61,011 nucleotides of DNA, from positions 1-61,011 of the forward strand of contig CALHQW010000023.1 in NCBI GenBank assembly GCA_938040315.1, in the 5' to 3' direction. The notes under the pieces are model-generated. The model saw only the letters and a program-made list of their open reading frames with translations, ran no database searches and was not told where the DNA came from. Both the position numbers and the translations under genes were made by a program. Below, one piece after another: positions 1-61,011 of the stretch; within the stretch, counting starts at the first letter, position 1; each line of letters opens with the position of its first letter. This DNA is from an uncultured bacterium. GTDB lineage: Bacteria > Hydrothermota > Tepidihabitantia > Tepidihabitantales > DTDR01.

Positions 1-3000
1 ATTACTACATACTGATAAAGAATCGCTATACCTCACACCATAATAATAAATTGGAAATGGCAAAGGAATCCTTATTGTTTGGTCATCACCAGTTATCGGC
101 AATCTCACACCAATATTTCTTATCTCAATCCATTCAAAAGGCTCACACTGCTGATAAAAGGTATCAATATCGTCATAGGCATAATATAATGGCTCAGGTT
201 GACGATTATCAGGTATTGGATCAGTAATCGTTAATCTGCCAATTGGTATTAAGAAAGTTGTTATTCTTTCGTAATTATCAGCATACAACTTTAATGTACA
301 AAGGATTTCTGTCTCTGGTCTAATTAATTGGGAAGCAAACACTTTAAAATGGTCGTTAAAGTTAATGGCTGTGTCGCCTTTCAAAACAGTTCCAAAGTTA
401 GCAAAGGAGTCAATTATTGTAAATAAAGTATCCGAACTCTTTAAGATAGCATAGACATTATAGCCATGCCCCAAACCAGTATTCTTTATTTTTATTAAAA
501 CATCAGCAGTTTCTCCTGGATCAATTCTACCATTGGGTCTTTGGGAAAAGGAGTCTTTTACAAAAAATTCTTCATAGGATATAACAGGTGTTCCAACGGT
601 GATTGAAAATCTCGAATACCAAATAGAGTCATAAGCATCTTTTATTTTTAATGAACAAAGAACTGAATAACCATTTGTTAAATTATTGGAAAGAATTAGA
701 TTAAATCCGTTTTCTCCGGTAAATGCTGAATCACCGCCAGGAATATTACCAAAAAATTTTACAGTATCATTATAAGTAACATTGGTATCACGACTAAAGA
801 AATACCCATACACACTATCGGCTTGTAATTCACCAAAATTTTTAACCCATAAAGAAATTTCTAACTCCTCACCAGGATTTGGTATGCCGTCACCATTTCC
901 TCTTGGTGGATCATCATTAATTAAATGGCGGCGATAGGCAACATATCGTCCAGTAGGAATAACTAATATTGAGTCTTCATAAGGATAAAAGTTTCTTCCG
1001 CTGACTGTTAATAATATATTTCCGGGTGTTTGAGGAGTTACATATAAAGTTATTTCACCACTGCTATTTGTTTTTCCTTTAACATAAACTTCCTCTCCTT
1101 TCCATAAACAAACCAAAGCACTTTCTACCGGTGTTCCGTTTGATAAAACACTAATACTTACTGGAACATTTGAGCCAACCGGAATAACAGCAGGAAAATT
1201 TATTTCTGCCTGAGTAATAGTATCAGTCCATAATAAGATTAAAGGACAACCAAAAAGATTTCTTTCGTAGGCTTCCCAACGAAATCTTGAAGAATCGGTC
1301 ATTGGCCATAATGGTCTTAACTGATCTTTAGAATGGGCAAGCGCTTCACCCACATACACATAAGCAGAACATAAGGGATGACGACCAATCGGTTGCCTTG
1401 GCAAGAATTTATAGAAAAAATGATAATTATAATATTCAGCAACCCTTACCCATCCATATCTCGAATTCATCATTACAGCAGCAAACCCATTTGGAGAATG
1501 AGTTGTCATATATTCAGCAATACAATCGCCAAGAGAATAATCAAAAGCTCCTGTATGACAACAAACAGCAGTGAGAATATTTAATCGATTGGTATTAGTC
1601 AAACCCATCATCATTGAAGTTGTAACTGAACCACCAAGATCGTAAGAAGTTTCGTTTCCATGCGCAATAACTGAAGTATACCCATACCCAGAATTTAATG
1701 AATCACAGTATCTCTGCGGTGTTGGCGTTATACTACCGCCAGACATATACATCCGACAACCAAACCAATTGGCAGGCATGGCATAATATATGGAATCATT
1801 ATAGTTTTGTGAGAAAGTAACTCCTACTGGCAATAAAACTTTTATAGGATATAAAGTTGAATTATCTGGTGTTTTTTCAAATCTAAAAACCTTGGAAATA
1901 TATCTTGTTATCTCTTCCAAACTATCAGCAGTAATCATTCCTACATAAACATCAGAATAACCATCCACTGAGTCAGCCACCTCACCAAATATATTATTTT
2001 GGTTAAAATCCCAATCTCCATCTAAATCAGAAAAATATAAATCACAGGGAAGAGTATCACGATAGGTCCCGGAATAATAAACATAGGCTCGCCGGTATTG
2101 CCTTGCCGGATGGTCTTGTCTAACAATGAAAAAGAAAGGTGTTTGCCAAGTAGTATCAGCATCTTTTATAAAATTCCTCATTTTTTCTGGTAAGTCTCTA
2201 CCTGGATAATTATTTTGGATTTCTTCAATTGGCATTACTATACTTGGATAACCCTGTTTATTTCGCCAATATAATAGAGAAGAACACGCAGGAACAAACA
2301 TATTTGGGGTAATAATCACATACTCGTAATAACCAGGTGGCAAATACAAACTTCCTTTTTTACCTAAGTTATTTTCAATATAGGGTGAAAATCTATCCGC
2401 GTCCTCCGGATTACATACCATTTTATAAATACTCGATAAAAGCAATTGTCTTTTCAATGGCGAAATTCTTTTTATTGGTATATCTTTTTCCTCGTAAATA
2501 ATTTTTACTTTTAAGGAAGTAATGAAATATAACTCTCTTTTTGCTGGAAGATAACGAATAGGAAATACCAAAAAGCTACCGATTTTAAAACCACCTTTAT
2601 TACCAGTATTTAGATAGTTAATTATTTTTTCCGGATAAATCTTATTTAATGAATAATACTCTTCTTTTGGTAAAACAAACTCCCTTTTTTCTTGATTAGG
2701 AGACCAAGTCTGAGCATATTGAATAGGATATAATAGATATTCACCTGGAATCTTTAATTCGTTCATTTCTAAGATTTCTACATCTTTTAAATAAGCATTC
2801 GGCGGAATAACACAAGAAATAGGAATCACAGGTATTTGAGGTGACCCCAAGGGACCTTCATAATAAGGAGCATCAAATAAATCAACAACTGTGTAACCAT
2901 CCTTTTGAGTTATATAAAGGGCACTCAAAGGAAAATCAATTTTTTTAACGATTTCTCCACTAAAAGCATAAAAGATAATAAATAATAAAAAAATTATTAA

Positions 3001-3009
3001 CTTTTTCAT
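1..3009 (-). CDS. Gingipain-like C25 cysteine peptidase, C-terminus cut by window edge
   Basis: Secreted cysteine peptidase of the gingipain (C25) family. The frame is open from the ATG at 3009 to base 1, leaving at least 1003 residues. Residues 1-18 look like a signal peptide (MKK followed by IIFLLFIIFYAF). The catalytic domain carries IAHGNE with His450 and AVCCHTGAFD with Cys483; the 33-residue spacing is that of gingipain R. Later regions look like Ig/carboxypeptidase-regulatory folds (NSSGEITLYV) and CARDB-like repeats with glycine-rich turns (NGDGIPNPGEE, NGRIDPGETAD). A C-terminal sorting domain would be expected beyond the edge. The start is supported by GGAGGG nine bases upstream. 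It lies 18 bases after the PepSY-like gene and probably shares its transcript. Confidence 0.88.
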   Translation of the reverse strand, partial: MKKLIIFLLFIIFYAFSGEIVKKIDFPLSALYITQKDGYTVVDLFDAPYYEGPLGSPQIPVIPISCVIPPNAYLKDVEILEMNELKIPGEYLLYPIQYAQTWSPNQEKREFVLPKEEYYSLNKIYPEKIINYLNTGNKGGFKIGSFLVFPIRYLPAKRELYFITSLKVKIIYEEKDIPIKRISPLKRQLLLSSIYKMVCNPEDADRFSPYIENNLGKKGSLYLPPGYYEYVIITPNMFVPACSSLLYWRNKQGYPSIVMPIEEIQNNYPGRDLPEKMRNFIKDADTTWQTPFFFIVRQDHPARQYRRAYVYYSGTYRDTLPCDLYFSDLDGDWDFNQNNIFGEVADSVDGYSDVYVGMITADSLEEITRYISKVFRFEKTPDNSTLYPIKVLLPVGVTFSQNYNDSIYYAMPANWFGCRMYMSGGSITPTPQRYCDSLNSGYGYTSVIAHGNETSYDLGGSVTTSMMMGLTNTNRLNILTAVCCHTGAFDYSLGDCIAEYMTTHSPNGFAAVMMNSRYGWVRVAEYYNYHFFYKFLPRQPIGRHPLCSAYVYVGEALAHSKDQLRPLWPMTDSSRFRWEAYERNLFGCPLILLWTDTITQAEINFPAVIPVGSNVPVSISVLSNGTPVESALVCLWKGEEVYVKGKTNSSGEITLYVTPQTPGNILLTVSGRNFYPYEDSILVIPTGRYVAYRRHLINDDPPRGNGDGIPNPGEELEISLWVKNFGELQADSVYGYFFSRDTNVTYNDTVKFFGNIPGGDSAFTGENGFNLILSNNLTNGYSVLCSLKIKDAYDSIWYSRFSITVGTPVISYEEFFVKDSFSQRPNGRIDPGETADVLIKIKNTGLGHGYNVYAILKSSDTLFTIIDSFANFGTVLKGDTAINFNDHFKVFASQLIRPETEILCTLKLYADNYERITTFLIPIGRLTITDPIPDNRQPEPLYYAYDDIDTFYQQCEPFEWIEIRNIGVRLPITGDDQTIRIPLPFPIYYYGVRYSDSLSVCSN

Positions 3010-3027
3010 TTTTTCCCTCCTTTTATT

Positions 3028-3483
3028 TTATTCTTCTTCTGACTCTTCTTCTTCCCAACTAATACTAATTTCAATACTTTTTATTATTCCTTTATTATCT
3101 TTCATCTTAAAATAATAAGTTATTTCTTCCTCATCAACCTCTTTTGACCAATTGATAATCTCGCCGTCTAAAACCGATTTTGCCAATTCCATTGCTTTAA
3201 TATCAACGGATGTTAAAATTTCCTTTTTTTCAATTATTTTGCCACTTTTCCCATCAATTTTTAAAGACAATTTTTTATTCTCAAAGGTAATCTCAGCATA
3301 ATAAAAGATATTGTCAGCTTCTTGTTTCTTCTCCAATTTTCCAATTTGAGCATCTTTATATTCATTAATAATTATTTTTTGAATATCTTTTTCGCTTAAT
3401 ATCTTTTTTTGAGAAAAAGAGATTAAAGGAATAAGGAAAATAAAAAGTACTAAAAGCACTAAAATCTTTTTTATATTTTTCAT
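3028..3483 (-). CDS. PepSY-like secreted protein
   Basis: Small exported protein of 151 residues. The ATG at 3483 is chosen over an upstream ATG because AGGAGGA lies just before it and the protein then begins with a clean signal peptide (MKNIKKILVLLVLFIFLIPL, residues 1-20). The middle (YYAEITFENKKLSLKIDGKSG) has the strand-then-DGKSGKI pattern of PepSY domains, which are often peptidase inhibitors or propeptide modules. The C-terminus is very acidic (EEEESEEE). It directly precedes the C25 peptidase, so a role in restraining or folding that peptidase is a reasonable guess but only a guess. Confidence 0.7.
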   Translation of the reverse strand: MKNIKKILVLLVLFIFLIPLISFSQKKILSEKDIQKIIINEYKDAQIGKLEKKQEADNIFYYAEITFENKKLSLKIDGKSGKIIEKKEILTSVDIKAMELAKSVLDGEIINWSKEVDEEEITYYFKMKDNKGIIKSIEISISWEEEESEEE

Positions 3484-3518
3484 AAATTCCTCCTTTTTTA
3501 ACTGCATAGTCAAAATTA

Positions 3519-3547
3519 AGTATAACATAATAAATGAATAAAGTCAA
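3519..3547 (-). promoter_or_regulatory. Sigma70-type promoter for PepSY-like/C25 operon
   Basis: On the minus strand TTGACT (3542-3547) is followed after 17 bases by TATACT (3519-3524). The predicted start lies about 25 bases before the AGGAGGA of the PepSY-like gene. Confidence 0.7.
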
Positions 3548-3713
3548 TAACCTTAGACTTTATGTGATTAGTTAAAATATCGTTACTAAAGTTAATATTT
3601 AAATGCTTCTATACTACTAATTGATTAAACTATAAAGGAAAAGAAAATAGGGGATATAAGAGTTGCTATGAATTTAGGATAAATTGGCTATTTCCAATTT
3701 TGATTTTAAAATA

Positions 3714-3741
3714 TTGACTTTTTACAAATTTTTAGTATAAT
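3714..3741 (+). promoter_or_regulatory. Strong promoter for the non-coding RNA at 3.75 kb
   Basis: TTGACT (3714-3719), a 16-base spacer and a perfect TATAAT (3736-3741). This is the same pattern that precedes real genes in this window (for example 4994-5021 and 20678-20705), yet no ORF follows on this strand; only the structured element does. Confidence 0.75.
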
Positions 3742-3747
3742 TATTTC

Positions 3748-3916
3748 TAATGAGTTTGATACTATTAAGTATAAATAATTTTACTACGGAGAGAAGAAAG
3801 GAAAAGGTTCAGGTATCCTATTTAAAAAACCTCCTTATTTTCATTCAGACTAATCGACCCTCCTTTAATTGGCCTGAGCCTAACCACCCCACTTTCTTCT
3901 CTCCGTAGATTTTTAA
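3748..3916 (+). ncRNA. Candidate structured small RNA with two anti-Shine-Dalgarno loop motifs
   Basis: Predicted transcript of about 165 bases with no ORF. It contains a perfect 17-bp closing stem (CTACGGAGAGAAGAAAG at 3784-3800 with its complement at 3892-3908). Inside is a second helix, GGTTCAGG (3806-3813) with CCTGAGCC (3873-3880, one G-U), extended by CC (3817-3818) with GG (3871-3872). The remaining loop of about 52 bases is pyrimidine-rich and displays CCTCCTT twice (3830-3836 and 3859-3865), complementary to the AAGGAGG sites used by this genome. The long stem followed by ATTTTTAAT could act as a terminator. It is convergent with rtcA and ends at its stop codon. No match to 6S, SRP, tmRNA or RNase P signatures was recognised. 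Exact ends are uncertain. Confidence 0.55.
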
Positions 3917-4941
3917 TAAATCTCTACTAACCCCTCCTCTTCTTTAATTGTAAAATTTTTTTCTGGAAGAAAATTTTTTATTACCCAAAGGTTGGTTTTT
4001 AAATGGTTGGTAATTTTATTAGTTTTATAACGACAGAAAATATTACTTAATACAATAAAAACTGGTAATTGATCAGCAAGATGATAATCTATCACACCTT
4101 TACTATTATAATATTCTAAAAATTCCTTTACTGCCTCTTCGGCTACTTTTTCTGCAGGTTTACCAATTTCGCCCAAGGAAGAAAATCCCGCTACAATATT
4201 TTCAAATTGTGCCAAAATAAAAGTGTAAGTACCCGGCGAAATACTTTCAACTTCTTCAACAGTTGTTTCCGGATTAAAATTTTTTAAAAGTTGATAAGCT
4301 TTTTCTACTTGTCTGTGAGCAATACTTTTATCTAATTTTCCTACTTTGGAGATAATTTTTATCTTTTCTAACTTTCCTCTTTCTAAAAATTCTATAATAT
4401 TCTGATTTCCTTTTTTAAAAGGTTCTACTTCTAAAATTACTTTTCCGTCACCAACGGGATAAAAACCATATCTCTCAATTTTTGCTTTACAGAAAAAAGA
4501 AAACTTTTTTATGGTAGGAATAAGTATATTTTCTAAATAATCAAATATTGGACTAAAAGGAACATGAGTACCTCCTTCTAAAATTACCTTTGAAGGTTTA
4601 GAAGCAAAAAATAAAACTGGTAAAATTGCCTGAATGACCAAAGTTATTGCACCAGCACTTCTTTTCTTTTCAGCCACATTGAAATAATATTCACCACCTA
4701 TTATGTTTTTAGGGATGAATTTTAAAGAGAGTGAATAAAGTTCATTATTTTCTACAGTAGCCTCACATATTTTAGCAATAGCATTTATTCCGGTTAAATG
4801 TTGAGGTAAAATACCCGGTTTTTTTCTTCCCTTCCTTATATTAATAATAAAAAAAGGTTTTTTAAGACAAGCAGATAAACTTAAAGAGGTTCTTAAAATT
4901 TGACCACCACCTTCACCATAAGAACCATCAATAGTTAGCAT
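3913..4941 (-). CDS. rtcA: RNA 3'-terminal phosphate cyclase
   Basis: Converts RNA 3'-phosphate ends to 2',3'-cyclic phosphates using ATP through a covalent histidine-AMP intermediate. The 342-residue length is normal for the family. The N-terminus has DGSYGEGGGQILRTSL (nucleotide-binding GEGGGQ), the middle has GGTHVPFSPIFDYL, and the C-terminal region has DYHLADQL, where His287 should be the adenylylated residue. No rtcB ligase, rtcR regulator or Ro-like protein is visible beside it. A TTGACT at 4975-4980 (minus strand) with a weak TAATTA box places the predicted start within a few bases of the ATG, and no Shine-Dalgarno is seen. Confidence 0.93.
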   Translation of the reverse strand: MLTIDGSYGEGGGQILRTSLSLSACLKKPFFIINIRKGRKKPGILPQHLTGINAIAKICEATVENNELYSLSLKFIPKNIIGGEYYFNVAEKKRSAGAITLVIQAILPVLFFASKPSKVILEGGTHVPFSPIFDYLENILIPTIKKFSFFCKAKIERYGFYPVGDGKVILEVEPFKKGNQNIIEFLERGKLEKIKIISKVGKLDKSIAHRQVEKAYQLLKNFNPETTVEEVESISPGTYTFILAQFENIVAGFSSLGEIGKPAEKVAEEAVKEFLEYYNSKGVIDYHLADQLPVFIVLSNIFCRYKTNKITNHLKTNLWVIKNFLPEKNFTIKEEEGLVEIY

Positions 4942-4993
4942 ATTATAATTTTAATTAAAATAAAATTAACTTTAAGTCAAATTAATTAAATTA

Positions 4994-5021
4994 TTGACTT
5001 ATCGCCTTCTCTTATTATAAT
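4994..5021 (+). promoter_or_regulatory. Promoter of lipoprotein/rpsO/pnp unit
   Basis: TTGACT (4994-4999), 16-base spacer, TATAAT (5016-5021). Transcription would begin roughly 15-20 bases before the lipoprotein start, leaving its GGAGG in the leader. Confidence 0.75.
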
Positions 5022-5046
5022 TATAAACAAAATCATGGAGGAAAAT

Positions 5047-5613
5047 ATGAAAAAAATTCTTATGGTGTTAGGAATAATCAGTATAGTAGGTTGTAAAAAA
5101 GAAAAAAAGACGGAAGAAATTATGCCCTTAAAGGTTGGAAATTATTGGAATTACCAAAGAATAATTGTAGAAGATAACGATACTACCTTAAAAGATATAT
5201 TTAAAATGAATGTAAATTATCAAAACAACGACACCTTTTATCTTATTGGTTCATTGTTTACTTTTGAAGAATTACCCGATAAACCTGAAGAAGAAACAAC
5301 GAAAGTAATATTTTATGAGAATTTCTTATTTACTTATACTGATGATAAATCAGATACTCAGTTAATTTTACCTTTAAAAGAAGGGAATTCTTGGAAAGTA
5401 AACGAGGAGTTTACTGCTGAAGTTATTGGAATTGAAGAGGTAAATATCGGCATTGAAAAATATTTAAATTGTTGGCGAATAAAATATCAAAATGAGGAGG
5501 GAGATATTCAAAAAGAACTTTGGTTTAAAGAAGGAATAGGAATTGTTAAATTTCGAAGAGAAGAAAATGGAGAAATTACAAATTTAGAATTAAAAGAATA
5601 TAATTTAAACTAA
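5047..5613 (+). CDS. Predicted lipoprotein of unknown function
   Basis: Exported protein of 188 residues. An upstream ATG at 5035 lies inside the sequence ATGGAGG; that GGAGG serves as the Shine-Dalgarno for the ATG at 5047, which also gives a proper lipoprotein signal (MKKILMVLGIISIVGC, Cys16). The mature part is acidic and beta-rich, with MPLKVGNYWNYQRI near its start, a motif common in exported FCB proteins that recurs with aromatic strands (LPLKEGNSWKV, ELWFKEGIGIVKF). No enzyme motif is visible. It sits 20 bases before rpsO and probably shares its promoter, although it has no obvious functional link to translation. Confidence 0.75.
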   Translation: MKKILMVLGIISIVGCKKEKKTEEIMPLKVGNYWNYQRIIVEDNDTTLKDIFKMNVNYQNNDTFYLIGSLFTFEELPDKPEEETTKVIFYENFLFTYTDDKSDTQLILPLKEGNSWKVNEEFTAEVIGIEEVNIGIEKYLNCWRIKYQNEEGDIQKELWFKEGIGIVKFRREENGEITNLELKEYNLN

Positions 5614-5633
5614 TTTAAACAGATGAGGAAATT

Positions 5634-5903
5634 ATGGGATTAACGAAAGAAAAAAAGAGAGAGATAATTGAAAAATTTAGAATTCATGAAAAAGATACTG
5701 GTTCACCAGAGGTTCAGATTGCTATCCTAACAGAAAGAATAAAACTTTTAACCGAACATTTACAAAAACATAAAAAGGATAAACACTCACGAAGAGGATT
5801 AATAAAATTAGTTAATCAAAGACGTCGCCACCTTAATTATTTGATGAAATATCATAAAGAACGCTATTTAAAAATAGTTGAAAAACTTGGTTTGAAGGGA
5901 TAG
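5634..5903 (+). CDS. rpsO: 30S ribosomal protein S15
   Basis: Binds 16S rRNA central domain early in 30S assembly. Full length at 89 residues, with the family signatures [19 protein letters not shown] and [27 protein letters not shown] precedes the ATG. The TAG stop shares one base with the GTG start of pnp, the classic rpsO-pnp pairing in which the two are co-transcribed. Confidence 0.98.
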
Positions 5904-7993
5904 TGAATCGGGTTGAAGTAAAAATTGGAAATCGAGTTTTATCTATCGAAACTGGTAATCTTGCACGACAAGCCGATGGTAGTGCTTTAGTTCGTTATGG
6001 CGATACTATTGTTCTTACTACCGTTACTTATAAAAAGGAAAAAAATGCTACTTTCCAAGATTTTTTACCTTTAACTGTTGACTACCGGGAATTAGCCTAT
6101 GCTGCTGGAAAGATTCCTGGCGGTTTTTTTAAAAGAGAAGGGAAACCAAGAGACAAAGAAATTTTAGTTTCTCGTTTAATCGACCGCTCAATAAGACCAC
6201 TTTTTCCTAAAGGTTTTAATCAAGATATCCAAGTGATTAGTTTTCTTCTTTCTTTCGACCAGGAAAACGAAGGTGATATTTTAGGAATTATTGGTGCCTC
6301 TGTTTGCTTACTTTTATCAGAAATACCTTTTTTAAAACCAATTGCTGCTGTTAGAATTGGAAAAATTAATAATAAATATATAATTAATCCAACAATCAAA
6401 GAATTAGAAGTTTCAACACTTGATTTAGTTGTCAGCGGAACAAAAGATACACCAGTAATGTTAGAAGGTGATGGCAAAGAGATTCAACCGCAAGAAATTA
6501 TTGAAGCAATCGAAATTGCTATGGAAGAAATAAGAAAAATTATTGAAACTGAGGAAAGACTATTTGGAAACATTACTAAGTTAGAAGTTCCTGAGCGAGT
6601 TGTTCCAGAAGAGTTTGAAAAGGAAGTAAAAGAATTAATAGAAGAAAAGGTAATCCAAGCTTACCAAATTCTTGACAGAAAAGAAAGACAAGAAAATTTA
6701 AGAAAGATTCGCGAAGAAACCTTTAATTTATTAAAAGAAAAATATCCTGACTGTGAAAACCAAATTCAATATGTAATAGAAGAGATTGCTCGAAAATATA
6801 TCCGAGAATTAATTATTAATAAACAAAAAAGAATAGACGGAAGAACTCCGGATGAAATACGTCCACTTTCTTGTGCGGTCTCTGTATTGCCTAGAACTCA
6901 TGGTTCGGCACTTTTTACTCGTGGGCAAACTCAATGTTTATCAGTGGTTACTTTAGGAACAAAAAGTGATGAACAGATAATCGATGATTTAGAAGGTGAA
7001 GGAACAAAACGTTTTATGCTTCATTATAATTTTCCTCCTTTCTCCACCGGCGAAATCAGATCTCTGCGAGCACCAACAAGAAGAGAAATTGGACATGGTT
7101 TCTTAGCAGAACGAGCTTTTAAATATCTTTTACCTAATGAAGAAGAATTTCCTTACACTATAAGAGTTGTTTCTGATATTTTAGAATCCAATGGTTCTTC
7201 ATCAATGGCTACAGTATGTGGAGCAACCTTATCCTTGATGGATGCCGGAGTACCATTAAAAAAAGCAGTGGCCGGCATTGCAATGGGATTAATAAAAGAA
7301 AATGAAAAGTATGTAATTTTAACGGATATTACAGGTACCGAGGACCATTATGGAGATATGGATTTTAAAATTGCTGGTACTAAAGACGGAATCACTGCTA
7401 TTCAATTAGATCTAAAAATTCAAGGGATACCTTTAAAAATTTTAAAAGAAGCAATGGATAAGGCACAAATAGCCCATAAAAAGATATTAGAGTTGATGGC
7501 TAAGTCAATCGATCAACCACGAAAAAGTCTTTCATCTTTTGCTCCTCGGGTATTTGCTTTTCAAATTCCTAAAGATAAGATTGGTGCAGTAATCGGCACA
7601 GGAGGTAAAGTTATAAGAAAAATAATTGATGAAACTAATACTGAAATTTTTATTGAAGATGATGGGAAAATAATAATTTCTGGACCTAATGAAGAAGCTA
7701 TTGAAAAAGCAAAGTCAAGAATTTTAGCAGTTGTGGAAGATATTGAAGTTGGAAAAGTATATTTAGGAGAGGTAAAAAAAATAGCTCCTTTTGGTGTTTT
7801 TGTTGAAATTGCTCCTGGAAAAGAAGGACTTTGTCATATTTCTCAGTGGGCTAATTATCGAGTAAAAAATCTAGCAAATGAAGTTAAGGTTGGTGACAAA
7901 ATTTTTGTTCGGGTGATTGCTATTGACGAAATGGGAAGAATTCAGTTATCAAGAAAAACCGTAGTGATAAATGATACAAAAAGAAAAAGTTAA
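5903..7993 (+). CDS. pnp: Polyribonucleotide nucleotidyltransferase (PNPase)
   Basis: Phosphorolytic 3'-to-5' exoribonuclease of RNA turnover. The 696 residues cover the full family plan: two RNase PH-like halves (the first with FFKREGKPRDKE and RLIDRSIRPLFP, the second with RTHGSALFTRGQTQ and MDFKIAGTKDGITA), a helical linker near 220-310, a KH domain around 550-610 (GAVIGTGGKVIRKI) and an S1 domain around 620-690 (GEVKKIAPFGVFVEI). It begins with GTG overlapping the rpsO stop, consistent with translational coupling. Its 3' end overlaps the following M16 peptidase by 23 bases. Confidence 0.98.
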   Translation: MNRVEVKIGNRVLSIETGNLARQADGSALVRYGDTIVLTTVTYKKEKNATFQDFLPLTVDYRELAYAAGKIPGGFFKREGKPRDKEILVSRLIDRSIRPLFPKGFNQDIQVISFLLSFDQENEGDILGIIGASVCLLLSEIPFLKPIAAVRIGKINNKYIINPTIKELEVSTLDLVVSGTKDTPVMLEGDGKEIQPQEIIEAIEIAMEEIRKIIETEERLFGNITKLEVPERVVPEEFEKEVKELIEEKVIQAYQILDRKERQENLRKIREETFNLLKEKYPDCENQIQYVIEEIARKYIRELIINKQKRIDGRTPDEIRPLSCAVSVLPRTHGSALFTRGQTQCLSVVTLGTKSDEQIIDDLEGEGTKRFMLHYNFPPFSTGEIRSLRAPTRREIGHGFLAERAFKYLLPNEEEFPYTIRVVSDILESNGSSSMATVCGATLSLMDAGVPLKKAVAGIAMGLIKENEKYVILTDITGTEDHYGDMDFKIAGTKDGITAIQLDLKIQGIPLKILKEAMDKAQIAHKKILELMAKSIDQPRKSLSSFAPRVFAFQIPKDKIGAVIGTGGKVIRKIIDETNTEIFIEDDGKIIISGPNEEAIEKAKSRILAVVEDIEVGKVYLGEVKKIAPFGVFVEIAPGKEGLCHISQWANYRVKNLANEVKVGDKIFVRVIAIDEMGRIQLSRKTVVINDTKRKS

Positions 7994-9230
7994 TGGTGTT
8001 ACTTTAATTTTGGAAAATCGTCCTTTCTATCCTTCAGTAGCTTTATGTATTGCCTTTAATAATGGCTCTCGCGACGAACCAAAGGAAATAAACGGCATAT
8101 CCCATTTTGTAGAACATATGTTATTTAAAGGCACAAAAAACAAAAGTGCCAAAGAAATTTCTTATTATGCTGAATCAATAGGTTGTATTTTAGACGCTTT
8201 TACGGGAAGAGAAATGACCGGAATATATGCTCGTTTTTTAAAAGAATTTGCTGAACCGGTATGTGATTTATTAACAGAAATTATTTGTTATCCTCTTTTT
8301 AATCCTCAAGAATTTGAAAAAGAGAAAGAAGTAATCATTGAAGAAATAAAACAATCTAACGAGGATGATGAAGATGTTCTTTTTAATCTTTTTTTTTATA
8401 CTCTTTTTCCTAACACTTCATTAGGATTGCCAATTGCCGGTAAAATAGAAACAATAAAAAATTTTACTCCTGAAATAATAAAAGAATATTATTGGGATAA
8501 TTATACTAAAAATAAAATAGTAATTTCTGCAGTCGGTGATTTAGACAGAGATATCTATTGGAAAATGGGAGAAAATTTGCTCTTAAAAGAGAAAGCAGTT
8601 AATAAAAGAGAAATAATAAAAGACATTGAAAAGATTAAAATTAGCGTAGAAAAGAAAATTGATTTAGATAGCGTCTATTTTATTTTAGGAAAGAAAGTTT
8701 TTTTAGAAGAAGAAGATAAATATGCTTTATCTATCTTCAATACTTCTCTCGGCGGTTCTCTTTCTTCTCGTCTTTTCCAAAGATTAAGAGAAGAAGAAGG
8801 ATTAGTTTATCAAATTTCTTCTTTTGTTGATTTCTATACCGATGTAGCAGTCTTCGGTATTTATTTTGTTTGTGATAAATCAAAATTAGAAAAAACCTTA
8901 AACATTGTAATTGAAGAGTTAATAAAATTAAAAAACCAAAAGTTTACTCAAAAAGAGTATGAAATAGCTTTAAATTATACTAAAAGCGCAATTGTTATGC
9001 ATTTAGAAAATCCTTTAAATCGAAGTTTTAATTTAGCAAAAAATGAATTTATTTATGGTCGTTGTTTTACTGTCCAAGATATTTTAAATGTTTATAATCA
9101 AATAAAAAAGGAGCAAGTTGATTTAATAGCAGAAAAAATTTTAAATTCTTTAAATGAATTTAGTATCGCTAGTGTGGGTAATATTGATGAAGATTATATA
9201 AAAAAAATATTGCCTAAAGAAATATATTAA
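7971..9230 (+). CDS. M16 family zinc metallopeptidase (processing-peptidase-like)
   Basis: Single-copy, single-unit M16B-type peptidase of 419 residues. The inverted zinc motif HFVEH is at residues 45-49, with the downstream glutamate cluster EKEKEVIIEEI near 120. The C-terminal half carries the family signature LGGSLSSRLFQRLREEEGLVY. No signal peptide, so it is probably cytoplasmic. It starts within the end of pnp; pnp followed by an M16 peptidase is a common bacterial arrangement (as in ymxG/mlpA neighbourhoods). The physiological substrate cannot be inferred from sequence. Confidence 0.93.
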   Translation: MIQKEKVNGVTLILENRPFYPSVALCIAFNNGSRDEPKEINGISHFVEHMLFKGTKNKSAKEISYYAESIGCILDAFTGREMTGIYARFLKEFAEPVCDLLTEIICYPLFNPQEFEKEKEVIIEEIKQSNEDDEDVLFNLFFYTLFPNTSLGLPIAGKIETIKNFTPEIIKEYYWDNYTKNKIVISAVGDLDRDIYWKMGENLLLKEKAVNKREIIKDIEKIKISVEKKIDLDSVYFILGKKVFLEEEDKYALSIFNTSLGGSLSSRLFQRLREEEGLVYQISSFVDFYTDVAVFGIYFVCDKSKLEKTLNIVIEELIKLKNQKFTQKEYEIALNYTKSAIVMHLENPLNRSFNLAKNEFIYGRCFTVQDILNVYNQIKKEQVDLIAEKILNSLNEFSIASVGNIDEDYIKKILPKEIY

Positions 9231-9242
9231 AAAGGAGAAAAA

Positions 9243-10229
9243 ATGAAAGTATTATTTTTAAACCTAAAAGAAGTAGAAAAAATTTTAAATATGGAGATGG
9301 CTCTTAAAGTAGTAGAGAAGGCTTTTTATGAAAAAGGAATGGGGCGTGTGGTTATGCCGCCCAAAGTTTACCTTTTTTATGAAAAGTATCAAGGAGATAT
9401 TCGAGTAATGCCTTCTTATTTACCTACTTATGAAATTTCGGGTGTTAAAGTTGTGAATGTTCATCCAAATAATCCTTCCAAATATAAATTACCTAGTGTA
9501 ATGGCAACAATTATTTTGATTTCTCCTAAAAATGGTGCACCTTTAGCAATATTAGATGGAACGGCAATTACTAATATTCGGACTGGCGCAGCCGGTGGAA
9601 TAGCAACAAAATATTTAGCACGAAAGGATGCTTCTATTCTTTCCCTAATAGGCGTTGGGGTTCAGGCAGAAACCCAACTTTTAGCCATTATTAAAGTGAG
9701 AAAAATTAAACAAGTGAAAATTTATGATATTAACCAAAAAGTAGCAAAAAAATTTCAAAAGAAATTCCAATCTCTTTTAAAAATTCCCATAATCATTTGT
9801 TCTTCAATTGAAGAATGTGTTAGAGATGCTGATATAATTTCTACCCAAACGCCCGTAAGAGAACCAATAATTAAAGTGAAGTGGATTAAACCGGGTACTC
9901 ACATTAATGCGATTGGTGCCGATGCGCCAGGAAAAGAAGAATTAGATTGGGAGATATTAAAAAAAGGAAAAATTTACGTGGATGATTGGGAGCAAGCTTC
10001 TCATTCGGGAGAAATTAATGTTCCTTTAGAAAAAGGAATTATTAAAAAAGAAGATATTAAGGGAGAGATTGGCGAAGTTATTTGCGGCAAAATTCCGGGC
10101 AGAGAAAAAGAAGAAGAAATTACTATCTTCGATTCTACAGGTTTAGGAATTCAAGACCTGGTGTGTGCTTATCAAACATATAAAATCGCAAAAAGAAAAA
10201 AAATTGGTAAGAATATTATTATGTTTTAA
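9243..10229 (+). CDS. Ornithine cyclodeaminase / mu-crystallin family dehydrogenase
   Basis: NAD(P)-dependent enzyme of the OCD/mu-crystallin family with 328 residues. The substrate/dimer domain contains MPPKVYLFY and TAITNIRTGAAGG. The Rossmann fold begins near LIGVGVQAETQLLAI, and TPVREPIIK plus GTHINAIGADAPGKEEL follow as in the family. Members act as ornithine cyclodeaminase, archaeal-type alanine dehydrogenase or imine reductases, and the substrate cannot be read from the sequence. It has a good Shine-Dalgarno (AAAGGAG) and lies 12 bases after the peptidase gene, so it is in the same transcript. Confidence 0.88.
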   Translation: MKVLFLNLKEVEKILNMEMALKVVEKAFYEKGMGRVVMPPKVYLFYEKYQGDIRVMPSYLPTYEISGVKVVNVHPNNPSKYKLPSVMATIILISPKNGAPLAILDGTAITNIRTGAAGGIATKYLARKDASILSLIGVGVQAETQLLAIIKVRKIKQVKIYDINQKVAKKFQKKFQSLLKIPIIICSSIEECVRDADIISTQTPVREPIIKVKWIKPGTHINAIGADAPGKEELDWEILKKGKIYVDDWEQASHSGEINVPLEKGIIKKEDIKGEIGEVICGKIPGREKEEEITIFDSTGLGIQDLVCAYQTYKIAKRKKIGKNIIMF

Positions 10230-10243
10230 TTTTCAGTAATCTA

Positions 10244-11386
10244 ATGAAAATTTTAATGGTTTCTGACGTCTATTTTCCTTATCTGGGGGGTATTTCAGTT
10301 CACGTTTATAATCTATCTCAAGAATTAAGAAAAAGAAATCACATTGTAAAAATATTAACTACCAACTTTTCTATCGATTATATTTCTCAAAAGGATAATA
10401 AATTATATAATAAAGAAGAAGATGAAAAACATGTTTATCGAATTGGCAGAGCAATGATTTTCCGTGCTAATAAATCTTTTGCCTCTTTTCCTATCGGCTG
10501 GCGATTAGGAAGAAAAATAAAGAAAATATTGGAAGAAAATAATTTTGATATTATTCATATTCATGGTTGTTTAGCTCCTTTCTTCCCTCTTTATGTATTA
10601 AAACTTTCTAAAACAAAAAATGTTATTACCCTTCATTCCTATTTTAAAAATAGTTGGGGGTACATCCTTTTTCGTCCTTTTTTATATCCCTTTTTTAAAA
10701 AACTCGATGGAATTATTGCTGTTTCCAAGGCTGCCAAAGCGGCCACTGAAAAATATTTTCCTGGCGATTATTATATAATTCCAAACGGAGTCGATATTAA
10801 TCTTTTCAACCCCACTGTTAAACCTTTAGAAGAATATTTAATCCATTACCCCCGACTTTTGTTTGTTGGAAGATTTGAACCAAGGAAAGGTTTGAAATAC
10901 CTTTTACAAGCTTTACCCATAATAAAAAAAGAATTTCCTAATTTCTTACTTTTAGTAGTTGGTAAAGGGGTATTAGGATATTCTTATCGAGAATATCTCT
11001 CATCGGAAGTAAAAGAAAATGTGGTTTTTTGCGGTACAGCTTTAGAAAAATTACCTCAATTATATGCAACTTGTAATATTTTTGTGGCTCCCTCAATTGG
11101 TGCGGAAAGTTTTGGTATAGTTCTCTTAGAAGCAATGGCTAGTGGAAAACCAATTGTGGCTTCTGATATTCCAGGTTATCGAGAAATTTTGGAAAATGGT
11201 CGAGAAGGATTTTTAATAAAACCTTGTGATTATCAAGAAATAGCAAAAAAAATAATTGAATTAGCAAAAAATAATAAGAAAATGGAAGAAATGGGAAGAT
11301 TAGGACGAGAAAAAGCTCTAAATTATTCATGGGAAAAAATAAGTTATCAGATAGAAAATTTTTATTACCAAATAATTAATCAATAG
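10244..11386 (+). CDS. GT4-family glycosyltransferase (PimA-like)
   Basis: Retaining GT-B glycosyltransferase of 380 residues. The N-terminal domain opens with VYFPYLGGISVHVYNL, the glycine-rich loop for the nucleotide-sugar phosphates. The C-terminal domain has LLFVGRFEPRKGLKYLL and the GT4 donor-binding signature SIGAESFGIVLLEAMASGKPIVA (EX7E type). It closely resembles the second GT4 gene at 51990-53138 (same NIVKILTTN and FDIIHIHGC blocks), so the two are paralogues. It lies 14 bases after the OCD gene and 2 before the MFS gene, at the start of an envelope-sugar cluster. The acceptor, lipid or polysaccharide, is unknown. Confidence 0.9.
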   Translation: MKILMVSDVYFPYLGGISVHVYNLSQELRKRNHIVKILTTNFSIDYISQKDNKLYNKEEDEKHVYRIGRAMIFRANKSFASFPIGWRLGRKIKKILEENNFDIIHIHGCLAPFFPLYVLKLSKTKNVITLHSYFKNSWGYILFRPFLYPFFKKLDGIIAVSKAAKAATEKYFPGDYYIIPNGVDINLFNPTVKPLEEYLIHYPRLLFVGRFEPRKGLKYLLQALPIIKKEFPNFLLLVVGKGVLGYSYREYLSSEVKENVVFCGTALEKLPQLYATCNIFVAPSIGAESFGIVLLEAMASGKPIVASDIPGYREILENGREGFLIKPCDYQEIAKKIIELAKNNKKMEEMGRLGREKALNYSWEKISYQIENFYYQIINQ

Positions 11387-11388
11387 AA

Positions 11389-12717
11389 ATGACAAATAAA
11401 AATACCTCAAAAAGTGAATTTTTTAATCTTTTTAAAATAAAAAATTTTATGATTTTTTCTATTTCTCAAGCCTTTTCTCTTTTTGGTGATAAATTAGATT
11501 ATATGGCAATTTTAGCAATGATTAGTTTTTTAGCACAAAAAAAAAATTTAAATGCCTCCCGAGCAATTTCTTTTCTCTCAATAATTATTACTTTGCCCAC
11601 CATTCTCTTTGCTCCTTTTGCAGGAATTTTTATTGACCGATGGGATAAAAAGAAAATTTTAATTTATTGTGATTTTTTTCGTGCTTTATTAGTGGCCTTT
11701 ATCCCTTTTTTAATTCTTAATACTTTCAATTTATCCCTTGTTTATATAATTTGTTTTTTTGTTTTTTTATTCGGTTTATTTTTTAATGCTACCCGTTTAT
11801 CTATCCTTCCTTACCTGGTAGCTAAGAGAAGACTTTTAGCAGCCAATTCTTTTAACAATTTAGTAGGAAGAATTGCCACTCTCCTAGGTATGTTAGTTGG
11901 CGGATTTATTGTGGATTGGCAAATTTGGAAAAAAATTGGTATCTCCAATAGTTGGGCAGCGGGTTTCTATATTGATTCTTTTACTTATTGGATTTCTGTT
12001 TTGTCTTTGCTTTATCTTTTTACTAAAATAAAAATAAAAAAAATTTATATAGAAAATATAAATTTTCAGAAATCGAAAAATTTTTTAAATTTAATTTTAT
12101 TTAATTTAAGATTAATGGGCAATGATTTAAGGGATACTTCAAAGTTTATTCTTAAAAATCAGAAAGTCCAAATAGTAATGATATCAATTTTTTTATTTGT
12201 AATTTTAGGAGCAGGCGCACTTGTACTTTATGTACCAATTATTCAAGAATCAGAAGGCCTTAAATTAGGAACCTCTGGTGTCGGTCTTCTAGGCACTATT
12301 GGATCAATAGGCTTAATTCTAAGTTCCTTAACTTACGGAATTTGGGGGTATAAATTTAAAAGAAAATTAATATTAATTGTGAGTTTTTTCCTTTTCGGGA
12401 TTTTAACAGTAATTTTATCTTTTACTAAAATTATACCATTAGTAATTTTTTTGATTTTCTTGTGCGGTTTTTTACTCTCACCAATTTTTGTAATTCAAGA
12501 TACTATTTTACAAGAATGTGTGCCAGAGGAATTGCGAGGGAAAATTTTTTCTTTAAAAGAATGGTTTCTACATTTATTTTTCGGTATTTTTGCTTTTATT
12601 ATTGGTCAGTTAACTTATTTTTTACCAAGAACAAAAATTTTATCTTTTATTGGAATCTTTGTTAGTTTTTTTTCACTAATTATTTTTATTATCTATCGCC
12701 CGGAAGAACTAATTTAA
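11389..12717 (+). CDS. Major facilitator superfamily transporter
   Basis: Inner-membrane transporter of 442 residues with about 11-12 hydrophobic segments. The MFS loop 2-3 motif appears as GIFIDRWDKKKILIY. The overall pattern (ISQAFSLFGDKLDYMAILAMI at the N-terminus, VPEELRGKIFSLKEW near the end) is that of the EntS/multidrug-efflux-like branch. It starts 2 bases after the glycosyltransferase stop and is probably translated from the same message. Its substrate is not evident. The last 29 bases overlap the convergent gene on the other strand. Confidence 0.88.
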   Translation: MTNKNTSKSEFFNLFKIKNFMIFSISQAFSLFGDKLDYMAILAMISFLAQKKNLNASRAISFLSIIITLPTILFAPFAGIFIDRWDKKKILIYCDFFRALLVAFIPFLILNTFNLSLVYIICFFVFLFGLFFNATRLSILPYLVAKRRLLAANSFNNLVGRIATLLGMLVGGFIVDWQIWKKIGISNSWAAGFYIDSFTYWISVLSLLYLFTKIKIKKIYIENINFQKSKNFLNLILFNLRLMGNDLRDTSKFILKNQKVQIVMISIFLFVILGAGALVLYVPIIQESEGLKLGTSGVGLLGTIGSIGLILSSLTYGIWGYKFKRKLILIVSFFLFGILTVILSFTKIIPLVIFLIFLCGFLLSPIFVIQDTILQECVPEELRGKIFSLKEWFLHLFFGIFAFIIGQLTYFLPRTKILSFIGIFVSFFSLIIFIIYRPEELI

Positions 12718-13309
12718 TTTTAACTTTTTTATCGATAGGAAAAGATTTGGTATTAAGCAAATATCTTTGAGGAAAAATTTTATTAATAAACCTTATCTCC
12801 TCTTCTAAAAGAGGACATTTTTCACAGTTAACGGAACTTTCTTTTAAAATAAAATTATCCCAATAAGGGTCGCCGAGAAAAATTAAATTTAAAATGAAAA
12901 GTTGGTTTTCCTTTGCTAAAATTAAACTTTCAACCGGGATTTCTCTTTCGTCGGCGATTATTAATACAGAAATTTTTCTTTTTAATTTTTTATGAATATA
13001 TAAACTTTCCCATAAAGCCCAATCTAAAAAAGCCAAAGCCCTCTGTAAACTAACGAGTGAAACATTACTTAAGATACTTGCTTTTTCATTTAACCATTCA
13101 TAACCTCTTAAATTTATTAGAAATTGAACCACCCCTTCTTTTTTATTTATCTCTCCAGGAAATATTATTATTTTATTAACACTGTCAATTATTAAATTTT
13201 TCTCTACTAAATAAAAGATTGATTTTTTACTCTTTTTAATAATAAGAAAGGTTATGAAGAAAAAAGAAAGAAAAAGCAAAAAAGAAATCATTCGAAAATT
13301 GATTCTCAT
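12689..13309 (-). CDS. Hypothetical membrane-anchored protein
   Basis: Protein of 206 residues that I do not recognise. An N-terminal membrane anchor (ISFLLFLSFFFITFLII, about residues 8-24) is followed by a soluble part that looks like an alternating strand/helix fold (KISVLIIADE, LFILNLIFLGDPYW) with two cysteines in NCEKCPLLEEE. The strand order faintly recalls thioredoxin-like proteins, but no redox motif in the right place supports that. It overlaps the stop of the sugar transferase by one base (TAATG), so it is its translationally coupled partner and probably belongs to the same envelope pathway. Confidence 0.65.
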   Translation of the reverse strand: MRINFRMISFLLFLSFFFITFLIIKKSKKSIFYLVEKNLIIDSVNKIIIFPGEINKKEGVVQFLINLRGYEWLNEKASILSNVSLVSLQRALAFLDWALWESLYIHKKLKRKISVLIIADEREIPVESLILAKENQLFILNLIFLGDPYWDNFILKESSVNCEKCPLLEEEIRFINKIFPQRYLLNTKSFPIDKKVKIKLVLPGDR

Positions 13310-14607
13310 TAATAAGGATTTTCGTATATTAGTATTGCCTTAAAGGTCAATAATAAAATTGAGAAATCAAGCCAAAGAGACCAATTTTTTACATAATATT
13401 CATCAAGCACTAATCTTTCTTTTAAAGTTAAATTACCTCTACCAGAAATCTGCCATAATCCAGTTAATCCTGGTTTTACCTTTGATATAATTGGTAAGTA
13501 ATTTCCTATCAACTCTTTTTCTTCCAAAAGATAAGGTCGAGGACCAACTAATGCCATCTCTCCTTTTAATATGTTTATTAATTGAGGCAACTCATCCAAA
13601 CTAAACCTCCTTAAAAATTTACCAAAAGAAGTAACTAAATATTCGCTTTTGGGAATTTTTAATTTTTTTTGCCACTCATTAAAATATTTTTCTTTAAAAA
13701 TTTCTTGATATTTCTGGGCTTCCATCTTCATAGTACGAAATTTATAAATAGTAAAAACCTTACCTCCCAATCCAATTCTTTTTTGTTTATAAAAAACTGG
13801 ACCAGGTGAAGTTAATTTTATTAAAAGAGAAAATAACAAAAATAAAGGCAAAGAAATTATAAAAATAATTAAAGATAAAAAATACTCTATCGTCGTTTTA
13901 AGAAAAAGGTTAAAAGGTTTGAGAAGATTATATTTTGGCTTTAACAACAGATAACGACCTATTTTCTCAATCTCCACGTTTTGAGTCTCTAAAAGATTTA
14001 AATCAGCAACTACAAAAATTTCTGAAGAAGGTAATGCCAATTTTTCTTTAAAATATTTATCAGTAACTATTAAAATATCAAACTCTTCCTCCTTCTCAGT
14101 TAATTGATAACCTAAGTACTGCTGACGAATAATTTCTTCTTTTAATTCATCAATTAACTCTTTTTCACCAAGAATTTTTATTTTTTTTATAAATAAACCA
14201 ATTTTTATTAAAACTAATTTAATTAACCAACGAGTAAGAGGAAGTAAAATTAAAGAGAAAATAAAAGCCAATAAGATAACAATTCGGGAAAAACTATAGA
14301 TTTGAACAAGATAGGCAACAAAGATAATAATTATTGTCCCTAATAAAAGTCCTTTCCATAATTTTTGAAGTTCATCAGCAAAACTAAATCTCTTACTGTA
14401 CAACTCGTTAAAGAAAAATATTAAAAGATAAATAAATAAAAAATAAAAACGATGAGAAAAAACATCAAAAGATAAAGGAAAAGGAAGTTGGGGAAAAATT
14501 TTAGGAAAAACAACTGCTCTGAGGATGTAGCCTAAAAAATAACAAAAAGATAAACTTAAAAAATCAAAAAAGAAAAGAATGATACCTATAAACAAGTTTT
14601 TTTTCAT
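13309..14607 (-). CDS. Polyprenyl-phosphate sugar-1-phosphate transferase (WbaP/WcaJ type)
   Basis: Integral membrane enzyme that starts exopolysaccharide or glycan synthesis by moving a sugar-1-phosphate from a nucleotide sugar to undecaprenyl phosphate. It has 432 residues. Four N-terminal membrane segments and a degenerate CoA-binding-like domain are followed by the catalytic domain with FYKQKRIGLGGKVFTIYKF, SLDELPQLINILKGEMALV and GLTGLWQISGRG. The ATG is only 6 bases past the TATAAT on this strand, so the mRNA should be leaderless. It diverges from the SLBB export gene, forming a small export module. Confidence 0.94.
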   Translation of the reverse strand: MKKNLFIGIILFFFDFLSLSFCYFLGYILRAVVFPKIFPQLPFPLSFDVFSHRFYFLFIYLLIFFFNELYSKRFSFADELQKLWKGLLLGTIIIIFVAYLVQIYSFSRIVILLAFIFSLILLPLTRWLIKLVLIKIGLFIKKIKILGEKELIDELKEEIIRQQYLGYQLTEKEEEFDILIVTDKYFKEKLALPSSEIFVVADLNLLETQNVEIEKIGRYLLLKPKYNLLKPFNLFLKTTIEYFLSLIIFIISLPLFLLFSLLIKLTSPGPVFYKQKRIGLGGKVFTIYKFRTMKMEAQKYQEIFKEKYFNEWQKKLKIPKSEYLVTSFGKFLRRFSLDELPQLINILKGEMALVGPRPYLLEEKELIGNYLPIISKVKPGLTGLWQISGRGNLTLKERLVLDEYYVKNWSLWLDFSILLLTFKAILIYENPY

Positions 14608-14613
14608 TTATTG

Positions 14614-14642
14614 ATTATAAATATATTTTAATTAAATGTCAA
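14614..14642 (-). promoter_or_regulatory. Leaderless promoter of sugar transferase
   Basis: Minus-strand TTGACA (14637-14642), 17-base spacer, TATAAT (14614-14619), then 6 bases to the ATG at 14607. The -35 box abuts that of the divergent SLBB promoter (14645-14650), leaving only 2 bases between them. Confidence 0.75.
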
Positions 14643-14644
14643 CA

Positions 14645-14672
14645 TTGATTTTATAAAAAAATTAAATAAAAT
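14645..14672 (+). promoter_or_regulatory. Leaderless promoter of SLBB export gene
   Basis: TTGATT (14645-14650), 16-base spacer, TAAAAT (14667-14672), then 6 bases to the ATG at 14679. No Shine-Dalgarno can fit. Confidence 0.65.
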
Positions 14673-14678
14673 TGTTTA

Positions 14679-15950
14679 ATGAGTTGGTTTATTCTTTACT
14701 TAATTATTACCCAACAAATTATTTCTCCTTCTTTTACTCCTTCCCAAATTCAAGCACAACCAACAAATCTACCCACCACTCCTTCCTTAAGAGGTAGTGA
14801 ACTTATTGGTGTGGAAGCACCGATAATTTCTGAAGAGTATATTTTAATGCCTGGCGATAATCTATTGATAACAATAAAAGGCAAAGTGAATTATTCCTAT
14901 AGCAGTTGGGTTACTTATGAGGGAAAAATCCAAATAATGATTAAATCCAATCTTTTAGAAAAACTAGAGACAGTTGATGTAATCAGAATTAGTGGCTTAA
15001 CAATAAAAGAAGCTCAGGATTCTTTGACTAAGGTATTTTTAAAATATTATAAAGATATTTCTGTAAAACTTACTCTTATTGGACTTCGTTCGGGAGTTGT
15101 TTTGGTGATGGGTGAAGTCTATTATCCAGGAACTTATTATGCGATGCCCGTAGAAAGAGTTTCACAAATAATTGCCAAAGCCGGTGGAATCACTCCTAAT
15201 GGTTCAAAAATAAATATAAAACTAATAAGAGAAAAAGAAACTTTGGGAGTAGATATTGAAAAATTTGAAAACGAAGGAGATATAACTGCCAACCCTTTTG
15301 TTCAATCAGGAGACAAAATTTATGTACCACCAATCACTAATAGTATTCAAATTAAAGGAGCCATTTTTGGAAGAGGAGAATATCGGCTACGTGCCTCAGT
15401 AACCACGGTGGAAAGAGAGCGGACGAGTGAGGGAAGGTATGAAATAAGAGATAACGAAAGAATAAAGGATGTATTAAAGAGGGCTGGAGGAGTTACTCCT
15501 TGGGCTGATTTAGATAACGCTTATATAGAAAGAGAAATTCCCAATGCCTCCTCAATTAAAATTCCTATTAATTTAAGAAAATTGTTATTAGAAAACGACC
15601 TTTCCTATAATTTAGAATTAAAAAATGGCGACATAATTTATATTCCCGAAATCGAAGATAATATTTATGTAAATGGTGAAGTAGTTAATCCTCAAGCAAT
15701 AAAATTTCAAAATAATTTAACAATTTCTCAATATATTGCGATGGCTGGAGGATATACTAAATATGCTGATAGTAAAAAAGTTTATATAATAAGAAAAGGG
15801 AAAAAAATTACACCCTTTAAAAATTTTGAACTTATGCCCGGAGATATTATTTATGTTCCTCGAATACCTTTGAAATTTTGGGAAGATTATTTACAAATCA
15901 TTTCTTCGCTATTTCCGATTGTTTTAACAATCTTATACACTGCTAAGTAA
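14679..15950 (+). CDS. SLBB-domain polysaccharide export protein (Wza-like)
   Basis: Periplasmic/outer-membrane polysaccharide export protein of 423 residues. A signal-like N-terminus (WFILYLIITQQIIS) is followed by a Poly_export domain (YILMPGDNLLITIKGK, about 58-150) and three SLBB repeats (GEVYYPGTYYAMP, GAIFGRGEYRLRA, GEVVNPQAIKFQN), each ending in an AGG(I/V/Y)T motif. The final hydrophobic stretch (IISSLFPIVLTILYT) may be a membrane anchor, as in bacterial SLBB proteins that lack the Wza amphipathic barrel. It diverges from the sugar transferase and ends 2 bases before the convergent efp gene. Confidence 0.9.
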   Translation: MSWFILYLIITQQIISPSFTPSQIQAQPTNLPTTPSLRGSELIGVEAPIISEEYILMPGDNLLITIKGKVNYSYSSWVTYEGKIQIMIKSNLLEKLETVDVIRISGLTIKEAQDSLTKVFLKYYKDISVKLTLIGLRSGVVLVMGEVYYPGTYYAMPVERVSQIIAKAGGITPNGSKINIKLIREKETLGVDIEKFENEGDITANPFVQSGDKIYVPPITNSIQIKGAIFGRGEYRLRASVTTVERERTSEGRYEIRDNERIKDVLKRAGGVTPWADLDNAYIEREIPNASSIKIPINLRKLLLENDLSYNLELKNGDIIYIPEIEDNIYVNGEVVNPQAIKFQNNLTISQYIAMAGGYTKYADSKKVYIIRKGKKITPFKNFELMPGDIIYVPRIPLKFWEDYLQIISSLFPIVLTILYTAK

Positions 15951-15952
15951 AT

Positions 15953-16513
15953 TTATTTTACTCTTTCGATATATTTTTTGGTTTCGGTACTAACTCTCAC
16001 AATATCATTTATTTTGATAAATTGGGGAACCATAATTTCCAGTCCGTTTTCTAACTTAGCAGTTTTGTAAGCAGCATCTGTTTCACTTTTAACTCCTGCT
16101 CCAGTTTCTATCACTTTTAAATCAACGGTTTTGGGCATAATAAAATCAATTGGCTTTCCTTCATAAAATTCTACTTTGATTTTAAACCCCTCTTTTAAGA
16201 AAATAGCAAAATCACCGATAATTTTTTTAGACAAAGAAAATTGCTCGTAACTTTCAGGATGCATAAAATAAAAATTTTCGTCATCCCTATAGAGATATTC
16301 CATTTCAACAACATCAAGATGAATATCCTGTAATTTTTCATCCGGACTGAATCGCCTTTCAGTAAAGGAGCCAGTTTGAAGATTTTTTAATTTCAAATGG
16401 ACTAAACTACCAAATTTTGCTGTTCCGGCTTTATATTCGCAGGTAATAACTTTATAAAATCCATCTTCCATTTTCAAAACCATGCCCTCTTTTACTTCGC
16501 TCGCTAGAATCAT
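15953..16513 (-). CDS. efp: Translation elongation factor P
   Basis: Relieves ribosome stalling at polyproline. Full length at 186 residues with KOW-like domain I, OB domains II (HPESYEQFSL) and III (VPQFIKINDIVRVST). The domain I loop reads YKAGTAKFGS; aligned from the conserved LKLKNLQTG backwards, Lys33 occupies the position of the modified E. coli Lys34. No epmA/epmB or earP lies nearby, so the modification, if any, is unknown. GGAGGGG precedes the start, and it has its own promoter downstream of ftsY. Confidence 0.96.
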   Translation of the reverse strand: MILASEVKEGMVLKMEDGFYKVITCEYKAGTAKFGSLVHLKLKNLQTGSFTERRFSPDEKLQDIHLDVVEMEYLYRDDENFYFMHPESYEQFSLSKKIIGDFAIFLKEGFKIKVEFYEGKPIDFIMPKTVDLKVIETGAGVKSETDAAYKTAKLENGLEIMVPQFIKINDIVRVSTETKKYIERVK

Positions 16514-16533
16514 CTTTCCCCTCCTTTTTAATT

Positions 16534-16562
16534 ATTGTAAAAAATTTATCGTTAATTTTCAA
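16534..16562 (-). promoter_or_regulatory. Promoter of efp
   Basis: Minus-strand TTGAAA (16557-16562), 17-base spacer, TACAAT (16534-16539). It lies just after the ftsY stop, giving a short leader that keeps the efp GGAGGGG. Confidence 0.6.
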
Positions 16563-16565
16563 TAA

Positions 16566-17423
16566 TTAATCTTCAAAAATTGCTTTTACAAAATCTTCTG
16601 GTGAAAAAGGAATTAAATCATCAATATTTTCACCACAACCAATATAACAAATCGGTAATTTAAATTCGTAAGCAATGGGAATTAGAATACCTCCTTTTGC
16701 AGTTCCATCTAATTTGGTAATAATAATGCCAGTAATATCTATCTCATCTTTAAAAACTTTTGCTTGTTCGATTCCATTTTGTCCAACTGTCGCATCAATT
16801 ATTAAAAATATTTCTTCCGGTTTACTTTTCTTTATTTTATTTATCACCCTAATAATTTTTTTAAGTTCTTCAATTAATTCCTTACGAGTATGCAATCTAC
16901 CAGCAGTATCAATGAGAAGGATATCTTTTTTCCTTTTTTGTGCTGACTGAATCGCATCAAAAACTACTGCTGCAGAATCTTGTCCTTTTTGAGATAGTAC
17001 AATTTCTGTATTTATTTTTTCTGCCCAAATTTTTAATTGTTCAGTTGCTGCATCCCGATAAGTATCAGCCGAAGCAATAATCACATCGTTATGATTAATT
17101 TTATAATAATAAGCAAGTTTACCAACAGTGGTAGTTTTGCCACTTCCATTTACACCGACTACTAAGATAACTTTGGGAGAAGAAAAAAATCTTTCTTTAT
17201 AAGGTATTGATAAAATATTAATTAATTTTTCTTTTAAAAATTCTTTCTTATCACCACTAAATTTTTTACATTCCTCAATTAACTTTTGGGTTAACTGCGT
17301 TCCGATATCAGCAGATAATAAAATTTCTTCTAATTCCTCTAAATTATCAGAAAAAAATATTCCTCTAAATTTTTCCCTCGTTTTTTTTAAGGCACCTTTC
17401 AATTTTTCAAAAATATTCATCAT
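16566..17423 (-). CDS. ftsY: Signal recognition particle receptor FtsY
   Basis: SRP-receptor GTPase that delivers ribosome-nascent chain complexes to the translocon. The 285 residues comprise the N domain and G domain only, without the long acidic A domain of E. coli. G motifs are clear: GVNGSGKTTTVGKL (G1), DTYRDAATEQL (G2/insertion box), DTAGRLHTRKELIEEL (G3), TKLDGTAKGG (G4) and CGENIDDLIPF (G5/closing). It begins 1 base after the smc stop and is surely co-transcribed with it; smc-ftsY is a widespread bacterial pairing. Confidence 0.97.
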   Translation of the reverse strand: MMNIFEKLKGALKKTREKFRGIFFSDNLEELEEILLSADIGTQLTQKLIEECKKFSGDKKEFLKEKLINILSIPYKERFFSSPKVILVVGVNGSGKTTTVGKLAYYYKINHNDVIIASADTYRDAATEQLKIWAEKINTEIVLSQKGQDSAAVVFDAIQSAQKRKKDILLIDTAGRLHTRKELIEELKKIIRVINKIKKSKPEEIFLIIDATVGQNGIEQAKVFKDEIDITGIIITKLDGTAKGGILIPIAYEFKLPICYIGCGENIDDLIPFSPEDFVKAIFED

Positions 17424-17424
17424 T

Positions 17425-20400
17425 TTAATTAACCTTTATTGTGAATACTTTCGAAACACCTGGCTGGGAATTAGTTACTCCTAAAAGAACATCAGCATTT
17501 TCTAAAGTTAACCGGTTATGAGTAATAATTATTATTTGAGTTTCTTGAGCAAGTTCTTTCAGAAATTTAATAAATCTTTTGATATTTATATCATCTAAAG
17601 GAGCATCCACTTCATCTAAAAATAAAAAGGGAGTTTTTTTTATCCGATAAAAAGAAAAAAGTAAAGCAAGTGCCAACAATGCTTTTTCGCCGTCCGAAAG
17701 ATGTTCCAATCGTTTAGGATTCTTTCCTTTTGGTTTAGCAGTAATGACAATTTGTGATTCAAAAGGATTTTCCGGTTGAGTAATTATAATATCTGCTTCT
17801 CCCTCAGTAAAAATCTCCACAAAGGTTTTCTTAAATTCTTCTTTTACTTTTTGAAAAATGTTATAAAAAATCTCTTTTGCTCTCTTTTCCAATTCTTCAG
17901 CAGATTTTTTTAAATTATTTATTCCCTGCAAAATATCTTTTTTTTGTTCTAAAAGTTTTAATAATTCCTTTTTTTCATAATTATAATCTTCCGCAGCCAA
18001 ATAATTGATATTCCCAATTTCCAAAATTTTTTTTCTAACCATTTCTAATTCTTTTTCATAATCAATAGAACTTGAAGAATCAATTGCGTGATAAGAAAAT
18101 TCATTTTTAAATTCTTCTCCTAAATTATTCATCTTTATTTCTAACTCCTTCTCCAAACTGGCCAGTTCAATTTGATTGTTAGTAATTTTATCTTTTATTA
18201 ATAAAATCTCCTCTTGGTATTTCTTAATCTTCTTCTCTTTTTCTTGAATTTCGTCAAAGATAAGACTAACCGTTTTTTCCGATAGTTGCTTTTCAATAAT
18301 TTCAATTTCCTCTTTTAAATTTTTAATCCTTTCTAATAATTCATTTTTTCTCTTTTCCTTTTCTAAAAATTCTTTATTTGCTTCTTCTATCTTCTCAGTT
18401 ATAATTTCTAATTCTTTTCTAATTTTTTCTTTTTCCACTTCTTTCTCATATATTTTCTGTTCCTTTTGATAATAATTTTCCTTTAATCCGAAAAGTTTAT
18501 TAATAAGAATTTGTAATTCTTCATTTTTAGATTTAACTTCCTGCCGCCAATTGTTTAGATTTTCTTCTTCCTTTTTAAGTTGTTCGCGCAGAAAAATTTC
18601 TTTTTCTCGTAGTTTATCAATTTTCTCTTCAATCTCTTTCTTTTCATTTAAAAAAGAATTTAATTCCGCTATTTTTTCTCTTATCTCCTTTTCAATTTGG
18701 AAAATTATTTTTTGCTTTTGGCTGGAAATTTCTGATAGGTTATTTAAATAATAAATTTCAGCATAAATTTTTAACAATTCCGGAGAAGGAAATTCCCAAC
18801 CTTTAATCTTTTGTAAATTAACAACTCCCTCCTTTGATAGAACTTCGCCCTCTTTTGTAATATAAGTGAAGCAAGGATTTTTTAAATAAAAATAATAGGC
18901 TTCCCTTAAATTATCTACTAAATAACAATCCCTAATTCTTTCTTTAATAAAAGGTGGACAATTTTCTTTAAATTTTATAATCTTCTCTAGTGGCAAAGGT
19001 GCCTTCTTTTCCGAATCTGACAATTTTTTATAATCAATAGAAGAAGATAATAAAATAAAACCATCATTAATATAAGCAAGGAAAGAAAGATAATTGTTAG
19101 AAAATAAAAAAGATAAATCCTTTATTACGTAAAAATTTAAATATTCTTTTAATAATTGACCAATTAAATTTTCGTAACCAGGTTCAATTTCTAAAAAATC
19201 TTTTACTATTCCTAAAAAATTTTCACCTAACTGGTCTTTTACTAATTTCAATTTTTCTTCTTTTTCTTTCTTGACCAAAGAAAAATACTTTTCCTTTAAT
19301 TGAAGAACAAGTTGTTCCTTTTTTGTTATTTTTTCTTCTATTTCCTTAAGTTCTTTTTCAATTCCCTCTTTTCTTATCTTCTTCTCTTTTATCTCCTCAC
19401 TAATTTTATTTACTTCTTGATTTATTTTGATTAAAAAATTCTCTTCTTCTTTATTTTTTTCAAAATTATTTTTCAAAGTTTCCCAAAGATTTTTAATTTT
19501 CTTTTCTAGCTCATTGATTATTATTTCTTTCTCACTAACTTCTTTTTGTCCTTCTTTAATTTTAGTTTCTAAAGTCTCTTTTTCTAAATTAATTTTAACC
19601 AAATCTTCCTTTAATAAATTAATTTCTTCAGTCAATTTTTGAAGATAAGAAAGTAAACCCTCTTTACGTTTTTTTCTTTCGGTCAGTTCTTTTAACAAAA
19701 AACTATTTCTTTCTTCATAAATAATTTTTTCTCTTTCTAAAGAATTCATTTTTTTTAATAATTCCTGATAAGTAGAATAGATTATTTCTTGTTTATTTTT
19801 AAATTCCGCTATTTCTTTTTGATTTCTTTTAATCTCTTCACCTAAAAAAACTATCTCCTTTTCTTTTTTTAATATCTCTTCAGAATAATCAGAAACTTCT
19901 TTTTTCAATCTCTCCCTTTTTTCCTCTAAATTCCTAATTTCTTTAATCAACAACTTTCTTTGATACTCTCTCTCTCTTTCTTTCAACTGAAGATATTCAT
20001 TATATCTTTTTACCTGTTTCTGAAGATTGCGAACAATCCGTTGTTTTTCTTTAATAATTATTTGCAAATTGTCTAATTCTTGGTTTAAATTTATTAATTT
20101 CCTTTCTATTTCTTTTCGATTTTCAAAATATTCCTTTAAATTGGCTGCTTCAAAAAATAATTCTTTAATTTCTCCTTGAATAACTCTACGCATCTGAGTA
20201 ATATCAAACATTGAATAAACATAAGAACCGATTCTACTAAATAAATCTTCAATATCTTTTAAACGACAAGGTTGGCGATTAATAAAATATTCACTTTCTC
20301 CGGAACGATAATAACACCTTTTTATTTCAATTTCATTACTATATTCAGGCCACTCGCCATCATTTTCAATAATTAATTTCACTTCACAATAATTCAAAGG

Positions 20401-20619
20401 AGGAATTTCTTTGGTTCCACCAAAAATCAATTCTTCAATTTTATTGCAACGAAGCGAGGAAAGTGCCTGTTCGCCTAATACCCAACGAAAGGCATCAAAA
20501 ATATTTGTTTTTCCACAGCCATTTGGTCCTAAGATAGCCGTAATCCCTTGAGAAAAAAAAATGCGCGTTTTTTCTAAAAAAGATTTAAACCCAAAAATAT
20601 TTAATTCTCTAATCTTCAT
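17425..20619 (-). CDS. smc: Chromosome segregation protein SMC
   Basis: Condensin ATPase organising the chromosome. The N-terminal head has GPNGCGKTNIFDAFRWVLGE (Walker A). Long coiled coils run from about 150 to 460 and 640 to 900, around a hinge near 470-630. The C-terminal head has the signature motif LSDGEKALLALALLFSF and Walker B FLFLDEVDAPLDD. At 1064 residues it is about 100 shorter than most bacterial SMCs, mainly in the coils. The -10 box sits 10 bases before the ATG and no Shine-Dalgarno is present, so the leader should be only a few bases. scpA/scpB are not in the window. Confidence 0.96.
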   Translation of the reverse strand: MKIRELNIFGFKSFLEKTRIFFSQGITAILGPNGCGKTNIFDAFRWVLGEQALSSLRCNKIEELIFGGTKEIPPLNYCEVKLIIENDGEWPEYSNEIEIKRCYYRSGESEYFINRQPCRLKDIEDLFSRIGSYVYSMFDITQMRRVIQGEIKELFFEAANLKEYFENRKEIERKLINLNQELDNLQIIIKEKQRIVRNLQKQVKRYNEYLQLKEREREYQRKLLIKEIRNLEEKRERLKKEVSDYSEEILKKEKEIVFLGEEIKRNQKEIAEFKNKQEIIYSTYQELLKKMNSLEREKIIYEERNSFLLKELTERKKRKEGLLSYLQKLTEEINLLKEDLVKINLEKETLETKIKEGQKEVSEKEIIINELEKKIKNLWETLKNNFEKNKEEENFLIKINQEVNKISEEIKEKKIRKEGIEKELKEIEEKITKKEQLVLQLKEKYFSLVKKEKEEKLKLVKDQLGENFLGIVKDFLEIEPGYENLIGQLLKEYLNFYVIKDLSFLFSNNYLSFLAYINDGFILLSSSIDYKKLSDSEKKAPLPLEKIIKFKENCPPFIKERIRDCYLVDNLREAYYFYLKNPCFTYITKEGEVLSKEGVVNLQKIKGWEFPSPELLKIYAEIYYLNNLSEISSQKQKIIFQIEKEIREKIAELNSFLNEKKEIEEKIDKLREKEIFLREQLKKEEENLNNWRQEVKSKNEELQILINKLFGLKENYYQKEQKIYEKEVEKEKIRKELEIITEKIEEANKEFLEKEKRKNELLERIKNLKEEIEIIEKQLSEKTVSLIFDEIQEKEKKIKKYQEEILLIKDKITNNQIELASLEKELEIKMNNLGEEFKNEFSYHAIDSSSSIDYEKELEMVRKKILEIGNINYLAAEDYNYEKKELLKLLEQKKDILQGINNLKKSAEELEKRAKEIFYNIFQKVKEEFKKTFVEIFTEGEADIIITQPENPFESQIVITAKPKGKNPKRLEHLSDGEKALLALALLFSFYRIKKTPFLFLDEVDAPLDDINIKRFIKFLKELAQETQIIIITHNRLTLENADVLLGVTNSQPGVSKVFTIKVN

Positions 20620-20629
20620 TTATCAAAAT

Positions 20630-20657
20630 ATTATAAAAAAAATTCTCTGATTGTCAA
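20630..20657 (-). promoter_or_regulatory. Promoter of smc-ftsY
   Basis: Minus-strand TTGACA (20652-20657), 16-base spacer, TATAAT (20630-20635), 10 bases before the start codon. Confidence 0.7.
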
Positions 20658-20677
20658 AAATTTTTGATTAATATAAA

Positions 20678-20705
20678 TTGACATTTTTAGATTTCTAATT
20701 ATAAT
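20678..20705 (+). promoter_or_regulatory. Promoter of rpmF-plsX operon
   Basis: TTGACA (20678-20683), 16-base spacer, TATAAT (20700-20705), divergent from the smc promoter. The leader contains AAGGAG before rpmF. Confidence 0.8.
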
Positions 20706-20729
20706 ATTTTTCTTAAAAAAGGAGATAAT

Positions 20730-20921
20730 ATGCCAGTTCCGAAAAGAAGACATTCTAAATCAAGAGGAAGAAAAAGGAGAACTCATTGGAAATTAACGGT
20801 TCCCCAATGGACAGAATGTCCTCACTGTCATCAGCCAAAATTATCCCATACTGTCTGTCCCCATTGCGGCTTTTATAAAGGAAAAGAGGTGATTGTCGTA
20901 AGTAAAAAAGAAAAAGAATGA
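20730..20921 (+). CDS. rpmF: 50S ribosomal protein L32
   Basis: Small zinc-binding ribosomal protein of 63 residues. It starts [17 protein letters not shown] and has the zinc ribbon [18 protein letters not shown], the C+ form with all four cysteines. It starts a long plus-strand run and overlaps plsX by 4 bases; rpmF-plsX linkage is conserved across bacteria. Confidence 0.97.
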
Positions 20922-21931
20922 TAAAAATTGCGGTTGATGGTTTAGGAAGCGATAAGGCTCCCCAACCAGAAATTTTAGGAGTTGAAAGGGCGTTAGAAGA
21001 AAATCCAGAAATAAGTGTTATTCTAATTGGGAAAAAAGAATTGTTTCCTATTTCTTCTTTAAAACAAAAATTTTCTGAACGGATTGATTTTGGGGATTGT
21101 GAAATTAGTAATTTCCCATTCAATTCCCCGGCAGAATTTTTAAAAAAGAAAGTAAATAACTCAATTGTTAATGCCATTTCTTTGATAAAAGAAAATAAAG
21201 TCTCGGCAGTAGTAAGCGCTGGCGATACTGGAATATTGTTAGTAGTTGCTTTAAAAATTTTGGGAACTCTACCCGGAATTCTTCGACCAGCAATTGGTGT
21301 TCTCTTACCAACTAAAACAGGATTTTCCCTTTTAATTGATGCCGGTGCAAATCCAACTGTTAAACCAATCAATCTTCAGCAATTTGCTACTTTAGGTTCT
21401 TTAACCTATGAATTGTTATTTAAAAAGGCAAATCCCACTGTCGGTTTATTAAACATTGGTAAGGAGGAAAATAAAGGAACTGAATTGTATCAACAAAGTT
21501 ATAATTTATTAAAAAACTCACCCCTCAATTTTCTTGGTAATGTCGAAGGTTGTGAAATATTTAAAGGAATTGTGGATGTTATTGTTTGTGACGGATTTGT
21601 TGGTAACATTATTTTAAAATTTGGTGAAGGAATCGTAGAAACATTAAATCAAGCATTAAAAGATTATTTTTCTTCGGAGACAAAATACCGAATGAGAAGA
21701 TGGTTTTCTAAACCAGTATTAGAAGAATTTATTGAAAAATTAAATTATGAAGAACAGGGTGGAGGAATTTTATTAGGAATAAACGGCACAATAGTTGTTG
21801 CCCATGGTAGAAGTAATGAAAGGGCAATTAAAAATGCTATTCAAACCGCTGCCTTTTTTGCCCAGAGTAATCTAATCCAATTTTTAAAAAATAACCTGCC
21901 TTTTTATTTTAATATAAAAAATGAGGATTAA
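20918..21931 (+). CDS. plsX: Phosphate acyltransferase PlsX
   Basis: Peripheral membrane enzyme that makes acyl-phosphate from acyl-ACP, the donor for PlsY in phospholipid synthesis. The 337 residues start with [16 protein letters not shown], where the family usually reads DAMGGD, so the second half of that motif is slightly unusual. They continue with [30 protein letters not shown] and [13 protein letters not shown]. It overlaps rpmF upstream and the next gene downstream by 11 bases. plsY is not in the window. Confidence 0.96.
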
Positions 21932-23012
21932 AGATTTTTTATTTTTTTTTCTTCTAACTTTCTTTACTTGCAATATTAATGAGGTTGGTAAAGGAGGAAT
22001 AAAAGAAAGGGTTGGTCAAGATACTTTAGTTTTTCTTAAGGCTGACCAGTGGGAGAAACTCGGTAAGTTTTATCCGTGTGGCGGTGGCGAAGGATTATTT
22101 TTAGGAAAAAATGATTTTTATGAGTGCCGAATCTTAATAAATTTTCCATTAGATACTTCCTTTAAAAATAGTGAAAAAGTTAGACTCATTTTTTATTCTA
22201 AATGTTTTTCTCCAGTTAACTTTAAAGTTTATCCCCTAATTTTGGAATGGAAGGAAAAGGAAGTAACTTGGAAATTGGCTAATTCTAGTCTTCGTTGGAT
22301 TAATTATGGTGGCGATTATTACGAACTTTTATTGGGAGAAGGTGAAACCAAAGAAGATTCAACTATAATAGAACTAAATCCCCAATATTTTGATACCCTT
22401 TTTAAAATTAACTATGGTTTAATTCTAATTCCCCAAAAAAAGAGTGAAAAATTTATTTCTTTCTATAGTCGCACTGAAATGAAACCGCCAAAAATTTATT
22501 TAAAGAAAAATGGTAAAGACACAATTTTTTATCCAATAGCAAATGCTTATATTGTCGATACCCTTTTTGAAATTCCAGAAAATTATCTTATTATCGGTAG
22601 CGGTTATCCTTTTTTTAGTTATTTAAAATTTGATTTAAAAAATCTGCCACAAGAGGCAACAATCATTACCGCTGATTTAATTTTATACCCAGAAATTGAT
22701 AGTTCCTATTTCCCTTTAGATACAAATGAGATTGCTATTTTAAAACTTACTAAGGATTATTCAATAAATAGAGAAAATACTCCTTACGAAATTTTTAAAA
22801 GAACTATCTTTTTAAAAAAGGATTCGCTAATAAAAATTGATCTTAAAAATTTAATCAATTTTTGGCGTGATAAACCCGATTCTAATTTTGGATTGTTTAT
22901 TTCCCTTTATCCTTTTATCTCTTATCCCCGATTTCTTTTAATTAAAAATCAAAACGATAAAATCCCGAAAATCGAGATTTTTTATTTTTTAAAACCGAAA
23001 GAGAGATTATGA
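21921..23012 (+). CDS. Exported DNRLRE-like protein of unknown function
   Basis: Protein of 363 residues with an N-terminal export signal (FLFFFLLTFFTC). The Cys may be lipidated, though FFTC is not an ideal lipobox. The body resembles tandem DNRLRE-type beta-sandwich domains: repeats such as RILINFPLD and SYLKFDLKNLPQEATIITADLIL, each followed by an aromatic strand. This is inferred from pattern only. It overlaps plsX and the next gene at both ends (by 11 and 4 bases), so it is translated in one tight envelope block. Confidence 0.6.
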   Translation: MRIKDFLFFFLLTFFTCNINEVGKGGIKERVGQDTLVFLKADQWEKLGKFYPCGGGEGLFLGKNDFYECRILINFPLDTSFKNSEKVRLIFYSKCFSPVNFKVYPLILEWKEKEVTWKLANSSLRWINYGGDYYELLLGEGETKEDSTIIELNPQYFDTLFKINYGLILIPQKKSEKFISFYSRTEMKPPKIYLKKNGKDTIFYPIANAYIVDTLFEIPENYLIIGSGYPFFSYLKFDLKNLPQEATIITADLILYPEIDSSYFPLDTNEIAILKLTKDYSINRENTPYEIFKRTIFLKKDSLIKIDLKNLINFWRDKPDSNFGLFISLYPFISYPRFLLIKNQNDKIPKIEIFYFLKPKERL

Positions 23013-23986
23013 ATTTAATTGTTTTTTTTCTTTTAACTCAATCATTTTTTAATCCAAATTTTTTAGGTCAGGAAAAAGATAAATTCTTATTTAAAAAAGA
23101 AAACCTATTTTTTACTCCCAAAACCAAGGTATTTTTCTCCTTAGGCAATTATTTCTCCTTAGGAATTGAAAATAAAGAAAAAAGAATGGTCTTTAATTTC
23201 CAACCAGAAGAATTCTATTTTTTTATTCCTTTTTTAAAAACTTATCAAATCGGTTTAAAAATAGATGAGTATCTAAATCAAGAATATGACATATATTATC
23301 AACCAGAAAATTTTAAAAAAGAAGGGTATTTCTGGCATATTACTTCCAAAGGCGGAATTTATAATTTGGGTGTTATTCTTACTAAAACTTTTAATAATTT
23401 TCTATTCTTCGGTGAAGGAAATTATAATTTAGGAAATAATTTAGAAATCTTTACTGTTGAGAAAAATAAAATTCCTTTTGCTTGCGAAACAATTTCTTAT
23501 GAGTATACTGGTAGAAATTTCAAATCAGGTTTCCTTTTAAAATTGGAAAGATTTTCTTTCGGTTTTCAAACAGGTTTTTTAAAAGAAATCAAGAAAAGAA
23601 AGAATTCCAAAAGGTATTTCTTAAAACCCGATTTTAACATTTCCTTTACTCTTTATTTAAAAAATAATCTCCAATTCACTTCTAACTACTTTTATCAGGA
23701 AGATAGTTCAATTTTTCCTTTGAAAAATACTTTATCTCTTTCCTTTAATTTTCCTTTCTTAAAGAAAATCAACACAATAGATATTGGTTTTTCCTTAAAA
23801 GAAATAAAAGGAATCCACTTTGGCTTACTTTCCGAAATTGTTATTAAAAATTATGGCAATTTTTATCCCGAATTATTAATTAACTATCATAAAAAAAAGA
23901 ATTTATCTGAGTTTCTTTTCACTTTTAAATTTAATATTTTTTTTGAAGAATTCTGGAAAAAGAGAATAAGAAGATGGGGAAGTTAA
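23009..23986 (+). CDS. Predicted outer-membrane beta-barrel protein
   Basis: Protein of 325 residues I cannot name. A short signal peptide (MNLIVFFLLTQSFF) is followed by dense alternating aromatic strands (KVFFSLGNYFSLGIENK, GFLLKLERFSFGFQTGF, SFNFPFLKKI), typical of an outer-membrane barrel. It lies within the rpmF-pyrE run, directly after the DNRLRE-like gene with a 4-base overlap, so the two may form an envelope pair. Confidence 0.6.
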   Translation: MNLIVFFLLTQSFFNPNFLGQEKDKFLFKKENLFFTPKTKVFFSLGNYFSLGIENKEKRMVFNFQPEEFYFFIPFLKTYQIGLKIDEYLNQEYDIYYQPENFKKEGYFWHITSKGGIYNLGVILTKTFNNFLFFGEGNYNLGNNLEIFTVEKNKIPFACETISYEYTGRNFKSGFLLKLERFSFGFQTGFLKEIKKRKNSKRYFLKPDFNISFTLYLKNNLQFTSNYFYQEDSSIFPLKNTLSLSFNFPFLKKINTIDIGFSLKEIKGIHFGLLSEIVIKNYGNFYPELLINYHKKKNLSEFLFTFKFNIFFEEFWKKRIRRWGS

Positions 23987-23987
23987 A

Positions 23988-24401
23988 ATGCTTGAAAAAA
24001 CATTGTTAATTATTAAACCGGATGGTGTAAAGAAAAAATTGATTGGCAAAATAATTTCACGAATAGAAAAAGAGGGGTTTAATATTTTAAATATTAAATT
24101 TTTAAAATTAAGTATTGAAGAGGCTAAAGAGTTTTATAAAATCCATGAAGGAAAGGATTTCTATTCCTCCCTTTGTGAATTTATGGCGAGCGGACCAATT
24201 GTGGTTATTCTTTTAGAAGGCGAAAACTGCCAAAGAAGATTAAGGGAATTAGTAGGAGCAACCGACCCCACAAAAGCAGCGAAAGGAACTATTCGTAAAG
24301 AGTTTGGTAGTTCCATTCAAGAAAATGTTGTTCATGCTGCTAACCCAGAAGAAAATGTAGAAAGAGAGATAAAGTTTTTCTTTCCTGAAATAGTAATTTG
24401 A
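23988..24401 (+). CDS. ndk: Nucleoside diphosphate kinase
   Basis: Balances NTP pools by phosphoryl transfer through a histidine. The 137 residues are full length: TLLIIKPDGVKK at the N-terminus, GATDPTKAAKGTIRKEFG in the middle and NVVHAANPEENVEREI with the catalytic His. The usual HGSD motif reads HAAN here, a tolerated variant. The TGA stop overlaps the TTG start of the next gene. Confidence 0.97.
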   Translation: MLEKTLLIIKPDGVKKKLIGKIISRIEKEGFNILNIKFLKLSIEEAKEFYKIHEGKDFYSSLCEFMASGPIVVILLEGENCQRRLRELVGATDPTKAAKGTIRKEFGSSIQENVVHAANPEENVEREIKFFFPEIVI

Positions 24402-25690
24402 AATTGAAAATAAAAAAAATATTAATACCAACAATCCTTTTTTTAATTAATTGTAGTTATTTTAATCTCTTCTATAATGCTAATAAATATTTTCAAGAAG
24501 GATTGAAAACAAAAAATATTAATGAAGCACAAACAAAATTTAATAAGGCAAAAGAAAAAAGCAATTTACTATTAGTTAAATATCCTAATTCTAAATGGGA
24601 GGGCGATGCTCTTTTTATTATTGCGGTTAGTAATTATTATCTTAAAGAATATAAAAAAGCCCTTGAGCAATTTGACTTTTTTTTATCCTATTTTCCCAAT
24701 CATAAAAAGAAAGTTGACGCCCTCTATTACCAAGCCCTCACCTATTTAGAATTAAAAGAATATCAAAAAGCAATAGAAATCTTAAAAAATCTTACTTCTC
24801 TTTCTAAAAAATATTTACCCTTAGCAAAATACCAAATGGCTTTAGTTTATTATTTTCAAAAGGATTATCAAGTATTTTTAGATTCAATGCTTGCCTTTGT
24901 TAATACCTTTAAGAAACATCCTTTAAGAAAAGAAGGATTATTGAAAATTGCTGAAACAAAAAAAGAAATGGGAAAAATAGAAGAGGCAAAAAATTTTTAT
25001 AATGAATTATTCAAAATTGAAAAAGATGAAAAAGAAAAAATTAATATTTTAATAAAAATTGTTGACTGTTTAAATAATACTGAAAATCAAGATACTTTAA
25101 AAATTTATCTTAAAAGATTAGAGAAATATTTAGATAAATATCCTGATTTGAATAATTTGCTTTATTTAAATATTGGTAAAATTTATTTATGGCAGAAAGA
25201 GGATAAAAAAGGTTTTGCTAATCTTACCAAAGTTAAAGGTAGTGAGGCCCAAAAGGCTTATTACTTGATTGGTGAACGTTGGGAAGAAAAAGGAATATTT
25301 GATAGCGCCTTGGTCTATTATGACTCTTCTTATCAAAAAAATCCTAATTCGGAATTGGCTTCAATAATAAGTTGGAAAAAGAGTTTAATAAATAAATTAT
25401 TAAATCCAACAAAAGAAGATACTTTAGAGCCCGCCTTTTACCATTTTAAATTAGCCGAAATTTATTTGCTTTCTTTAAACAATTATTCTGCCGCTTTAAA
25501 GGAATATGAAAAAATTTATAAAAATTATCCTAATAGTAAATACACTTTAAAAGCCAAATTTGCCTCTGCCTATCTTTATTATACTGAGATTGATAAAAAG
25601 GAAGGTGAAAAACTTTTTCAAGAGATTATTAAGGAAGCACCAGAAAGTGAATACGCAAAAAAAGCAAGAGAGATATTAAAATATGAATAA
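24398..25690 (+). CDS. TPR-repeat lipoprotein (BamD/YbgF-like)
   Basis: Lipoprotein of 430 residues starting with TTG, which overlaps the ndk stop. The signal ends at ILFLINC (lipobox LINC), giving lipidation at about Cys19. The mature part begins YFNLFYNANKYFQEG and is a string of tetratricopeptide-like repeats (YYLKEYKKALEQFDFFLSYF, YQKAIEILKNLTSL, NYSAALKEYEKIYKNYPNS). This arrangement is seen in BamD and in uncharacterised FCB-group lipoproteins. A role in outer-membrane assembly is plausible but unproven. Confidence 0.78.
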   Translation: MKLKIKKILIPTILFLINCSYFNLFYNANKYFQEGLKTKNINEAQTKFNKAKEKSNLLLVKYPNSKWEGDALFIIAVSNYYLKEYKKALEQFDFFLSYFPNHKKKVDALYYQALTYLELKEYQKAIEILKNLTSLSKKYLPLAKYQMALVYYFQKDYQVFLDSMLAFVNTFKKHPLRKEGLLKIAETKKEMGKIEEAKNFYNELFKIEKDEKEKINILIKIVDCLNNTENQDTLKIYLKRLEKYLDKYPDLNNLLYLNIGKIYLWQKEDKKGFANLTKVKGSEAQKAYYLIGERWEEKGIFDSALVYYDSSYQKNPNSELASIISWKKSLINKLLNPTKEDTLEPAFYHFKLAEIYLLSLNNYSAALKEYEKIYKNYPNSKYTLKAKFASAYLYYTEIDKKEGEKLFQEIIKEAPESEYAKKAREILKYE

Positions 25691-26456
25691 AATATTTTGG
25701 GAAAAAACAAAAATTAAAGAAAAAATCAATTTCACGGATAAAATTATTGGTTTCTGGATAATAACGGAAAATATTGGTAAAAATAGTAAAGCCGGTCAAT
25801 TTATTCATATTAAGATTGATGAAAGTAATAGTTTAATTTTACGCCGACCTTTCTCTATCGCCGATGTAAAAAATAATGAAATATTTTTTATCTTTCGAAT
25901 TGTTGGTAAAGGAACCTCTTTATTAAGTAGATTAAACAAAACCGACGAGATTGATATCTTAGGACCCTTAGGAAAACCTATTGAAATACCAGAGGAAAAG
26001 GATATTTTAATTTTGGGTGGTGGTTTAGGAATTGCTCCCCTTTATTTACTTTCCAAAACTCTTTTAGAAAACAAAAAAAATCTATTCGCTCTTTTCGGTG
26101 CTAAAAATAGCAAAGAATTAATATTAAAAGAAAATCTTGAAAAACTAAATTTTAAAGAATTAATTTTTTACACCGAAGACGGAAGTTATGGAAAAAAAGG
26201 AAAAGTTACTGATGGAATTTCGCCGATAACAAAAGAAAAGAAATTTAAAGTTATTTATTCTGCTGGTCCAAAAGAGATGTTAAAAAAGATAAAATTAATT
26301 TTTAATAAAAAAATAAAAATTTATGGCTTCTTAGAAGAAAGGATGGGCTGTGGTGTTGGATTATGCTCATCCTGTGCTGTACCAAAAAATGATAAAACCT
26401 ATCTACATTTATGTGAGAATGGTCCTTGTTTATTATTAAATGAAATTTTATTATGA
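25683..26456 (+). CDS. pyrK: Dihydroorotate dehydrogenase electron transfer subunit
   Basis: FAD and 2Fe-2S protein that passes electrons from PyrD to NAD. The 257 residues show the FAD-binding LRRPFSIADV, the NAD-binding GGGLGIAPLYLLSKTL and a C-terminal cluster with four cysteines in MGCGVGLCSSC and HLCENGPCL. It overlaps the lipoprotein gene by 8 bases and pyrD by 4. It marks the downstream PyrD as the class 1B, NAD-linked type. Confidence 0.95.
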   Translation: MNKIFWEKTKIKEKINFTDKIIGFWIITENIGKNSKAGQFIHIKIDESNSLILRRPFSIADVKNNEIFFIFRIVGKGTSLLSRLNKTDEIDILGPLGKPIEIPEEKDILILGGGLGIAPLYLLSKTLLENKKNLFALFGAKNSKELILKENLEKLNFKELIFYTEDGSYGKKGKVTDGISPITKEKKFKVIYSAGPKEMLKKIKLIFNKKIKIYGFLEERMGCGVGLCSSCAVPKNDKTYLHLCENGPCLLLNEILL

Positions 26457-27358
26457 ATTTAAACCAAAAAATTAAAGGTATAAATTTTAAAAATCCTGTG
26501 TTATTAGCAAGTGGTACTTATGGATTTGGATTAAAATTTAAAGAAGTAATAAATTTAACCGGCGGAATTATAACTAAAACAATCACTTTTAAACCAATGA
26601 TCGGTAATCCGCCGCCAAGAATTTATGAATTTGAAGGCGGTATTATTAACTCTATCGGCTTAGAAAATCCCGGAGTTAAATATTTCAAAAATAAAATTTT
26701 ACCAAATCTTAAAAATTTAAATACCAATCTTATTGTAAGTATCGGTGGAAATTCTGTTAAAGAGATAATAGATTTAATAAAAACTCTGGAGGATGAAATA
26801 ATTTCTGCTTATGAAATAAATCTTTCTTGTCCCAATGTAAAAGAAGGAGGAATTAATTTAGGACAAAATCCACTAATAGTTGAAAAAATCCTTAAAGAAG
26901 CAAAAAAGATAACTAAAAAACCAATCATTGCTAAAATACCATCAGTATTTTGTAATCCCATAGAAATTGCTAAAATAACAGAAAATAACGGTGCTGATTT
27001 TATAACAATTACTAATACTATTCCCGGCTTAGTTATTAATATTGAAAGAGAAAAACCCTTTTTAGGCGGAATAAGTGGCGGAATCTCCGGTCCTTTTTTA
27101 AAATACTATTCCCTTTATCTTGTTGCAAAAATTAGAAAAATTATTAAAATACCAGTAATTGGTTGTGGCGGAATTAGAGATTATAAAGATGTTTTAGAAT
27201 ATCTATTCTGCGGAGCGATGCTTGTTGAGATTGGAACTTTAAATCTGGTAAATCCTTTTATAGTAGCAAAAATTATCAAGGATTTAAAAGAATGGGGGAA
27301 AGAAAGGAGAATAAAGAATATCAAAAAAATAATAGGAAAAATTGAGATTGAAATATGA
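26453..27358 (+). CDS. pyrD: Dihydroorotate dehydrogenase, class 1B catalytic subunit
   Basis: FMN enzyme oxidising dihydroorotate to orotate. The 301 residues have KNPVLLASGTYGFG, the loop with NLSCPNVKEGG whose Cys is the catalytic base of class 1 enzymes, and the FMN phosphate site IPVIGCGGIRDYKD. It is encoded between pyrK and pyrF with 4-base overlaps on both sides. Confidence 0.97.
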   Translation: MNLNQKIKGINFKNPVLLASGTYGFGLKFKEVINLTGGIITKTITFKPMIGNPPPRIYEFEGGIINSIGLENPGVKYFKNKILPNLKNLNTNLIVSIGGNSVKEIIDLIKTLEDEIISAYEINLSCPNVKEGGINLGQNPLIVEKILKEAKKITKKPIIAKIPSVFCNPIEIAKITENNGADFITITNTIPGLVINIEREKPFLGGISGGISGPFLKYYSLYLVAKIRKIIKIPVIGCGGIRDYKDVLEYLFCGAMLVEIGTLNLVNPFIVAKIIKDLKEWGKERRIKNIKKIIGKIEIEI

Positions 27359-28095
27359 CCAAAATAATTGTTGCCTTAGATGTTGATTCACTCCAAAAGG
27401 CCAGAAAGATTGTAAATCGTTTGAAAGGTTGGCCTGATATGTTTAAAGTGGGAGTATACCTTTTCACAAAGGTTGGTCCTAATGTTTTAAAAATGATTAA
27501 AAAATATAATGAGAAAGTCTTTTTAGATTTGAAATTCTTTGATATCCCCTCCATTATTGAAAAGACTTGTGAAAATTGTTTGAAATGGCAGGTTGATATG
27601 TTTAACTTGCATATCCTTGGTGGCTATGAAATGTTAAAAAGGGCAAGTGAGTTTGTTTTTAATTATTGTGAGAAAAAAAGAATAAAAGAGAGACCAAAAA
27701 TTATCGGTGTTACTTTATTGACAAGTTTTAAAGAAAATAGTTTGTCAGAGACTCTAAATATAAGAGAAGAAAATTTTCAAGAGGTAGTGATAAAATTGGC
27801 TTTAATTGCTAAAAGGGCTAATTTAGATGGTGTGGTCGCTTCGCCCAAAGATATAAAAAGAATAAAAGAAGAATGTGGCAAAGATTTCTTAGTTGTCTCA
27901 CCCGGAATTAGATTACCGGAAATAGAAATACCAAAAGATGACCAAGAAAGGATAATGACACCAAAAGAGGCAGCCGAAGCCGGCGCCGATTACATTGTTA
28001 TTGGTCGACCAATATTAAAAGCCGAAGACCCTATAGAATTAATATTAAAAATTAAAGAGGAGATAAAACAAGTATATGAAAAAAGAGAAGATTGA
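27355..28095 (+). CDS. pyrF: Orotidine 5'-phosphate decarboxylase
   Basis: Last step of UMP synthesis. The 246-residue TIM barrel has ALDVDSLQKARKIV at the start, the catalytic VFLDLKFFDIPSII (Asp-x-Lys), VVSPGIRLPE and DYIVIGRPILKAEDP (phosphate-binding). It overlaps pyrD by 4 bases and pyrE by 20. Confidence 0.97.
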   Translation: MTKIIVALDVDSLQKARKIVNRLKGWPDMFKVGVYLFTKVGPNVLKMIKKYNEKVFLDLKFFDIPSIIEKTCENCLKWQVDMFNLHILGGYEMLKRASEFVFNYCEKKRIKERPKIIGVTLLTSFKENSLSETLNIREENFQEVVIKLALIAKRANLDGVVASPKDIKRIKEECGKDFLVVSPGIRLPEIEIPKDDQERIMTPKEAAEAGADYIVIGRPILKAEDPIELILKIKEEIKQVYEKRED

Positions 28096-28639
28096 AAAAC
28101 TTTTATTAAGATATCAAGTCCTAAAAGAAGGTCATTTTTTATTATCTTCTGGTCTCCATTCCCAATATTATTTTGAAAAATTTCGGATTATTGAACATCC
28201 AAATTTATTAAAAAAGTTTTGTTCTTTAATTAAGAAAAATTTCAAAAGAAAAAGAATTGATATTGTTTGTGGACCAATGACTGGTGGAGCAATAATTGCT
28301 TATGAACTTGCTCGCCAACTAAATAAAAGATTAGTAATTGCCGAAAGGGAAAATGAAAGAAAAGTAATAAAAAGGGGATTTGTTATTAAAAAAACTGATC
28401 GAGTTTTAATTGTTGATGATGTCTTAACAACTGGTAATTCAATAAGAGAGACGATTAAGGCCTTAAAACCTTTCGGTTGCAAAATCGTTGGTATCGCTGT
28501 TTTAATTGACCGAAGTACCAAAAAGATAAAAGATTTCAAATATTATACCCTTTATAAAAAAGAGATCCCAATATTTGAAAAAGATAAATGTCCTCTTTGT
28601 AAAAAATATATACCCTTGGAAAAATCCGGTAGTTTTTAA
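28076..28639 (+). CDS. pyrE: Orotate phosphoribosyltransferase
   Basis: Makes OMP from orotate and PRPP. The 187 residues contain the PRPP loop VLIVDDVLTTGNSIRETI and the ligand loops LLSSGLHSQYYFEKFR and VIAERENERKVIKRGF. A C-terminal CPLCKKYIPLEK tail is typical of the PyrE subgroup with an extra cysteine pair. It ends the pyrKDFE block; pyrB, pyrC and carAB are elsewhere. Confidence 0.96.
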   Translation: MKKEKIEKLLLRYQVLKEGHFLLSSGLHSQYYFEKFRIIEHPNLLKKFCSLIKKNFKRKRIDIVCGPMTGGAIIAYELARQLNKRLVIAERENERKVIKRGFVIKKTDRVLIVDDVLTTGNSIRETIKALKPFGCKIVGIAVLIDRSTKKIKDFKYYTLYKKEIPIFEKDKCPLCKKYIPLEKSGSF

Positions 28640-28776
28640 AAATTAAAACCTAAACATCAAAAATTAATATCCGTAAATTGTGATAGGTTTATTAATAATA
28701 CCCTTTGGAAGACAACAATAATTTGCTTCAAAAAAGGAATAACAACACTCTTATAAGTAATTAAAATAAAATTCCT
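28640..28776 (+). other. Intergenic, no clear signal
   Basis: AT-rich spacer after pyrE. No gene, no strong terminator and no perfect promoter is seen here. The bases just before 28777 contain TAAAAT-like boxes that could drive the small ORF that follows, but no convincing -35. Confidence 0.4.
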
Positions 28777-28911
28777 ATGAAAATGAATAATAATATCTTT
28801 ATGAAAATGATTAATAATAAACTTATAAAGATAAATAATAAAAGCTCTGTTAAGCGAAATACAATAGATAGGAGGGAGCGGTTCCCTATCTTTCCAACAA
28901 ATTTAAGATAA
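28777..28911 (+). CDS. Possible 44-residue small ORF with in-frame 24-base repeats
   Basis: ATG at 28777, TAA at 28909-28911. The peptide begins with near-repeats of eight residues (MKMNNNIF, MKMINNKL, IKINNKSS) encoded by a 24-base tandem repeat, and ends with a basic then aromatic tail (DRRERFPIFPTNLR). A 7-bp hairpin (AGATAGG/CCTATCT, about 28866-28892) lies within its 3' half, with GGAGGGAG in the loop. It may be a leader peptide or micro-protein linked to the XRE gene downstream, or a chance ORF in AT-rich DNA. Confidence 0.3.
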   Translation: MKMNNNIFMKMINNKLIKINNKSSVKRNTIDRRERFPIFPTNLR

Positions 28912-28957
28912 CTATTTGAAATTTAAAGAGTTATAATAAATTTCCAATTTAAAAATT

Positions 28958-28974
28958 TTGGCATGGGATGCCAA
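28958..28974 (+). promoter_or_regulatory. Operator-like palindrome at XRE gene promoter
   Basis: TTGGCAT-GGG-ATGCCAA, a perfect 7-bp inverted repeat with a 3-base centre, ends directly against the -35 box TTGAAA (28975-28980) of the XRE-family gene. Position and symmetry fit an autoregulatory operator. Confidence 0.5.
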
Positions 28975-29002
28975 TTGAAATCAATCTTTTTATTATTATA
29001 AT
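28975..29002 (+). promoter_or_regulatory. Leaderless promoter of XRE-family gene
   Basis: TTGAAA (28975-28980), 16-base spacer, TATAAT (28997-29002), then 6 bases to the ATG at 29009. Confidence 0.7.
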
Positions 29003-29008
29003 TAGAGC

Positions 29009-29908
29009 ATGTTAAGAGAATTAATAGGAAAGTTATTAAGAGAAAGACGAAGAGAAAAAGGATATAGTTTAAAAGAGATTAGTAAATATTGTAAAAGAAG
29101 CGTAAGCGAATTAGCGAGATTGGAGAGGGGTGAAATTAAAAATCCCTCTCTTTTATTAATTTTAAAGTATTTGAAAGCAATAAATATTCATTATGGAGAA
29201 TTCTTTAGCAAAATAGCGGAATACGAAATAGAAAATTTATTAAAATTAAAAAAGAAAGTAGAAGATGTGGTAAAAACAAAAGATCGAAAGAGAATGAAGT
29301 TAGTAAGAGAAGAGATTCGTTATGGTTTAGGGTTAAAATTCCAGAAAAAACCTTTTATTAATTATCCGAAAGAATTGGAATGGAAAATAAAAAGTTATCT
29401 ACTTCCTTTTGGTTATGATTCTTCAATAGTTGAAAAATATATCAAATTTAGTGAAAAGATTTTTTATGGTTTTTTAGATGAAAAAGATGAGGATTATTTT
29501 AAAGAGATAAATAAAAAAGCAGAAGAAGAAAATTTAGTTATAACTCATTTAACGAAAATAGCAAGGATTACTTATAAAAGTTACCAAAGGGCATTAAAAA
29601 GGTTAAATCAAGTAAAACTAATAAGCGATAAAAAATTAAAGAGAATGATTGAGGGTTATTTAAAATATCGAAAAAAATGGTTAGAGTTGGAATATTTGAT
29701 AAGAAAATATCTGTGGGAAAAGGATGTTCCCTTAACTTTCCATTTCAATTATCTAAACAAGGCAAAGAAATATTATAAACTATTAAGGAAAAATAAATTA
29801 GAAAAGATTAAAGAAATGGAGGAGAAAGCAATAAAAGAAGGTTTAAAAGAAGAGGTATTAAAGGGAATAAAAGAGATTATAAAAGAAAAGGGGAAACTCC
29901 TTAATTAA
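29009..29908 (+). CDS. XRE-type helix-turn-helix protein with long alpha-helical C-terminus
   Basis: Protein of 299 residues. Residues 6-62 form a Cro/C1-type HTH (LLRERRREKGYSLKEISKYC, then SELARLERGEIKNPS). The rest is highly charged, Lys/Glu-rich and all helical, with no recognisable effector domain. The message should be leaderless, and a palindrome lies against its -35 box, so self-regulation is likely. Targets are not known; it is followed 35 bases later by an outer-membrane protein gene with its own weaker promoter. Confidence 0.8.
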   Translation: MLRELIGKLLRERRREKGYSLKEISKYCKRSVSELARLERGEIKNPSLLLILKYLKAINIHYGEFFSKIAEYEIENLLKLKKKVEDVVKTKDRKRMKLVREEIRYGLGLKFQKKPFINYPKELEWKIKSYLLPFGYDSSIVEKYIKFSEKIFYGFLDEKDEDYFKEINKKAEEENLVITHLTKIARITYKSYQRALKRLNQVKLISDKKLKRMIEGYLKYRKKWLELEYLIRKYLWEKDVPLTFHFNYLNKAKKYYKLLRKNKLEKIKEMEEKAIKEGLKEEVLKGIKEIIKEKGKLLN

Positions 29909-29909
29909 T

Positions 29910-29937
29910 TTGACATTTTCTATTTTTTTATTAACCT
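29910..29937 (+). promoter_or_regulatory. Weak leaderless-type promoter
   Basis: TTGACA (29910-29915), 16-base spacer, poor -10 TAACCT (29932-29937), then 6 bases to the ATG at 29944. Spacing matches the leaderless pattern of the window, but the -10 is weak and read-through from the XRE gene is equally possible. Confidence 0.4.
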
Positions 29938-29943
29938 TTATTT

Positions 29944-30636
29944 ATGATATTAATTATTTTTGCATCAATTATTTTTAATCAGACTTATTTTATCGATAAT
30001 CCTTCACCAAGTTTTTTGAGTCATGGTGAGTATCTGATTGGATTTAGACTCCAAGGCAATAATGGAATAATGGCAAATTTTGGAATTGGACTTTTTGATC
30101 GGCTAAATATGGGTGTCTCTTATTCGGGTGATAGTATTTTAGGAAGTGGCAAACCTACTTTCCCCCAAAAAAGAGGACCGGAATTTCAAATTCGTTTAAA
30201 AATTATTGGTGAAGAGAGTTTTGTCTTTCCTGATGTCATCTTAGGTTTTGATACCCAAGGATTTGGTAGTTATGATTCTTCTAAAAGGGGCTATTCTGTT
30301 CCCGAAAAGATGTTTTATTTATTATTAGGTAAAACAATTGATTTTATTAATACTAATATTTCTGGCGGAATAAATTACCGAGATAAAGTTAATTTCTTTT
30401 TATCAATAAGTCAATTATTACCAAGCGATTTTAATTTAATATTAGAATATTCTACCTCTTTTTATGATGAAATAAGAGAGATTGAAAAATATGGGTTTTT
30501 AAATACTGGTATTGCGTGGAATTTTAGTGAACAGGTTCGTTTTCTTTTTGCTTTAAGAGAGATTATTAAAAATCATAAGGAGAATAATTGCCATTTAAAT
30601 CGGATTGTTTATATAACTTTCCAATCTGGTTTTTAA
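29944..30636 (+). CDS. Predicted outer-membrane or exported protein
   Basis: Protein of 230 residues with a short hydrophobic N-terminus (MILIIFASIIF) and alternating amphipathic strands rich in Gly, Phe and Tyr (GIMANFGIGLFDRLNMGVSY, FLLFALREI-like ends), consistent with a small outer-membrane barrel. The opening YFIDNPSPSFLSHGEY motif resembles barrel proteins annotated only as hypothetical. No function can be assigned. Confidence 0.6.
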   Translation: MILIIFASIIFNQTYFIDNPSPSFLSHGEYLIGFRLQGNNGIMANFGIGLFDRLNMGVSYSGDSILGSGKPTFPQKRGPEFQIRLKIIGEESFVFPDVILGFDTQGFGSYDSSKRGYSVPEKMFYLLLGKTIDFINTNISGGINYRDKVNFFLSISQLLPSDFNLILEYSTSFYDEIREIEKYGFLNTGIAWNFSEQVRFLFALREIIKNHKENNCHLNRIVYITFQSGF

Positions 30637-30662
30637 ATTAGTTTTTTAAAATTAAGATTATT

Positions 30663-31010
30663 ATGAGTTTTTATATTATTGTCCGTTCTTATTTTAGTGC
30701 TGCCCATAGATTAAAAGATTTAGAAAAGGATGAAGAAATTCATGGTCATAACTATTTAGTAGAAGTCTTTATCCAAGAAGAAGATATTAGTAAAAAGGGA
30801 TATCGGTTTGATTTTCGAGAAGTTGAAAAATATTTAAAAACTCTTTTGCCCGACCATAAATTTTTAAATGAAATATTTGATTTTTCACCTACTTGTGAAA
30901 ATATAGCAAAATATCTTTTTTATAAAGTAAAAGAGAGATATCCAATTGTAAAAATTAGGTTGTGGGAGAATGAAAAATATGCTTGTGAATACGAAGAAAA
31001 ATCTTCTTGA
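30663..31010 (+). CDS. 6-pyruvoyl-tetrahydropterin synthase / QueD family enzyme, PTPS-III-like
   Basis: Short PTPS-fold enzyme of 115 residues. Zinc histidines are in SAAHRL and IHGHNY, and the catalytic-side motifs DFREVEKYL and PTCENIAKYLF are present. The catalytic Cys four residues before HGH in QueD (CxxxHGH) is absent; the segment reads KDEEIHGH, with Glu in the ExxHGH arrangement reported for PTPS-III enzymes that replace FolB in folate synthesis. It could therefore act in folate rather than queuosine synthesis. No other folate or queuosine gene is adjacent. Its stop overlaps the rpsJ -35 box. Confidence 0.82.
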   Translation: MSFYIIVRSYFSAAHRLKDLEKDEEIHGHNYLVEVFIQEEDISKKGYRFDFREVEKYLKTLLPDHKFLNEIFDFSPTCENIAKYLFYKVKERYPIVKIRLWENEKYACEYEEKSS

Positions 31011-31034
31011 CTTTTCAGAAATTTTTATTAAAAT
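31007..31034 (+). promoter_or_regulatory. Promoter of the S10 ribosomal operon
   Basis: TTGACT (31007-31012), 16-base spacer, TAAAAT (31029-31034), about 20 bases before rpsJ. A second TATAAT at 31050-31055 touches the ATG and has no -35 at the right distance. No Shine-Dalgarno precedes rpsJ. Confidence 0.55.
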
Positions 31035-31055
31035 TATTAACTAAACTTTTATAAT

Positions 31056-31385
31056 ATGAAGGAATTTGAAGACTTAAAAGGAGAGAAAGTAAGAATTAAG
31101 TTAAAAAGTTATGACCATCGGATATTGGACCAATCAACGAAGCAGATTGTTGAGGTTATTAAACAAATGGGTGGAAAAGTTTCTGGGCCGATACCATTGC
31201 CGACAAAACGTTCCCTTTTTACGGTTTTGCGTTCTACCTTTATTGATAAAAAATCACGAGAACAGTTTGAATTGCGAATTCATAAAAGGTTAATTGAAAT
31301 TGATAATGCAACACCGGATATAATTAATGCCTTAATCCGTTTAGAAGTACCGGCGGGTGTTGATGTGGAAATTAAAATAACCTAA
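31056..31385 (+). CDS. rpsJ: 30S ribosomal protein S10
   Basis: First gene of the S10 operon; also the NusE transcription factor. The 109 residues include [34 protein letters not shown] and [15 protein letters not shown]. No tuf or fusA gene precedes it, unlike many bacteria. Confidence 0.97.
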
Positions 31386-31388
31386 TTT

Positions 31389-32009
31389 ATGATGGGATTA
31401 TTAGGTAAAAAGATAAAAATGACTCAACTTTTTGATGAGAAAGGAAGAGTAATTCCGTGCACGATTGTAAAACTTGGTCCTTGTTACGTAGTCCAAAAGA
31501 AAGTAAAAGAAAAAGATAATTATTGTGCTATTCAATTAGGCTTTGAAAAAGTTAAAAAGGGAAATAAACCAATGACTGGTCATTTTAAAAAGGCCAATTT
31601 ACCGGTTTTGAGATATCTAAAAGAATTTAGAGTAGATAATCCTGATGGGTTTGAATTAGGGGCAGAAATAAAAATCAAAGATGTTTTTAAAGAAGGTGAT
31701 TTAGTAGATGTGACAGGTTGGACAAAGGGAAGAGGATTTGCTGGCGGTATGAAAAGATGGGGATGGAAAGGTGGACCGGCTTCTCATGGTTCTCAATCTC
31801 ATCGTCGAATAGGCTCCTTAGGAAGTGGAACCGACCCGGGAAGACCATGGAAAGGAAGGACTTTGCCTGGCCATTACGGTTGTGAGAAGGTAACAATTAA
31901 AAATTTAAAAATCTTAAAAATCGACGAAGAAAACAATTTGGCTTACATCTCTGGTGCCATTCCTGGTTATTCCAATAGTTTAGTAATAGTTAAAAAAGCA
32001 AAGAGATAA
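31389..32009 (+). CDS. rplC: 50S ribosomal protein L3
   Basis: Early 23S assembly protein of 206 residues. The start is ambiguous between two consecutive ATGs (MMGLLGKKI). The central loop GRGFAGGMKRWGWKGGPASHG reaches toward the peptidyl-transferase centre, and SLGSGTDPGRPWKGR and GHYGCEKVTIKNLKI follow. It starts 3 bases after rpsJ. Confidence 0.97.
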   Translation: MMGLLGKKIKMTQLFDEKGRVIPCTIVKLGPCYVVQKKVKEKDNYCAIQLGFEKVKKGNKPMTGHFKKANLPVLRYLKEFRVDNPDGFELGAEIKIKDVFKEGDLVDVTGWTKGRGFAGGMKRWGWKGGPASHGSQSHRRIGSLGSGTDPGRPWKGRTLPGHYGCEKVTIKNLKILKIDEENNLAYISGAIPGYSNSLVIVKKAKR

Positions 32010-32012
32010 AGT

Positions 32013-32648
32013 ATGAAAGCAGAAATTTTCACAATTAACGGTGAGATAAAAGGCGAAATTGAAATACCCGAAGAAATATTTGCTTACGAAATAAACCAGG
32101 GATTAATCTGGGAGGTTGTTACTAACTATCTAAATAATCAAAGACAAGGAACTGCTTCAACAAAAAGGAGAGGAGAGGTAAGTGGTGGTGGAAGAAAGCC
32201 GTGGCCACAAAAACATACTGGTCGAGCAAGGCATGGTTCTATTCGTTCTCCAATTTGGCGAAAAGGAGGTGTGGTATTTGGTCCAAAACCAAGAGATTAT
32301 TATTATTCTTTACCAAAAAAGAAAAAAAGACTTGCACTCCTTTCTGCTCTTTCTGCCCGTTATCAAGATAAAGAAATATTATTTTTGGAAGATTTTAATT
32401 TAAACGAACCAAAGACAAAATTGATGTATAATATTCTGAAAAATTTAAAAGTAAATGGTGAAAAAGTTTTATTAGTAGTAAAAGATATGGAAAGAAATAT
32501 AAAATTGGCTTCTCGTAATATTCCTAATTTAACTTTAATGCCGGCAGATAGTCTAAATGCTTATGAGGTATTAGTAAATAATAAAATTATTTTCACGGAA
32601 AGCGGATTAGGGAAATTAAAAGAATTATGTTTGACCCAAGAAAAATAA
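32013..32648 (+). CDS. rplD: 50S ribosomal protein L4
   Basis: The 211-residue protein lines the exit tunnel: the extended loop [19 protein letters not shown] and [19 protein letters not shown] are present. In E. coli it autoregulates this operon; no equivalent leader structure is evident here, since the rpsJ leader is only about 15-20 bases. Confidence 0.97.
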
Positions 32649-32911
32649 TAATAAGACCAATTTTAAGTGAAAAAGCTTTGAGATTAAGAGAATATAATCA
32701 ATATATTTTTGAAGTAGCAAAAGAAGCTAACAAGATTGATATTAAAAGAGCAGTAGAAGAATTATTCAAAGTGAAAGTAGAGAAAGTGAGAACATTAAAC
32801 TTTCGGGGTAAACCAAAAAGGATGGGAATCTTTGAAGGAAGAACATCTTCTTGGAAAAAGGCAATTGTTACTTTAAAGAAGGGTGAAAGAATTGAAGGTT
32901 TGGAGAGATAA
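32627..32911 (+). CDS. rplW: 50S ribosomal protein L23
   Basis: Tunnel-exit protein and docking site for SRP and trigger factor. The 94 residues have [19 protein letters not shown] and [17 protein letters not shown]. It overlaps rplD by 22 bases; the start codon lies inside the rplD 3' end and is supported by the family N-terminus. Confidence 0.96.
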
Positions 32912-32913
32912 TT

Positions 32914-33744
32914 ATGGGAATTAAGAAGTATCCTCCAATTACACCGGCAAGAAGATTTTATACTGTTGTTAAATTAGAAGGGGTTCCTAAAAGAGAACCT
33001 TATAAACCTTTATTGGTAATCAAGAAAAGCAAAGCCGGAAGAAATAATTTGGGTAGGATAACAGCAAAATATCGGGGTGGTGGTGAAAAAAGATATTATC
33101 GAATTATCGATTTCAAAAGAGATAAATATGATATACCGGCAAAAGTAGTCTCTATTGAATATGATCCAAATCGGACCGCCTGGATAGCTTTAGTTTGTTA
33201 TCAAGATGGCGAATACAGATATATTATTGCTCCTGATGGTTTACAAATTGGCGACACTATAATCTCAACAAAGGATAAAGAGATACCAATAAAAATTGGT
33301 AATGCTATGCCTTTAAGATTTATTCCCGTGGGAGTGGAAATTCATAATTTACAACTTTATCCTAATTATCCTTCTTATATTGCTCGGGCTGCTGGAACTT
33401 CTTGTCAAATTTTAGCAAAAGAAGAAGAATACGCAATTGTTAAATTACCATCCGGCGAGATAAGAAAATTTTATTTAGATTGTATGGCAACTATTGGAAA
33501 AGTTTCTAAACCAGAACATAAAGACATGACCATTGGCAAAGCAGGTAGAAAAAGACATATGGGAAGAAGACCAAGAACAAGAGCAGTAGCAATGAATCCT
33601 ATCGATCATCCAATGGGTGGCGGTGAAGGTCGATCTCACGGTGGAAGGCATCCTACTTCGGAAACGGGTGTATTAGCAAAAGGCAAAAAAACAAGAAAGA
33701 AAGGAAAATCTTCTGATAAATTTATTCTTCAAAGAAGAAAATAA
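32914..33744 (+). CDS. rplB: 50S ribosomal protein L2
   Basis: Core 23S-binding protein needed for subunit joining and peptidyl transfer. It is full length at 276 residues, with [19 protein letters not shown] near the start and the conserved C-terminal [20 protein letters not shown] segment containing the essential His. Confidence 0.98.
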
Positions 33745-33746
33745 TT

Positions 33747-34034
33747 ATGGGAAGAAGTTCTAAGAAAGGACCTTATATTGACCAAAAATTATATAAAAGA
33801 ATAATGGAGATGAATGAAAAAGGAATAAAAAGAGTAATAAAGACCTATGCTCGGGCTTCTTTTATTCCGCCAGAATTTGTTGGTCATACAATTGCTGTTC
33901 ACAACGGAATAAAATTTATTCCAGTATATATTACCGAAAGGATGGTTGGTCATCGTTTAGGAGAGTTTGCACCTACAAGGACCTTTCGAGCCCATGCTGG
34001 TCAAAGAAAGGAGAAAGGTAAGGAGAAAGAATAA
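33747..34034 (+). CDS. rpsS: 30S ribosomal protein S19
   Basis: 30S head protein of 95 residues: [18 protein letters not shown] at the start, then [19 protein letters not shown] and [14 protein letters not shown]. It starts 2 bases after rplB. Confidence 0.97.
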
Positions 34035-34037
34035 TTT

Positions 34038-34397
34038 ATGGAAGCAAGAGCAATTAGTCGATATCAAAGGATTTCAGTAAAAAAGGCTAATCGGATATTA
34101 GAATTAATTCGGGGTAAAAATGCTAAAGAGGCTTTAAATATTCTTTATTTTTTACCAAAACCAAAACATAAAATACCAATTTTAAAAACTTTACGCTCAG
34201 CCATTGCCAATGCCATTTATAAATCGGGAAAAGCAAAGTTAAAAGAGGAAGATTTATACGTAAAAGAAGCACGAGTGACTCCCGGTCCGATGTTAAAAAG
34301 ATGGCAAGCAGGACCGATGGGAAGAGCAATGATGATTAGAAGAAGAACTTCTCATATTTATATTACTGTAAAAACAAAAGAAGAAAAGGAGGAATAA
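34038..34397 (+). CDS. rplV: 50S ribosomal protein L22
   Basis: Tunnel-wall protein of 119 residues: YQRISVKKANRILELIRGK, the beta-hairpin segment TPGPMLKRWQAGPMGRAMM and RRTSHIYITV. Its stop shares one base with the rpsC start (TAATGG). Confidence 0.97.
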   Translation: MEARAISRYQRISVKKANRILELIRGKNAKEALNILYFLPKPKHKIPILKTLRSAIANAIYKSGKAKLKEEDLYVKEARVTPGPMLKRWQAGPMGRAMMIRRRTSHIYITVKTKEEKEE

Positions 34398-35032
34398 TGG
34401 GCCAAAAGACCCATCCTTATGGTTTTCGTTTAGGAATTACCAAAAGTTGGAAATCCCATTGGTTTGACGAAAGAAATTATCGGCAATATCTTTTAGAAGA
34501 TTTAAAAATAAAAGATTTTATTAAAGAAAATTATGCGGATGCTTTAATTTCCGATATTGAAATTTTAAGATTTCCGGAAAGAATTAATATTTTTATATAT
34601 ACTGCCCGACCACCTTTTATTATCGGCCGGGGTGGAAAAGGCAAAGACAAATTAAGAGAAGATATTTTAAAATTAATCAACCGAAAAATTGACGTTGATA
34701 TTGATTTGGAGACTATAAGGGTTCCGGAATTAGATGCTAAAATTGTCGCCTTTCAATTGGCACGAGAGTTAGAAAAACGAGTAGCCCATCGCCGAGCAAT
34801 GAAAAGACATATAAGTCAAGCAATGAGACTGGGGGCAAAAGGAGTAAAAATAAGAATTTCGGGAAGAATTGGTGGAGCAGAAATTGCTCGTTCCGAATGG
34901 CTTCAAGAAGGAAGAGTTCCTTTACAAACAATTAAAGCAGATATTGACTATGGCACAGATACTGCTTTTACGGTATACGGAACAATCGGTGTAAAAGTAT
35001 GGATTTATAAAGGAGATGTAGAAATTTCTTAA
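34397..35032 (+). CDS. rpsC: 30S ribosomal protein S3
   Basis: mRNA-entry protein of 211 residues: [18 protein letters not shown], a KH domain with [16 protein letters not shown], and C-terminal [27 protein letters not shown] downstream serves rplP. Confidence 0.98.
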
Positions 35033-35043
35033 GGAGGAAAATT

Positions 35044-35472
35044 ATGTTAATGCCCAAAAGAGTAAAATATCGAAAACACCATCGGGGAAGAAGAAAAGGT
35101 AAAGCAACAAGTGGTAATAAATTAGATTTTGGTGAATATGGCTTGCAGGTATTAGAACCAGCTTGGATTACCGCTGCTCAATTAGAAGCAGCAAGAGTGA
35201 CAATTACTCACTTTCTTAAAAAAAGTGGTAAATTATGGGTAAGGATATTTCCTGATAAACCAGTAACTAAGAAACCAGCAGAAACAAGAATGGGAAAAGG
35301 CAAAGGTGATGTGGCTTTTTGGGTAGCAGTAGTAAAACCCGGCAAAATAATTTTTGAAGTAGAAGGGGTCACAGAGGAAGTAGCAAAAAAAGCTTTTAAA
35401 TTGGCAAGTGCCAAATTACCTTGTAAAACAAGAATATTAAAAAGAGAAGAGATTGTTTATGAAACCATTTGA
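35044..35472 (+). CDS. rplP: 50S ribosomal protein L16
   Basis: A-site and tRNA-elbow region protein of 142 residues: [36 protein letters not shown] and [19 protein letters not shown]. The ATG at 35044 follows AAGGAGG, and a second in-frame ATG two codons on (MPKRVKY) is the usual family start; either may be used. Confidence 0.97.
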
Positions 35473-35692
35473 ACTTCGTGAACTTTCTGACGAAGAACTT
35501 TTGAGAAAATATTTTGAATTAAGCGATGAGTATTTTAAATTAAGAATTAGGAAGGTAACCGAGACTTTACCAAATCCTTTAAGATTAAGAATAATAAGGA
35601 AAGAGATTGCACGAGTTTTAACCATCTTAAGAGAAAGAGGGTATAATAAAGAAAAAGTTTTATTATGGGGAAGAAAAAATGCGCGGGCATAG
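35459..35692 (+). CDS. rpmC: 50S ribosomal protein L29
   Basis: Tunnel-exit protein. The ATG at 35459 gives the family N-terminus ([15 protein letters not shown]) and 77 residues; a TTG at 35453 is a less likely start. It overlaps rplP by 14 bases. The C-terminal extension after [13 protein letters not shown] is slightly longer than average. Confidence 0.95.
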
Positions 35693-35918
35693 AAAAAAGG
35701 TAATTGCCATTGTAAAAAGCAATAAAATGGATAAAACAGTAGTTTGTGAAACGACTAGACTGGTTTTACATCCGAAATATAAAAAATATATTAGAAAAAA
35801 AACGAAACTATATGCGCACGATCCAAATAATGAATGTCAAGTAGGTGACAAAGTATTGCTAATGGAAACAAGACCTTTATCAAAATTAAAACGTTGGCGA
35901 GTGGTGAAAAAATTATGA
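35679..35918 (+). CDS. rpsQ: 30S ribosomal protein S17
   Basis: Early 16S assembly protein of 79 residues with [37 protein letters not shown] and [18 protein letters not shown]. It overlaps rpmC by 14 bases and rplN by 4 (ATGA). Confidence 0.97.
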
Positions 35919-36283
35919 TTCAAGATTTTACAAGATTAGTTGTTGCTGATAATACTGGTGCTAAAGAAGCAATGGTAATAAAAATTTTGGGTGGTTCCAA
36001 AAGAAAATATGGATACATTGGTGATATTGTAATAGTTACCATTAAGGATGCTATACCCCAAGCACCAATTAAAAAAGGCGATAAAGCCAGAGCCGTAATT
36101 ATCCGAACAAAAAAAGAATATCGTCGACCAGATGGTTCTTATATTCGTTTTGACGACAATGCCTGTGTTTTAATTGATGAAAAAGGAGAACCAAAGGGAA
36201 CAAGGGTATTTGGACCGGTGGCACGGGAATTGAGAGATAAAATGTTTACTAAAATAATTTCTTTGGCTGCAGAAGTAGTATGA
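35915..36283 (+). CDS. rplN: 50S ribosomal protein L14
   Basis: Intersubunit-bridge protein. The ATG at 35915, overlapping the rpsQ stop, gives the standard 122-residue protein beginning [19 protein letters not shown]; an in-frame ATG upstream at 35894 would add seven residues not found in the family. [19 protein letters not shown] and [10 protein letters not shown] follow. Confidence 0.98.
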
Positions 36284-36612
36284 GACTTAAAACATATCTT
36301 AAAAAAAACGACATTGTGGAAGTAATCTCGGGTGAAGAAAAGGGGAAAAGAGGAAAGATTATTAAAATGCTTTATGAAAGAGAGAAAAACCTAATAAGAG
36401 CGATTGTGGAAGGTGTAAATTTACATAAAAAACACCAAAGACCCCGCGGAGTTGAACAACCTGGAGGAATTATTGAAATTCCTTTGCCATTACCAGTTTG
36501 TAAATTAGCCTTAATTTGTCCCAAATGTGGCGAAAAGACAAAAGTAAAAAGAGAAAAAATTGAAAATCGAAGAGTAAGAATTTGTAAAAAGTGCAATGAA
36601 ATCATCGACTGA
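36280..36612 (+). CDS. rplX: 50S ribosomal protein L24
   Basis: KOW-domain assembly initiator of 110 residues: [17 protein letters not shown], then [14 protein letters not shown] and [20 protein letters not shown]. The C-terminal zinc-ribbon CPKCGEK...CKKCN keeps both CxxC pairs. It overlaps rplN by 4 bases and rplE by 17. Confidence 0.97.
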
Positions 36613-37168
36613 AAAAAGTAAATATATTCCAAGATTATTAGAGGAGTATCGAAAAAGGATTATTCCTACTTTGATGAAAAAATTTGGTTATAAAAATCCA
36701 ATGCAAGTTCCTAAATTGGAAAAAATCGTGATAAATGTTGCTGCTGGTGAAGCGGTTTCTGACCCAAAAATTTTAGATATTATTAGCGAGGATTTAAGTT
36801 TAATAACTGGTCAAAGACCAATGATTGTAAGAGCAAAAAGATCGGTTTCTGCTTTTAAATTAAGAAAGGGGATGCCGATTGGATGTAAAGTGACTTTAAG
36901 AGGCTATCGGATGTATGAGTTTTTAGACCGTTTCATTAATTTTGCTGCACCAAGAATTAGAGATTTTCGGGGTTTTAATCCCTCTTCCTTTGATACTCGC
37001 GGAAATTATAATTTGGGACTTGATGAACAAGTTATTTTTCCGGAAATTGATGCAAGCAAAGTAAAAAAAATTTTTGGGATGGATATTGCCTTTGTTACTA
37101 ATGCCAAAAAGGACGATGAAGCAAAAGCATTATTAGAGGAATTTGGAATGGTGTTTAGAAAGGAGTAA
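36596..37168 (+). CDS. rplE: 50S ribosomal protein L5
   Basis: 5S rRNA-binding protein of 190 residues: [35 protein letters not shown] and [18 protein letters not shown]. Slightly longer than average because of an N-terminal [11 protein letters not shown] extension. Confidence 0.97.
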
Positions 37169-37169
37169 A

Positions 37170-37355
37170 ATGGCAAGAAAATGTCAAATTGAAAAAACTA
37201 AAAAAGAACCAAAATATAAAACAAGAGTAAAATTTCGCTGCCAAAGATGTTTTCGTTCTCGGGGCTATTTGAGAAAATTTGGACTTTGCCGAATCTGTTT
37301 TCGTGAATTGGCTTTGAAAGGTGAAATTCCCGGCGTAAGAAAGGCAAGTTGGTAA
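37170..37355 (+). CDS. rpsZ: 30S ribosomal protein S14, type Z
   Basis: Short zinc-binding S14 of 61 residues. The ATG at 37170 follows AAGGAG and gives [11 protein letters not shown]; an earlier in-frame ATG inside rplE is rejected. The zinc motif [20 protein letters not shown] is intact. Confidence 0.97.
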
Positions 37356-37370
37356 AGTAAGGAGGAAAAG

Positions 37371-37766
37371 ATGATTTCTGATCCTATTAGTGATATGCTA
37401 ACAAGAATAAGAAATGCCTTAATGGTTCGCCATAAAGAGGTAAGAATTCCTTATTCCAAGATGAAATTGGAAATTGCACGGATTCTTTTAGAAGAAGGTT
37501 ATATTAGTAATTTTCAAATTATTGGTGAAGGGGTAAAAAAAGAGATTAATATTATTTTAAAATATACCGAAGAGGGTAAACCAGTAATTTATGGATTAAA
37601 AAGAATTTCTAAACCAAGTCGAAGAGTTTATGTAGGCGTAAAAGATATTCCCAAAGTAAAAGGTGGTCTAGGAATCGCTATCCTTTCTACTCCAAAAGGT
37701 ATTCTTACCGATCGTGAAGCAAGAAAAGAAAATGTTGGTGGAGAATTGCTATTGGAGGTCTGGTGA
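37371..37766 (+). CDS. rpsH: 30S ribosomal protein S8
   Basis: 16S central-domain binder of 131 residues: [21 protein letters not shown] at the start and [19 protein letters not shown] near the C-terminus. AAGGAGG precedes the ATG. This is the last ribosomal gene of the run: rplF, rplR, rpsE, rpmD, rplO and secY, which normally follow, are absent. Confidence 0.97.
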
Positions 37767-37921
37767 TTACTTTAATTTCTGAGCAAATTTTTGTCCACTC
37801 CTTTATTAAAAGATTTGGTTTTGGGTTTTTAGGGTTTATCTATCTTGTTTTAGGATTTTTATTATTTTCTATAATTTTTTGGTTAGTCTATCTTTGGTTA
37901 GTAAAAGGAAAGAAAGAATAA
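37763..37921 (+). CDS. Small single-pass membrane protein after rpsH
   Basis: A GTG at 37763 overlaps the rpsH stop (GTGA) and opens 52 codons ending at TAA 37919-37921. The peptide ([18 protein letters not shown] then [19 protein letters not shown] and a KGKKE tail) is one long hydrophobic helix with a positive C-terminus. GGAGG lies 10 bases upstream inside rpsH. Its position where rplF is expected, and start-stop overlap, suggest real translation. It is not recognisably SecE or SecG. Confidence 0.5.
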
Positions 37922-37937
37922 ATTATTTTCCTTCTTT

Positions 37938-38624
37938 TTAAGATTTTAATTCCCTTATAATCACGATTGGTGTCATTTCATTACTTTGGCCTGCTGGATT
38001 ATCTTTTAATATCTGTTCAATTAATTGAGTATTTAATTTATTTGAAGAAGCAATAACCCAACTACCGCCAATATCATTAACATCAACGATCGCCACCGGT
38101 AAAAAGGATAGTGAAGAACTTATTTTTTTAACGATCTTTTCGGGGTCTTTTGGCCCCATTATTACACACTCATAATATTCTTTTATTCCTGAAGTATAAG
38201 GAGCATCAATCATAGCTGCTTGTTTACCAGCGATCCGATAAAAATCACCTTTTCTACCAAAAAATTTAGTAATTCCACCAATAATAGCGGCTATTAATAT
38301 CCTTAACTTTCCACATTCCCTAATAGCACACTCCATACTATAAGGATTTCTAAGACCAATTCCGTAAGGAACTTTTCTAACAAATCGCCAAAGAAACCTC
38401 GCTAACAAAGAAACTTTTATCTCTTTTATGGGTATTGCTCTTCCTTGACTACAAGCGATTGCACTTTCACTAATAGTAATTATATCGTTTTCTTGTAAAA
38501 TTTCTTTGGTAGTTTCTTTAATTATCTGAATTAAATCGTCACCCCTCTTAATTAATCTGGTTTTTATTGGTATTCTTAAATATCTCTTACCGTTGATTTC
38601 AACTATTGGCTTCTTTTTTCTCAT
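37938..38624 (-). CDS. CofE-like coenzyme F420-0:L-glutamate ligase family protein
   Basis: Protein of 228 residues resembling the F420-0:gamma-glutamyl ligase (CofE/FbiB N-domain) fold: RYLRIPIKTRLIKRGDDLIQ, NDIITISESAIACSQGR, DAPYTSGIKEYYECVIMGP and VAIVDVNDIGGSWVIAS match its layout. In F420 producers it adds glutamate to F420-0 with GTP. No fbiA/cofD, cofC or F420-dependent oxidoreductase is in the window, and bacterial homologues outside F420 producers are uncharacterised, so the activity is uncertain. The message should be leaderless, diverging from lipB through overlapping promoters. Confidence 0.75.
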   Translation of the reverse strand: MRKKKPIVEINGKRYLRIPIKTRLIKRGDDLIQIIKETTKEILQENDIITISESAIACSQGRAIPIKEIKVSLLARFLWRFVRKVPYGIGLRNPYSMECAIRECGKLRILIAAIIGGITKFFGRKGDFYRIAGKQAAMIDAPYTSGIKEYYECVIMGPKDPEKIVKKISSSLSFLPVAIVDVNDIGGSWVIASSNKLNTQLIEQILKDNPAGQSNEMTPIVIIRELKS

Positions 38625-38631
38625 TTTAAAA

Positions 38632-38658
38632 ATTATAATAAAAATTTGAAAATTTCAA
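38632..38658 (-). promoter_or_regulatory. Leaderless promoter of CofE-like gene
   Basis: Minus-strand TTGAAA (38653-38658), short 15-base spacer, TATAAT (38632-38637), 7 bases before the ATG. Its spacer contains the -35 of the divergent lipB promoter, so the two promoters cannot be occupied together. Confidence 0.6.
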
Positions 38659-38674
38659 GAAAAATCTTTATAAT
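38646..38674 (+). promoter_or_regulatory. Leaderless promoter of lipB
   Basis: TTGAAA (38646-38651), 17-base spacer, TATAAT (38669-38674), then 7 bases to the ATG at 38682. It overlaps the divergent CofE-like promoter. Confidence 0.7.
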
Positions 38675-38681
38675 TAAATCT

Positions 38682-39302
38682 ATGGAAATTGTTGATTTAG
38701 GTATAAAAAATTTTATGGAAGCATATCAATTACAAAAATTGTATGTTGAGAAAAGAAAAAATAACGAAATAGATGATTTGTTAATCTTGGTAGAACACCC
38801 CCCAGTTATCACGATTGGTCGAAATGGCAAAATAGAGAACCTTTTAATTTCTAAAGATAGATTGAAAGAATTAAATATTGAATTTTATCAAATTGAAAGA
38901 GGAGGTGATATAACTATTCATAACTATGGTCAATTAGTTGGTTACTTAATTTTTTATTTAAGAAATGGTTTTTGGAGTATAAAAAATTTTATTAATAAAA
39001 TAGAAGATTTGATTATCCAATTTTTAAAGTCTTTGGATATTAATGCGGAAAAGAAAGAAAAATTTATTGGAGTTTTTGTGAAAGATAAAAAAATTTGTTC
39101 GATCGGAATGGCAATCGATAAAAATGTTACTTTTCACGGATTTGCTTTGAATGTAAATAATGATTTAAGTTATTTTCGATTAATTAACCCTTGCGGAATA
39201 AAAGGTTTAAAAATAACATCAATAAAAGAAGAATTAAAAAAAGAGATCCTAATAGAAAAAGTAAAAAAAGACTTGGCAGAAATTTTTAAAAATGGCTTTT
39301 GA
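38682..39302 (+). CDS. lipB: Lipoyl(octanoyl) transferase
   Basis: Moves octanoate from ACP to lipoyl domains. The ATG at 38682 is chosen because the upstream in-frame ATG (38646) lies in the -35 box; this gives 206 residues starting MEIVDLGIKNF. Motifs: LVEHPPVITIGRNG, ERGGDITIHNYGQLV, the catalytic Lys in KKICSIGMAI and the catalytic Cys in LINPCGIKG. It overlaps the protease gene by 11 bases. lipA is not in the window. Confidence 0.94.
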   Translation: MEIVDLGIKNFMEAYQLQKLYVEKRKNNEIDDLLILVEHPPVITIGRNGKIENLLISKDRLKELNIEFYQIERGGDITIHNYGQLVGYLIFYLRNGFWSIKNFINKIEDLIIQFLKSLDINAEKKEKFIGVFVKDKKICSIGMAIDKNVTFHGFALNVNNDLSYFRLINPCGIKGLKITSIKEELKKEILIEKVKKDLAEIFKNGF

Positions 39303-40347
39303 TTATTATAAAGAAAATTTACTATTTATGATAAACAATTATTTTGAAATCCATCAAATTAATGGGCGAATTTTTATTGGTAAATTAAGAGAACCCTGGG
39401 AAATTAACCTGAGAAATTTAAAAATGGCTTTAGAATCCTATGGTTATATTCCTTTTTTTTCTAAAAGGAAAAATTATCATGTACTAACTTTGATAGAAAA
39501 AACTTATAAAGAAGAAAAAAAGGAAAATTATTTATTAAATCTATTTTTATTTCTTTTAACTCTTTTAACCACTTTACTCGTTGGTTCTTTTCATCAGGGT
39601 GGTAACCCCTTTTTAAAAATTAGTGACATTTTTTTAGGAATTCCTTTTTCCTTTTCTCTTTTAGCAATTTTAGGTTCTCATGAATTGGGACATTACTTTA
39701 TAGCAAAAAAGGAAAATATTTCAGTAAGTTTACCTTATTTTTTACCTGTTCCTCATCCCTTAATTGGAACAATGGGAGCTTTTATTAAAATGCGTTCTAT
39801 CATTCCCTCCAAGAAATCTTTAATAAGAGTTGGTATTGCGGGACCTTTAGTGGGCTTTTTGGTTGCTTTACCGATAACCTATGTGGGTTTAAAACTCTCT
39901 AAAATAATAAAATTAGAAGAAATAAAACAGGGTTTATCTTTAGGAAATTCGATTATTTTTTCCATATTAACAAAAATTGTTTTTAAAAATATTCCTGAAG
40001 GATGTGATATTCTTTTACATCCGATGGCTTTTGCTGGTTGGTTAGGATTTTTTGTAACCGCTTTAAACCTTGTTCCTTTAGGACAGTTAGACGGGGGGCA
40101 TATCGCTTATGCTCTTTTTGGTCGTTTTAGATTATTTATAATTATTATCTTAGGAATTCTCATTTATTTAAGCAGATATTGGTTGGGCTGGTTATTTTGG
40201 GCAATTATTGTTTCTTTGCTTAGTTTAAAACATCCGCCGGTTCAAGATGAAATTACTTCCTTAACAAAGAAAGATATACTTCTGACAATTTGTGCTTTAA
40301 TAATTTTATTATTAACTTTTCCTCCAAAACCTTTTGGAACGATGTGA
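39292..40347 (+). CDS. Site-2-protease family membrane metallopeptidase (M50)
   Basis: Intramembrane zinc peptidase of 351 residues. After a soluble N-terminal region come about six or seven membrane segments. The zinc site HELGHYFIAK (HExxH) lies in one near residues 135-145, and the third ligand region LVPLGQLDGGHIAY carries the family LDGG variant. No PDZ domain is evident, so it resembles the simple plant-EGY/archaeal type rather than RseP. Starts within lipB and overlaps fabD by one base. Substrate unknown. Confidence 0.9.
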   Translation: MAFDYYKENLLFMINNYFEIHQINGRIFIGKLREPWEINLRNLKMALESYGYIPFFSKRKNYHVLTLIEKTYKEEKKENYLLNLFLFLLTLLTTLLVGSFHQGGNPFLKISDIFLGIPFSFSLLAILGSHELGHYFIAKKENISVSLPYFLPVPHPLIGTMGAFIKMRSIIPSKKSLIRVGIAGPLVGFLVALPITYVGLKLSKIIKLEEIKQGLSLGNSIIFSILTKIVFKNIPEGCDILLHPMAFAGWLGFFVTALNLVPLGQLDGGHIAYALFGRFRLFIIIILGILIYLSRYWLGWLFWAIIVSLLSLKHPPVQDEITSLTKKDILLTICALIILLLTFPPKPFGTM

Positions 40348-41261
40348 TGAGTACCAAAAAAATTTGTGCTATGTTTCCAGGGCAAGGTTCTCAATATGTA
40401 GGAATGGGAAAAGATCTATATGAAAATTTTTCATTAGCAAAAAAAATTTATGACGAAGCTTGCGAAATTTTAAGATTTAATATTAAAAAAATATCTTTTG
40501 AAGGTAGTGAAGAAGATTTAAAAAAAACTTCTATTACCCAACCAGCAATTCTTCTTCATTCGATTGTTTGTTTAGAACTTTTTAAAACTTTTAAAAATGA
40601 AAAATTTGATTTAGTAATGGGCCATAGTTTAGGAGAATATACTGCGCTGTATGCTAATGGTGTGTTTGATTTTCCCACAGTATTAAAATTAGTTAAAAAA
40701 AGAGGAGAATTAATGGAAAAAGCAGGGAAAGAAAGACCAGGAATAATGGCAGCAATTATTGGTTTACCAGAAGAAAAAATAAAAGACACTTGCGAAAAAG
40801 TTTCCGGAATTTGTGTATTAGCAAATTTTAATGCCCCTAATCAAATAGTGATCGCTGGAGAAATTGTAGCAGTAAAAGAAGTCTGCGAAATACTAGCAAA
40901 GGAAAAAGCAAAAGTAGTAATGCTTCCCGTTTCCGGTGCTTTTCACTCACCTTTAATGGAATCGGCTTATTTGGAATTTAAAGAATATCTTCTTCAATTT
41001 AATTTTAATACTCCTAAAATACCAATAATAATGAATACTAGTGGCGAGGTTTGTGAGGATATTGAAGTAATTAAAAGAAACCTTGAAATCCAAATTATTT
41101 CTCCCGTTTTGTGGGAAAAAAGTGTGAAAAAAGCGGTTGATTCCGGTTTTCAAACTTTTTACGAAATTGGTCCCGGAAAAATTTTGAGTAGTCTTGTGAA
41201 AAAAACTGAGGAAAAAGTAATGGTTTGTAATTTTGGTAAAAAGGAAGATTTCTTAACCTAA
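40347..41261 (+). CDS. fabD: Malonyl-CoA-ACP transacylase
   Basis: Loads malonate on ACP for fatty-acid synthesis. The ATG at 40347 (TGATGA overlap with the protease) gives 304 residues beginning MSTKKICAMFPGQGSQ; an upstream in-frame ATG is rejected. The nucleophile is in GHSLGEYTALYA, His is in VSGAFHSPLM, and the C-terminal FYEIGPGKILSSLVKK is standard. Other fab genes are not adjacent. Confidence 0.96.
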   Translation: MSTKKICAMFPGQGSQYVGMGKDLYENFSLAKKIYDEACEILRFNIKKISFEGSEEDLKKTSITQPAILLHSIVCLELFKTFKNEKFDLVMGHSLGEYTALYANGVFDFPTVLKLVKKRGELMEKAGKERPGIMAAIIGLPEEKIKDTCEKVSGICVLANFNAPNQIVIAGEIVAVKEVCEILAKEKAKVVMLPVSGAFHSPLMESAYLEFKEYLLQFNFNTPKIPIIMNTSGEVCEDIEVIKRNLEIQIISPVLWEKSVKKAVDSGFQTFYEIGPGKILSSLVKKTEEKVMVCNFGKKEDFLT

Positions 41262-41264
41262 TAA

Positions 41265-42950
41265 TTGGTTTATCTTTATTTTCTGATCCTTTTTATTATT
41301 TTATTCTCTACTCTTTCGCCAACTGTTGGTTTGATTGATTCGGGAGAAATTATTTTTGGCATTAACTATTTAAACATTTTGCATCCGACCGGTTATCCTT
41401 TATTCACTTTATTGGGCAAAATATTTTCCTTTTTACCTTTCTTAGAACCAGCTTTCAAAGGAAATCTTCTTTCTTTTTTACTGGGTTTTTTTACAATAAT
41501 CCTTTTATATTTTTTAATTAAAAAAATTACCAATGATAATATTGTTTCACTTATTTATGTTACTCTTTTTTCTTTTAACAATCTTTTTTGGTCAATAGTT
41601 AATGAAATAGAGGTATATTCTTTAACTACTTTTCTTTTGATATTATTAATTTATCTATTTTTGAAAAAAGAAGAAGAAAATATTTTCCTTTTTACCGCTT
41701 ATGTGTTAGGAGTATCTTTAACTCACCATTTAATGTTACTCGCAATAGTTTTACCAATGATAATTTATTTTATTTTAAAAGAAAAGAAAAAAATTTTTTT
41801 ATTTATCATCTTTTTTCTTCTCGGTTTTTCTCTTTATCTTTATTTACTAATTAGAGCAAACTCTGAACCAATATTTAATTGGGGAAAACCCAAAGATTTT
41901 TTAAGACTCTTCTGGCATATCAGTGGTAAACAATATCGTATTTGGTCTTTCTCTTTACCTTTTAATGAAGTTATTAACAATTTCGTTAAGGAAATAAATT
42001 TTTTAATTAAAGAAATGGTTTATGTTTATTTTCTTTTGGTAATTATTGGAATTTATTTTCTTTTTAAGAAAAGTCGTGAATTAACAGTAATTTTAGTTGC
42101 TACAATATTCATTGGTATTTTAAATTCAATAAATTATAGCATTCCTGATATCCAACCTTATTATCTACCTACCTTTATTCCATTAATAATATTTTCTTCT
42201 TACGGATTTTCCAACATCAAAATTTTTCTCACAAAAATTACAAAATTATTAATTTTTTTTATAACCTTTTTGATATTACTAATTTCCAATTATCAAAAAA
42301 ATAATAAAAGAAATTTTTATTTAGTTTATGATTTTGTTTATAATATTTTAAAATCTTTACCAGAAAATTCTTTGGTCCTAACTAATTGGTGGGATTTCTA
42401 TTCACCTTCTTTATATCTTCAATATTTAAAAAACTTTCGCAGAGATGTAATTATTATTGATAAAGAACTCTTAAGAAGAAGCTTTTATTTAGATTATTTA
42501 AGAAAAGTTTATCCTGATTTAACAAATAAGGTAAAAAGCAAATTAGAGGAATATGAAAAATATCTTTATCAGTTTGAATATAATAAATTAAAAAACTCTT
42601 GGGAAATCCAAAATGCTTATATAAATTTGCTTTCAAGCTTTATAGAGAATAAAAAAAATAAAGCCTATCTCGTTTATTTAAATTTAAATGATTACGATCT
42701 AAAAACTCTTCTTGTAAATAAAAAAATTATTCCTTATTTTTTAGCATTACAAATTAAAGACACTTTCGAATATCAATATTATGATTTTAAAAATTTACGT
42801 TATCGAAAACCAAAAAAGATTTTAGATGAACGAGAAAGTTTAATTATTGATTATTATAAAAATATAATAAATGCTAATATCTATTTTTTAGAAAAAACAG
42901 GAGAGAAAGAAAAAATTAATAAATTAAAAGAGATATTAAAAAATTTTTAA
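41265..42950 (+). CDS. DUF2723-type polytopic membrane protein (putative glycosyltransferase)
   Basis: Membrane protein of 561 residues starting with TTG. Its first half has about ten membrane segments and the DUF2723 signature: LIDSGEIIFGINYLNILHPTGYPLF, where the acidic Asp-Ser-Gly-Glu and HPTGYPL motifs resemble the GT-C/PMT first-loop site. The second half is soluble and helical. The family is suspected of O-glycosylating exported proteins in FCB bacteria, which would fit the secretome here, but that is inference. It ends immediately before tRNA-Gln on the opposite strand. Confidence 0.82.
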   Translation: MVYLYFLILFIILFSTLSPTVGLIDSGEIIFGINYLNILHPTGYPLFTLLGKIFSFLPFLEPAFKGNLLSFLLGFFTIILLYFLIKKITNDNIVSLIYVTLFSFNNLFWSIVNEIEVYSLTTFLLILLIYLFLKKEEENIFLFTAYVLGVSLTHHLMLLAIVLPMIIYFILKEKKKIFLFIIFFLLGFSLYLYLLIRANSEPIFNWGKPKDFLRLFWHISGKQYRIWSFSLPFNEVINNFVKEINFLIKEMVYVYFLLVIIGIYFLFKKSRELTVILVATIFIGILNSINYSIPDIQPYYLPTFIPLIIFSSYGFSNIKIFLTKITKLLIFFITFLILLISNYQKNNKRNFYLVYDFVYNILKSLPENSLVLTNWWDFYSPSLYLQYLKNFRRDVIIIDKELLRRSFYLDYLRKVYPDLTNKVKSKLEEYEKYLYQFEYNKLKNSWEIQNAYINLLSSFIENKKNKAYLVYLNLNDYDLKTLLVNKKIIPYFLALQIKDTFEYQYYDFKNLRYRKPKKILDERESLIIDYYKNIINANIYFLEKTGEKEKINKLKEILKNF

Positions 42951-43022
42951 CTGGGGGACAGGGATTCGAACCCCGACCATCTGATCCAGAGTCAGATGTC
43001 CTGCCAATTAGACGATCCCCCA
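42951..43022 (-). tRNA. tRNA-Gln (CTG)
   Basis: 72-base cloverleaf on the minus strand: acceptor TGGGGGA/TCCCCCA, anticodon stem TCTGA/TCAGA with loop CTCTGGA (anticodon CTG, reads CAG), T arm with GGTTCGAATCC. Discriminator G; CCA is not encoded. Confidence 0.96.
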
Positions 43023-43032
43023 ATAATATAAA

Positions 43033-43061
43033 ATTTTAAATAAGATGAATAAAATTTTCAA
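43033..43061 (-). promoter_or_regulatory. Promoter of tRNA-Gln
   Basis: Minus-strand TTGAAA (43056-43061), 17-base spacer, TAAAAT (43033-43038), about 10 bases before the mature tRNA 5' end. Confidence 0.65.
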
Positions 43062-43103
43062 GAGTAATTTTTATTTTGAATAAAATATTATCTTTCTGTC
43101 ATT

Positions 43104-43132
43104 TTGATTTTTAAAAATTAATTGATTATAAT
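43104..43132 (+). promoter_or_regulatory. Leaderless promoter of aminotransferase/DUF58/BatA unit
   Basis: TTGATT (43104-43109), 17-base spacer, TATAAT (43127-43132), then only 5 bases to the ATG at 43138. Confidence 0.7.
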
Positions 43133-43137
43133 TTATT

Positions 43138-44260
43138 ATGTTAAATTTTTCTCTTTATCGAAAAGAGTTTCCAATTTTGAAAAAATATATTTATCTTAAC
43201 AATGCAGCAAGTGGACCAATGACTTTACGAACAAAAAAGGCAATAGAAGATTGGCTTAATAAGTATATTTATGAAGGAAATATAGAATGGGAAGAATGTG
43301 AAAAATTATCAGAAGAAACAAGAGAGATTGTTGCTAACTTTTTAAATGCTAATAAAGAAGAGATATGTTTCAAAAGAAATACAAGTGAGGGAATTTTAAC
43401 AGTTTTAAACTTTATTAAGTTTAATGAAAATGATAATATAATTGTTGCCAAGGATAATTTTCCTGCTAATTTTTTGCCTTATCAAAATTTTAATAAAGTA
43501 GAAAAAAAATATATCTCAATCTTGCAAGGTGATATTTTAAAACAAATTAAAAAATTATTTAATAGAAGAACTAAACTAATTGCTTTAGATTGGGTACATT
43601 TCCTTTCTGGTTACCAAATTCCTTTGAAAGAAGTAAGCGAATTTTGTAGAAATTACGATTGTTTTTTGCTAATCGACGGAATTCAAGGAATTGGAGCATT
43701 AGAAATGGATTTAAAAAAACTCGATATTGATTTTCTTGTTTTTGGTGGTGGCAAATGGCTTTTTCCACCACAAGGAATCGGAGTGCTTTATGTCAAAAAA
43801 GAAGTTTTAAAAAATCTAAAAATAGAGCTTATTGGTTGGTTGGGTTATGAATGGAAGGAATTTAATAAAATATTTTCAAAAAAAAAAGATTAAAAAAAGT
43901 GCTTCCAAATTAGAAGAGGGAACCAAAAATTATTTAGGAATAGTTGGCTTAAAAGAGAATATAAAATTTCTTAATGAAATTGGAATTAAAAACATTCAAA
44001 ACCATCTTTTATTTTTAACTAATTATTTAATTAAACAGCTAAAAGATTTAGGTTTTGAAGTTTTAGAAAGAAACAAAGGAAGTGGTATTGTCGCCAGCAG
44101 AACAAAAGATAAAGATAGCAAAATTCTTTATCAAAAGATTTTAGAAAAGGGATTCAAAATTTCTTTAAGGGAAGATTACTTACGAATATCTCCTCATTTT
44201 TACAATACTAAAAAAGATATAGATAATTTAATTGAAACAATAACTTATTTAATAAAATGA
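43138..44260 (+). pseudogene. Class V aminotransferase (cysteine desulfurase-like), frameshifted at an A10 run
   Basis: PLP enzyme of the SufS/isopenicillin-epimerase group, split into two frames. The first part (43138-43893) has YLNNAASGPMTLRTKKAI at the start and GGGKWLFPPQGIGVLYV, whose Lys should bind PLP. The second part continues in the +1 frame from about 43888 (KKSASKLEEGTKNYLGIVGL) to the normal end at 44260. The break lies at ten consecutive A residues (43878-43887); one fewer A restores a single protein of about 373 residues. The protein may be a sequencing indel, a true pseudogene or corrected by slippage. The catalytic Cys loop of SufS is not evident. Confidence 0.8.
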
Positions 44261-45138
44261 AGTATCTTTTACCGGAAATAATTCATAAAATAAAAAGATT
44301 AGATTTAAAAGCTAAGTTAGTAGTTGAAGGCTTTCTTTCGGGATTTCATAAAAGCTCCTATAAAGGACAGGCAATTGAATTTGCTGATTATCGCCCTTAT
44401 TTACCCGGAGACGAACTTAAAAGAATTGACTGGAAAATATTTGCAAAAACTGATAAATTTTGGATTAGAGAGTATGAGGAAGAAACTAACTTACGCGCTT
44501 ATTTACTTTTAGATAACTCATGTTCAATGGCTTATAAAAGTAAAGAGATTAGTAAATTTGAATACTCTTCTTTTTTAGCAGCCTGCTTTGCTTATCTATT
44601 ATTTAAACAACATGATAGTGTAGGAATAGCAATTTTTAATAAAAATAATTATCAGTATCTTCCTCCCCAATTTTCTAAATTTCATTTATCCAAAATATTA
44701 GAAACGATCGAAAAGACGAAACCAGAAGGTGAAACAGATATTCTAAGAAGTTTAACAGAAATTGGAAAGAAAATTAAAAAGCGGGGATTAATAATTATTT
44801 TTTCTGATCTTTTTGATAATAAAGATAATGTATTAAAAGCATTAAAAAATTTGCGACACAAGAAAAACGAAGTTTTGGTTTTTCATATCCTTGATCCAAA
44901 TGAAGTAAACTTAGATTATAATGAACCAATAATTGTTAGAGATTTGGAAACAAAAAGAGAAATGATGTTAGATCCAAGGAAAATAAAAAAAGAGTATCAA
45001 GAAAGTTTAAGAAATTTATTTCTTTATTATAAAAGAGAATGTATAGCTCATTATATTGATTATAATTTTATTTTTACTAATTGGCCTTTTGAGTATGCCT
45101 TTTTTAATTACTTAGAAAAAAGAGCAAGAATTAAATGA
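44257..45138 (+). CDS. DUF58 domain protein
   Basis: Soluble protein of 293 residues of the DUF58 (MoxR-associated) family: YKGQAIEFADYRPYLPGD, RIDWKIFAKTDKFWIREYEEE and YLLLDNSCSM, a MIDAS-like DxSxS of a von Willebrand A fold. It overlaps the aminotransferase and the BatA-like gene by 4 bases each. In most genomes this pair follows a MoxR AAA ATPase; here no MoxR is present and the aminotransferase occupies its place. Confidence 0.92.
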   Translation: MKYLLPEIIHKIKRLDLKAKLVVEGFLSGFHKSSYKGQAIEFADYRPYLPGDELKRIDWKIFAKTDKFWIREYEEETNLRAYLLLDNSCSMAYKSKEISKFEYSSFLAACFAYLLFKQHDSVGIAIFNKNNYQYLPPQFSKFHLSKILETIEKTKPEGETDILRSLTEIGKKIKKRGLIIIFSDLFDNKDNVLKALKNLRHKKNEVLVFHILDPNEVNLDYNEPIIVRDLETKREMMLDPRKIKKEYQESLRNLFLYYKRECIAHYIDYNFIFTNWPFEYAFFNYLEKRARIK

Positions 45139-47003
45139 ATTTTTTTGTTCCAAATTCTTTTTATTTTTTACCTTTAATTTTTCTGCCTTTAATTTTGCAT
45201 TTTCTTTTTCGTTTTCGTTTAAAAAGAGTTGATTTCTCTTCTTTGTATTTTTTAGTAGCTTTAAAAAAAGAGAGATTTAATTTTTTTTACCAATTAAGAG
45301 AGGTTTTATTTCTTATTCTGCGAACACTTTTTATTACTCTTTTAATTTTAAACCTGAGCCGTCCTTATCTCATTAAAAAAAAATCCCCCATTCTAAAAAT
45401 TTTACCACAAAAAGCAAAATCAATCATTCTCATTCTTGATGATTCTTATAGTATGCAATATAAAAATAATTTTGAAAAAGGAAAAGAGATTTTAAAGGAA
45501 ATTATTAAAAATCTTCATCCAAATTCGAGAGTCACAATTTTTCTAACAAGTAAGAAGAAAATTATAGAAAATGAAAAACCTATTAATATTCCAGATACCT
45601 TAATTAAAAATTTGAAAATCTCTTATGATATTTCCTATGCCCAAAAAATATTAGAAGAATTTAAAAATTTTAATGGTGAAATTTATTTAATTACTGACTT
45701 ACAAGAATACTCCTATTCTTTTTTAAAAGATTTCCACAGTAGTTTTTTATTAAAAATTATTGATTTAGGAAAAGAAAATTTTGAAAATTGCGGAATTATG
45801 GATTTTCATTTTTTACCAGAAAGAGAAGAGAAGATTTATTTACAAATAAAATTAATTAATTATTCCCAAAAAGAATTAGAAATTCCGATTACTTTTTATG
45901 GAGAAGATTTTAATTTAAAGAATTTTTTAATTCTTCCTCCGGGGATTAAAAAATTCAATTTTGAAATTCCTAAGAAATTGGGAGAAAAAGTTATTACTGG
46001 TAAAGTTGAAATTGAAGAGAAAAATTTGGAAGGGGATAATACTTATTATTTTGTATATGAAAAAGAGAAAAAATTTTCAATTTTAGTCGCTTATGAAAAC
46101 GAAGAAGATATTCTTTATTTTAAAAAATTATTTTCAGTCATGGGAAATTATCAAATAGATTACTTACCTTTAAAAGAATTTAACAAAATTTTACTTTCTT
46201 CTTATTCTTTACTTTTTTTGGTTAACCCCTCTCAAATTGACCAATTTTTGAAGTGGCAATTATCAGATTATTTAAAAAAAGAAGGAAAGATTATTTTAAT
46301 TTTAGGAAAATGTTTAAAAGAAAATAAGTTTAATGAAATTTTTGAAACTTTAAAGGTTTGGGAAGGAAAAGGGGTCTTAAGGATTGATAAATGGGAAGAA
46401 AATCACTTTATTTTTCAAGATCTCAAGGGAAAAGTTATAAAAGAACCAAAATTCTATCGAGTGGTTAATTTAAAATGGAAAAATTTAAAAATATTAGCAT
46501 CCTTTAATAATAATCTCCCTTTTCTTTTAGAAGATACTTCAAATAACCTATTAATCTTTACAAGCAATTTTTCAGATGATTTTACTGATATGCCAACAAA
46601 AATTTTATTCCCTCCTTTGATTTTTAAAACCATTGAATATTATAAAACAAAAACAAAAAATAATTTCTTTATCGGTGAAACCATAAAATTAAATTTTGAT
46701 GTATCTCAAATAAAAGTTATTACTCCTTTTGGAAACTTTCTTAAAGAAACTTATTTTGAAAAAGGACTACGAATGATAAAATTTGCAGAAACAAAAGAAC
46801 CTGGAATATACCAATTTGAAAACAAAAAAATCTCGGTCAATACAAACAAAGAAGAGGGAAATTTAAAAAAATTAAATTTAGAAGAAAAAGATAATTTAAA
46901 AATAATAAAAGATGAAATAAAAATGGAATACGAAATCTCTTCCCTTTTTCTATTTTTTGCCTTTTTTGTGTTTTTAATTGAGATCTTCCTTCTTCTTATT
47001 TAA
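45135..47003 (+). CDS. BatA-like membrane protein with vWA-type domain
   Basis: Protein of 622 residues. The N-terminal BatA/aerotolerance domain (FLPLIFLPLILHFLFRFR, then EVLFLILRTLFITLLILNLSR) is followed by a vWA-like domain with ILILDDSYSMQYKN (MIDAS DxSxS), Ig-like strands and a final membrane segment (SSLFLFFAFFVFLIEIFLLL). With DUF58 it probably forms a membrane-bound chaperone-like system. It converges on the small gene at 47000 with a 4-base overlap. Confidence 0.87.
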   Translation: MNFFVPNSFYFLPLIFLPLILHFLFRFRLKRVDFSSLYFLVALKKERFNFFYQLREVLFLILRTLFITLLILNLSRPYLIKKKSPILKILPQKAKSIILILDDSYSMQYKNNFEKGKEILKEIIKNLHPNSRVTIFLTSKKKIIENEKPINIPDTLIKNLKISYDISYAQKILEEFKNFNGEIYLITDLQEYSYSFLKDFHSSFLLKIIDLGKENFENCGIMDFHFLPEREEKIYLQIKLINYSQKELEIPITFYGEDFNLKNFLILPPGIKKFNFEIPKKLGEKVITGKVEIEEKNLEGDNTYYFVYEKEKKFSILVAYENEEDILYFKKLFSVMGNYQIDYLPLKEFNKILLSSYSLLFLVNPSQIDQFLKWQLSDYLKKEGKIILILGKCLKENKFNEIFETLKVWEGKGVLRIDKWEENHFIFQDLKGKVIKEPKFYRVVNLKWKNLKILASFNNNLPFLLEDTSNNLLIFTSNFSDDFTDMPTKILFPPLIFKTIEYYKTKTKNNFFIGETIKLNFDVSQIKVITPFGNFLKETYFEKGLRMIKFAETKEPGIYQFENKKISVNTNKEEGNLKKLNLEEKDNLKIIKDEIKMEYEISSLFLFFAFFVFLIEIFLLLI

Positions 47004-47362
47004 TCCTCTTTTTCTGCTAATCGGTGGAGATAACGGACATATCTGGTCATAAATGTTTCATCCTCCAATATTGCTACTCTTTTGATAATAACGCGTCTTT
47101 CTTCACCAATAATTTTTAATCCATAAGTTTCGTGCCCTGGTTCACGAACAATCCATTCGATACCCATACCAGGTTCCTTAGAAGGAGAATAACCTTTGCC
47201 TGTTTCATTTTGTAAAAATCTAGCTATTTCCCAACTTAAAGCTTCTACTGCCTCAATAGGGGAAACTCCTTCTCTTAAAAAAAGAATAATCACTTCTCCG
47301 CCATAATCACGAATATCGTCTAATCTTGTTTTTTTTAAATCAAAATAACTTCTTAAATCCAT
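47000..47362 (-). CDS. Conserved hypothetical protein, 120 residues
   Basis: Soluble acidic/basic protein I do not recognise. It begins MDLRSYFDLKKTRLDDIRDYGGE and has IEWIVREPGHETYGLKIIGE in the middle, suggesting a compact alpha/beta fold. It lies 14 bases after the M20 peptidase gene with no Shine-Dalgarno and no promoter, so it is presumably co-transcribed. Confidence 0.65.
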   Translation of the reverse strand: MDLRSYFDLKKTRLDDIRDYGGEVIILFLREGVSPIEAVEALSWEIARFLQNETGKGYSPSKEPGMGIEWIVREPGHETYGLKIIGEERRVIIKRVAILEDETFMTRYVRYLHRLAEKED

Positions 47363-47376
47363 AATATATTATTAAT

Positions 47377-48627
47377 TTAAAAATCCTTAAAGTCAAAACC
47401 AAAAAGATAAGCATATACTTTAGCCGAATCAACCATATTTTCAATTAAAGAATACTCATTAGGTTGATGAGCCATTCCGCAATTTTTTCCCCAAACAACC
47501 GGTTGAAATCCTTTCCTACGCAAAATTGCTGCCACGGTTCCACCACCAATACCAATTAATTTTGGATTTTGATTTAAAACATCCTTTATTGCTTTTTTTA
47601 AAATTTTCACAGAAGGGGCATCTTCTTTGGTTTTAGGAGCTGCTTCTTCGTGATGGACAATTTCCAGATCTATTTTTACTTTATATCTTTCTTGCCAGTG
47701 ATTTATTATTTCTTTCAAATAATCAATTATTTCAGAGAAATTATAACTAGGAAGATAACGACAATCAAAATAAAAAATATCTTCTCCTGGGATAGTATTG
47801 ATATTAATAATATTACCTTCCTTTTTTGTGGGTTCAAAAGTTGTGTAAGGTGGATCAAAAAGGACATCCTTTTTGTTAAATTTTTCTTCAAAATTTTCTG
47901 AAAGATAGGTAATTAAACGGGCGCCAATTTTATGAGCATTTACTCCTTTATGAGGAACAGAAGCATGGATCTGGAATCCAATAATTTTAAATTTTAGCCA
48001 AATTATTCCTTTCTCGGCAATTTCAATAGTATCTCCCTTTTCACTTCCCGCATCAGGAATTATAATTATATCTTCTTTATCAAAAAGATTAAACTTTTCT
48101 AAAATATATTTTATTCCATAATTACTTCCCGTTTCTTCATCACTCACAAAAAGTAAAAAAACTGAATAAGAAGGAATTAAATTTAAATCTTTTATTACTT
48201 TTAAAGCAAAGAGAGAAGCAACCATTTCCTGTTGATTATCCTCTGTTCCTCTTCCGTAAATTTTCCCATTTTTAATTACTGGTATAAAAGGAGGTGTCTC
48301 CCACAAATTCTCATTACCTGCTGGAACCACATCTAAATGAGTTATAATCCAAATTTTTCTATCTTTTTGTTTACCGGAATAAAAAGTTAACAAGTTTGGT
48401 CTGACTTTACTTTTAACTCGTTCATCAATAGCATTATACTCTTTTATTTCTAAACCCCATTTAAATAATGTTTCTTTTAAAAATTTTGCCTTTTCATACT
48501 CTCCTTCTCCATTGTTTTCAGGAGCAATTGCTGGTATTTGAGTTAATTCTTTTTGTAATTCAATCATCCATTCTTTATATTCCTCCACTCTTTTAAATAT
48601 TTTTTTAATTTCTTCTTTTTCCCACAT
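47377..48627 (-). CDS. M20 family metallopeptidase (ArgE/DapE/Sapep type)
   Basis: Zinc carboxypeptidase/deacylase of 416 residues. Metal and catalytic motifs: WIITHLDVVPAG (His and Asp), YGRGTEDNQQE (bridging Asp), FVSDEETGSNYG (catalytic Glu) and PDAGSEKGD. The C-terminal GIGGGTVAAILRRKG and CGMAHQPNEYSLIENM complete the site. The GRGTEDNQ motif is typical of the M20 dipeptidase-like subgroup; succinyl-diaminopimelate desuccinylase is less likely. Leaderless promoter, divergent from alr. Confidence 0.9.
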   Translation of the reverse strand: MWEKEEIKKIFKRVEEYKEWMIELQKELTQIPAIAPENNGEGEYEKAKFLKETLFKWGLEIKEYNAIDERVKSKVRPNLLTFYSGKQKDRKIWIITHLDVVPAGNENLWETPPFIPVIKNGKIYGRGTEDNQQEMVASLFALKVIKDLNLIPSYSVFLLFVSDEETGSNYGIKYILEKFNLFDKEDIIIIPDAGSEKGDTIEIAEKGIIWLKFKIIGFQIHASVPHKGVNAHKIGARLITYLSENFEEKFNKKDVLFDPPYTTFEPTKKEGNIININTIPGEDIFYFDCRYLPSYNFSEIIDYLKEIINHWQERYKVKIDLEIVHHEEAAPKTKEDAPSVKILKKAIKDVLNQNPKLIGIGGGTVAAILRRKGFQPVVWGKNCGMAHQPNEYSLIENMVDSAKVYAYLFGFDFKDF

Positions 48628-48634
48628 AATTTAT

Positions 48635-48662
48635 ATAATAATTAATTTTCATTTTTTTGCAA
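48635..48662 (-). promoter_or_regulatory. Leaderless-type promoter of M20 peptidase
   Basis: Minus-strand TTGCAA (48657-48662), 16-base spacer, TATTAT (48635-48640), then 7 bases to the ATG at 48627. Its -35 sits beside that of alr (48664-48669). Confidence 0.5.
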
Positions 48663-48663
48663 T

Positions 48664-48691
48664 TTGACGAAAATATCCTTTTTGATATAAT
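48664..48691 (+). promoter_or_regulatory. Leaderless promoter of alr
   Basis: TTGACG (48664-48669), 16-base spacer, TATAAT (48686-48691), then 6 bases to the ATG at 48698. Confidence 0.7.
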
Positions 48692-48697
48692 CTAAAA

Positions 48698-49849
48698 ATG
48701 GAAAAAGAAAGAGTATGGGTAGAAATTAATTTAGACAATCTTCTATCCAATCTTTTAGTAATAAAAAAATTTGTGAAAAATAGAAAAATCCTTTTAGCGA
48801 TTAAAGCCGACGCCTATGGATTAGGAGCTTGTGAAATTGCCCAATTTTTAGAAGGTAAAATTGATATGTTAGGTGTTGCTAGCATTGATGAAGGAATAAT
48901 TTTAAGAGAAAAAGCAAAAGTTAAAACACCTATTCTAATTCTTAGCCCAATACCTTATAAAACAATTCCTTATCTATTTGAATACAACTTAATCCCTAAT
49001 GTATGTGATATTGAATTTTTTGAAGCATTAATTAATTATGCTCAGAATAATAATAAAAAATTAAAAATTCATATTGAAATAGATACTGGAATGGGAAGAA
49101 CAGGTTTTTTTATAAAAGAATTTGAAAGGATTTGGAAAATAATAAAAAAGCAGAATTTTTTAAAGGTTGAAGGAATTTTTTCTCATTTTCCTGTTGCTGA
49201 CAGTGACATTCTTTTTAGTAAAAACCAATTAAAAGAATTCTTAAAATTAATAAAAAAATTAAATTTAAACAACAAAATTTTACATTTTGCGAATTCCTGC
49301 GGTCTTTTAAACATTCGTGAATCTTTCTTAGATATGGTACGACCTGGTTTAATAATTTATGGTATTACTCCCGATGGAATTAAAGATGAAAAAGTAAAAA
49401 AATTAATTAAACCAGTAATTTCTTTAAAATCGCGAGTTGTTGGTTTAAAATATTTCAAAAAAAATATGAGTGTTGGTTATGGACGTACTTATTTTACTTC
49501 TAAGCCAACTTTAATTGGAATAATTTCCTGTGGTTACGGAGATGGCTATCCTTATCAACTTTCTAATCGGGGAGAAGTTCTATTAAAAGGCAAAAGAACA
49601 AATATTGTTGGTACTGTATGTATGGATTTAACAATGATTAACTTAAGTAATTTTTCTAATATAAAAATCGGAGAAATTGTCACTTTAATTGGAAAAGAAG
49701 GAAAAGAAGAAATTACCGCTAGCGATGTGGCTTTTTGGGCAAATACTATTCCTTACGAAATTGTTACTCGTCTAAGTCCCCGAGTGCCGAGAGTTTATTT
49801 TAAAAACAATAAAATTTGGAAAATTAAAAAAATCAATTTGACTTTTTGA
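48698..49849 (+). CDS. alr: Alanine racemase
   Basis: Supplies D-alanine for peptidoglycan. The 383-residue protein has WVEINLDNLLSNLLVIKKF, the PLP Lys in LLAIKADAYGLGACEI, HIEIDTGMGRTGF and SVGYGRTYFTSKPTLIGII, whose Tyr is the second catalytic base. CMDLTMINLS and the C-terminal EIVTRLSPRVPRVY complete the family. It shows that the cells make a D-Ala-containing wall. Confidence 0.96.
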   Translation: MEKERVWVEINLDNLLSNLLVIKKFVKNRKILLAIKADAYGLGACEIAQFLEGKIDMLGVASIDEGIILREKAKVKTPILILSPIPYKTIPYLFEYNLIPNVCDIEFFEALINYAQNNNKKLKIHIEIDTGMGRTGFFIKEFERIWKIIKKQNFLKVEGIFSHFPVADSDILFSKNQLKEFLKLIKKLNLNNKILHFANSCGLLNIRESFLDMVRPGLIIYGITPDGIKDEKVKKLIKPVISLKSRVVGLKYFKKNMSVGYGRTYFTSKPTLIGIISCGYGDGYPYQLSNRGEVLLKGKRTNIVGTVCMDLTMINLSNFSNIKIGEIVTLIGKEGKEEITASDVAFWANTIPYEIVTRLSPRVPRVYFKNNKIWKIKKINLTF

Positions 49850-49865
49850 TAATTTTTATTAATAT
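49838..49865 (+). promoter_or_regulatory. Promoter of tRNA-Val
   Basis: TTGACT (49838-49843), 16-base spacer, TAATAT (49860-49865); predicted start a few bases before the tRNA. The -35 overlaps the alr 3' end. Confidence 0.6.
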
Positions 49866-49883
49866 TAATTAATGAATAGAAAT

Positions 49884-49959
<76 letters not shown>

Positions 49960-49978
49960 TTTTCTTTTCTTTCTATAG

Positions 49979-50686
49979 ATGGTTTCTGAAATAATTAAAT
50001 TATTATGGGAAATCCAAAAAACTGACAACGAATTAAATTATCTTACCAAGAAGGTAAAAGAGGTTCCAGAAAAAATCACTGGCTTAAATCTTCATTTAGA
50101 GCAAGAAATAAAAAATTTAGAACAGGACAAAACGAATATCACTAATTATAAAAAGGAATACAAACTTGCAGAAATAGATTTGAAAACTTGTGAGGAAAAA
50201 ATTGCTCAATATCAAATTCAGTTATACAGTGCCAAGACTAACGAACAATATAAAGCCTTTCTAAAAGAAATCGAAACTCAAAAAAAATTGAAAAATGAAA
50301 TTGAAGATAAAATGATCGAACTTTTAGAAAAAATTGAGAGTACTGAACAAAATATTAAACGAAGAGAAAAAGAAGTTGAAATCATAAAAGAAGATACCCA
50401 AAAAAAGATAGAAGAACTAAAAAAAGAAGAAGAAAAAATAAAGGAAGAAATAAAAAAAAGAGAAGAAAAAAGAAAAGAATTAGTTTCATTGTTACCAACT
50501 ACTTATTATAACATTTATGAAAAAATTAAGAAAAGAAGAAATGGAATTGCGGTGGCTAAAATAGAAAATGATACTTGTAGCATCTGTTTTAATCCCATTC
50601 CACCTCAGACAATTATTGAAATAAGAAGAAACGAAAAAATTCACTATTGTGATTATTGTGGCCGGATATTAGTAATTATTGAATAA
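49979..50686 (+). CDS. Coiled-coil zinc-ribbon protein (CT398-like)
   Basis: Protein of 235 residues: a long antiparallel coiled coil (about 1-190, with the family's NEQYKAFLKEIETQKKL hairpin) and a C-terminal zinc ribbon with TCSICFNPIPPQ and HYCDYCGRIL (two CxxC pairs). This is the C4 zinc-ribbon family typified by chlamydial CT398 and HP0958; members have been linked to flagellar RNA/protein stability and type III secretion, but a general function is not established. It starts 19 bases after tRNA-Val with no promoter or Shine-Dalgarno, so its mRNA probably comes from the tRNA transcript. Confidence 0.85.
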   Translation: MVSEIIKLLWEIQKTDNELNYLTKKVKEVPEKITGLNLHLEQEIKNLEQDKTNITNYKKEYKLAEIDLKTCEEKIAQYQIQLYSAKTNEQYKAFLKEIETQKKLKNEIEDKMIELLEKIESTEQNIKRREKEVEIIKEDTQKKIEELKKEEEKIKEEIKKREEKRKELVSLLPTTYYNIYEKIKKRRNGIAVAKIENDTCSICFNPIPPQTIIEIRRNEKIHYCDYCGRILVIIE

Positions 50687-51568
50687 ATGCCCTTAACACA
50701 ATTTTTAAAAAAATATTTGATGTATTTAGGAATATTAATGGGAACTTTTCTACCCCGCTGGTTTTGTTTAATTTTAGCAAAAATCATTGGTTATTGTTGT
50801 TTTCTGTTGATGGAAAATCAGAAAAAGAAAATGATGAATAATTATTTTTATATTTTTGGGAAAGAAATTGGTAAAAAGAAAATCCAGGAGTTAACAAAAA
50901 AACTTTTCATAAATTTAGCAATTTGTGTTGCTGATTTTTTAAAATCACCAAGTTATAAAGATCGTCATTTTTTTTCTTTAATAGAGAATCAGGTATCTAC
51001 TGATTTTTTTCATGATGCTAAAACAAAAAAATTGATTTTGGCTACTTTACACTTAGGTAATTGGGAATTAGGAGGTATTATTTTATCCCGAATGAGATTA
51101 AATTTTGCTTGTTTAATTGAAGTTTTACCTTATGGGATGAGTAAAATTTTCAATTGGTTAAGAAAGAAAAACCACTTAAAACCTATTCCTTATAATTCAT
51201 TAAAAGAAATACTCAATTCTTTGAAAAATGGATATAATTTAGCAATTCTTTCTGACCGTTCTTTAAATCGCCAAGGAGTGTTACTTCCTTTGGGTAAAGG
51301 AAGAAGAATCTTTCCTAAAGGTTCTGCCTTTTTAGCCCAAAAATATAGAATTCCTTTATACTTTGGTTATCTAGTGTTGAAGGAGGATAACAAAAAATAT
51401 CTGATGATCGGTGAAAAAATAAAAACAGAATATAAAGAGGACGAAAATTTTGAGGAAGAGGTAGAAAAATTGACAAAAATTATTGCAAAAAAAATAGAAA
51501 AGACAATAATAAGATATCCTACCCAATGGTTTGTTTTTCAAGGAGATTTTTTAAATGAAAAAAATTAA
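50687..51568 (+). CDS. LpxL/HtrB-PatA family lipid acyltransferase
   Basis: Membrane-associated acyltransferase of 293 residues. The active-site motif HLGNWELGG (HX4E) is in ATLHLGNWELGG, and FQGDFL closes the protein. This family includes lipid A late acyltransferases and PatA of phosphatidylinositol mannosides. It begins immediately after the zinc-ribbon gene, overlaps dut by 14 bases and is followed by a GT4, so an acylated glycolipid pathway is possible. No lpx genes lie in the window to prove lipid A. Confidence 0.87.
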   Translation: MPLTQFLKKYLMYLGILMGTFLPRWFCLILAKIIGYCCFLLMENQKKKMMNNYFYIFGKEIGKKKIQELTKKLFINLAICVADFLKSPSYKDRHFFSLIENQVSTDFFHDAKTKKLILATLHLGNWELGGIILSRMRLNFACLIEVLPYGMSKIFNWLRKKNHLKPIPYNSLKEILNSLKNGYNLAILSDRSLNRQGVLLPLGKGRRIFPKGSAFLAQKYRIPLYFGYLVLKEDNKKYLMIGEKIKTEYKEDENFEEEVEKLTKIIAKKIEKTIIRYPTQWFVFQGDFLNEKN

Positions 51569-51989
51569 AGTAAAAATTAAAAGAACAGATCTCTTACCTT
51601 TACCAAAATATCAAACTCCTGACGCTTCTGGATTGGACTTGTATTCTGCTGAAAATAAAATAATTAAAAAAAAATCTTTCGCTACTGTCCGAACAGGAAT
51701 TGCTATTGAAATTCCTAAGGGTTACGAAGCTCAAGTAAGACCAAGAAGTGGTTTAGCAAAAAATTATGGAATTGGTATTTTAAATAGTCCCGGGACAATC
51801 GACGCTGATTATCGGGGTGAAATTATGGTAATATTATTTAACATGAGTAATAAAAATTTCAAAATTAAAAAAGGAGAAAGAATTGCCCAATTGGTTTTTT
51901 CTCCAATAGCAAAAGTTGAATGGGTAGAAGTGAAGGAATTAAGAAAAAGCAAAAGAAATAAAGGAGGTTTTGGCCATACAGGAAGATAA
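51555..51989 (+). CDS. dut: dUTP diphosphatase
   Basis: Trimeric dUTPase of 144 residues with all five motifs: DASGLDLYSAE, PRSGLAKNYGI, GTIDADYRGEI, RIAQLVFSPI and the C-terminal arm KGGFGHTGR. The start lies inside the acyltransferase 3' end; the stop abuts the GT4 start. Confidence 0.97.
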   Translation: MKKIKVKIKRTDLLPLPKYQTPDASGLDLYSAENKIIKKKSFATVRTGIAIEIPKGYEAQVRPRSGLAKNYGIGILNSPGTIDADYRGEIMVILFNMSNKNFKIKKGERIAQLVFSPIAKVEWVEVKELRKSKRNKGGFGHTGR

Positions 51990-53138
51990 ATGAAAATCCT
52001 TTTAGTCTCTTCTGCTTTTTATCCCTATCCTTCCGGGATTTCTGAGCATGTATATTATTTAGCTTCCGTGTTAAGGAATCGAGGACATAATATAAAAATA
52101 TTAACGACAAATTATCCTAAATTATGGTTAGATAAAGCGATCTCTGATATAGAAATTATCCGCTTTGGCAAAGTAATTTTTCTACCGCTAAATAAATCCT
52201 TTGCTACCTTCCCTTTTAGTATAAAAATGCCTAATTTGGTTAAAAATTTTTTAAAAAGAGAAAATTTTGATATTATTCATATGCATGGCTGTTTTCCACC
52301 AGAAATTAGTTTTTGGGCATTACATTTTTCAAAAAGCATTAATTGTGTAACCTTTCATACTGTTGGATTTAAAAAATTAAATTTTTTAAAGATTTTTGCT
52401 CCTTTATATAAAAAATATAATGATAAAATAGATGGTAAAATTGCTGTTTCTGAGATAGCAAAAAGATGGATTGAAGATTTTTTACCTGGTAATTTTCGAA
52501 TTATTCCTAATGGTGTTGATACGGAAAGATTTAATTTGAAAAATCAACCTTTTTTAGAATACAAAAAATATTTTCCGGTAATTCTTTTTGTTGGCCGTTT
52601 AGATAAAAGAAAAGGAACCGAATTAGCGATAAGGGCTTTTAGTAAAATATATTCTTTTTTCCCTAATCCAAAACTTTTAATTATTGGTAAGGGACCGGAG
52701 GAAAAGATATTGAAAGATTTGGTAAAGAAATTAAACATTGAAAATTTTTGTGATTTTTTAGGTTATGTGAAAAGAGAAGATTTACCCAGATATTATGCTA
52801 GTTGCGATATTTTTGTTGCTCCCGCACTGGGTGGCGAGGCCCAAGGAATTATTCTATTGGAAGCAATGGCAACAAAAAAATTAGTAATTGCTTCGGATAT
52901 CGAAGGATATAAAACAGTAATTAAAGATAAAGAAAATGGAATATTATTCAAAGTGAATTCTTTTGAAGATTTAGCCCAAAAGATTTTATTGATACTGAAA
53001 AATAAAGATTTAAAAGAAAAAATTGAAGAAAAGGCTTATTTAACTGCTCAAGAATATTCTTGGGAAAAGATTGGGAAAATGGTTGAGGATTATTATTATT
53101 ATTTAATTAATTTAAAAAGGTCGAAAAAGAAAAGATAA
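51990..53138 (+). CDS. GT4-family glycosyltransferase (second PimA-like paralogue)
   Basis: GT-B enzyme of 382 residues: FYPYPSGISEHVYYL at the N-terminus, ILFVGRLDKRKGTELAI, and the EX7E block APALGGEAQGIILLEAMATK. It is a paralogue of the gene at 10244-11386. Partner genes upstream (acyltransferase, dut) are contiguous. The last bases overlap the convergent TonB receptor gene by 27, and both gene ends lie in a hairpin. Confidence 0.9.
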   Translation: MKILLVSSAFYPYPSGISEHVYYLASVLRNRGHNIKILTTNYPKLWLDKAISDIEIIRFGKVIFLPLNKSFATFPFSIKMPNLVKNFLKRENFDIIHMHGCFPPEISFWALHFSKSINCVTFHTVGFKKLNFLKIFAPLYKKYNDKIDGKIAVSEIAKRWIEDFLPGNFRIIPNGVDTERFNLKNQPFLEYKKYFPVILFVGRLDKRKGTELAIRAFSKIYSFFPNPKLLIIGKGPEEKILKDLVKKLNIENFCDFLGYVKREDLPRYYASCDIFVAPALGGEAQGIILLEAMATKKLVIASDIEGYKTVIKDKENGILFKVNSFEDLAQKILLILKNKDLKEKIEEKAYLTAQEYSWEKIGKMVEDYYYYLINLKRSKKKR

Positions 53139-54986
53139 AAAAACTTTTCTTTTTCCTAATGGATAATCAAGGTCATCCAGGGTATAACCAAACATTTCTG
53201 CATACTCTTTATCGAATAGATTAATAATCGCTACTTCCAAATCAAGGAACTTACTCAGTTGATAATTTGCTTTTAAATCAAAGGTAAAATAAGAAGAAAG
53301 GATTTTCACTTTTTCTCCGTAATAGTTTATTTTTTTTGTTCGGTAATAACTAATAAAGGAAATATTGAAATTTTTAAAAGGTGAATAGTTAATATAAAAG
53401 GAATTAGTCAATTTAGGAAGATAAGCAAGGTCGCGTTTATTAAAAATAGTATCTTCTTTTATTTCCTCTTTACCATTAAGAAGAGTGGTATTTAAACCAA
53501 GTTTTAGATTGACAATATCTACTTTAAAAGAAAATTCTGTTCCATAAATAAAACTTCTATCTAAATTAAAAGGAGCGTATTTTGTCATCGTTTTATCTAA
53601 GGACCAACGAATAAGATCTTTTATTTTTTTAATAAAAGGATTAATTGAGATTTGATATTTCTTTTTTGATATTTGATAATTTATTTCTAAAACATGGGCA
53701 ACCTCTCTTTTTAAATTTGCGTTACCGGATAGATAAAAATTAGGAAAGATTTCGGTTTTAGGCCAATATAAATCATTAATTGCTGGTGCCTTAAAAGAGT
53801 TTCCTCCATAAAGTTTTATAAATTGATTATTCATTAAATAACCGACACCAATGCCGAAACTTAAAAATCTGCCGAATTCGTAATCATCCAATCTAATTCC
53901 CCAATCAAAAAATAATTTTTCAAAAGGTAAATACTTTATATTAGAGAATAAAGCAAAGGGAGTTCGAAAAGCCTCAAAGGGATTTTGATTTTCGTATTTA
54001 ACCTTCTCCCATCGGATATCAAAACCAAAATTAAAATTATTCTCCTTACCGAAGGGATAAGAAATTATTAAGTTAGTGCCATAAACATTATTTTTTAGTG
54101 AACTAGTTTCATAAGAAGCAAAATTTGTTTTTTGGTAAGTATTATAAATCTGACAATTAAAAGAAATTAGGTCTTCTAATTTTGGTGAAAAATTTAAATT
54201 TAAAAAATAAAAGGTATCTTTCTGGCGGTCAATCTTTGAATAAGATAAGGAATCGCCAAAAGGGGGAATGTTATTAGGACTTGGTTTTGGCCCGGGAACA
54301 CCAATTTCTCTTAAAGAAAACCCGCTGGTTAATTTAAAAATCTCGGATATCTTTGTTAAAATAGTAAGATTGGAAAATTTTTGGTCATCATTTGTTCTCA
54401 TTCCTTTTGTTTTAAATTGCTCCCAGTTTAAAAAAAATAAAAAATCTTTAATTCGCCCACTTGTTTTTGTTATCAATTGGTAAGTTTTAAAACTACCATA
54501 AGAAATTTCGGTAGTTAAGGGTCTTTCTTCACTTATCGGAAGAAAATTGATGGCTCCATTTAAAGCATTCGTACCGTAGATATTAGAAGTAGGACCTTTA
54601 TAAATCTCAATTTTCTCAATTAAACCTGATGGCAGAAGTGATAAATCAGTAGTTTGTGAAGAAGGCTGGTTTAAAGGCAGATTATCAAAAAGAATTAAAG
54701 TGTGAGAAGAATTGGAATTTCCTTGTAAAGAAATAGTGGTTAAACCTTTAAAAAAAGAATAGGAATTTAGATTAATTCCGGAAAAGTAATTAAGAATATT
54801 TTTTTTCTCAATAGTTGGGAAAATTTTTAATGTTAACTGGTCAATGATAGCAATTGGTAAAGAAATAGCAAAAAGATTTTCTTTTATTCTTTTTGCGTAA
54901 ACATAAACTGTTTCTGTTTGATAGATTTGAGAGAAAATAAAAGAAAAACTAATAAAAATTAAAAGAAAAGAAAAGTTTTTCTTCAT
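53112..54986 (-). CDS. TonB-dependent receptor, BtuB-like (cobalamin uptake)
   Basis: Outer-membrane active transporter of 624 residues. A signal peptide (FLLIFISFSFIFSQ) is followed by a plug domain (about 40-150; SLQGNSNSSHTLILFDNLPLNQ, IEKIEIYKGPTSNIYGTNALNGAINF) and a beta-barrel ending in an aromatic residue (FLFRPF). It is preceded by a cobalamin riboswitch, which is strong evidence that the cargo is B12 or another corrinoid. The start follows AAAGGAGG. TonB-ExbBD and BtuFCD are not in the window. Confidence 0.92.
   Translation of the reverse strand: MKKNFSFLLIFISFSFIFSQIYQTETVYVYAKRIKENLFAISLPIAIIDQLTLKIFPTIEKKNILNYFSGINLNSYSFFKGLTTISLQGNSNSSHTLILFDNLPLNQPSSQTTDLSLLPSGLIEKIEIYKGPTSNIYGTNALNGAINFLPISEERPLTTEISYGSFKTYQLITKTSGRIKDFLFFLNWEQFKTKGMRTNDDQKFSNLTILTKISEIFKLTSGFSLREIGVPGPKPSPNNIPPFGDSLSYSKIDRQKDTFYFLNLNFSPKLEDLISFNCQIYNTYQKTNFASYETSSLKNNVYGTNLIISYPFGKENNFNFGFDIRWEKVKYENQNPFEAFRTPFALFSNIKYLPFEKLFFDWGIRLDDYEFGRFLSFGIGVGYLMNNQFIKLYGGNSFKAPAINDLYWPKTEIFPNFYLSGNANLKREVAHVLEINYQISKKKYQISINPFIKKIKDLIRWSLDKTMTKYAPFNLDRSFIYGTEFSFKVDIVNLKLGLNTTLLNGKEEIKEDTIFNKRDLAYLPKLTNSFYINYSPFKNFNISFISYYRTKKINYYGEKVKILSSYFTFDLKANYQLSKFLDLEVAIINLFDKEYAEMFGYTLDDLDYPLGKRKVFLSFLFRPF
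53123..53155. terminator. Bidirectional hairpin at converging gene ends
   Basis: GAAAAAGAAAAG (53123-53134) pairs with CTTTTCTTTTTC (53144-53155): 12 bp with a 9-base loop, and A/T tracts on both strands. It lies within the last codons of the glycosyltransferase and of the TonB receptor, so coding and termination signals overlap. Confidence 0.5.
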
Positions 54987-55026
54987 TTTTTACCTCCTTT
55001 CCCTGCCAGGAGGGAAATGTTTTATC

Positions 55027-55211
55027 GGACTTGTGACAGGTCTCCTGACTTGCAACCATACCTATTCCGCCTTCCCATCGGTAAAAAACCGACAGTGGCA
55101 TTTGGAATAGGCATTTTGGTTGCTCACAGTGGGCAGGACCGTGGCGGATTTTCACCGCCTTCCCTGACACCAGAAAATCTGGTGCTCCGCTGGTGCGGAC
55201 TTCACAAGTCC
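55027..55211 (-). ncRNA. Cobalamin (B12) riboswitch
   Basis: About 185 bases on the minus strand. P1 is a perfect 10-bp helix (GGACTTGTGA from 55202-55211 with TCACAAGTCC from 55027-55036). The B12 box reads GCAAGTCAGGAGACCTGTC (about 55034-55053). Core elements GTGAAAATCCGCCACGGTCC, CTGCCCACTGTGA and GATGGGAAGGCGG are all present. The expression platform (54990-55026) has TTTCCCTCC upstream of AAAGGAGG, so the start site can be hidden or freed: translational control of the receptor is likely. It begins 45 bases after tRNA-Leu with no good promoter between. Confidence 0.95.
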
Positions 55212-55255
55212 AATAAATATAATCCTCAACCATTTTCCCAAATAATTATAAAAAG

Positions 55256-55341
55256 TGCCGAAGGAGGGAGTCGAACCCTCACGAGGTGTCACCCTCAGTG
55301 GATTTTGAGTCCACCGCGTCTTCCAGTTCCGCCACTTCGGC
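55256..55341 (-). tRNA. tRNA-Leu (CAA)
   Basis: 86-base class II tRNA on the minus strand: acceptor GCCGAAG/CTTCGGC, anticodon stem GTGGA/TCCAC with loop CTCAAAA (anticodon CAA, reads TTG), long variable arm TGAGGGTGACACCTCG, T arm GGGTTCGACTCCC. Discriminator A; CCA not encoded. Confidence 0.96.
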
Positions 55342-55352
55342 AATTCATTTAA

Positions 55353-55380
55353 ATTATAATTAAGATAAGACCAAAATCAA
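55353..55380 (-). promoter_or_regulatory. Promoter of tRNA-Leu (and possibly the riboswitch-receptor unit)
   Basis: Minus-strand TTGATT (55375-55380), 16-base spacer, TATAAT (55353-55358), 11 bases before the tRNA. Because no clear promoter precedes the riboswitch, it may also drive the receptor. Confidence 0.65.
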
Positions 55381-55383
55381 GAT

Positions 55384-55731
55384 TTATCTTAAATAGATAA
55401 TTTTTTCTTTATGTTGGAAACTTTTTGAACTTATATCAATTATATACACACCAGGAGATAAGTTTTTTCGCCATTTAAAATTATATTCGCCCGATTTCAA
55501 GTCAGATTTTATTATCTTATCAACCAAATTTCCTTTTATATCATAGATTTTTATTATTAGATTTCCAGGAGAAGAAAGTAAAAATCTGATATTTAATTCT
55601 TTAAAAAATGGATTCGGTGAAAGGAAAACCTTTTTCTTTTCTTTTGATAAATTTTCATTAATAACTAATTTAGGTGATTGGGTAATTCTAACCATCCAAT
55701 CATGATATCTCCATAATTGGAAGGTATTCAA
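55384..55731 (-). pseudogene. Fragment of an exported protein: type IX/FlgD-like C-terminal sorting domain
   Basis: ORF of 115 codons opening with TTG. Residues about 35-115 form a complete sorting-type domain: VFLSPNPFFKELNIRFLLS, then IKIYDIKGNLVDKII and LSPGVYIIDISS. There is no signal peptide, and only about 30 unrelated-looking residues precede it. Such domains normally end large secreted proteins, so this is probably the remnant of a deleted gene. The echA promoter overlaps its start on the other strand. Confidence 0.6.
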
Positions 55732-55739
55732 GCAATCCT

Positions 55740-55767
55740 TTGACTTTTAAATAATTTCCTGTATAAT
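55740..55767 (+). promoter_or_regulatory. Promoter of echA-thiolase-tsaE unit
   Basis: TTGACT (55740-55745), 16-base spacer, TATAAT (55762-55767), followed by AGGAGG (55780-55785) and the ATG at 55790: a leadered mRNA. Confidence 0.8.
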
Positions 55768-55789
55768 TTTTTTTTAATTAGGAGGTTTT

Positions 55790-56572
55790 ATGGAATTTAA
55801 AAATATTATTTTAGAATCCGAAGAAGAAATAGCCATTCTGAAAATAAATCGACCACAAGTTTTAAATGCTTTGAATACTGAAACTATTTTAGAATTAGAA
55901 AAGGCAATTGATTTAATAAAAGAGAATGAAAAATATCGGGTTTTAATCATTACTGGTGAAGGCAAAGCCTTTGTTGCTGGTGCTGATATTTCAGAAATGG
56001 TTAATTTCTCTTCCTTTGATGCTGAAAGATTTGCTTGTAATGGTCATCGTTTACTTTCTAAAATTGAGAATCTTCCACAAGTAGTTATTGCGGCAATAAA
56101 TGGCTATGCTTTGGGTGGTGGATGTGAAATTGCTTTGGCTTGTGATATTAGACTAATGGCAGAGGACGCCAAAATTGGGCAGCCAGAAGTAAAATTAGGG
56201 ATAATTCCTGGCTTTGGTGGAAATATCCGTTTACCAAAAATATGTGGTGCAGGAATTGCTAAAGAATTAATTTTTACAGGCGAAATGATTGATGCAAAAG
56301 AAGCATTAAGAATTGGTTTAGTTAATAAAATATACCCTAAAGATAAATTATTAGAAGAAGCAAAAAATTTAGCAAAAAAGATAATTGCTCGGGGTCCTTT
56401 GGCAATAAAATTAGCAAAACAAGCAATAAACCAATCTTTAAATATGAGTATTGACCAGGCAAAAGAATGGGAAATAAAGTTATTTGCTTTGAATTTTAGT
56501 AGTAAAGAAGCAAAAGAGGGTTTAAAAGCCTTTTTAGAAAAAAGAGAACCTAATTGGAAAAAGGAGGAATAA
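55790..56572 (+). CDS. Enoyl-CoA hydratase / crotonase family
   Basis: Crotonase-fold enzyme of 260 residues. The oxyanion-hole segments are GKAFVAGADISEM and INGYALGGGCEIALACDIR; the catalytic glutamates of hydratases correspond to GGCEIAL and GQPEVKLGIIPGFGG, both present, favouring a true enoyl- or crotonyl-CoA hydratase. It shares one base with the thiolase start. Together they suggest a short-chain acyl-CoA route (crotonyl-CoA/acetoacetyl-CoA); no hydroxyacyl-CoA dehydrogenase is adjacent. Confidence 0.9.
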   Translation: MEFKNIILESEEEIAILKINRPQVLNALNTETILELEKAIDLIKENEKYRVLIITGEGKAFVAGADISEMVNFSSFDAERFACNGHRLLSKIENLPQVVIAAINGYALGGGCEIALACDIRLMAEDAKIGQPEVKLGIIPGFGGNIRLPKICGAGIAKELIFTGEMIDAKEALRIGLVNKIYPKDKLLEEAKNLAKKIIARGPLAIKLAKQAINQSLNMSIDQAKEWEIKLFALNFSSKEAKEGLKAFLEKREPNWKKEE

Positions 56573-57747
56573 TGTATATTATTGGCGCTAAAAGAACGCC
56601 CATTGGCAGATTTTTGAGTAGTTTAGCAAGTTTTAAGGCTACGGAATTAGGAGCAGTTGCAATAAAAGGAGCATTAGAACAGGCAGGGATACCAAAAGAA
56701 AGAGTGGATGGCGTGATAATGGGACATGTCTGTCCAGCGGGTTTAGGTCAGGCACCAGCAAGACAAGCACAAATCAAAGCAGGTTTACCACCAGAAATTC
56801 CTTCACTCACAGTTAATAAAGTTTGTGGTTCTGGACTTATTTCAGTTGTTCTTGCTTGTCAGGCAATAAAGGCGGGTGATGCCAAAGTGATGGTTAGTGG
56901 TGGACAAGAATCTATGTCTAACGTACCTTATTATCTTCATGGTTTAAGAAGTGGTGTGAGAATGGGAGAAGTAAAATTAGTTGATGGCATGATTTACGAT
57001 GGAATTTGGTGTCCTTTTGAAGATGTCCATATGGGAATATTAGCAGAGTTTACTGCCGAAAGAAGCGGAATAACCAGAGAGATGCAAGATAAATTTGCTT
57101 ACGAAAGCCATATGAAAGCAGTTAAAGCAACCAAAGAGGGAAGATTTAATGAAGAAATAATTCCCATTACTATCCCTCAGAAAAAAGGAGAACCGATTGT
57201 GGTAAAAGAAGACGAGGGTCCAAGACCAGATACTTCCTTAGAGAAACTTGCCCAATTAAAACCGGCTTTTAAACCAGATGGCACAGTTACCGCTGGCAAT
57301 GCTTCCCAAATTAGTGATGGTGCAGCTGCCGTGGTAGTGGCTTCTGAAGATTTTGTCAAAGAATATAAATTGAAACCTTTAGCAAAAATTATCACTTACG
57401 CAGTAGGTAGTGTTGAACCTAAAATGTTATTTTATGCGCCAGTGAAAGCGATCAGAAAGATTTTGGATATATTAAATGTGAATATTGATTACTTTGATTT
57501 AATAGAAATAAACGAAGCCTTTGCTGCCCAAGTGTTGGCTGATGGCAAAGAATTAAATTGGGATTGGAATAAAGTCAATGTGAAAGGTGGAGGAGTTGCT
57601 TTGGGACATCCAATCGGTGCTAGTGGTACAAGAATTCTTGTAACTTTGATTTACGCCTTAAAAGAAATAAAAAAGACAAAAGGACTTGCGGCAATCTGTT
57701 TAGGCGGCGGTGAGGCAGTAGCAATGGCAATAGAAGTTATTTCTTAA
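56572..57747 (+). CDS. Acetyl-CoA C-acetyltransferase (thiolase)
   Basis: Biosynthetic-type thiolase of 391 residues. The ATG at 56572 follows AAGGAGG and gives [14 protein letters not shown]. The acyl Cys is in [11 protein letters not shown], the His in [17 protein letters not shown] and the second Cys in [13 protein letters not shown]. It condenses or cleaves acetoacetyl-CoA. Confidence 0.95.
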
Positions 57748-58161
57748 GTGAAAATAAAAACCTATTCTGAAGAAGAGACAATTCAATTTGGAAAGAACCT
57801 TGCTAAAAAATTAAAAAAAGGCGATGTGGTTGCTTTTTATGGTGAATTGGGAAGTGGTAAGACGACATTAATAAAAGGAATTGTCTCCGGTCTTTCGTAT
57901 AAAAAGCCCATAAAAAGTCCAAGTTTTATTATCATTGCTATCTATCAAACAGATTTTCCTATTTATCATATTGATCTTTATCGTTTAGAAAATATAAAAG
58001 AGATAGATAATATCGGACTTTTAGAATATATTTATGGCGATGGAATAAGTCTAATTGAATGGGCAGAAAAGATCGAAGGAATTTTACCAAAAAAAAGAAT
58101 TAATATAAAAATATCTATCACCGGAAAAAACGAAAGGGAATTGGAAATAGAGGGGCTTTAA
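57748..58161 (+). CDS. tsaE: tRNA threonylcarbamoyladenosine ATPase TsaE
   Basis: ATPase of the t6A37 tRNA-modification complex (with TsaB and TsaD, not in the window). The 137 residues start with GTG and have YGELGSGKTTLIKGI (Walker A), SPSFIIIAIYQT and IYHIDLYRLENIKEIDNIGL; LIEWAEKIEGILP is the family end block. It follows the thiolase by 0 bases. Confidence 0.95.
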   Translation: MKIKTYSEEETIQFGKNLAKKLKKGDVVAFYGELGSGKTTLIKGIVSGLSYKKPIKSPSFIIIAIYQTDFPIYHIDLYRLENIKEIDNIGLLEYIYGDGISLIEWAEKIEGILPKKRINIKISITGKNERELEIEGL

Positions 58162-58197
58162 ATTTTTATTGGCGCTTAACCATTTAAGGTATAACCC

Positions 58198-58282
58198 ATC
58201 TAACGATTGCCCATATACGAAATGCGTAGCGGAACAAAGCATTTGGGCGGAGCTAAGAGTACCCGTATGTCCATTGTTAGAT
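58198..58282 (-). other. attC-like imperfect palindrome
   Basis: Reading the minus strand, ATCTAACAAT (58282-58273) opens and ATCGTTAGAT (58207-58198) closes an 85-base palindrome; the ends fit integron attC cores (RYYYAAC and GTTRRRY). Inner pairing includes CATACG with CGTATATG (one bulge) and AAATGC (58220-58225) with GCATTT (58239-58244). The site lies 22 bases after the stop of the orphan gene at 58305-58808, exactly where a cassette attC belongs. GC content is far above the surroundings. No integrase gene is in the window. Confidence 0.5.
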
Positions 58283-58304
58283 AACGTTTGTATTTTCTCC
58301 GAGA

Positions 58305-58808
58305 TTATGCATCGACTTCCCCTTTTTCTCTTGCCATTTTTGATATTATTTCTTTCATAAATTTCTGAAAGTCAGCATCAAAAAACTCTCCAGAAATTTT
58401 CCATGCTCGAATAAAGTTCTCCCGGCTACAATATTCACGGATGTATTTCTCCCAACCTTCCCATTGTTTTTTTTTAATTTCAGTAGATTGGTTATAATAC
58501 ATTATATATGCTCTTTCAAATATTGAAAACAACATCGTAAAAGCAATCAATTCTTCTTTCTGTTGTTTTTCATTTAACTTCAATGGATTAGTATCAGGAA
58601 TATCAAAAATATCAAGATCAACGTGTTCAAGACAGAGAGCAAGGTATTCAAGATATTTCTCATCCAATGCATTGTATGTTTCATATTCTCTATCTCGTTC
58701 TTCCTTTCGCTTTGCTCGAATGTATTCATATAAGGTTATAGGAACGCCAAGAATGATAGCAATATATGATAAAATTTCTAGAATCTCTTTTAGTTTTAGG
58801 ATATCCAT
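58305..58808 (-). CDS. Orphan membrane-anchored protein, possible gene cassette
   Basis: Protein of 167 residues that I do not recognise. One N-terminal membrane segment (LSYIAIILGVPITLYEYI, about 13-30) is followed by a charged coiled region (RAKRKEERDREYETY) and an all-helical cytoplasmic part rich in Tyr and Trp (QWEGWEKYIREYCSRE). This plan occurs in many small accessory proteins of unknown function. The base composition is visibly less AT-rich than neighbouring genes, and the flanks are an attC-like site and a nested inverted repeat, both pointing to horizontal acquisition. Confidence 0.65.
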   Translation of the reverse strand: MDILKLKEILEILSYIAIILGVPITLYEYIRAKRKEERDREYETYNALDEKYLEYLALCLEHVDLDIFDIPDTNPLKLNEKQQKEELIAFTMLFSIFERAYIMYYNQSTEIKKKQWEGWEKYIREYCSRENFIRAWKISGEFFDADFQKFMKEIISKMAREKGEVDA

Positions 58809-58878
58809 TTCTTATCGCCTTAGTTTATCTTGGTTAAAAAGGCAAAATCCTAATCTTTCCAATCACCTTTTTATGCTA

Positions 58879-58980
58879 AGGTGCCCCTGTGTCCGACAAA
58901 CTCTGATTACTCTTTTATCTCCAGGTTCTTGGGTCCTTCCAAAATTTTACAACCTCTTTCTGACCCAAGAACAGGCACCT
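58879..58980. repeat. Nested inverted-repeat element, about 102 bases
   Basis: Outer arms AGGTGCC (58879-58885) and GGCACCT (58974-58980); inner perfect 11-bp arms GTTCTTGGGTC (58925-58935) and GACCCAAGAAC (58962-58972). It is GC-richer than the flanks. It could be a small transposon-derived element, an insertion-sequence end or a structured RNA. No direct target duplication is evident. The rest of 58809-59089 holds nothing else recognisable. Confidence 0.5.
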
Positions 58981-59089
58981 ATCAAAATTTTCTAAAGAAC
59001 ATTTTTAAAATTAATAGATTATTAATAAAAGTCAAATATTAAAAGAATTTCCCACTTTTTAATCTATCTCGCAATAAATAAAATATGGG

Positions 59090-60745
59090 TTAATAAATTA
59101 TTATCTTCTTTATCTTCTCCTTTGAGAAACGGATGAAATAAACTCCAGAATGACGCTTTTTTAAAGAATTAATTCGCCTTCCTTCTACATTGAAGATTTC
59201 TGCATCCTCTCCTAAATTAACTACCCTTTCTAAGTGCTTATGAAATTTCTTTTCTTTATTTTCTTCCTTTACTCCAACTAAACCGCAACCGATATCGTCA
59301 ACAAACCAACCTTCATTTGTTACAGAGTAATCAGAAACAAATCGAAATCGAATGCGCATTGTTGTTCCGACTAAATCAGGAAAAGAATAAATTTGATTCA
59401 CCCAACCACCACTTCCTCCAGTCCAGTATCCTAAGTGATACCAGCGATTACCAGCACTCACGTCAAAAAAGACATAATCATAATTTACTTCGGTAGCATA
59501 ATAATGCCAGAAAGTTATTTCGGGACTTCCCATAATAAAATAGGGAGATACTAAATAACCATCGCATTCGTTAGGATAGGAAGAAAACCAAGAGTGGGTA
59601 GGTGAATGGCTTCTCTGAGTAGTAATCTGCCATTGGTCATTTGTGCCAAAGTGAGTCCATCTTCCCGGTCCGGATTCAATATCGTCATATAAACCTAAGT
59701 GCTGAGAAATAAGGAAAGGAAAGAAAAACGAATCAATATAAAAATTATCGCCAGAAATCACAAGTTTTAATTGGATTAAGGTTTCCGGAGCAGTGGAAGA
59801 AATTGTAATAGTATAAGGAGTTACTGAGTGGGCAATCCCACCAATTGGTATCTCGCCGAAATTTGCCTCTGCTCTTATCACCTGGATATCAGAGATGGGA
59901 GAGATTAAACGAGCATTCACATTACTTAAACCTTTACTTCCATAATTACCAAGATAAATCGTTAAGTCTAAAGTATCGCCTCGATGCGGAATATGAGAAG
60001 GAGTAAAACGAAGAAATTCAATCTTCGGTTTACCAATTAAGCCAATTCTTGACGCCGATAGAATTTCTTTTGTTGAATCATCTTGAAGGAAGACAACTAT
60101 CTCACAATTTCGGTCAACAATCCCTCGGGGTAAAGTAAACTCTCGAGTGCGTGTGATAGAATCCCTTCTGGGAATGGTGACCGGTTCACCCGAAGCATCT
60201 GGAAGCATCATTCTCAACACAAAATGCACAGAATCCATTCCTTGCCAAGGATAATAAATATGACTCTCAGTCAAGGCGACTTGGAGTTGGGCAGAGAGGG
60301 AAGAAGATAACTCATTTTTGATTTTAATTGACAAATTACCATTTCTACTAACCGAATCGTAGACGAGAGTAAGAGAAATAGAGGCAGGACTTTCAATATT
60401 TCGTCGACTATCAAAATAGATTCGATAAAAAGGATACATTGTTCCTGTATGAACACCGCCAACAATTCGATAATTCCCATCAAGGCAAACAGTTGGATAA
60501 CCAGTAATGCCGTAGTAATTCCTTCGGACAACAGAATATTGATTATAAAATGGATCAGAGGAAGAAGGATGGTAAGCAATCACAATAACTGAATCAAAGG
60601 CAACTTTTTCTAATTCTTCAACACCACGAGCCGCTCCCGGACAATACCAACACCAAGTAGCAGTAAAATCCTCACAAACCATTACTCGCCTTGCTCCAAA
60701 AAGAGCAAAGGTTAATAAAAAGAAAATAAAAAAAACTCGCTTCAT
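59090..60745 (-). CDS. Secreted thioredoxin-fold protein with C-terminal sorting domain
   Basis: Exported protein of 551 residues; the ATG at 60745 follows GGAGGTG and gives a signal peptide (MKRVFFIFFLLTFALFGA). A thioredoxin-like domain comes first (about 20-130) with the redox motif ATWCWYCPGAA (CxxC). Ig/CARDB-like beta domains follow, then a MAM/jelly-roll-like segment (SHSPTHSWFSSYPNE, FVDDIGCG) and a short type IX/FlgD-like end (DAEIFNVEGRRINSLKK, then SGVYFIRFSKEK). Its role may be disulfide or Omp28-like surface functions; this is inferred from domains. Confidence 0.85.
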   Translation of the reverse strand: MKRVFFIFFLLTFALFGARRVMVCEDFTATWCWYCPGAARGVEELEKVAFDSVIVIAYHPSSSDPFYNQYSVVRRNYYGITGYPTVCLDGNYRIVGGVHTGTMYPFYRIYFDSRRNIESPASISLTLVYDSVSRNGNLSIKIKNELSSSLSAQLQVALTESHIYYPWQGMDSVHFVLRMMLPDASGEPVTIPRRDSITRTREFTLPRGIVDRNCEIVVFLQDDSTKEILSASRIGLIGKPKIEFLRFTPSHIPHRGDTLDLTIYLGNYGSKGLSNVNARLISPISDIQVIRAEANFGEIPIGGIAHSVTPYTITISSTAPETLIQLKLVISGDNFYIDSFFFPFLISQHLGLYDDIESGPGRWTHFGTNDQWQITTQRSHSPTHSWFSSYPNECDGYLVSPYFIMGSPEITFWHYYATEVNYDYVFFDVSAGNRWYHLGYWTGGSGGWVNQIYSFPDLVGTTMRIRFRFVSDYSVTNEGWFVDDIGCGLVGVKEENKEKKFHKHLERVVNLGEDAEIFNVEGRRINSLKKRHSGVYFIRFSKEKIKKIIIY

Positions 60746-60793
60746 AATCACCTCCGGTAGCAAAAAACTAAGCAAACCTTTTTAGTCATTTTT

Positions 60794-61011
60794 ATTTCTC
60801 TTCCTTTTCTTCTTCTTTCTCTTCTTTTAAAAGGATTTCAATATTTGCCTTTTTTCTTAAATCAGCAATCAATTCTTTGTAAAGAACTTCTTCTTTCTCT
60901 TTTCTTAATTTTCTTTCAATCTTATCTTTTACTTCGTTAAATGGACGGTAATAGGCTTTTTTATGATCTTCCTTTTTTATAATTACAAAAGTGGTATCAT
61001 TAAGTTTTATC
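60794..61011 (-). CDS. Parvulin-type peptidyl-prolyl isomerase (SurA/PrsA-like), C-terminus only
   Basis: The last 71 codons of a gene that runs off the window edge. The sequence TTFVIIKKEDHKKAYYRPF followed by EVKDKIERKLRKEKEE is the characteristic end of a PpiC domain plus the C-terminal helix of SurA/PrsA-like periplasmic foldases; a highly acidic tail (EEKEEEKEEK) closes it. It lies 48 bases before the thioredoxin-fold gene and may share its transcript. Confidence 0.7.

Follow-up and report, generated by a model that had tools for sequence, protein, structure and literature searches.

The window (the whole stretch of DNA analysed here, 61,011 nucleotides) harbors an RNA gene that faces the convergent gene rtcA. 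Comparison among related genomes shows a non-coding RNA that is conserved, occurs in one copy and has a promoter of its own; its predicted length is about 130-165 nt. Its predicted shape is a rod, in which two stacked stems carry a large apical loop that would display one or two anti-Shine-Dalgarno (anti-SD) motifs together with further C-rich single-stranded patches. The features of the locus are as follows.

3714..3719, + strand: -35 element TTGACT, identical in both genus-mates (promoter overall, 11 of 12 consensus positions)
3736..3741, + strand: -10 element TATAAT, separated from the -35 element by a 16-nt spacer
3749..3783, + strand: conserved, A+T-rich 5' leader, part of the predicted transcript
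3784..3800, + strand: 5' arm of the outer stem P1 (17 bp, perfect)
3805..3813, + strand: 5' arm of the inner stem P2, AGGUUCAGG (9 bp)
3828..3837, + strand: anti-SD motif 1, AACCUCCUUA, core CCTCCTT at 3830-3836, in the apical loop (unpaired probability 0.88)
3856..3867, + strand: anti-SD motif 2, GACCCUCCUUUA, core CCTCCTT at 3859-3865, in the apical loop (unpaired probability 0.97)
3873..3881, + strand: 3' arm of P2, CCUGAGCCU
3882..3891, + strand: C-rich 3' internal loop, AACCACCCCA (equivalent C-rich loop in families f3 and f4)
3892..3908, + strand: 3' arm of P1
3910..3914, + strand: T-run after P1 (T-rich tract 3' of P1 in most members)
3913..4941, - strand: rtcA, RNA 3'-terminal phosphate cyclase (PF01137), convergent neighbour of the RNA gene

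From the promoter geometry, the transcript would be expected to start near 3748-3750, and P1 with the T-run following it is probably the terminator. The near-consensus promoter (TTGACT-16-TATAAT), the perfect 17-bp stem and the second stem noticed in a preliminary description of this DNA are all present; the two CCTCCTT motifs likewise lie in the loop as described, although the apical loop between the P2 arms measures 59 nt rather than about 52. The folding of the RNA is significant (z = -5.2; none of 200 shuffles equal). The antisense strand also folds well, as expected of an inverted repeat, and folding energy alone is no guide to the strand. The + strand is nevertheless supported by the promoter, which is always found on this side, by the T-run after P1, and by conserved G.U pairs, whose counterparts on the opposite strand would be A.C mismatches. 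CCTCCTT occurs at 99 sites on both strands of a 358-kb sample of the window genome (approximately 1 per 7 kb per strand); since the motif is so infrequent, two copies within one 59-nt loop, kept in three genomes, are not attributable to chance. In the 5' leader (3749-3783), the bases TATTAAGTATAAAT are invariant among the three copies of family f1, to which the window genome belongs, and perhaps represent an additional promoter element near P1.

The preliminary description had also stated that no open reading frame follows the promoter. A 52-codon frame (3750-3908) does in fact start with an ATG 8 nt 3' of the -10 element; the implied absence of a coding sequence appears nonetheless to be correct. 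A leaderless small protein gene would fit the position of this ATG, which is 8 nt from the -10 element in the window and in one relative and 12 nt in the other, and the in-frame TAG located where P1 ends. Between relatives, however, the ratios of nonsynonymous to synonymous codon changes are 7:0, 9:1 and 6:1, the frame is interrupted in the loop by frameshifts, and there are three different C-termini. Because the changes are almost all nonsynonymous and the frame is broken, it does not look coding, and we assign scarcely any probability to a protein product.

The RNA was found in 23 of the 28 genomes of the WOR-3 order, distributed among four families: all three genomes of f1, all five of f4, the one genome of f5 and 14 of the 18 of f3. 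It was not found in the other five of the 28 genomes, including the one f2 genome. The candidate division WOR-3 is at present listed as the phylum Caldifarciminota. Elsewhere in the phylum, a filtered first-look search (147 genomes searched in all) yielded nothing convincing, and exact motif matches outside the order either were without the fold or resembled the antisense of ribosome-binding sites. Both genus-mates retain the whole locus, including the promoter, at 88% and 80% identity. The gene occurs once in the window genome and in one copy per genome in the relatives, and not as a dispersed inverted-repeat element (MITE); dispersed copies with target duplications, which the preliminary description had named as the sign of a transposable repeat, are thus not what is seen.

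The more distant members were identified by inspecting the region 3' of rtcA in other families, which revealed the copies in G006 (f5) and G009 (f3), with a similar one in G011. The G009 copy served as a query that reached further genera, and a motif pattern provided additional members; a covariance model (R2) detected G005 (f4), and the remaining four f4 genomes came from a motif search with relaxed criteria, each newly found relative being used as the next query. A model built from the genus only (R1) recovered only that genus, and R2, which is based on f3, did not pick up f1 or f5 when genomes were scanned, with unfiltered scores of 14-21 bits. In view of the lack of a strong R2 score, it is the architecture, the motif, the promoter and the bridge provided by f4 that relate f1 and f5 to the other members. 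In the f2 genome (G003), where the RNA was not found, 13 sites match the motif pattern with one mismatch, CATTTTAACCTCCT (reverse complement AGGAGGTTAAAATG) among them. In raw number, these exceed such sites in the RNA-bearing f4 genomes, and a difference in the usage of ribosome-binding sites is possible.

All 22 members checked possess the long outer stem and the inner stem, and all 22 have a promoter that matches 10-12 of the 12 consensus positions (12 of 12 in four). P1 comprises 9-18 bp and P2 7-14 bp; the offset at which P1 starts differs between members, and the leader is short in f3 and f5 and extends about 40-50 nt from the -10 element to P1 in f1 and f4. The P1 arms have little sequence in common among different families, and their pairing is held throughout. 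Among 13 diverged f3 members, 95.7% of the cells are paired and 11 of 22 pairs have changed on both sides, a signal that is matched in none of 500 shuffles and disappears once the structure is shifted by a single column. Within the genus, three stem pairs have changed on both sides and are still paired; in P2 of G001, CAGG/CCTG is replaced by TGGG/CCCA, with both sides changed.

The anti-SD core AACCUCC of motif 1 is present in 22 of 23 members, and folding of 16 representatives predicts motif 1 to be largely unpaired in every one (0.71-0.99). Covarying stems and unpaired motifs, which the preliminary description had proposed to look for in relatives, are therefore both observed, the latter as a prediction; its pair of CCTCCTT motifs is true of f1 and f4, but in the other families the first motif alone is constant. 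The exceptional member, G004 (L069, RNA at about 1500-1640, minus strand), has the sole broken anti-SD core, AACUCC (CATCTCAAACTCC). Motif 2 reads CCUCC in f1 and f4, and CCCACC or CCUCCC in f3 and f5 where it is not absent. A small hairpin, usually with a C-rich loop, lies between the positions of motifs 1 and 2 in f3 and f4, and the C-rich 3' internal loop is found in f1, f3 and f4. The f4 copies (L191-L195) exhibit CCCACCC on the 5' side of the apical loop and a CCCC hairpin loop, which form a third and a fourth exposed C-rich patch.

The proximity of rtcA was first taken as a sign of a functional link, favoured by f1, f5 and genus g7. The two genes are convergent in f1, where they touch, and in f5, where they are close, and in G009 and G011 rtcA is co-directional and just upstream of the RNA. 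A cis element of rtcA, such as a terminator used by both genes, a structure in the 3' UTR or a means of antisense control over the convergent cyclase, would fit these arrangements; in E. coli, moreover, RtcB-type repair is connected to 16S tails without an anti-SD (PMC12186496). The link was rejected, since genera without rtcA (g3, g10, g12 and g13) retain the RNA. Moreover, in G005 and G013 the RNA and rtcA are far apart, relative orientation differs, and the usual neighbour in f3 is a convergent pdxA-like gene (a call made by sequence, not by profile search); in G005 unrelated genes flank the RNA. Synteny between the window and G001 is limited to the rtcA side, and together with the differing neighbours this renders a cis role unlikely. 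Given the distribution of the RNA, control of rtcA in cis is largely refuted, and we hold it to be very improbable.

Searches against Rfam 15 gave no family at gathering score and only weak chance matches, among them one to MIR529. Like 6S RNA (RF00013), the present RNA is rod-like, has a sigma70-type promoter and occurs in one copy; unlike 6S RNA, it is without the 6S-type central bubble and is about 130 nt in length. It has no RF00013 match, and a separate 6S candidate exists in the same genome (G000:C6:37389-37566, E = 1.2e-7, just under the gathering score), with 6S above the cut-off in 20 genomes of the order. The long end stem, the pyrimidine-rich loop and the nearby rtcA also recall bacterial Y RNAs and the RNAs of RNA-repair operons. 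The RNA is, however, not tied to rtcA, and a Y RNA was rejected for lack of a Ro60/Rsr partner gene: a TROVE/Ro60 gene was found in none of 61 genomes searched, and the control genome was positive. An Hfq-dependent trans-acting sRNA was similarly discarded, since Hfq was found in none of the 28 genomes, with five control genomes positive.

The closest parallels in action are sRNAs that present anti-SD sequences in loops. NfeR1 (alpha-r14) silences mRNAs at the initiation region independently of Hfq (PMC10746234), and the 'cuckoo' RNAs of the Rhizobiales carry CCUCCUCCC loops (PMC3927594). These RNAs and the present one share an ultraconserved anti-SD core in loops, variable stems and more than one motif. 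The alpha-r14/cuckoo RNAs consist of three (or four) hairpins with CCUCCUCCC in each, whereas here the motifs lie in one apical loop of a single rod, the core is AACCUCCU(U) (CCUCCUU in the window) with a CAU extension, and there is a C-rich internal loop; the phylum is unrelated and a sequence relation is without support. By its core and its shared apical loop, the RNA falls outside this group. LhrC1-5 of Listeria are multicopy and stress-induced, with CUCCC(..)UUUU sites in the loop, linker and terminator (PMC4132741). The resemblance lies in several redundant CU-rich sites, one of them in a loop, in the predicted cover of the SD, and in a target interaction for which Hfq is not required; the RNA described here is single-copy and differs in motif and fold, which excludes it from the LhrC family. 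If our reading of the loop holds, the RNA would resemble all of these sRNAs in action without being a member of any group.

In f3 and f4 motif 1 is extended to GCAUCUYAACCUCC, the exact complement of an SD+5+AUG arrangement (GGAGG-N5-AUG), and in f5 to UCAUCUCAACCUCC. Several exact matches outside the order, elsewhere in the class, read AGGAGGTTAAGATGC and are start-site-like; because these sites resemble real starts, the loop can be regarded as the antisense of a ribosome-binding site of general type. A conserved mRNA with a perfect 13-nt complement was not found, and a single perfect target of the 13-nt motif was rejected on this basis. The sequence GGAGGTTGAGATG occurs almost only on the RNA gene itself. 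This scarcity speaks against a single conserved target with a perfect match, and favours either pairing through short seeds to several targets, in the manner of NfeR1 and LhrC, or a different partner.

In a 358-kb sample of the window genome (G000: the window plus L252-L266), 130 of 335 genes (39%) have an SD sequence. A -10 element at leaderless distance precedes 58 of the 205 SD-less genes (28%), compared to 2 of the 130 SD genes (1.5%) and 5.7% of control positions. Leaderless transcription thus looks common in this genome, judging from these promoter positions, and the mixture of SD-led and leaderless-type genes presumed in the preliminary description is borne out. Predicted pairing of the loop to initiation regions has a median of -14.9 kcal/mol for SD genes versus -6.8 for leaderless-type genes, and pairing this good with SD genes was reached by none of 100 shuffled loops; the contrast in energy is largely a consequence of the anti-SD core alone and ignores accessibility.

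The most likely reading, to which we give an even chance, is that of a trans-acting, Hfq-independent RNA that occludes the initiation regions of SD-led mRNAs. The exposed AACCUCC core, extended in most lineages to CAU-N5-CCUCC, would pair with these regions and block binding of the 30S subunit, and mRNAs without an SD would escape; P1 would shield the ends of the RNA and, together with the T-run, stop transcription. Against this reading stand the broken core of G004 and the conservation of P2 and of the C-rich 3' internal loop, which suggests that more than anti-SD pairing constrains the RNA, perhaps binding to a protein. A protein is central to the main rival, which we judge rather unlikely: the loop would act as a decoy that mimics the 3' tail of 16S rRNA (AUCACCUCCUU) and sequesters a factor that reads the tail (the GTPase Era, a maturation or hibernation factor, or a toxin nuclease that cleaves the anti-SD), or it would capture S1, Rho or cold-shock proteins through its C-rich patches. 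The core of the loop, ACCUCCUU, is indeed identical to the 16S tail and similarly exposed in single-stranded form, although here on a separate small RNA, a potential competitor of the tail for SDs or for the proteins that bind it. Era reads AUCACCUCCUUA (PMC9032327), several more unpaired C-rich patches are conserved, and there is no conserved perfect mRNA partner, all of which agree with a decoy. The CAU-N5-CCUCC of f3, f4 and f5, on the other hand, fits a whole ribosome-binding site and not the 16S tail, and f1 keeps neither the AUC of Era nor the CAU.

A constitutive structural or housekeeping RNA, whose anti-SD-like loop would serve as a tertiary or protein contact, is consistent with the near-consensus promoters, the one copy per genome, the presence in most genomes of the order and the rod shape. 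It is nonetheless an unlikely reading: 6S RNA is separate, no Rfam family matches, and the RNA was found neither outside the order, in the filtered first-look search, nor in five of the 28 genomes inside it. In a bolder version of occlusion, which seems about as unlikely, the RNA would be a global translational selector: an abundant antisense copy of the complete ribosome-binding site, with anti-SD and CAU at their natural distance, would lower the translation of all SD-led mRNAs and so shift a mixed genome to leaderless ones. Such a molecule would be to RNA regulation what the anti-SD-less ribosomes made by MazF are to ribosomes. Leaderless-selective ribosomes are made in E. coli by removal of the anti-SD and repaired by RtcB (PMC12186496), and a possible link to an anti-SD RNA that often lies beside rtcA is attractive.

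The idea that the preliminary description had put forward, an anti-SD RNA combined with a largely leaderless genome, is plausible but unproven; anti-SD sRNAs are already known in alphaproteobacteria and Listeria, and only the combination would be new. A literature search found no sRNA work on this phylum, and the RNA represents an order-wide gene that is missing from Rfam 15. It offers a simple testable case of an RNA that may act on the whole class of SD-led genes in a genome with many leaderless-looking ones, and it suggests more than one origin for RNAs with anti-SD loops, without Hfq. The window also contains an ordinary cobalamin riboswitch (55018-55221, - strand, 91.7 bits), with a tRNA-Leu (55255-55341, - strand) directly upstream on the same strand.
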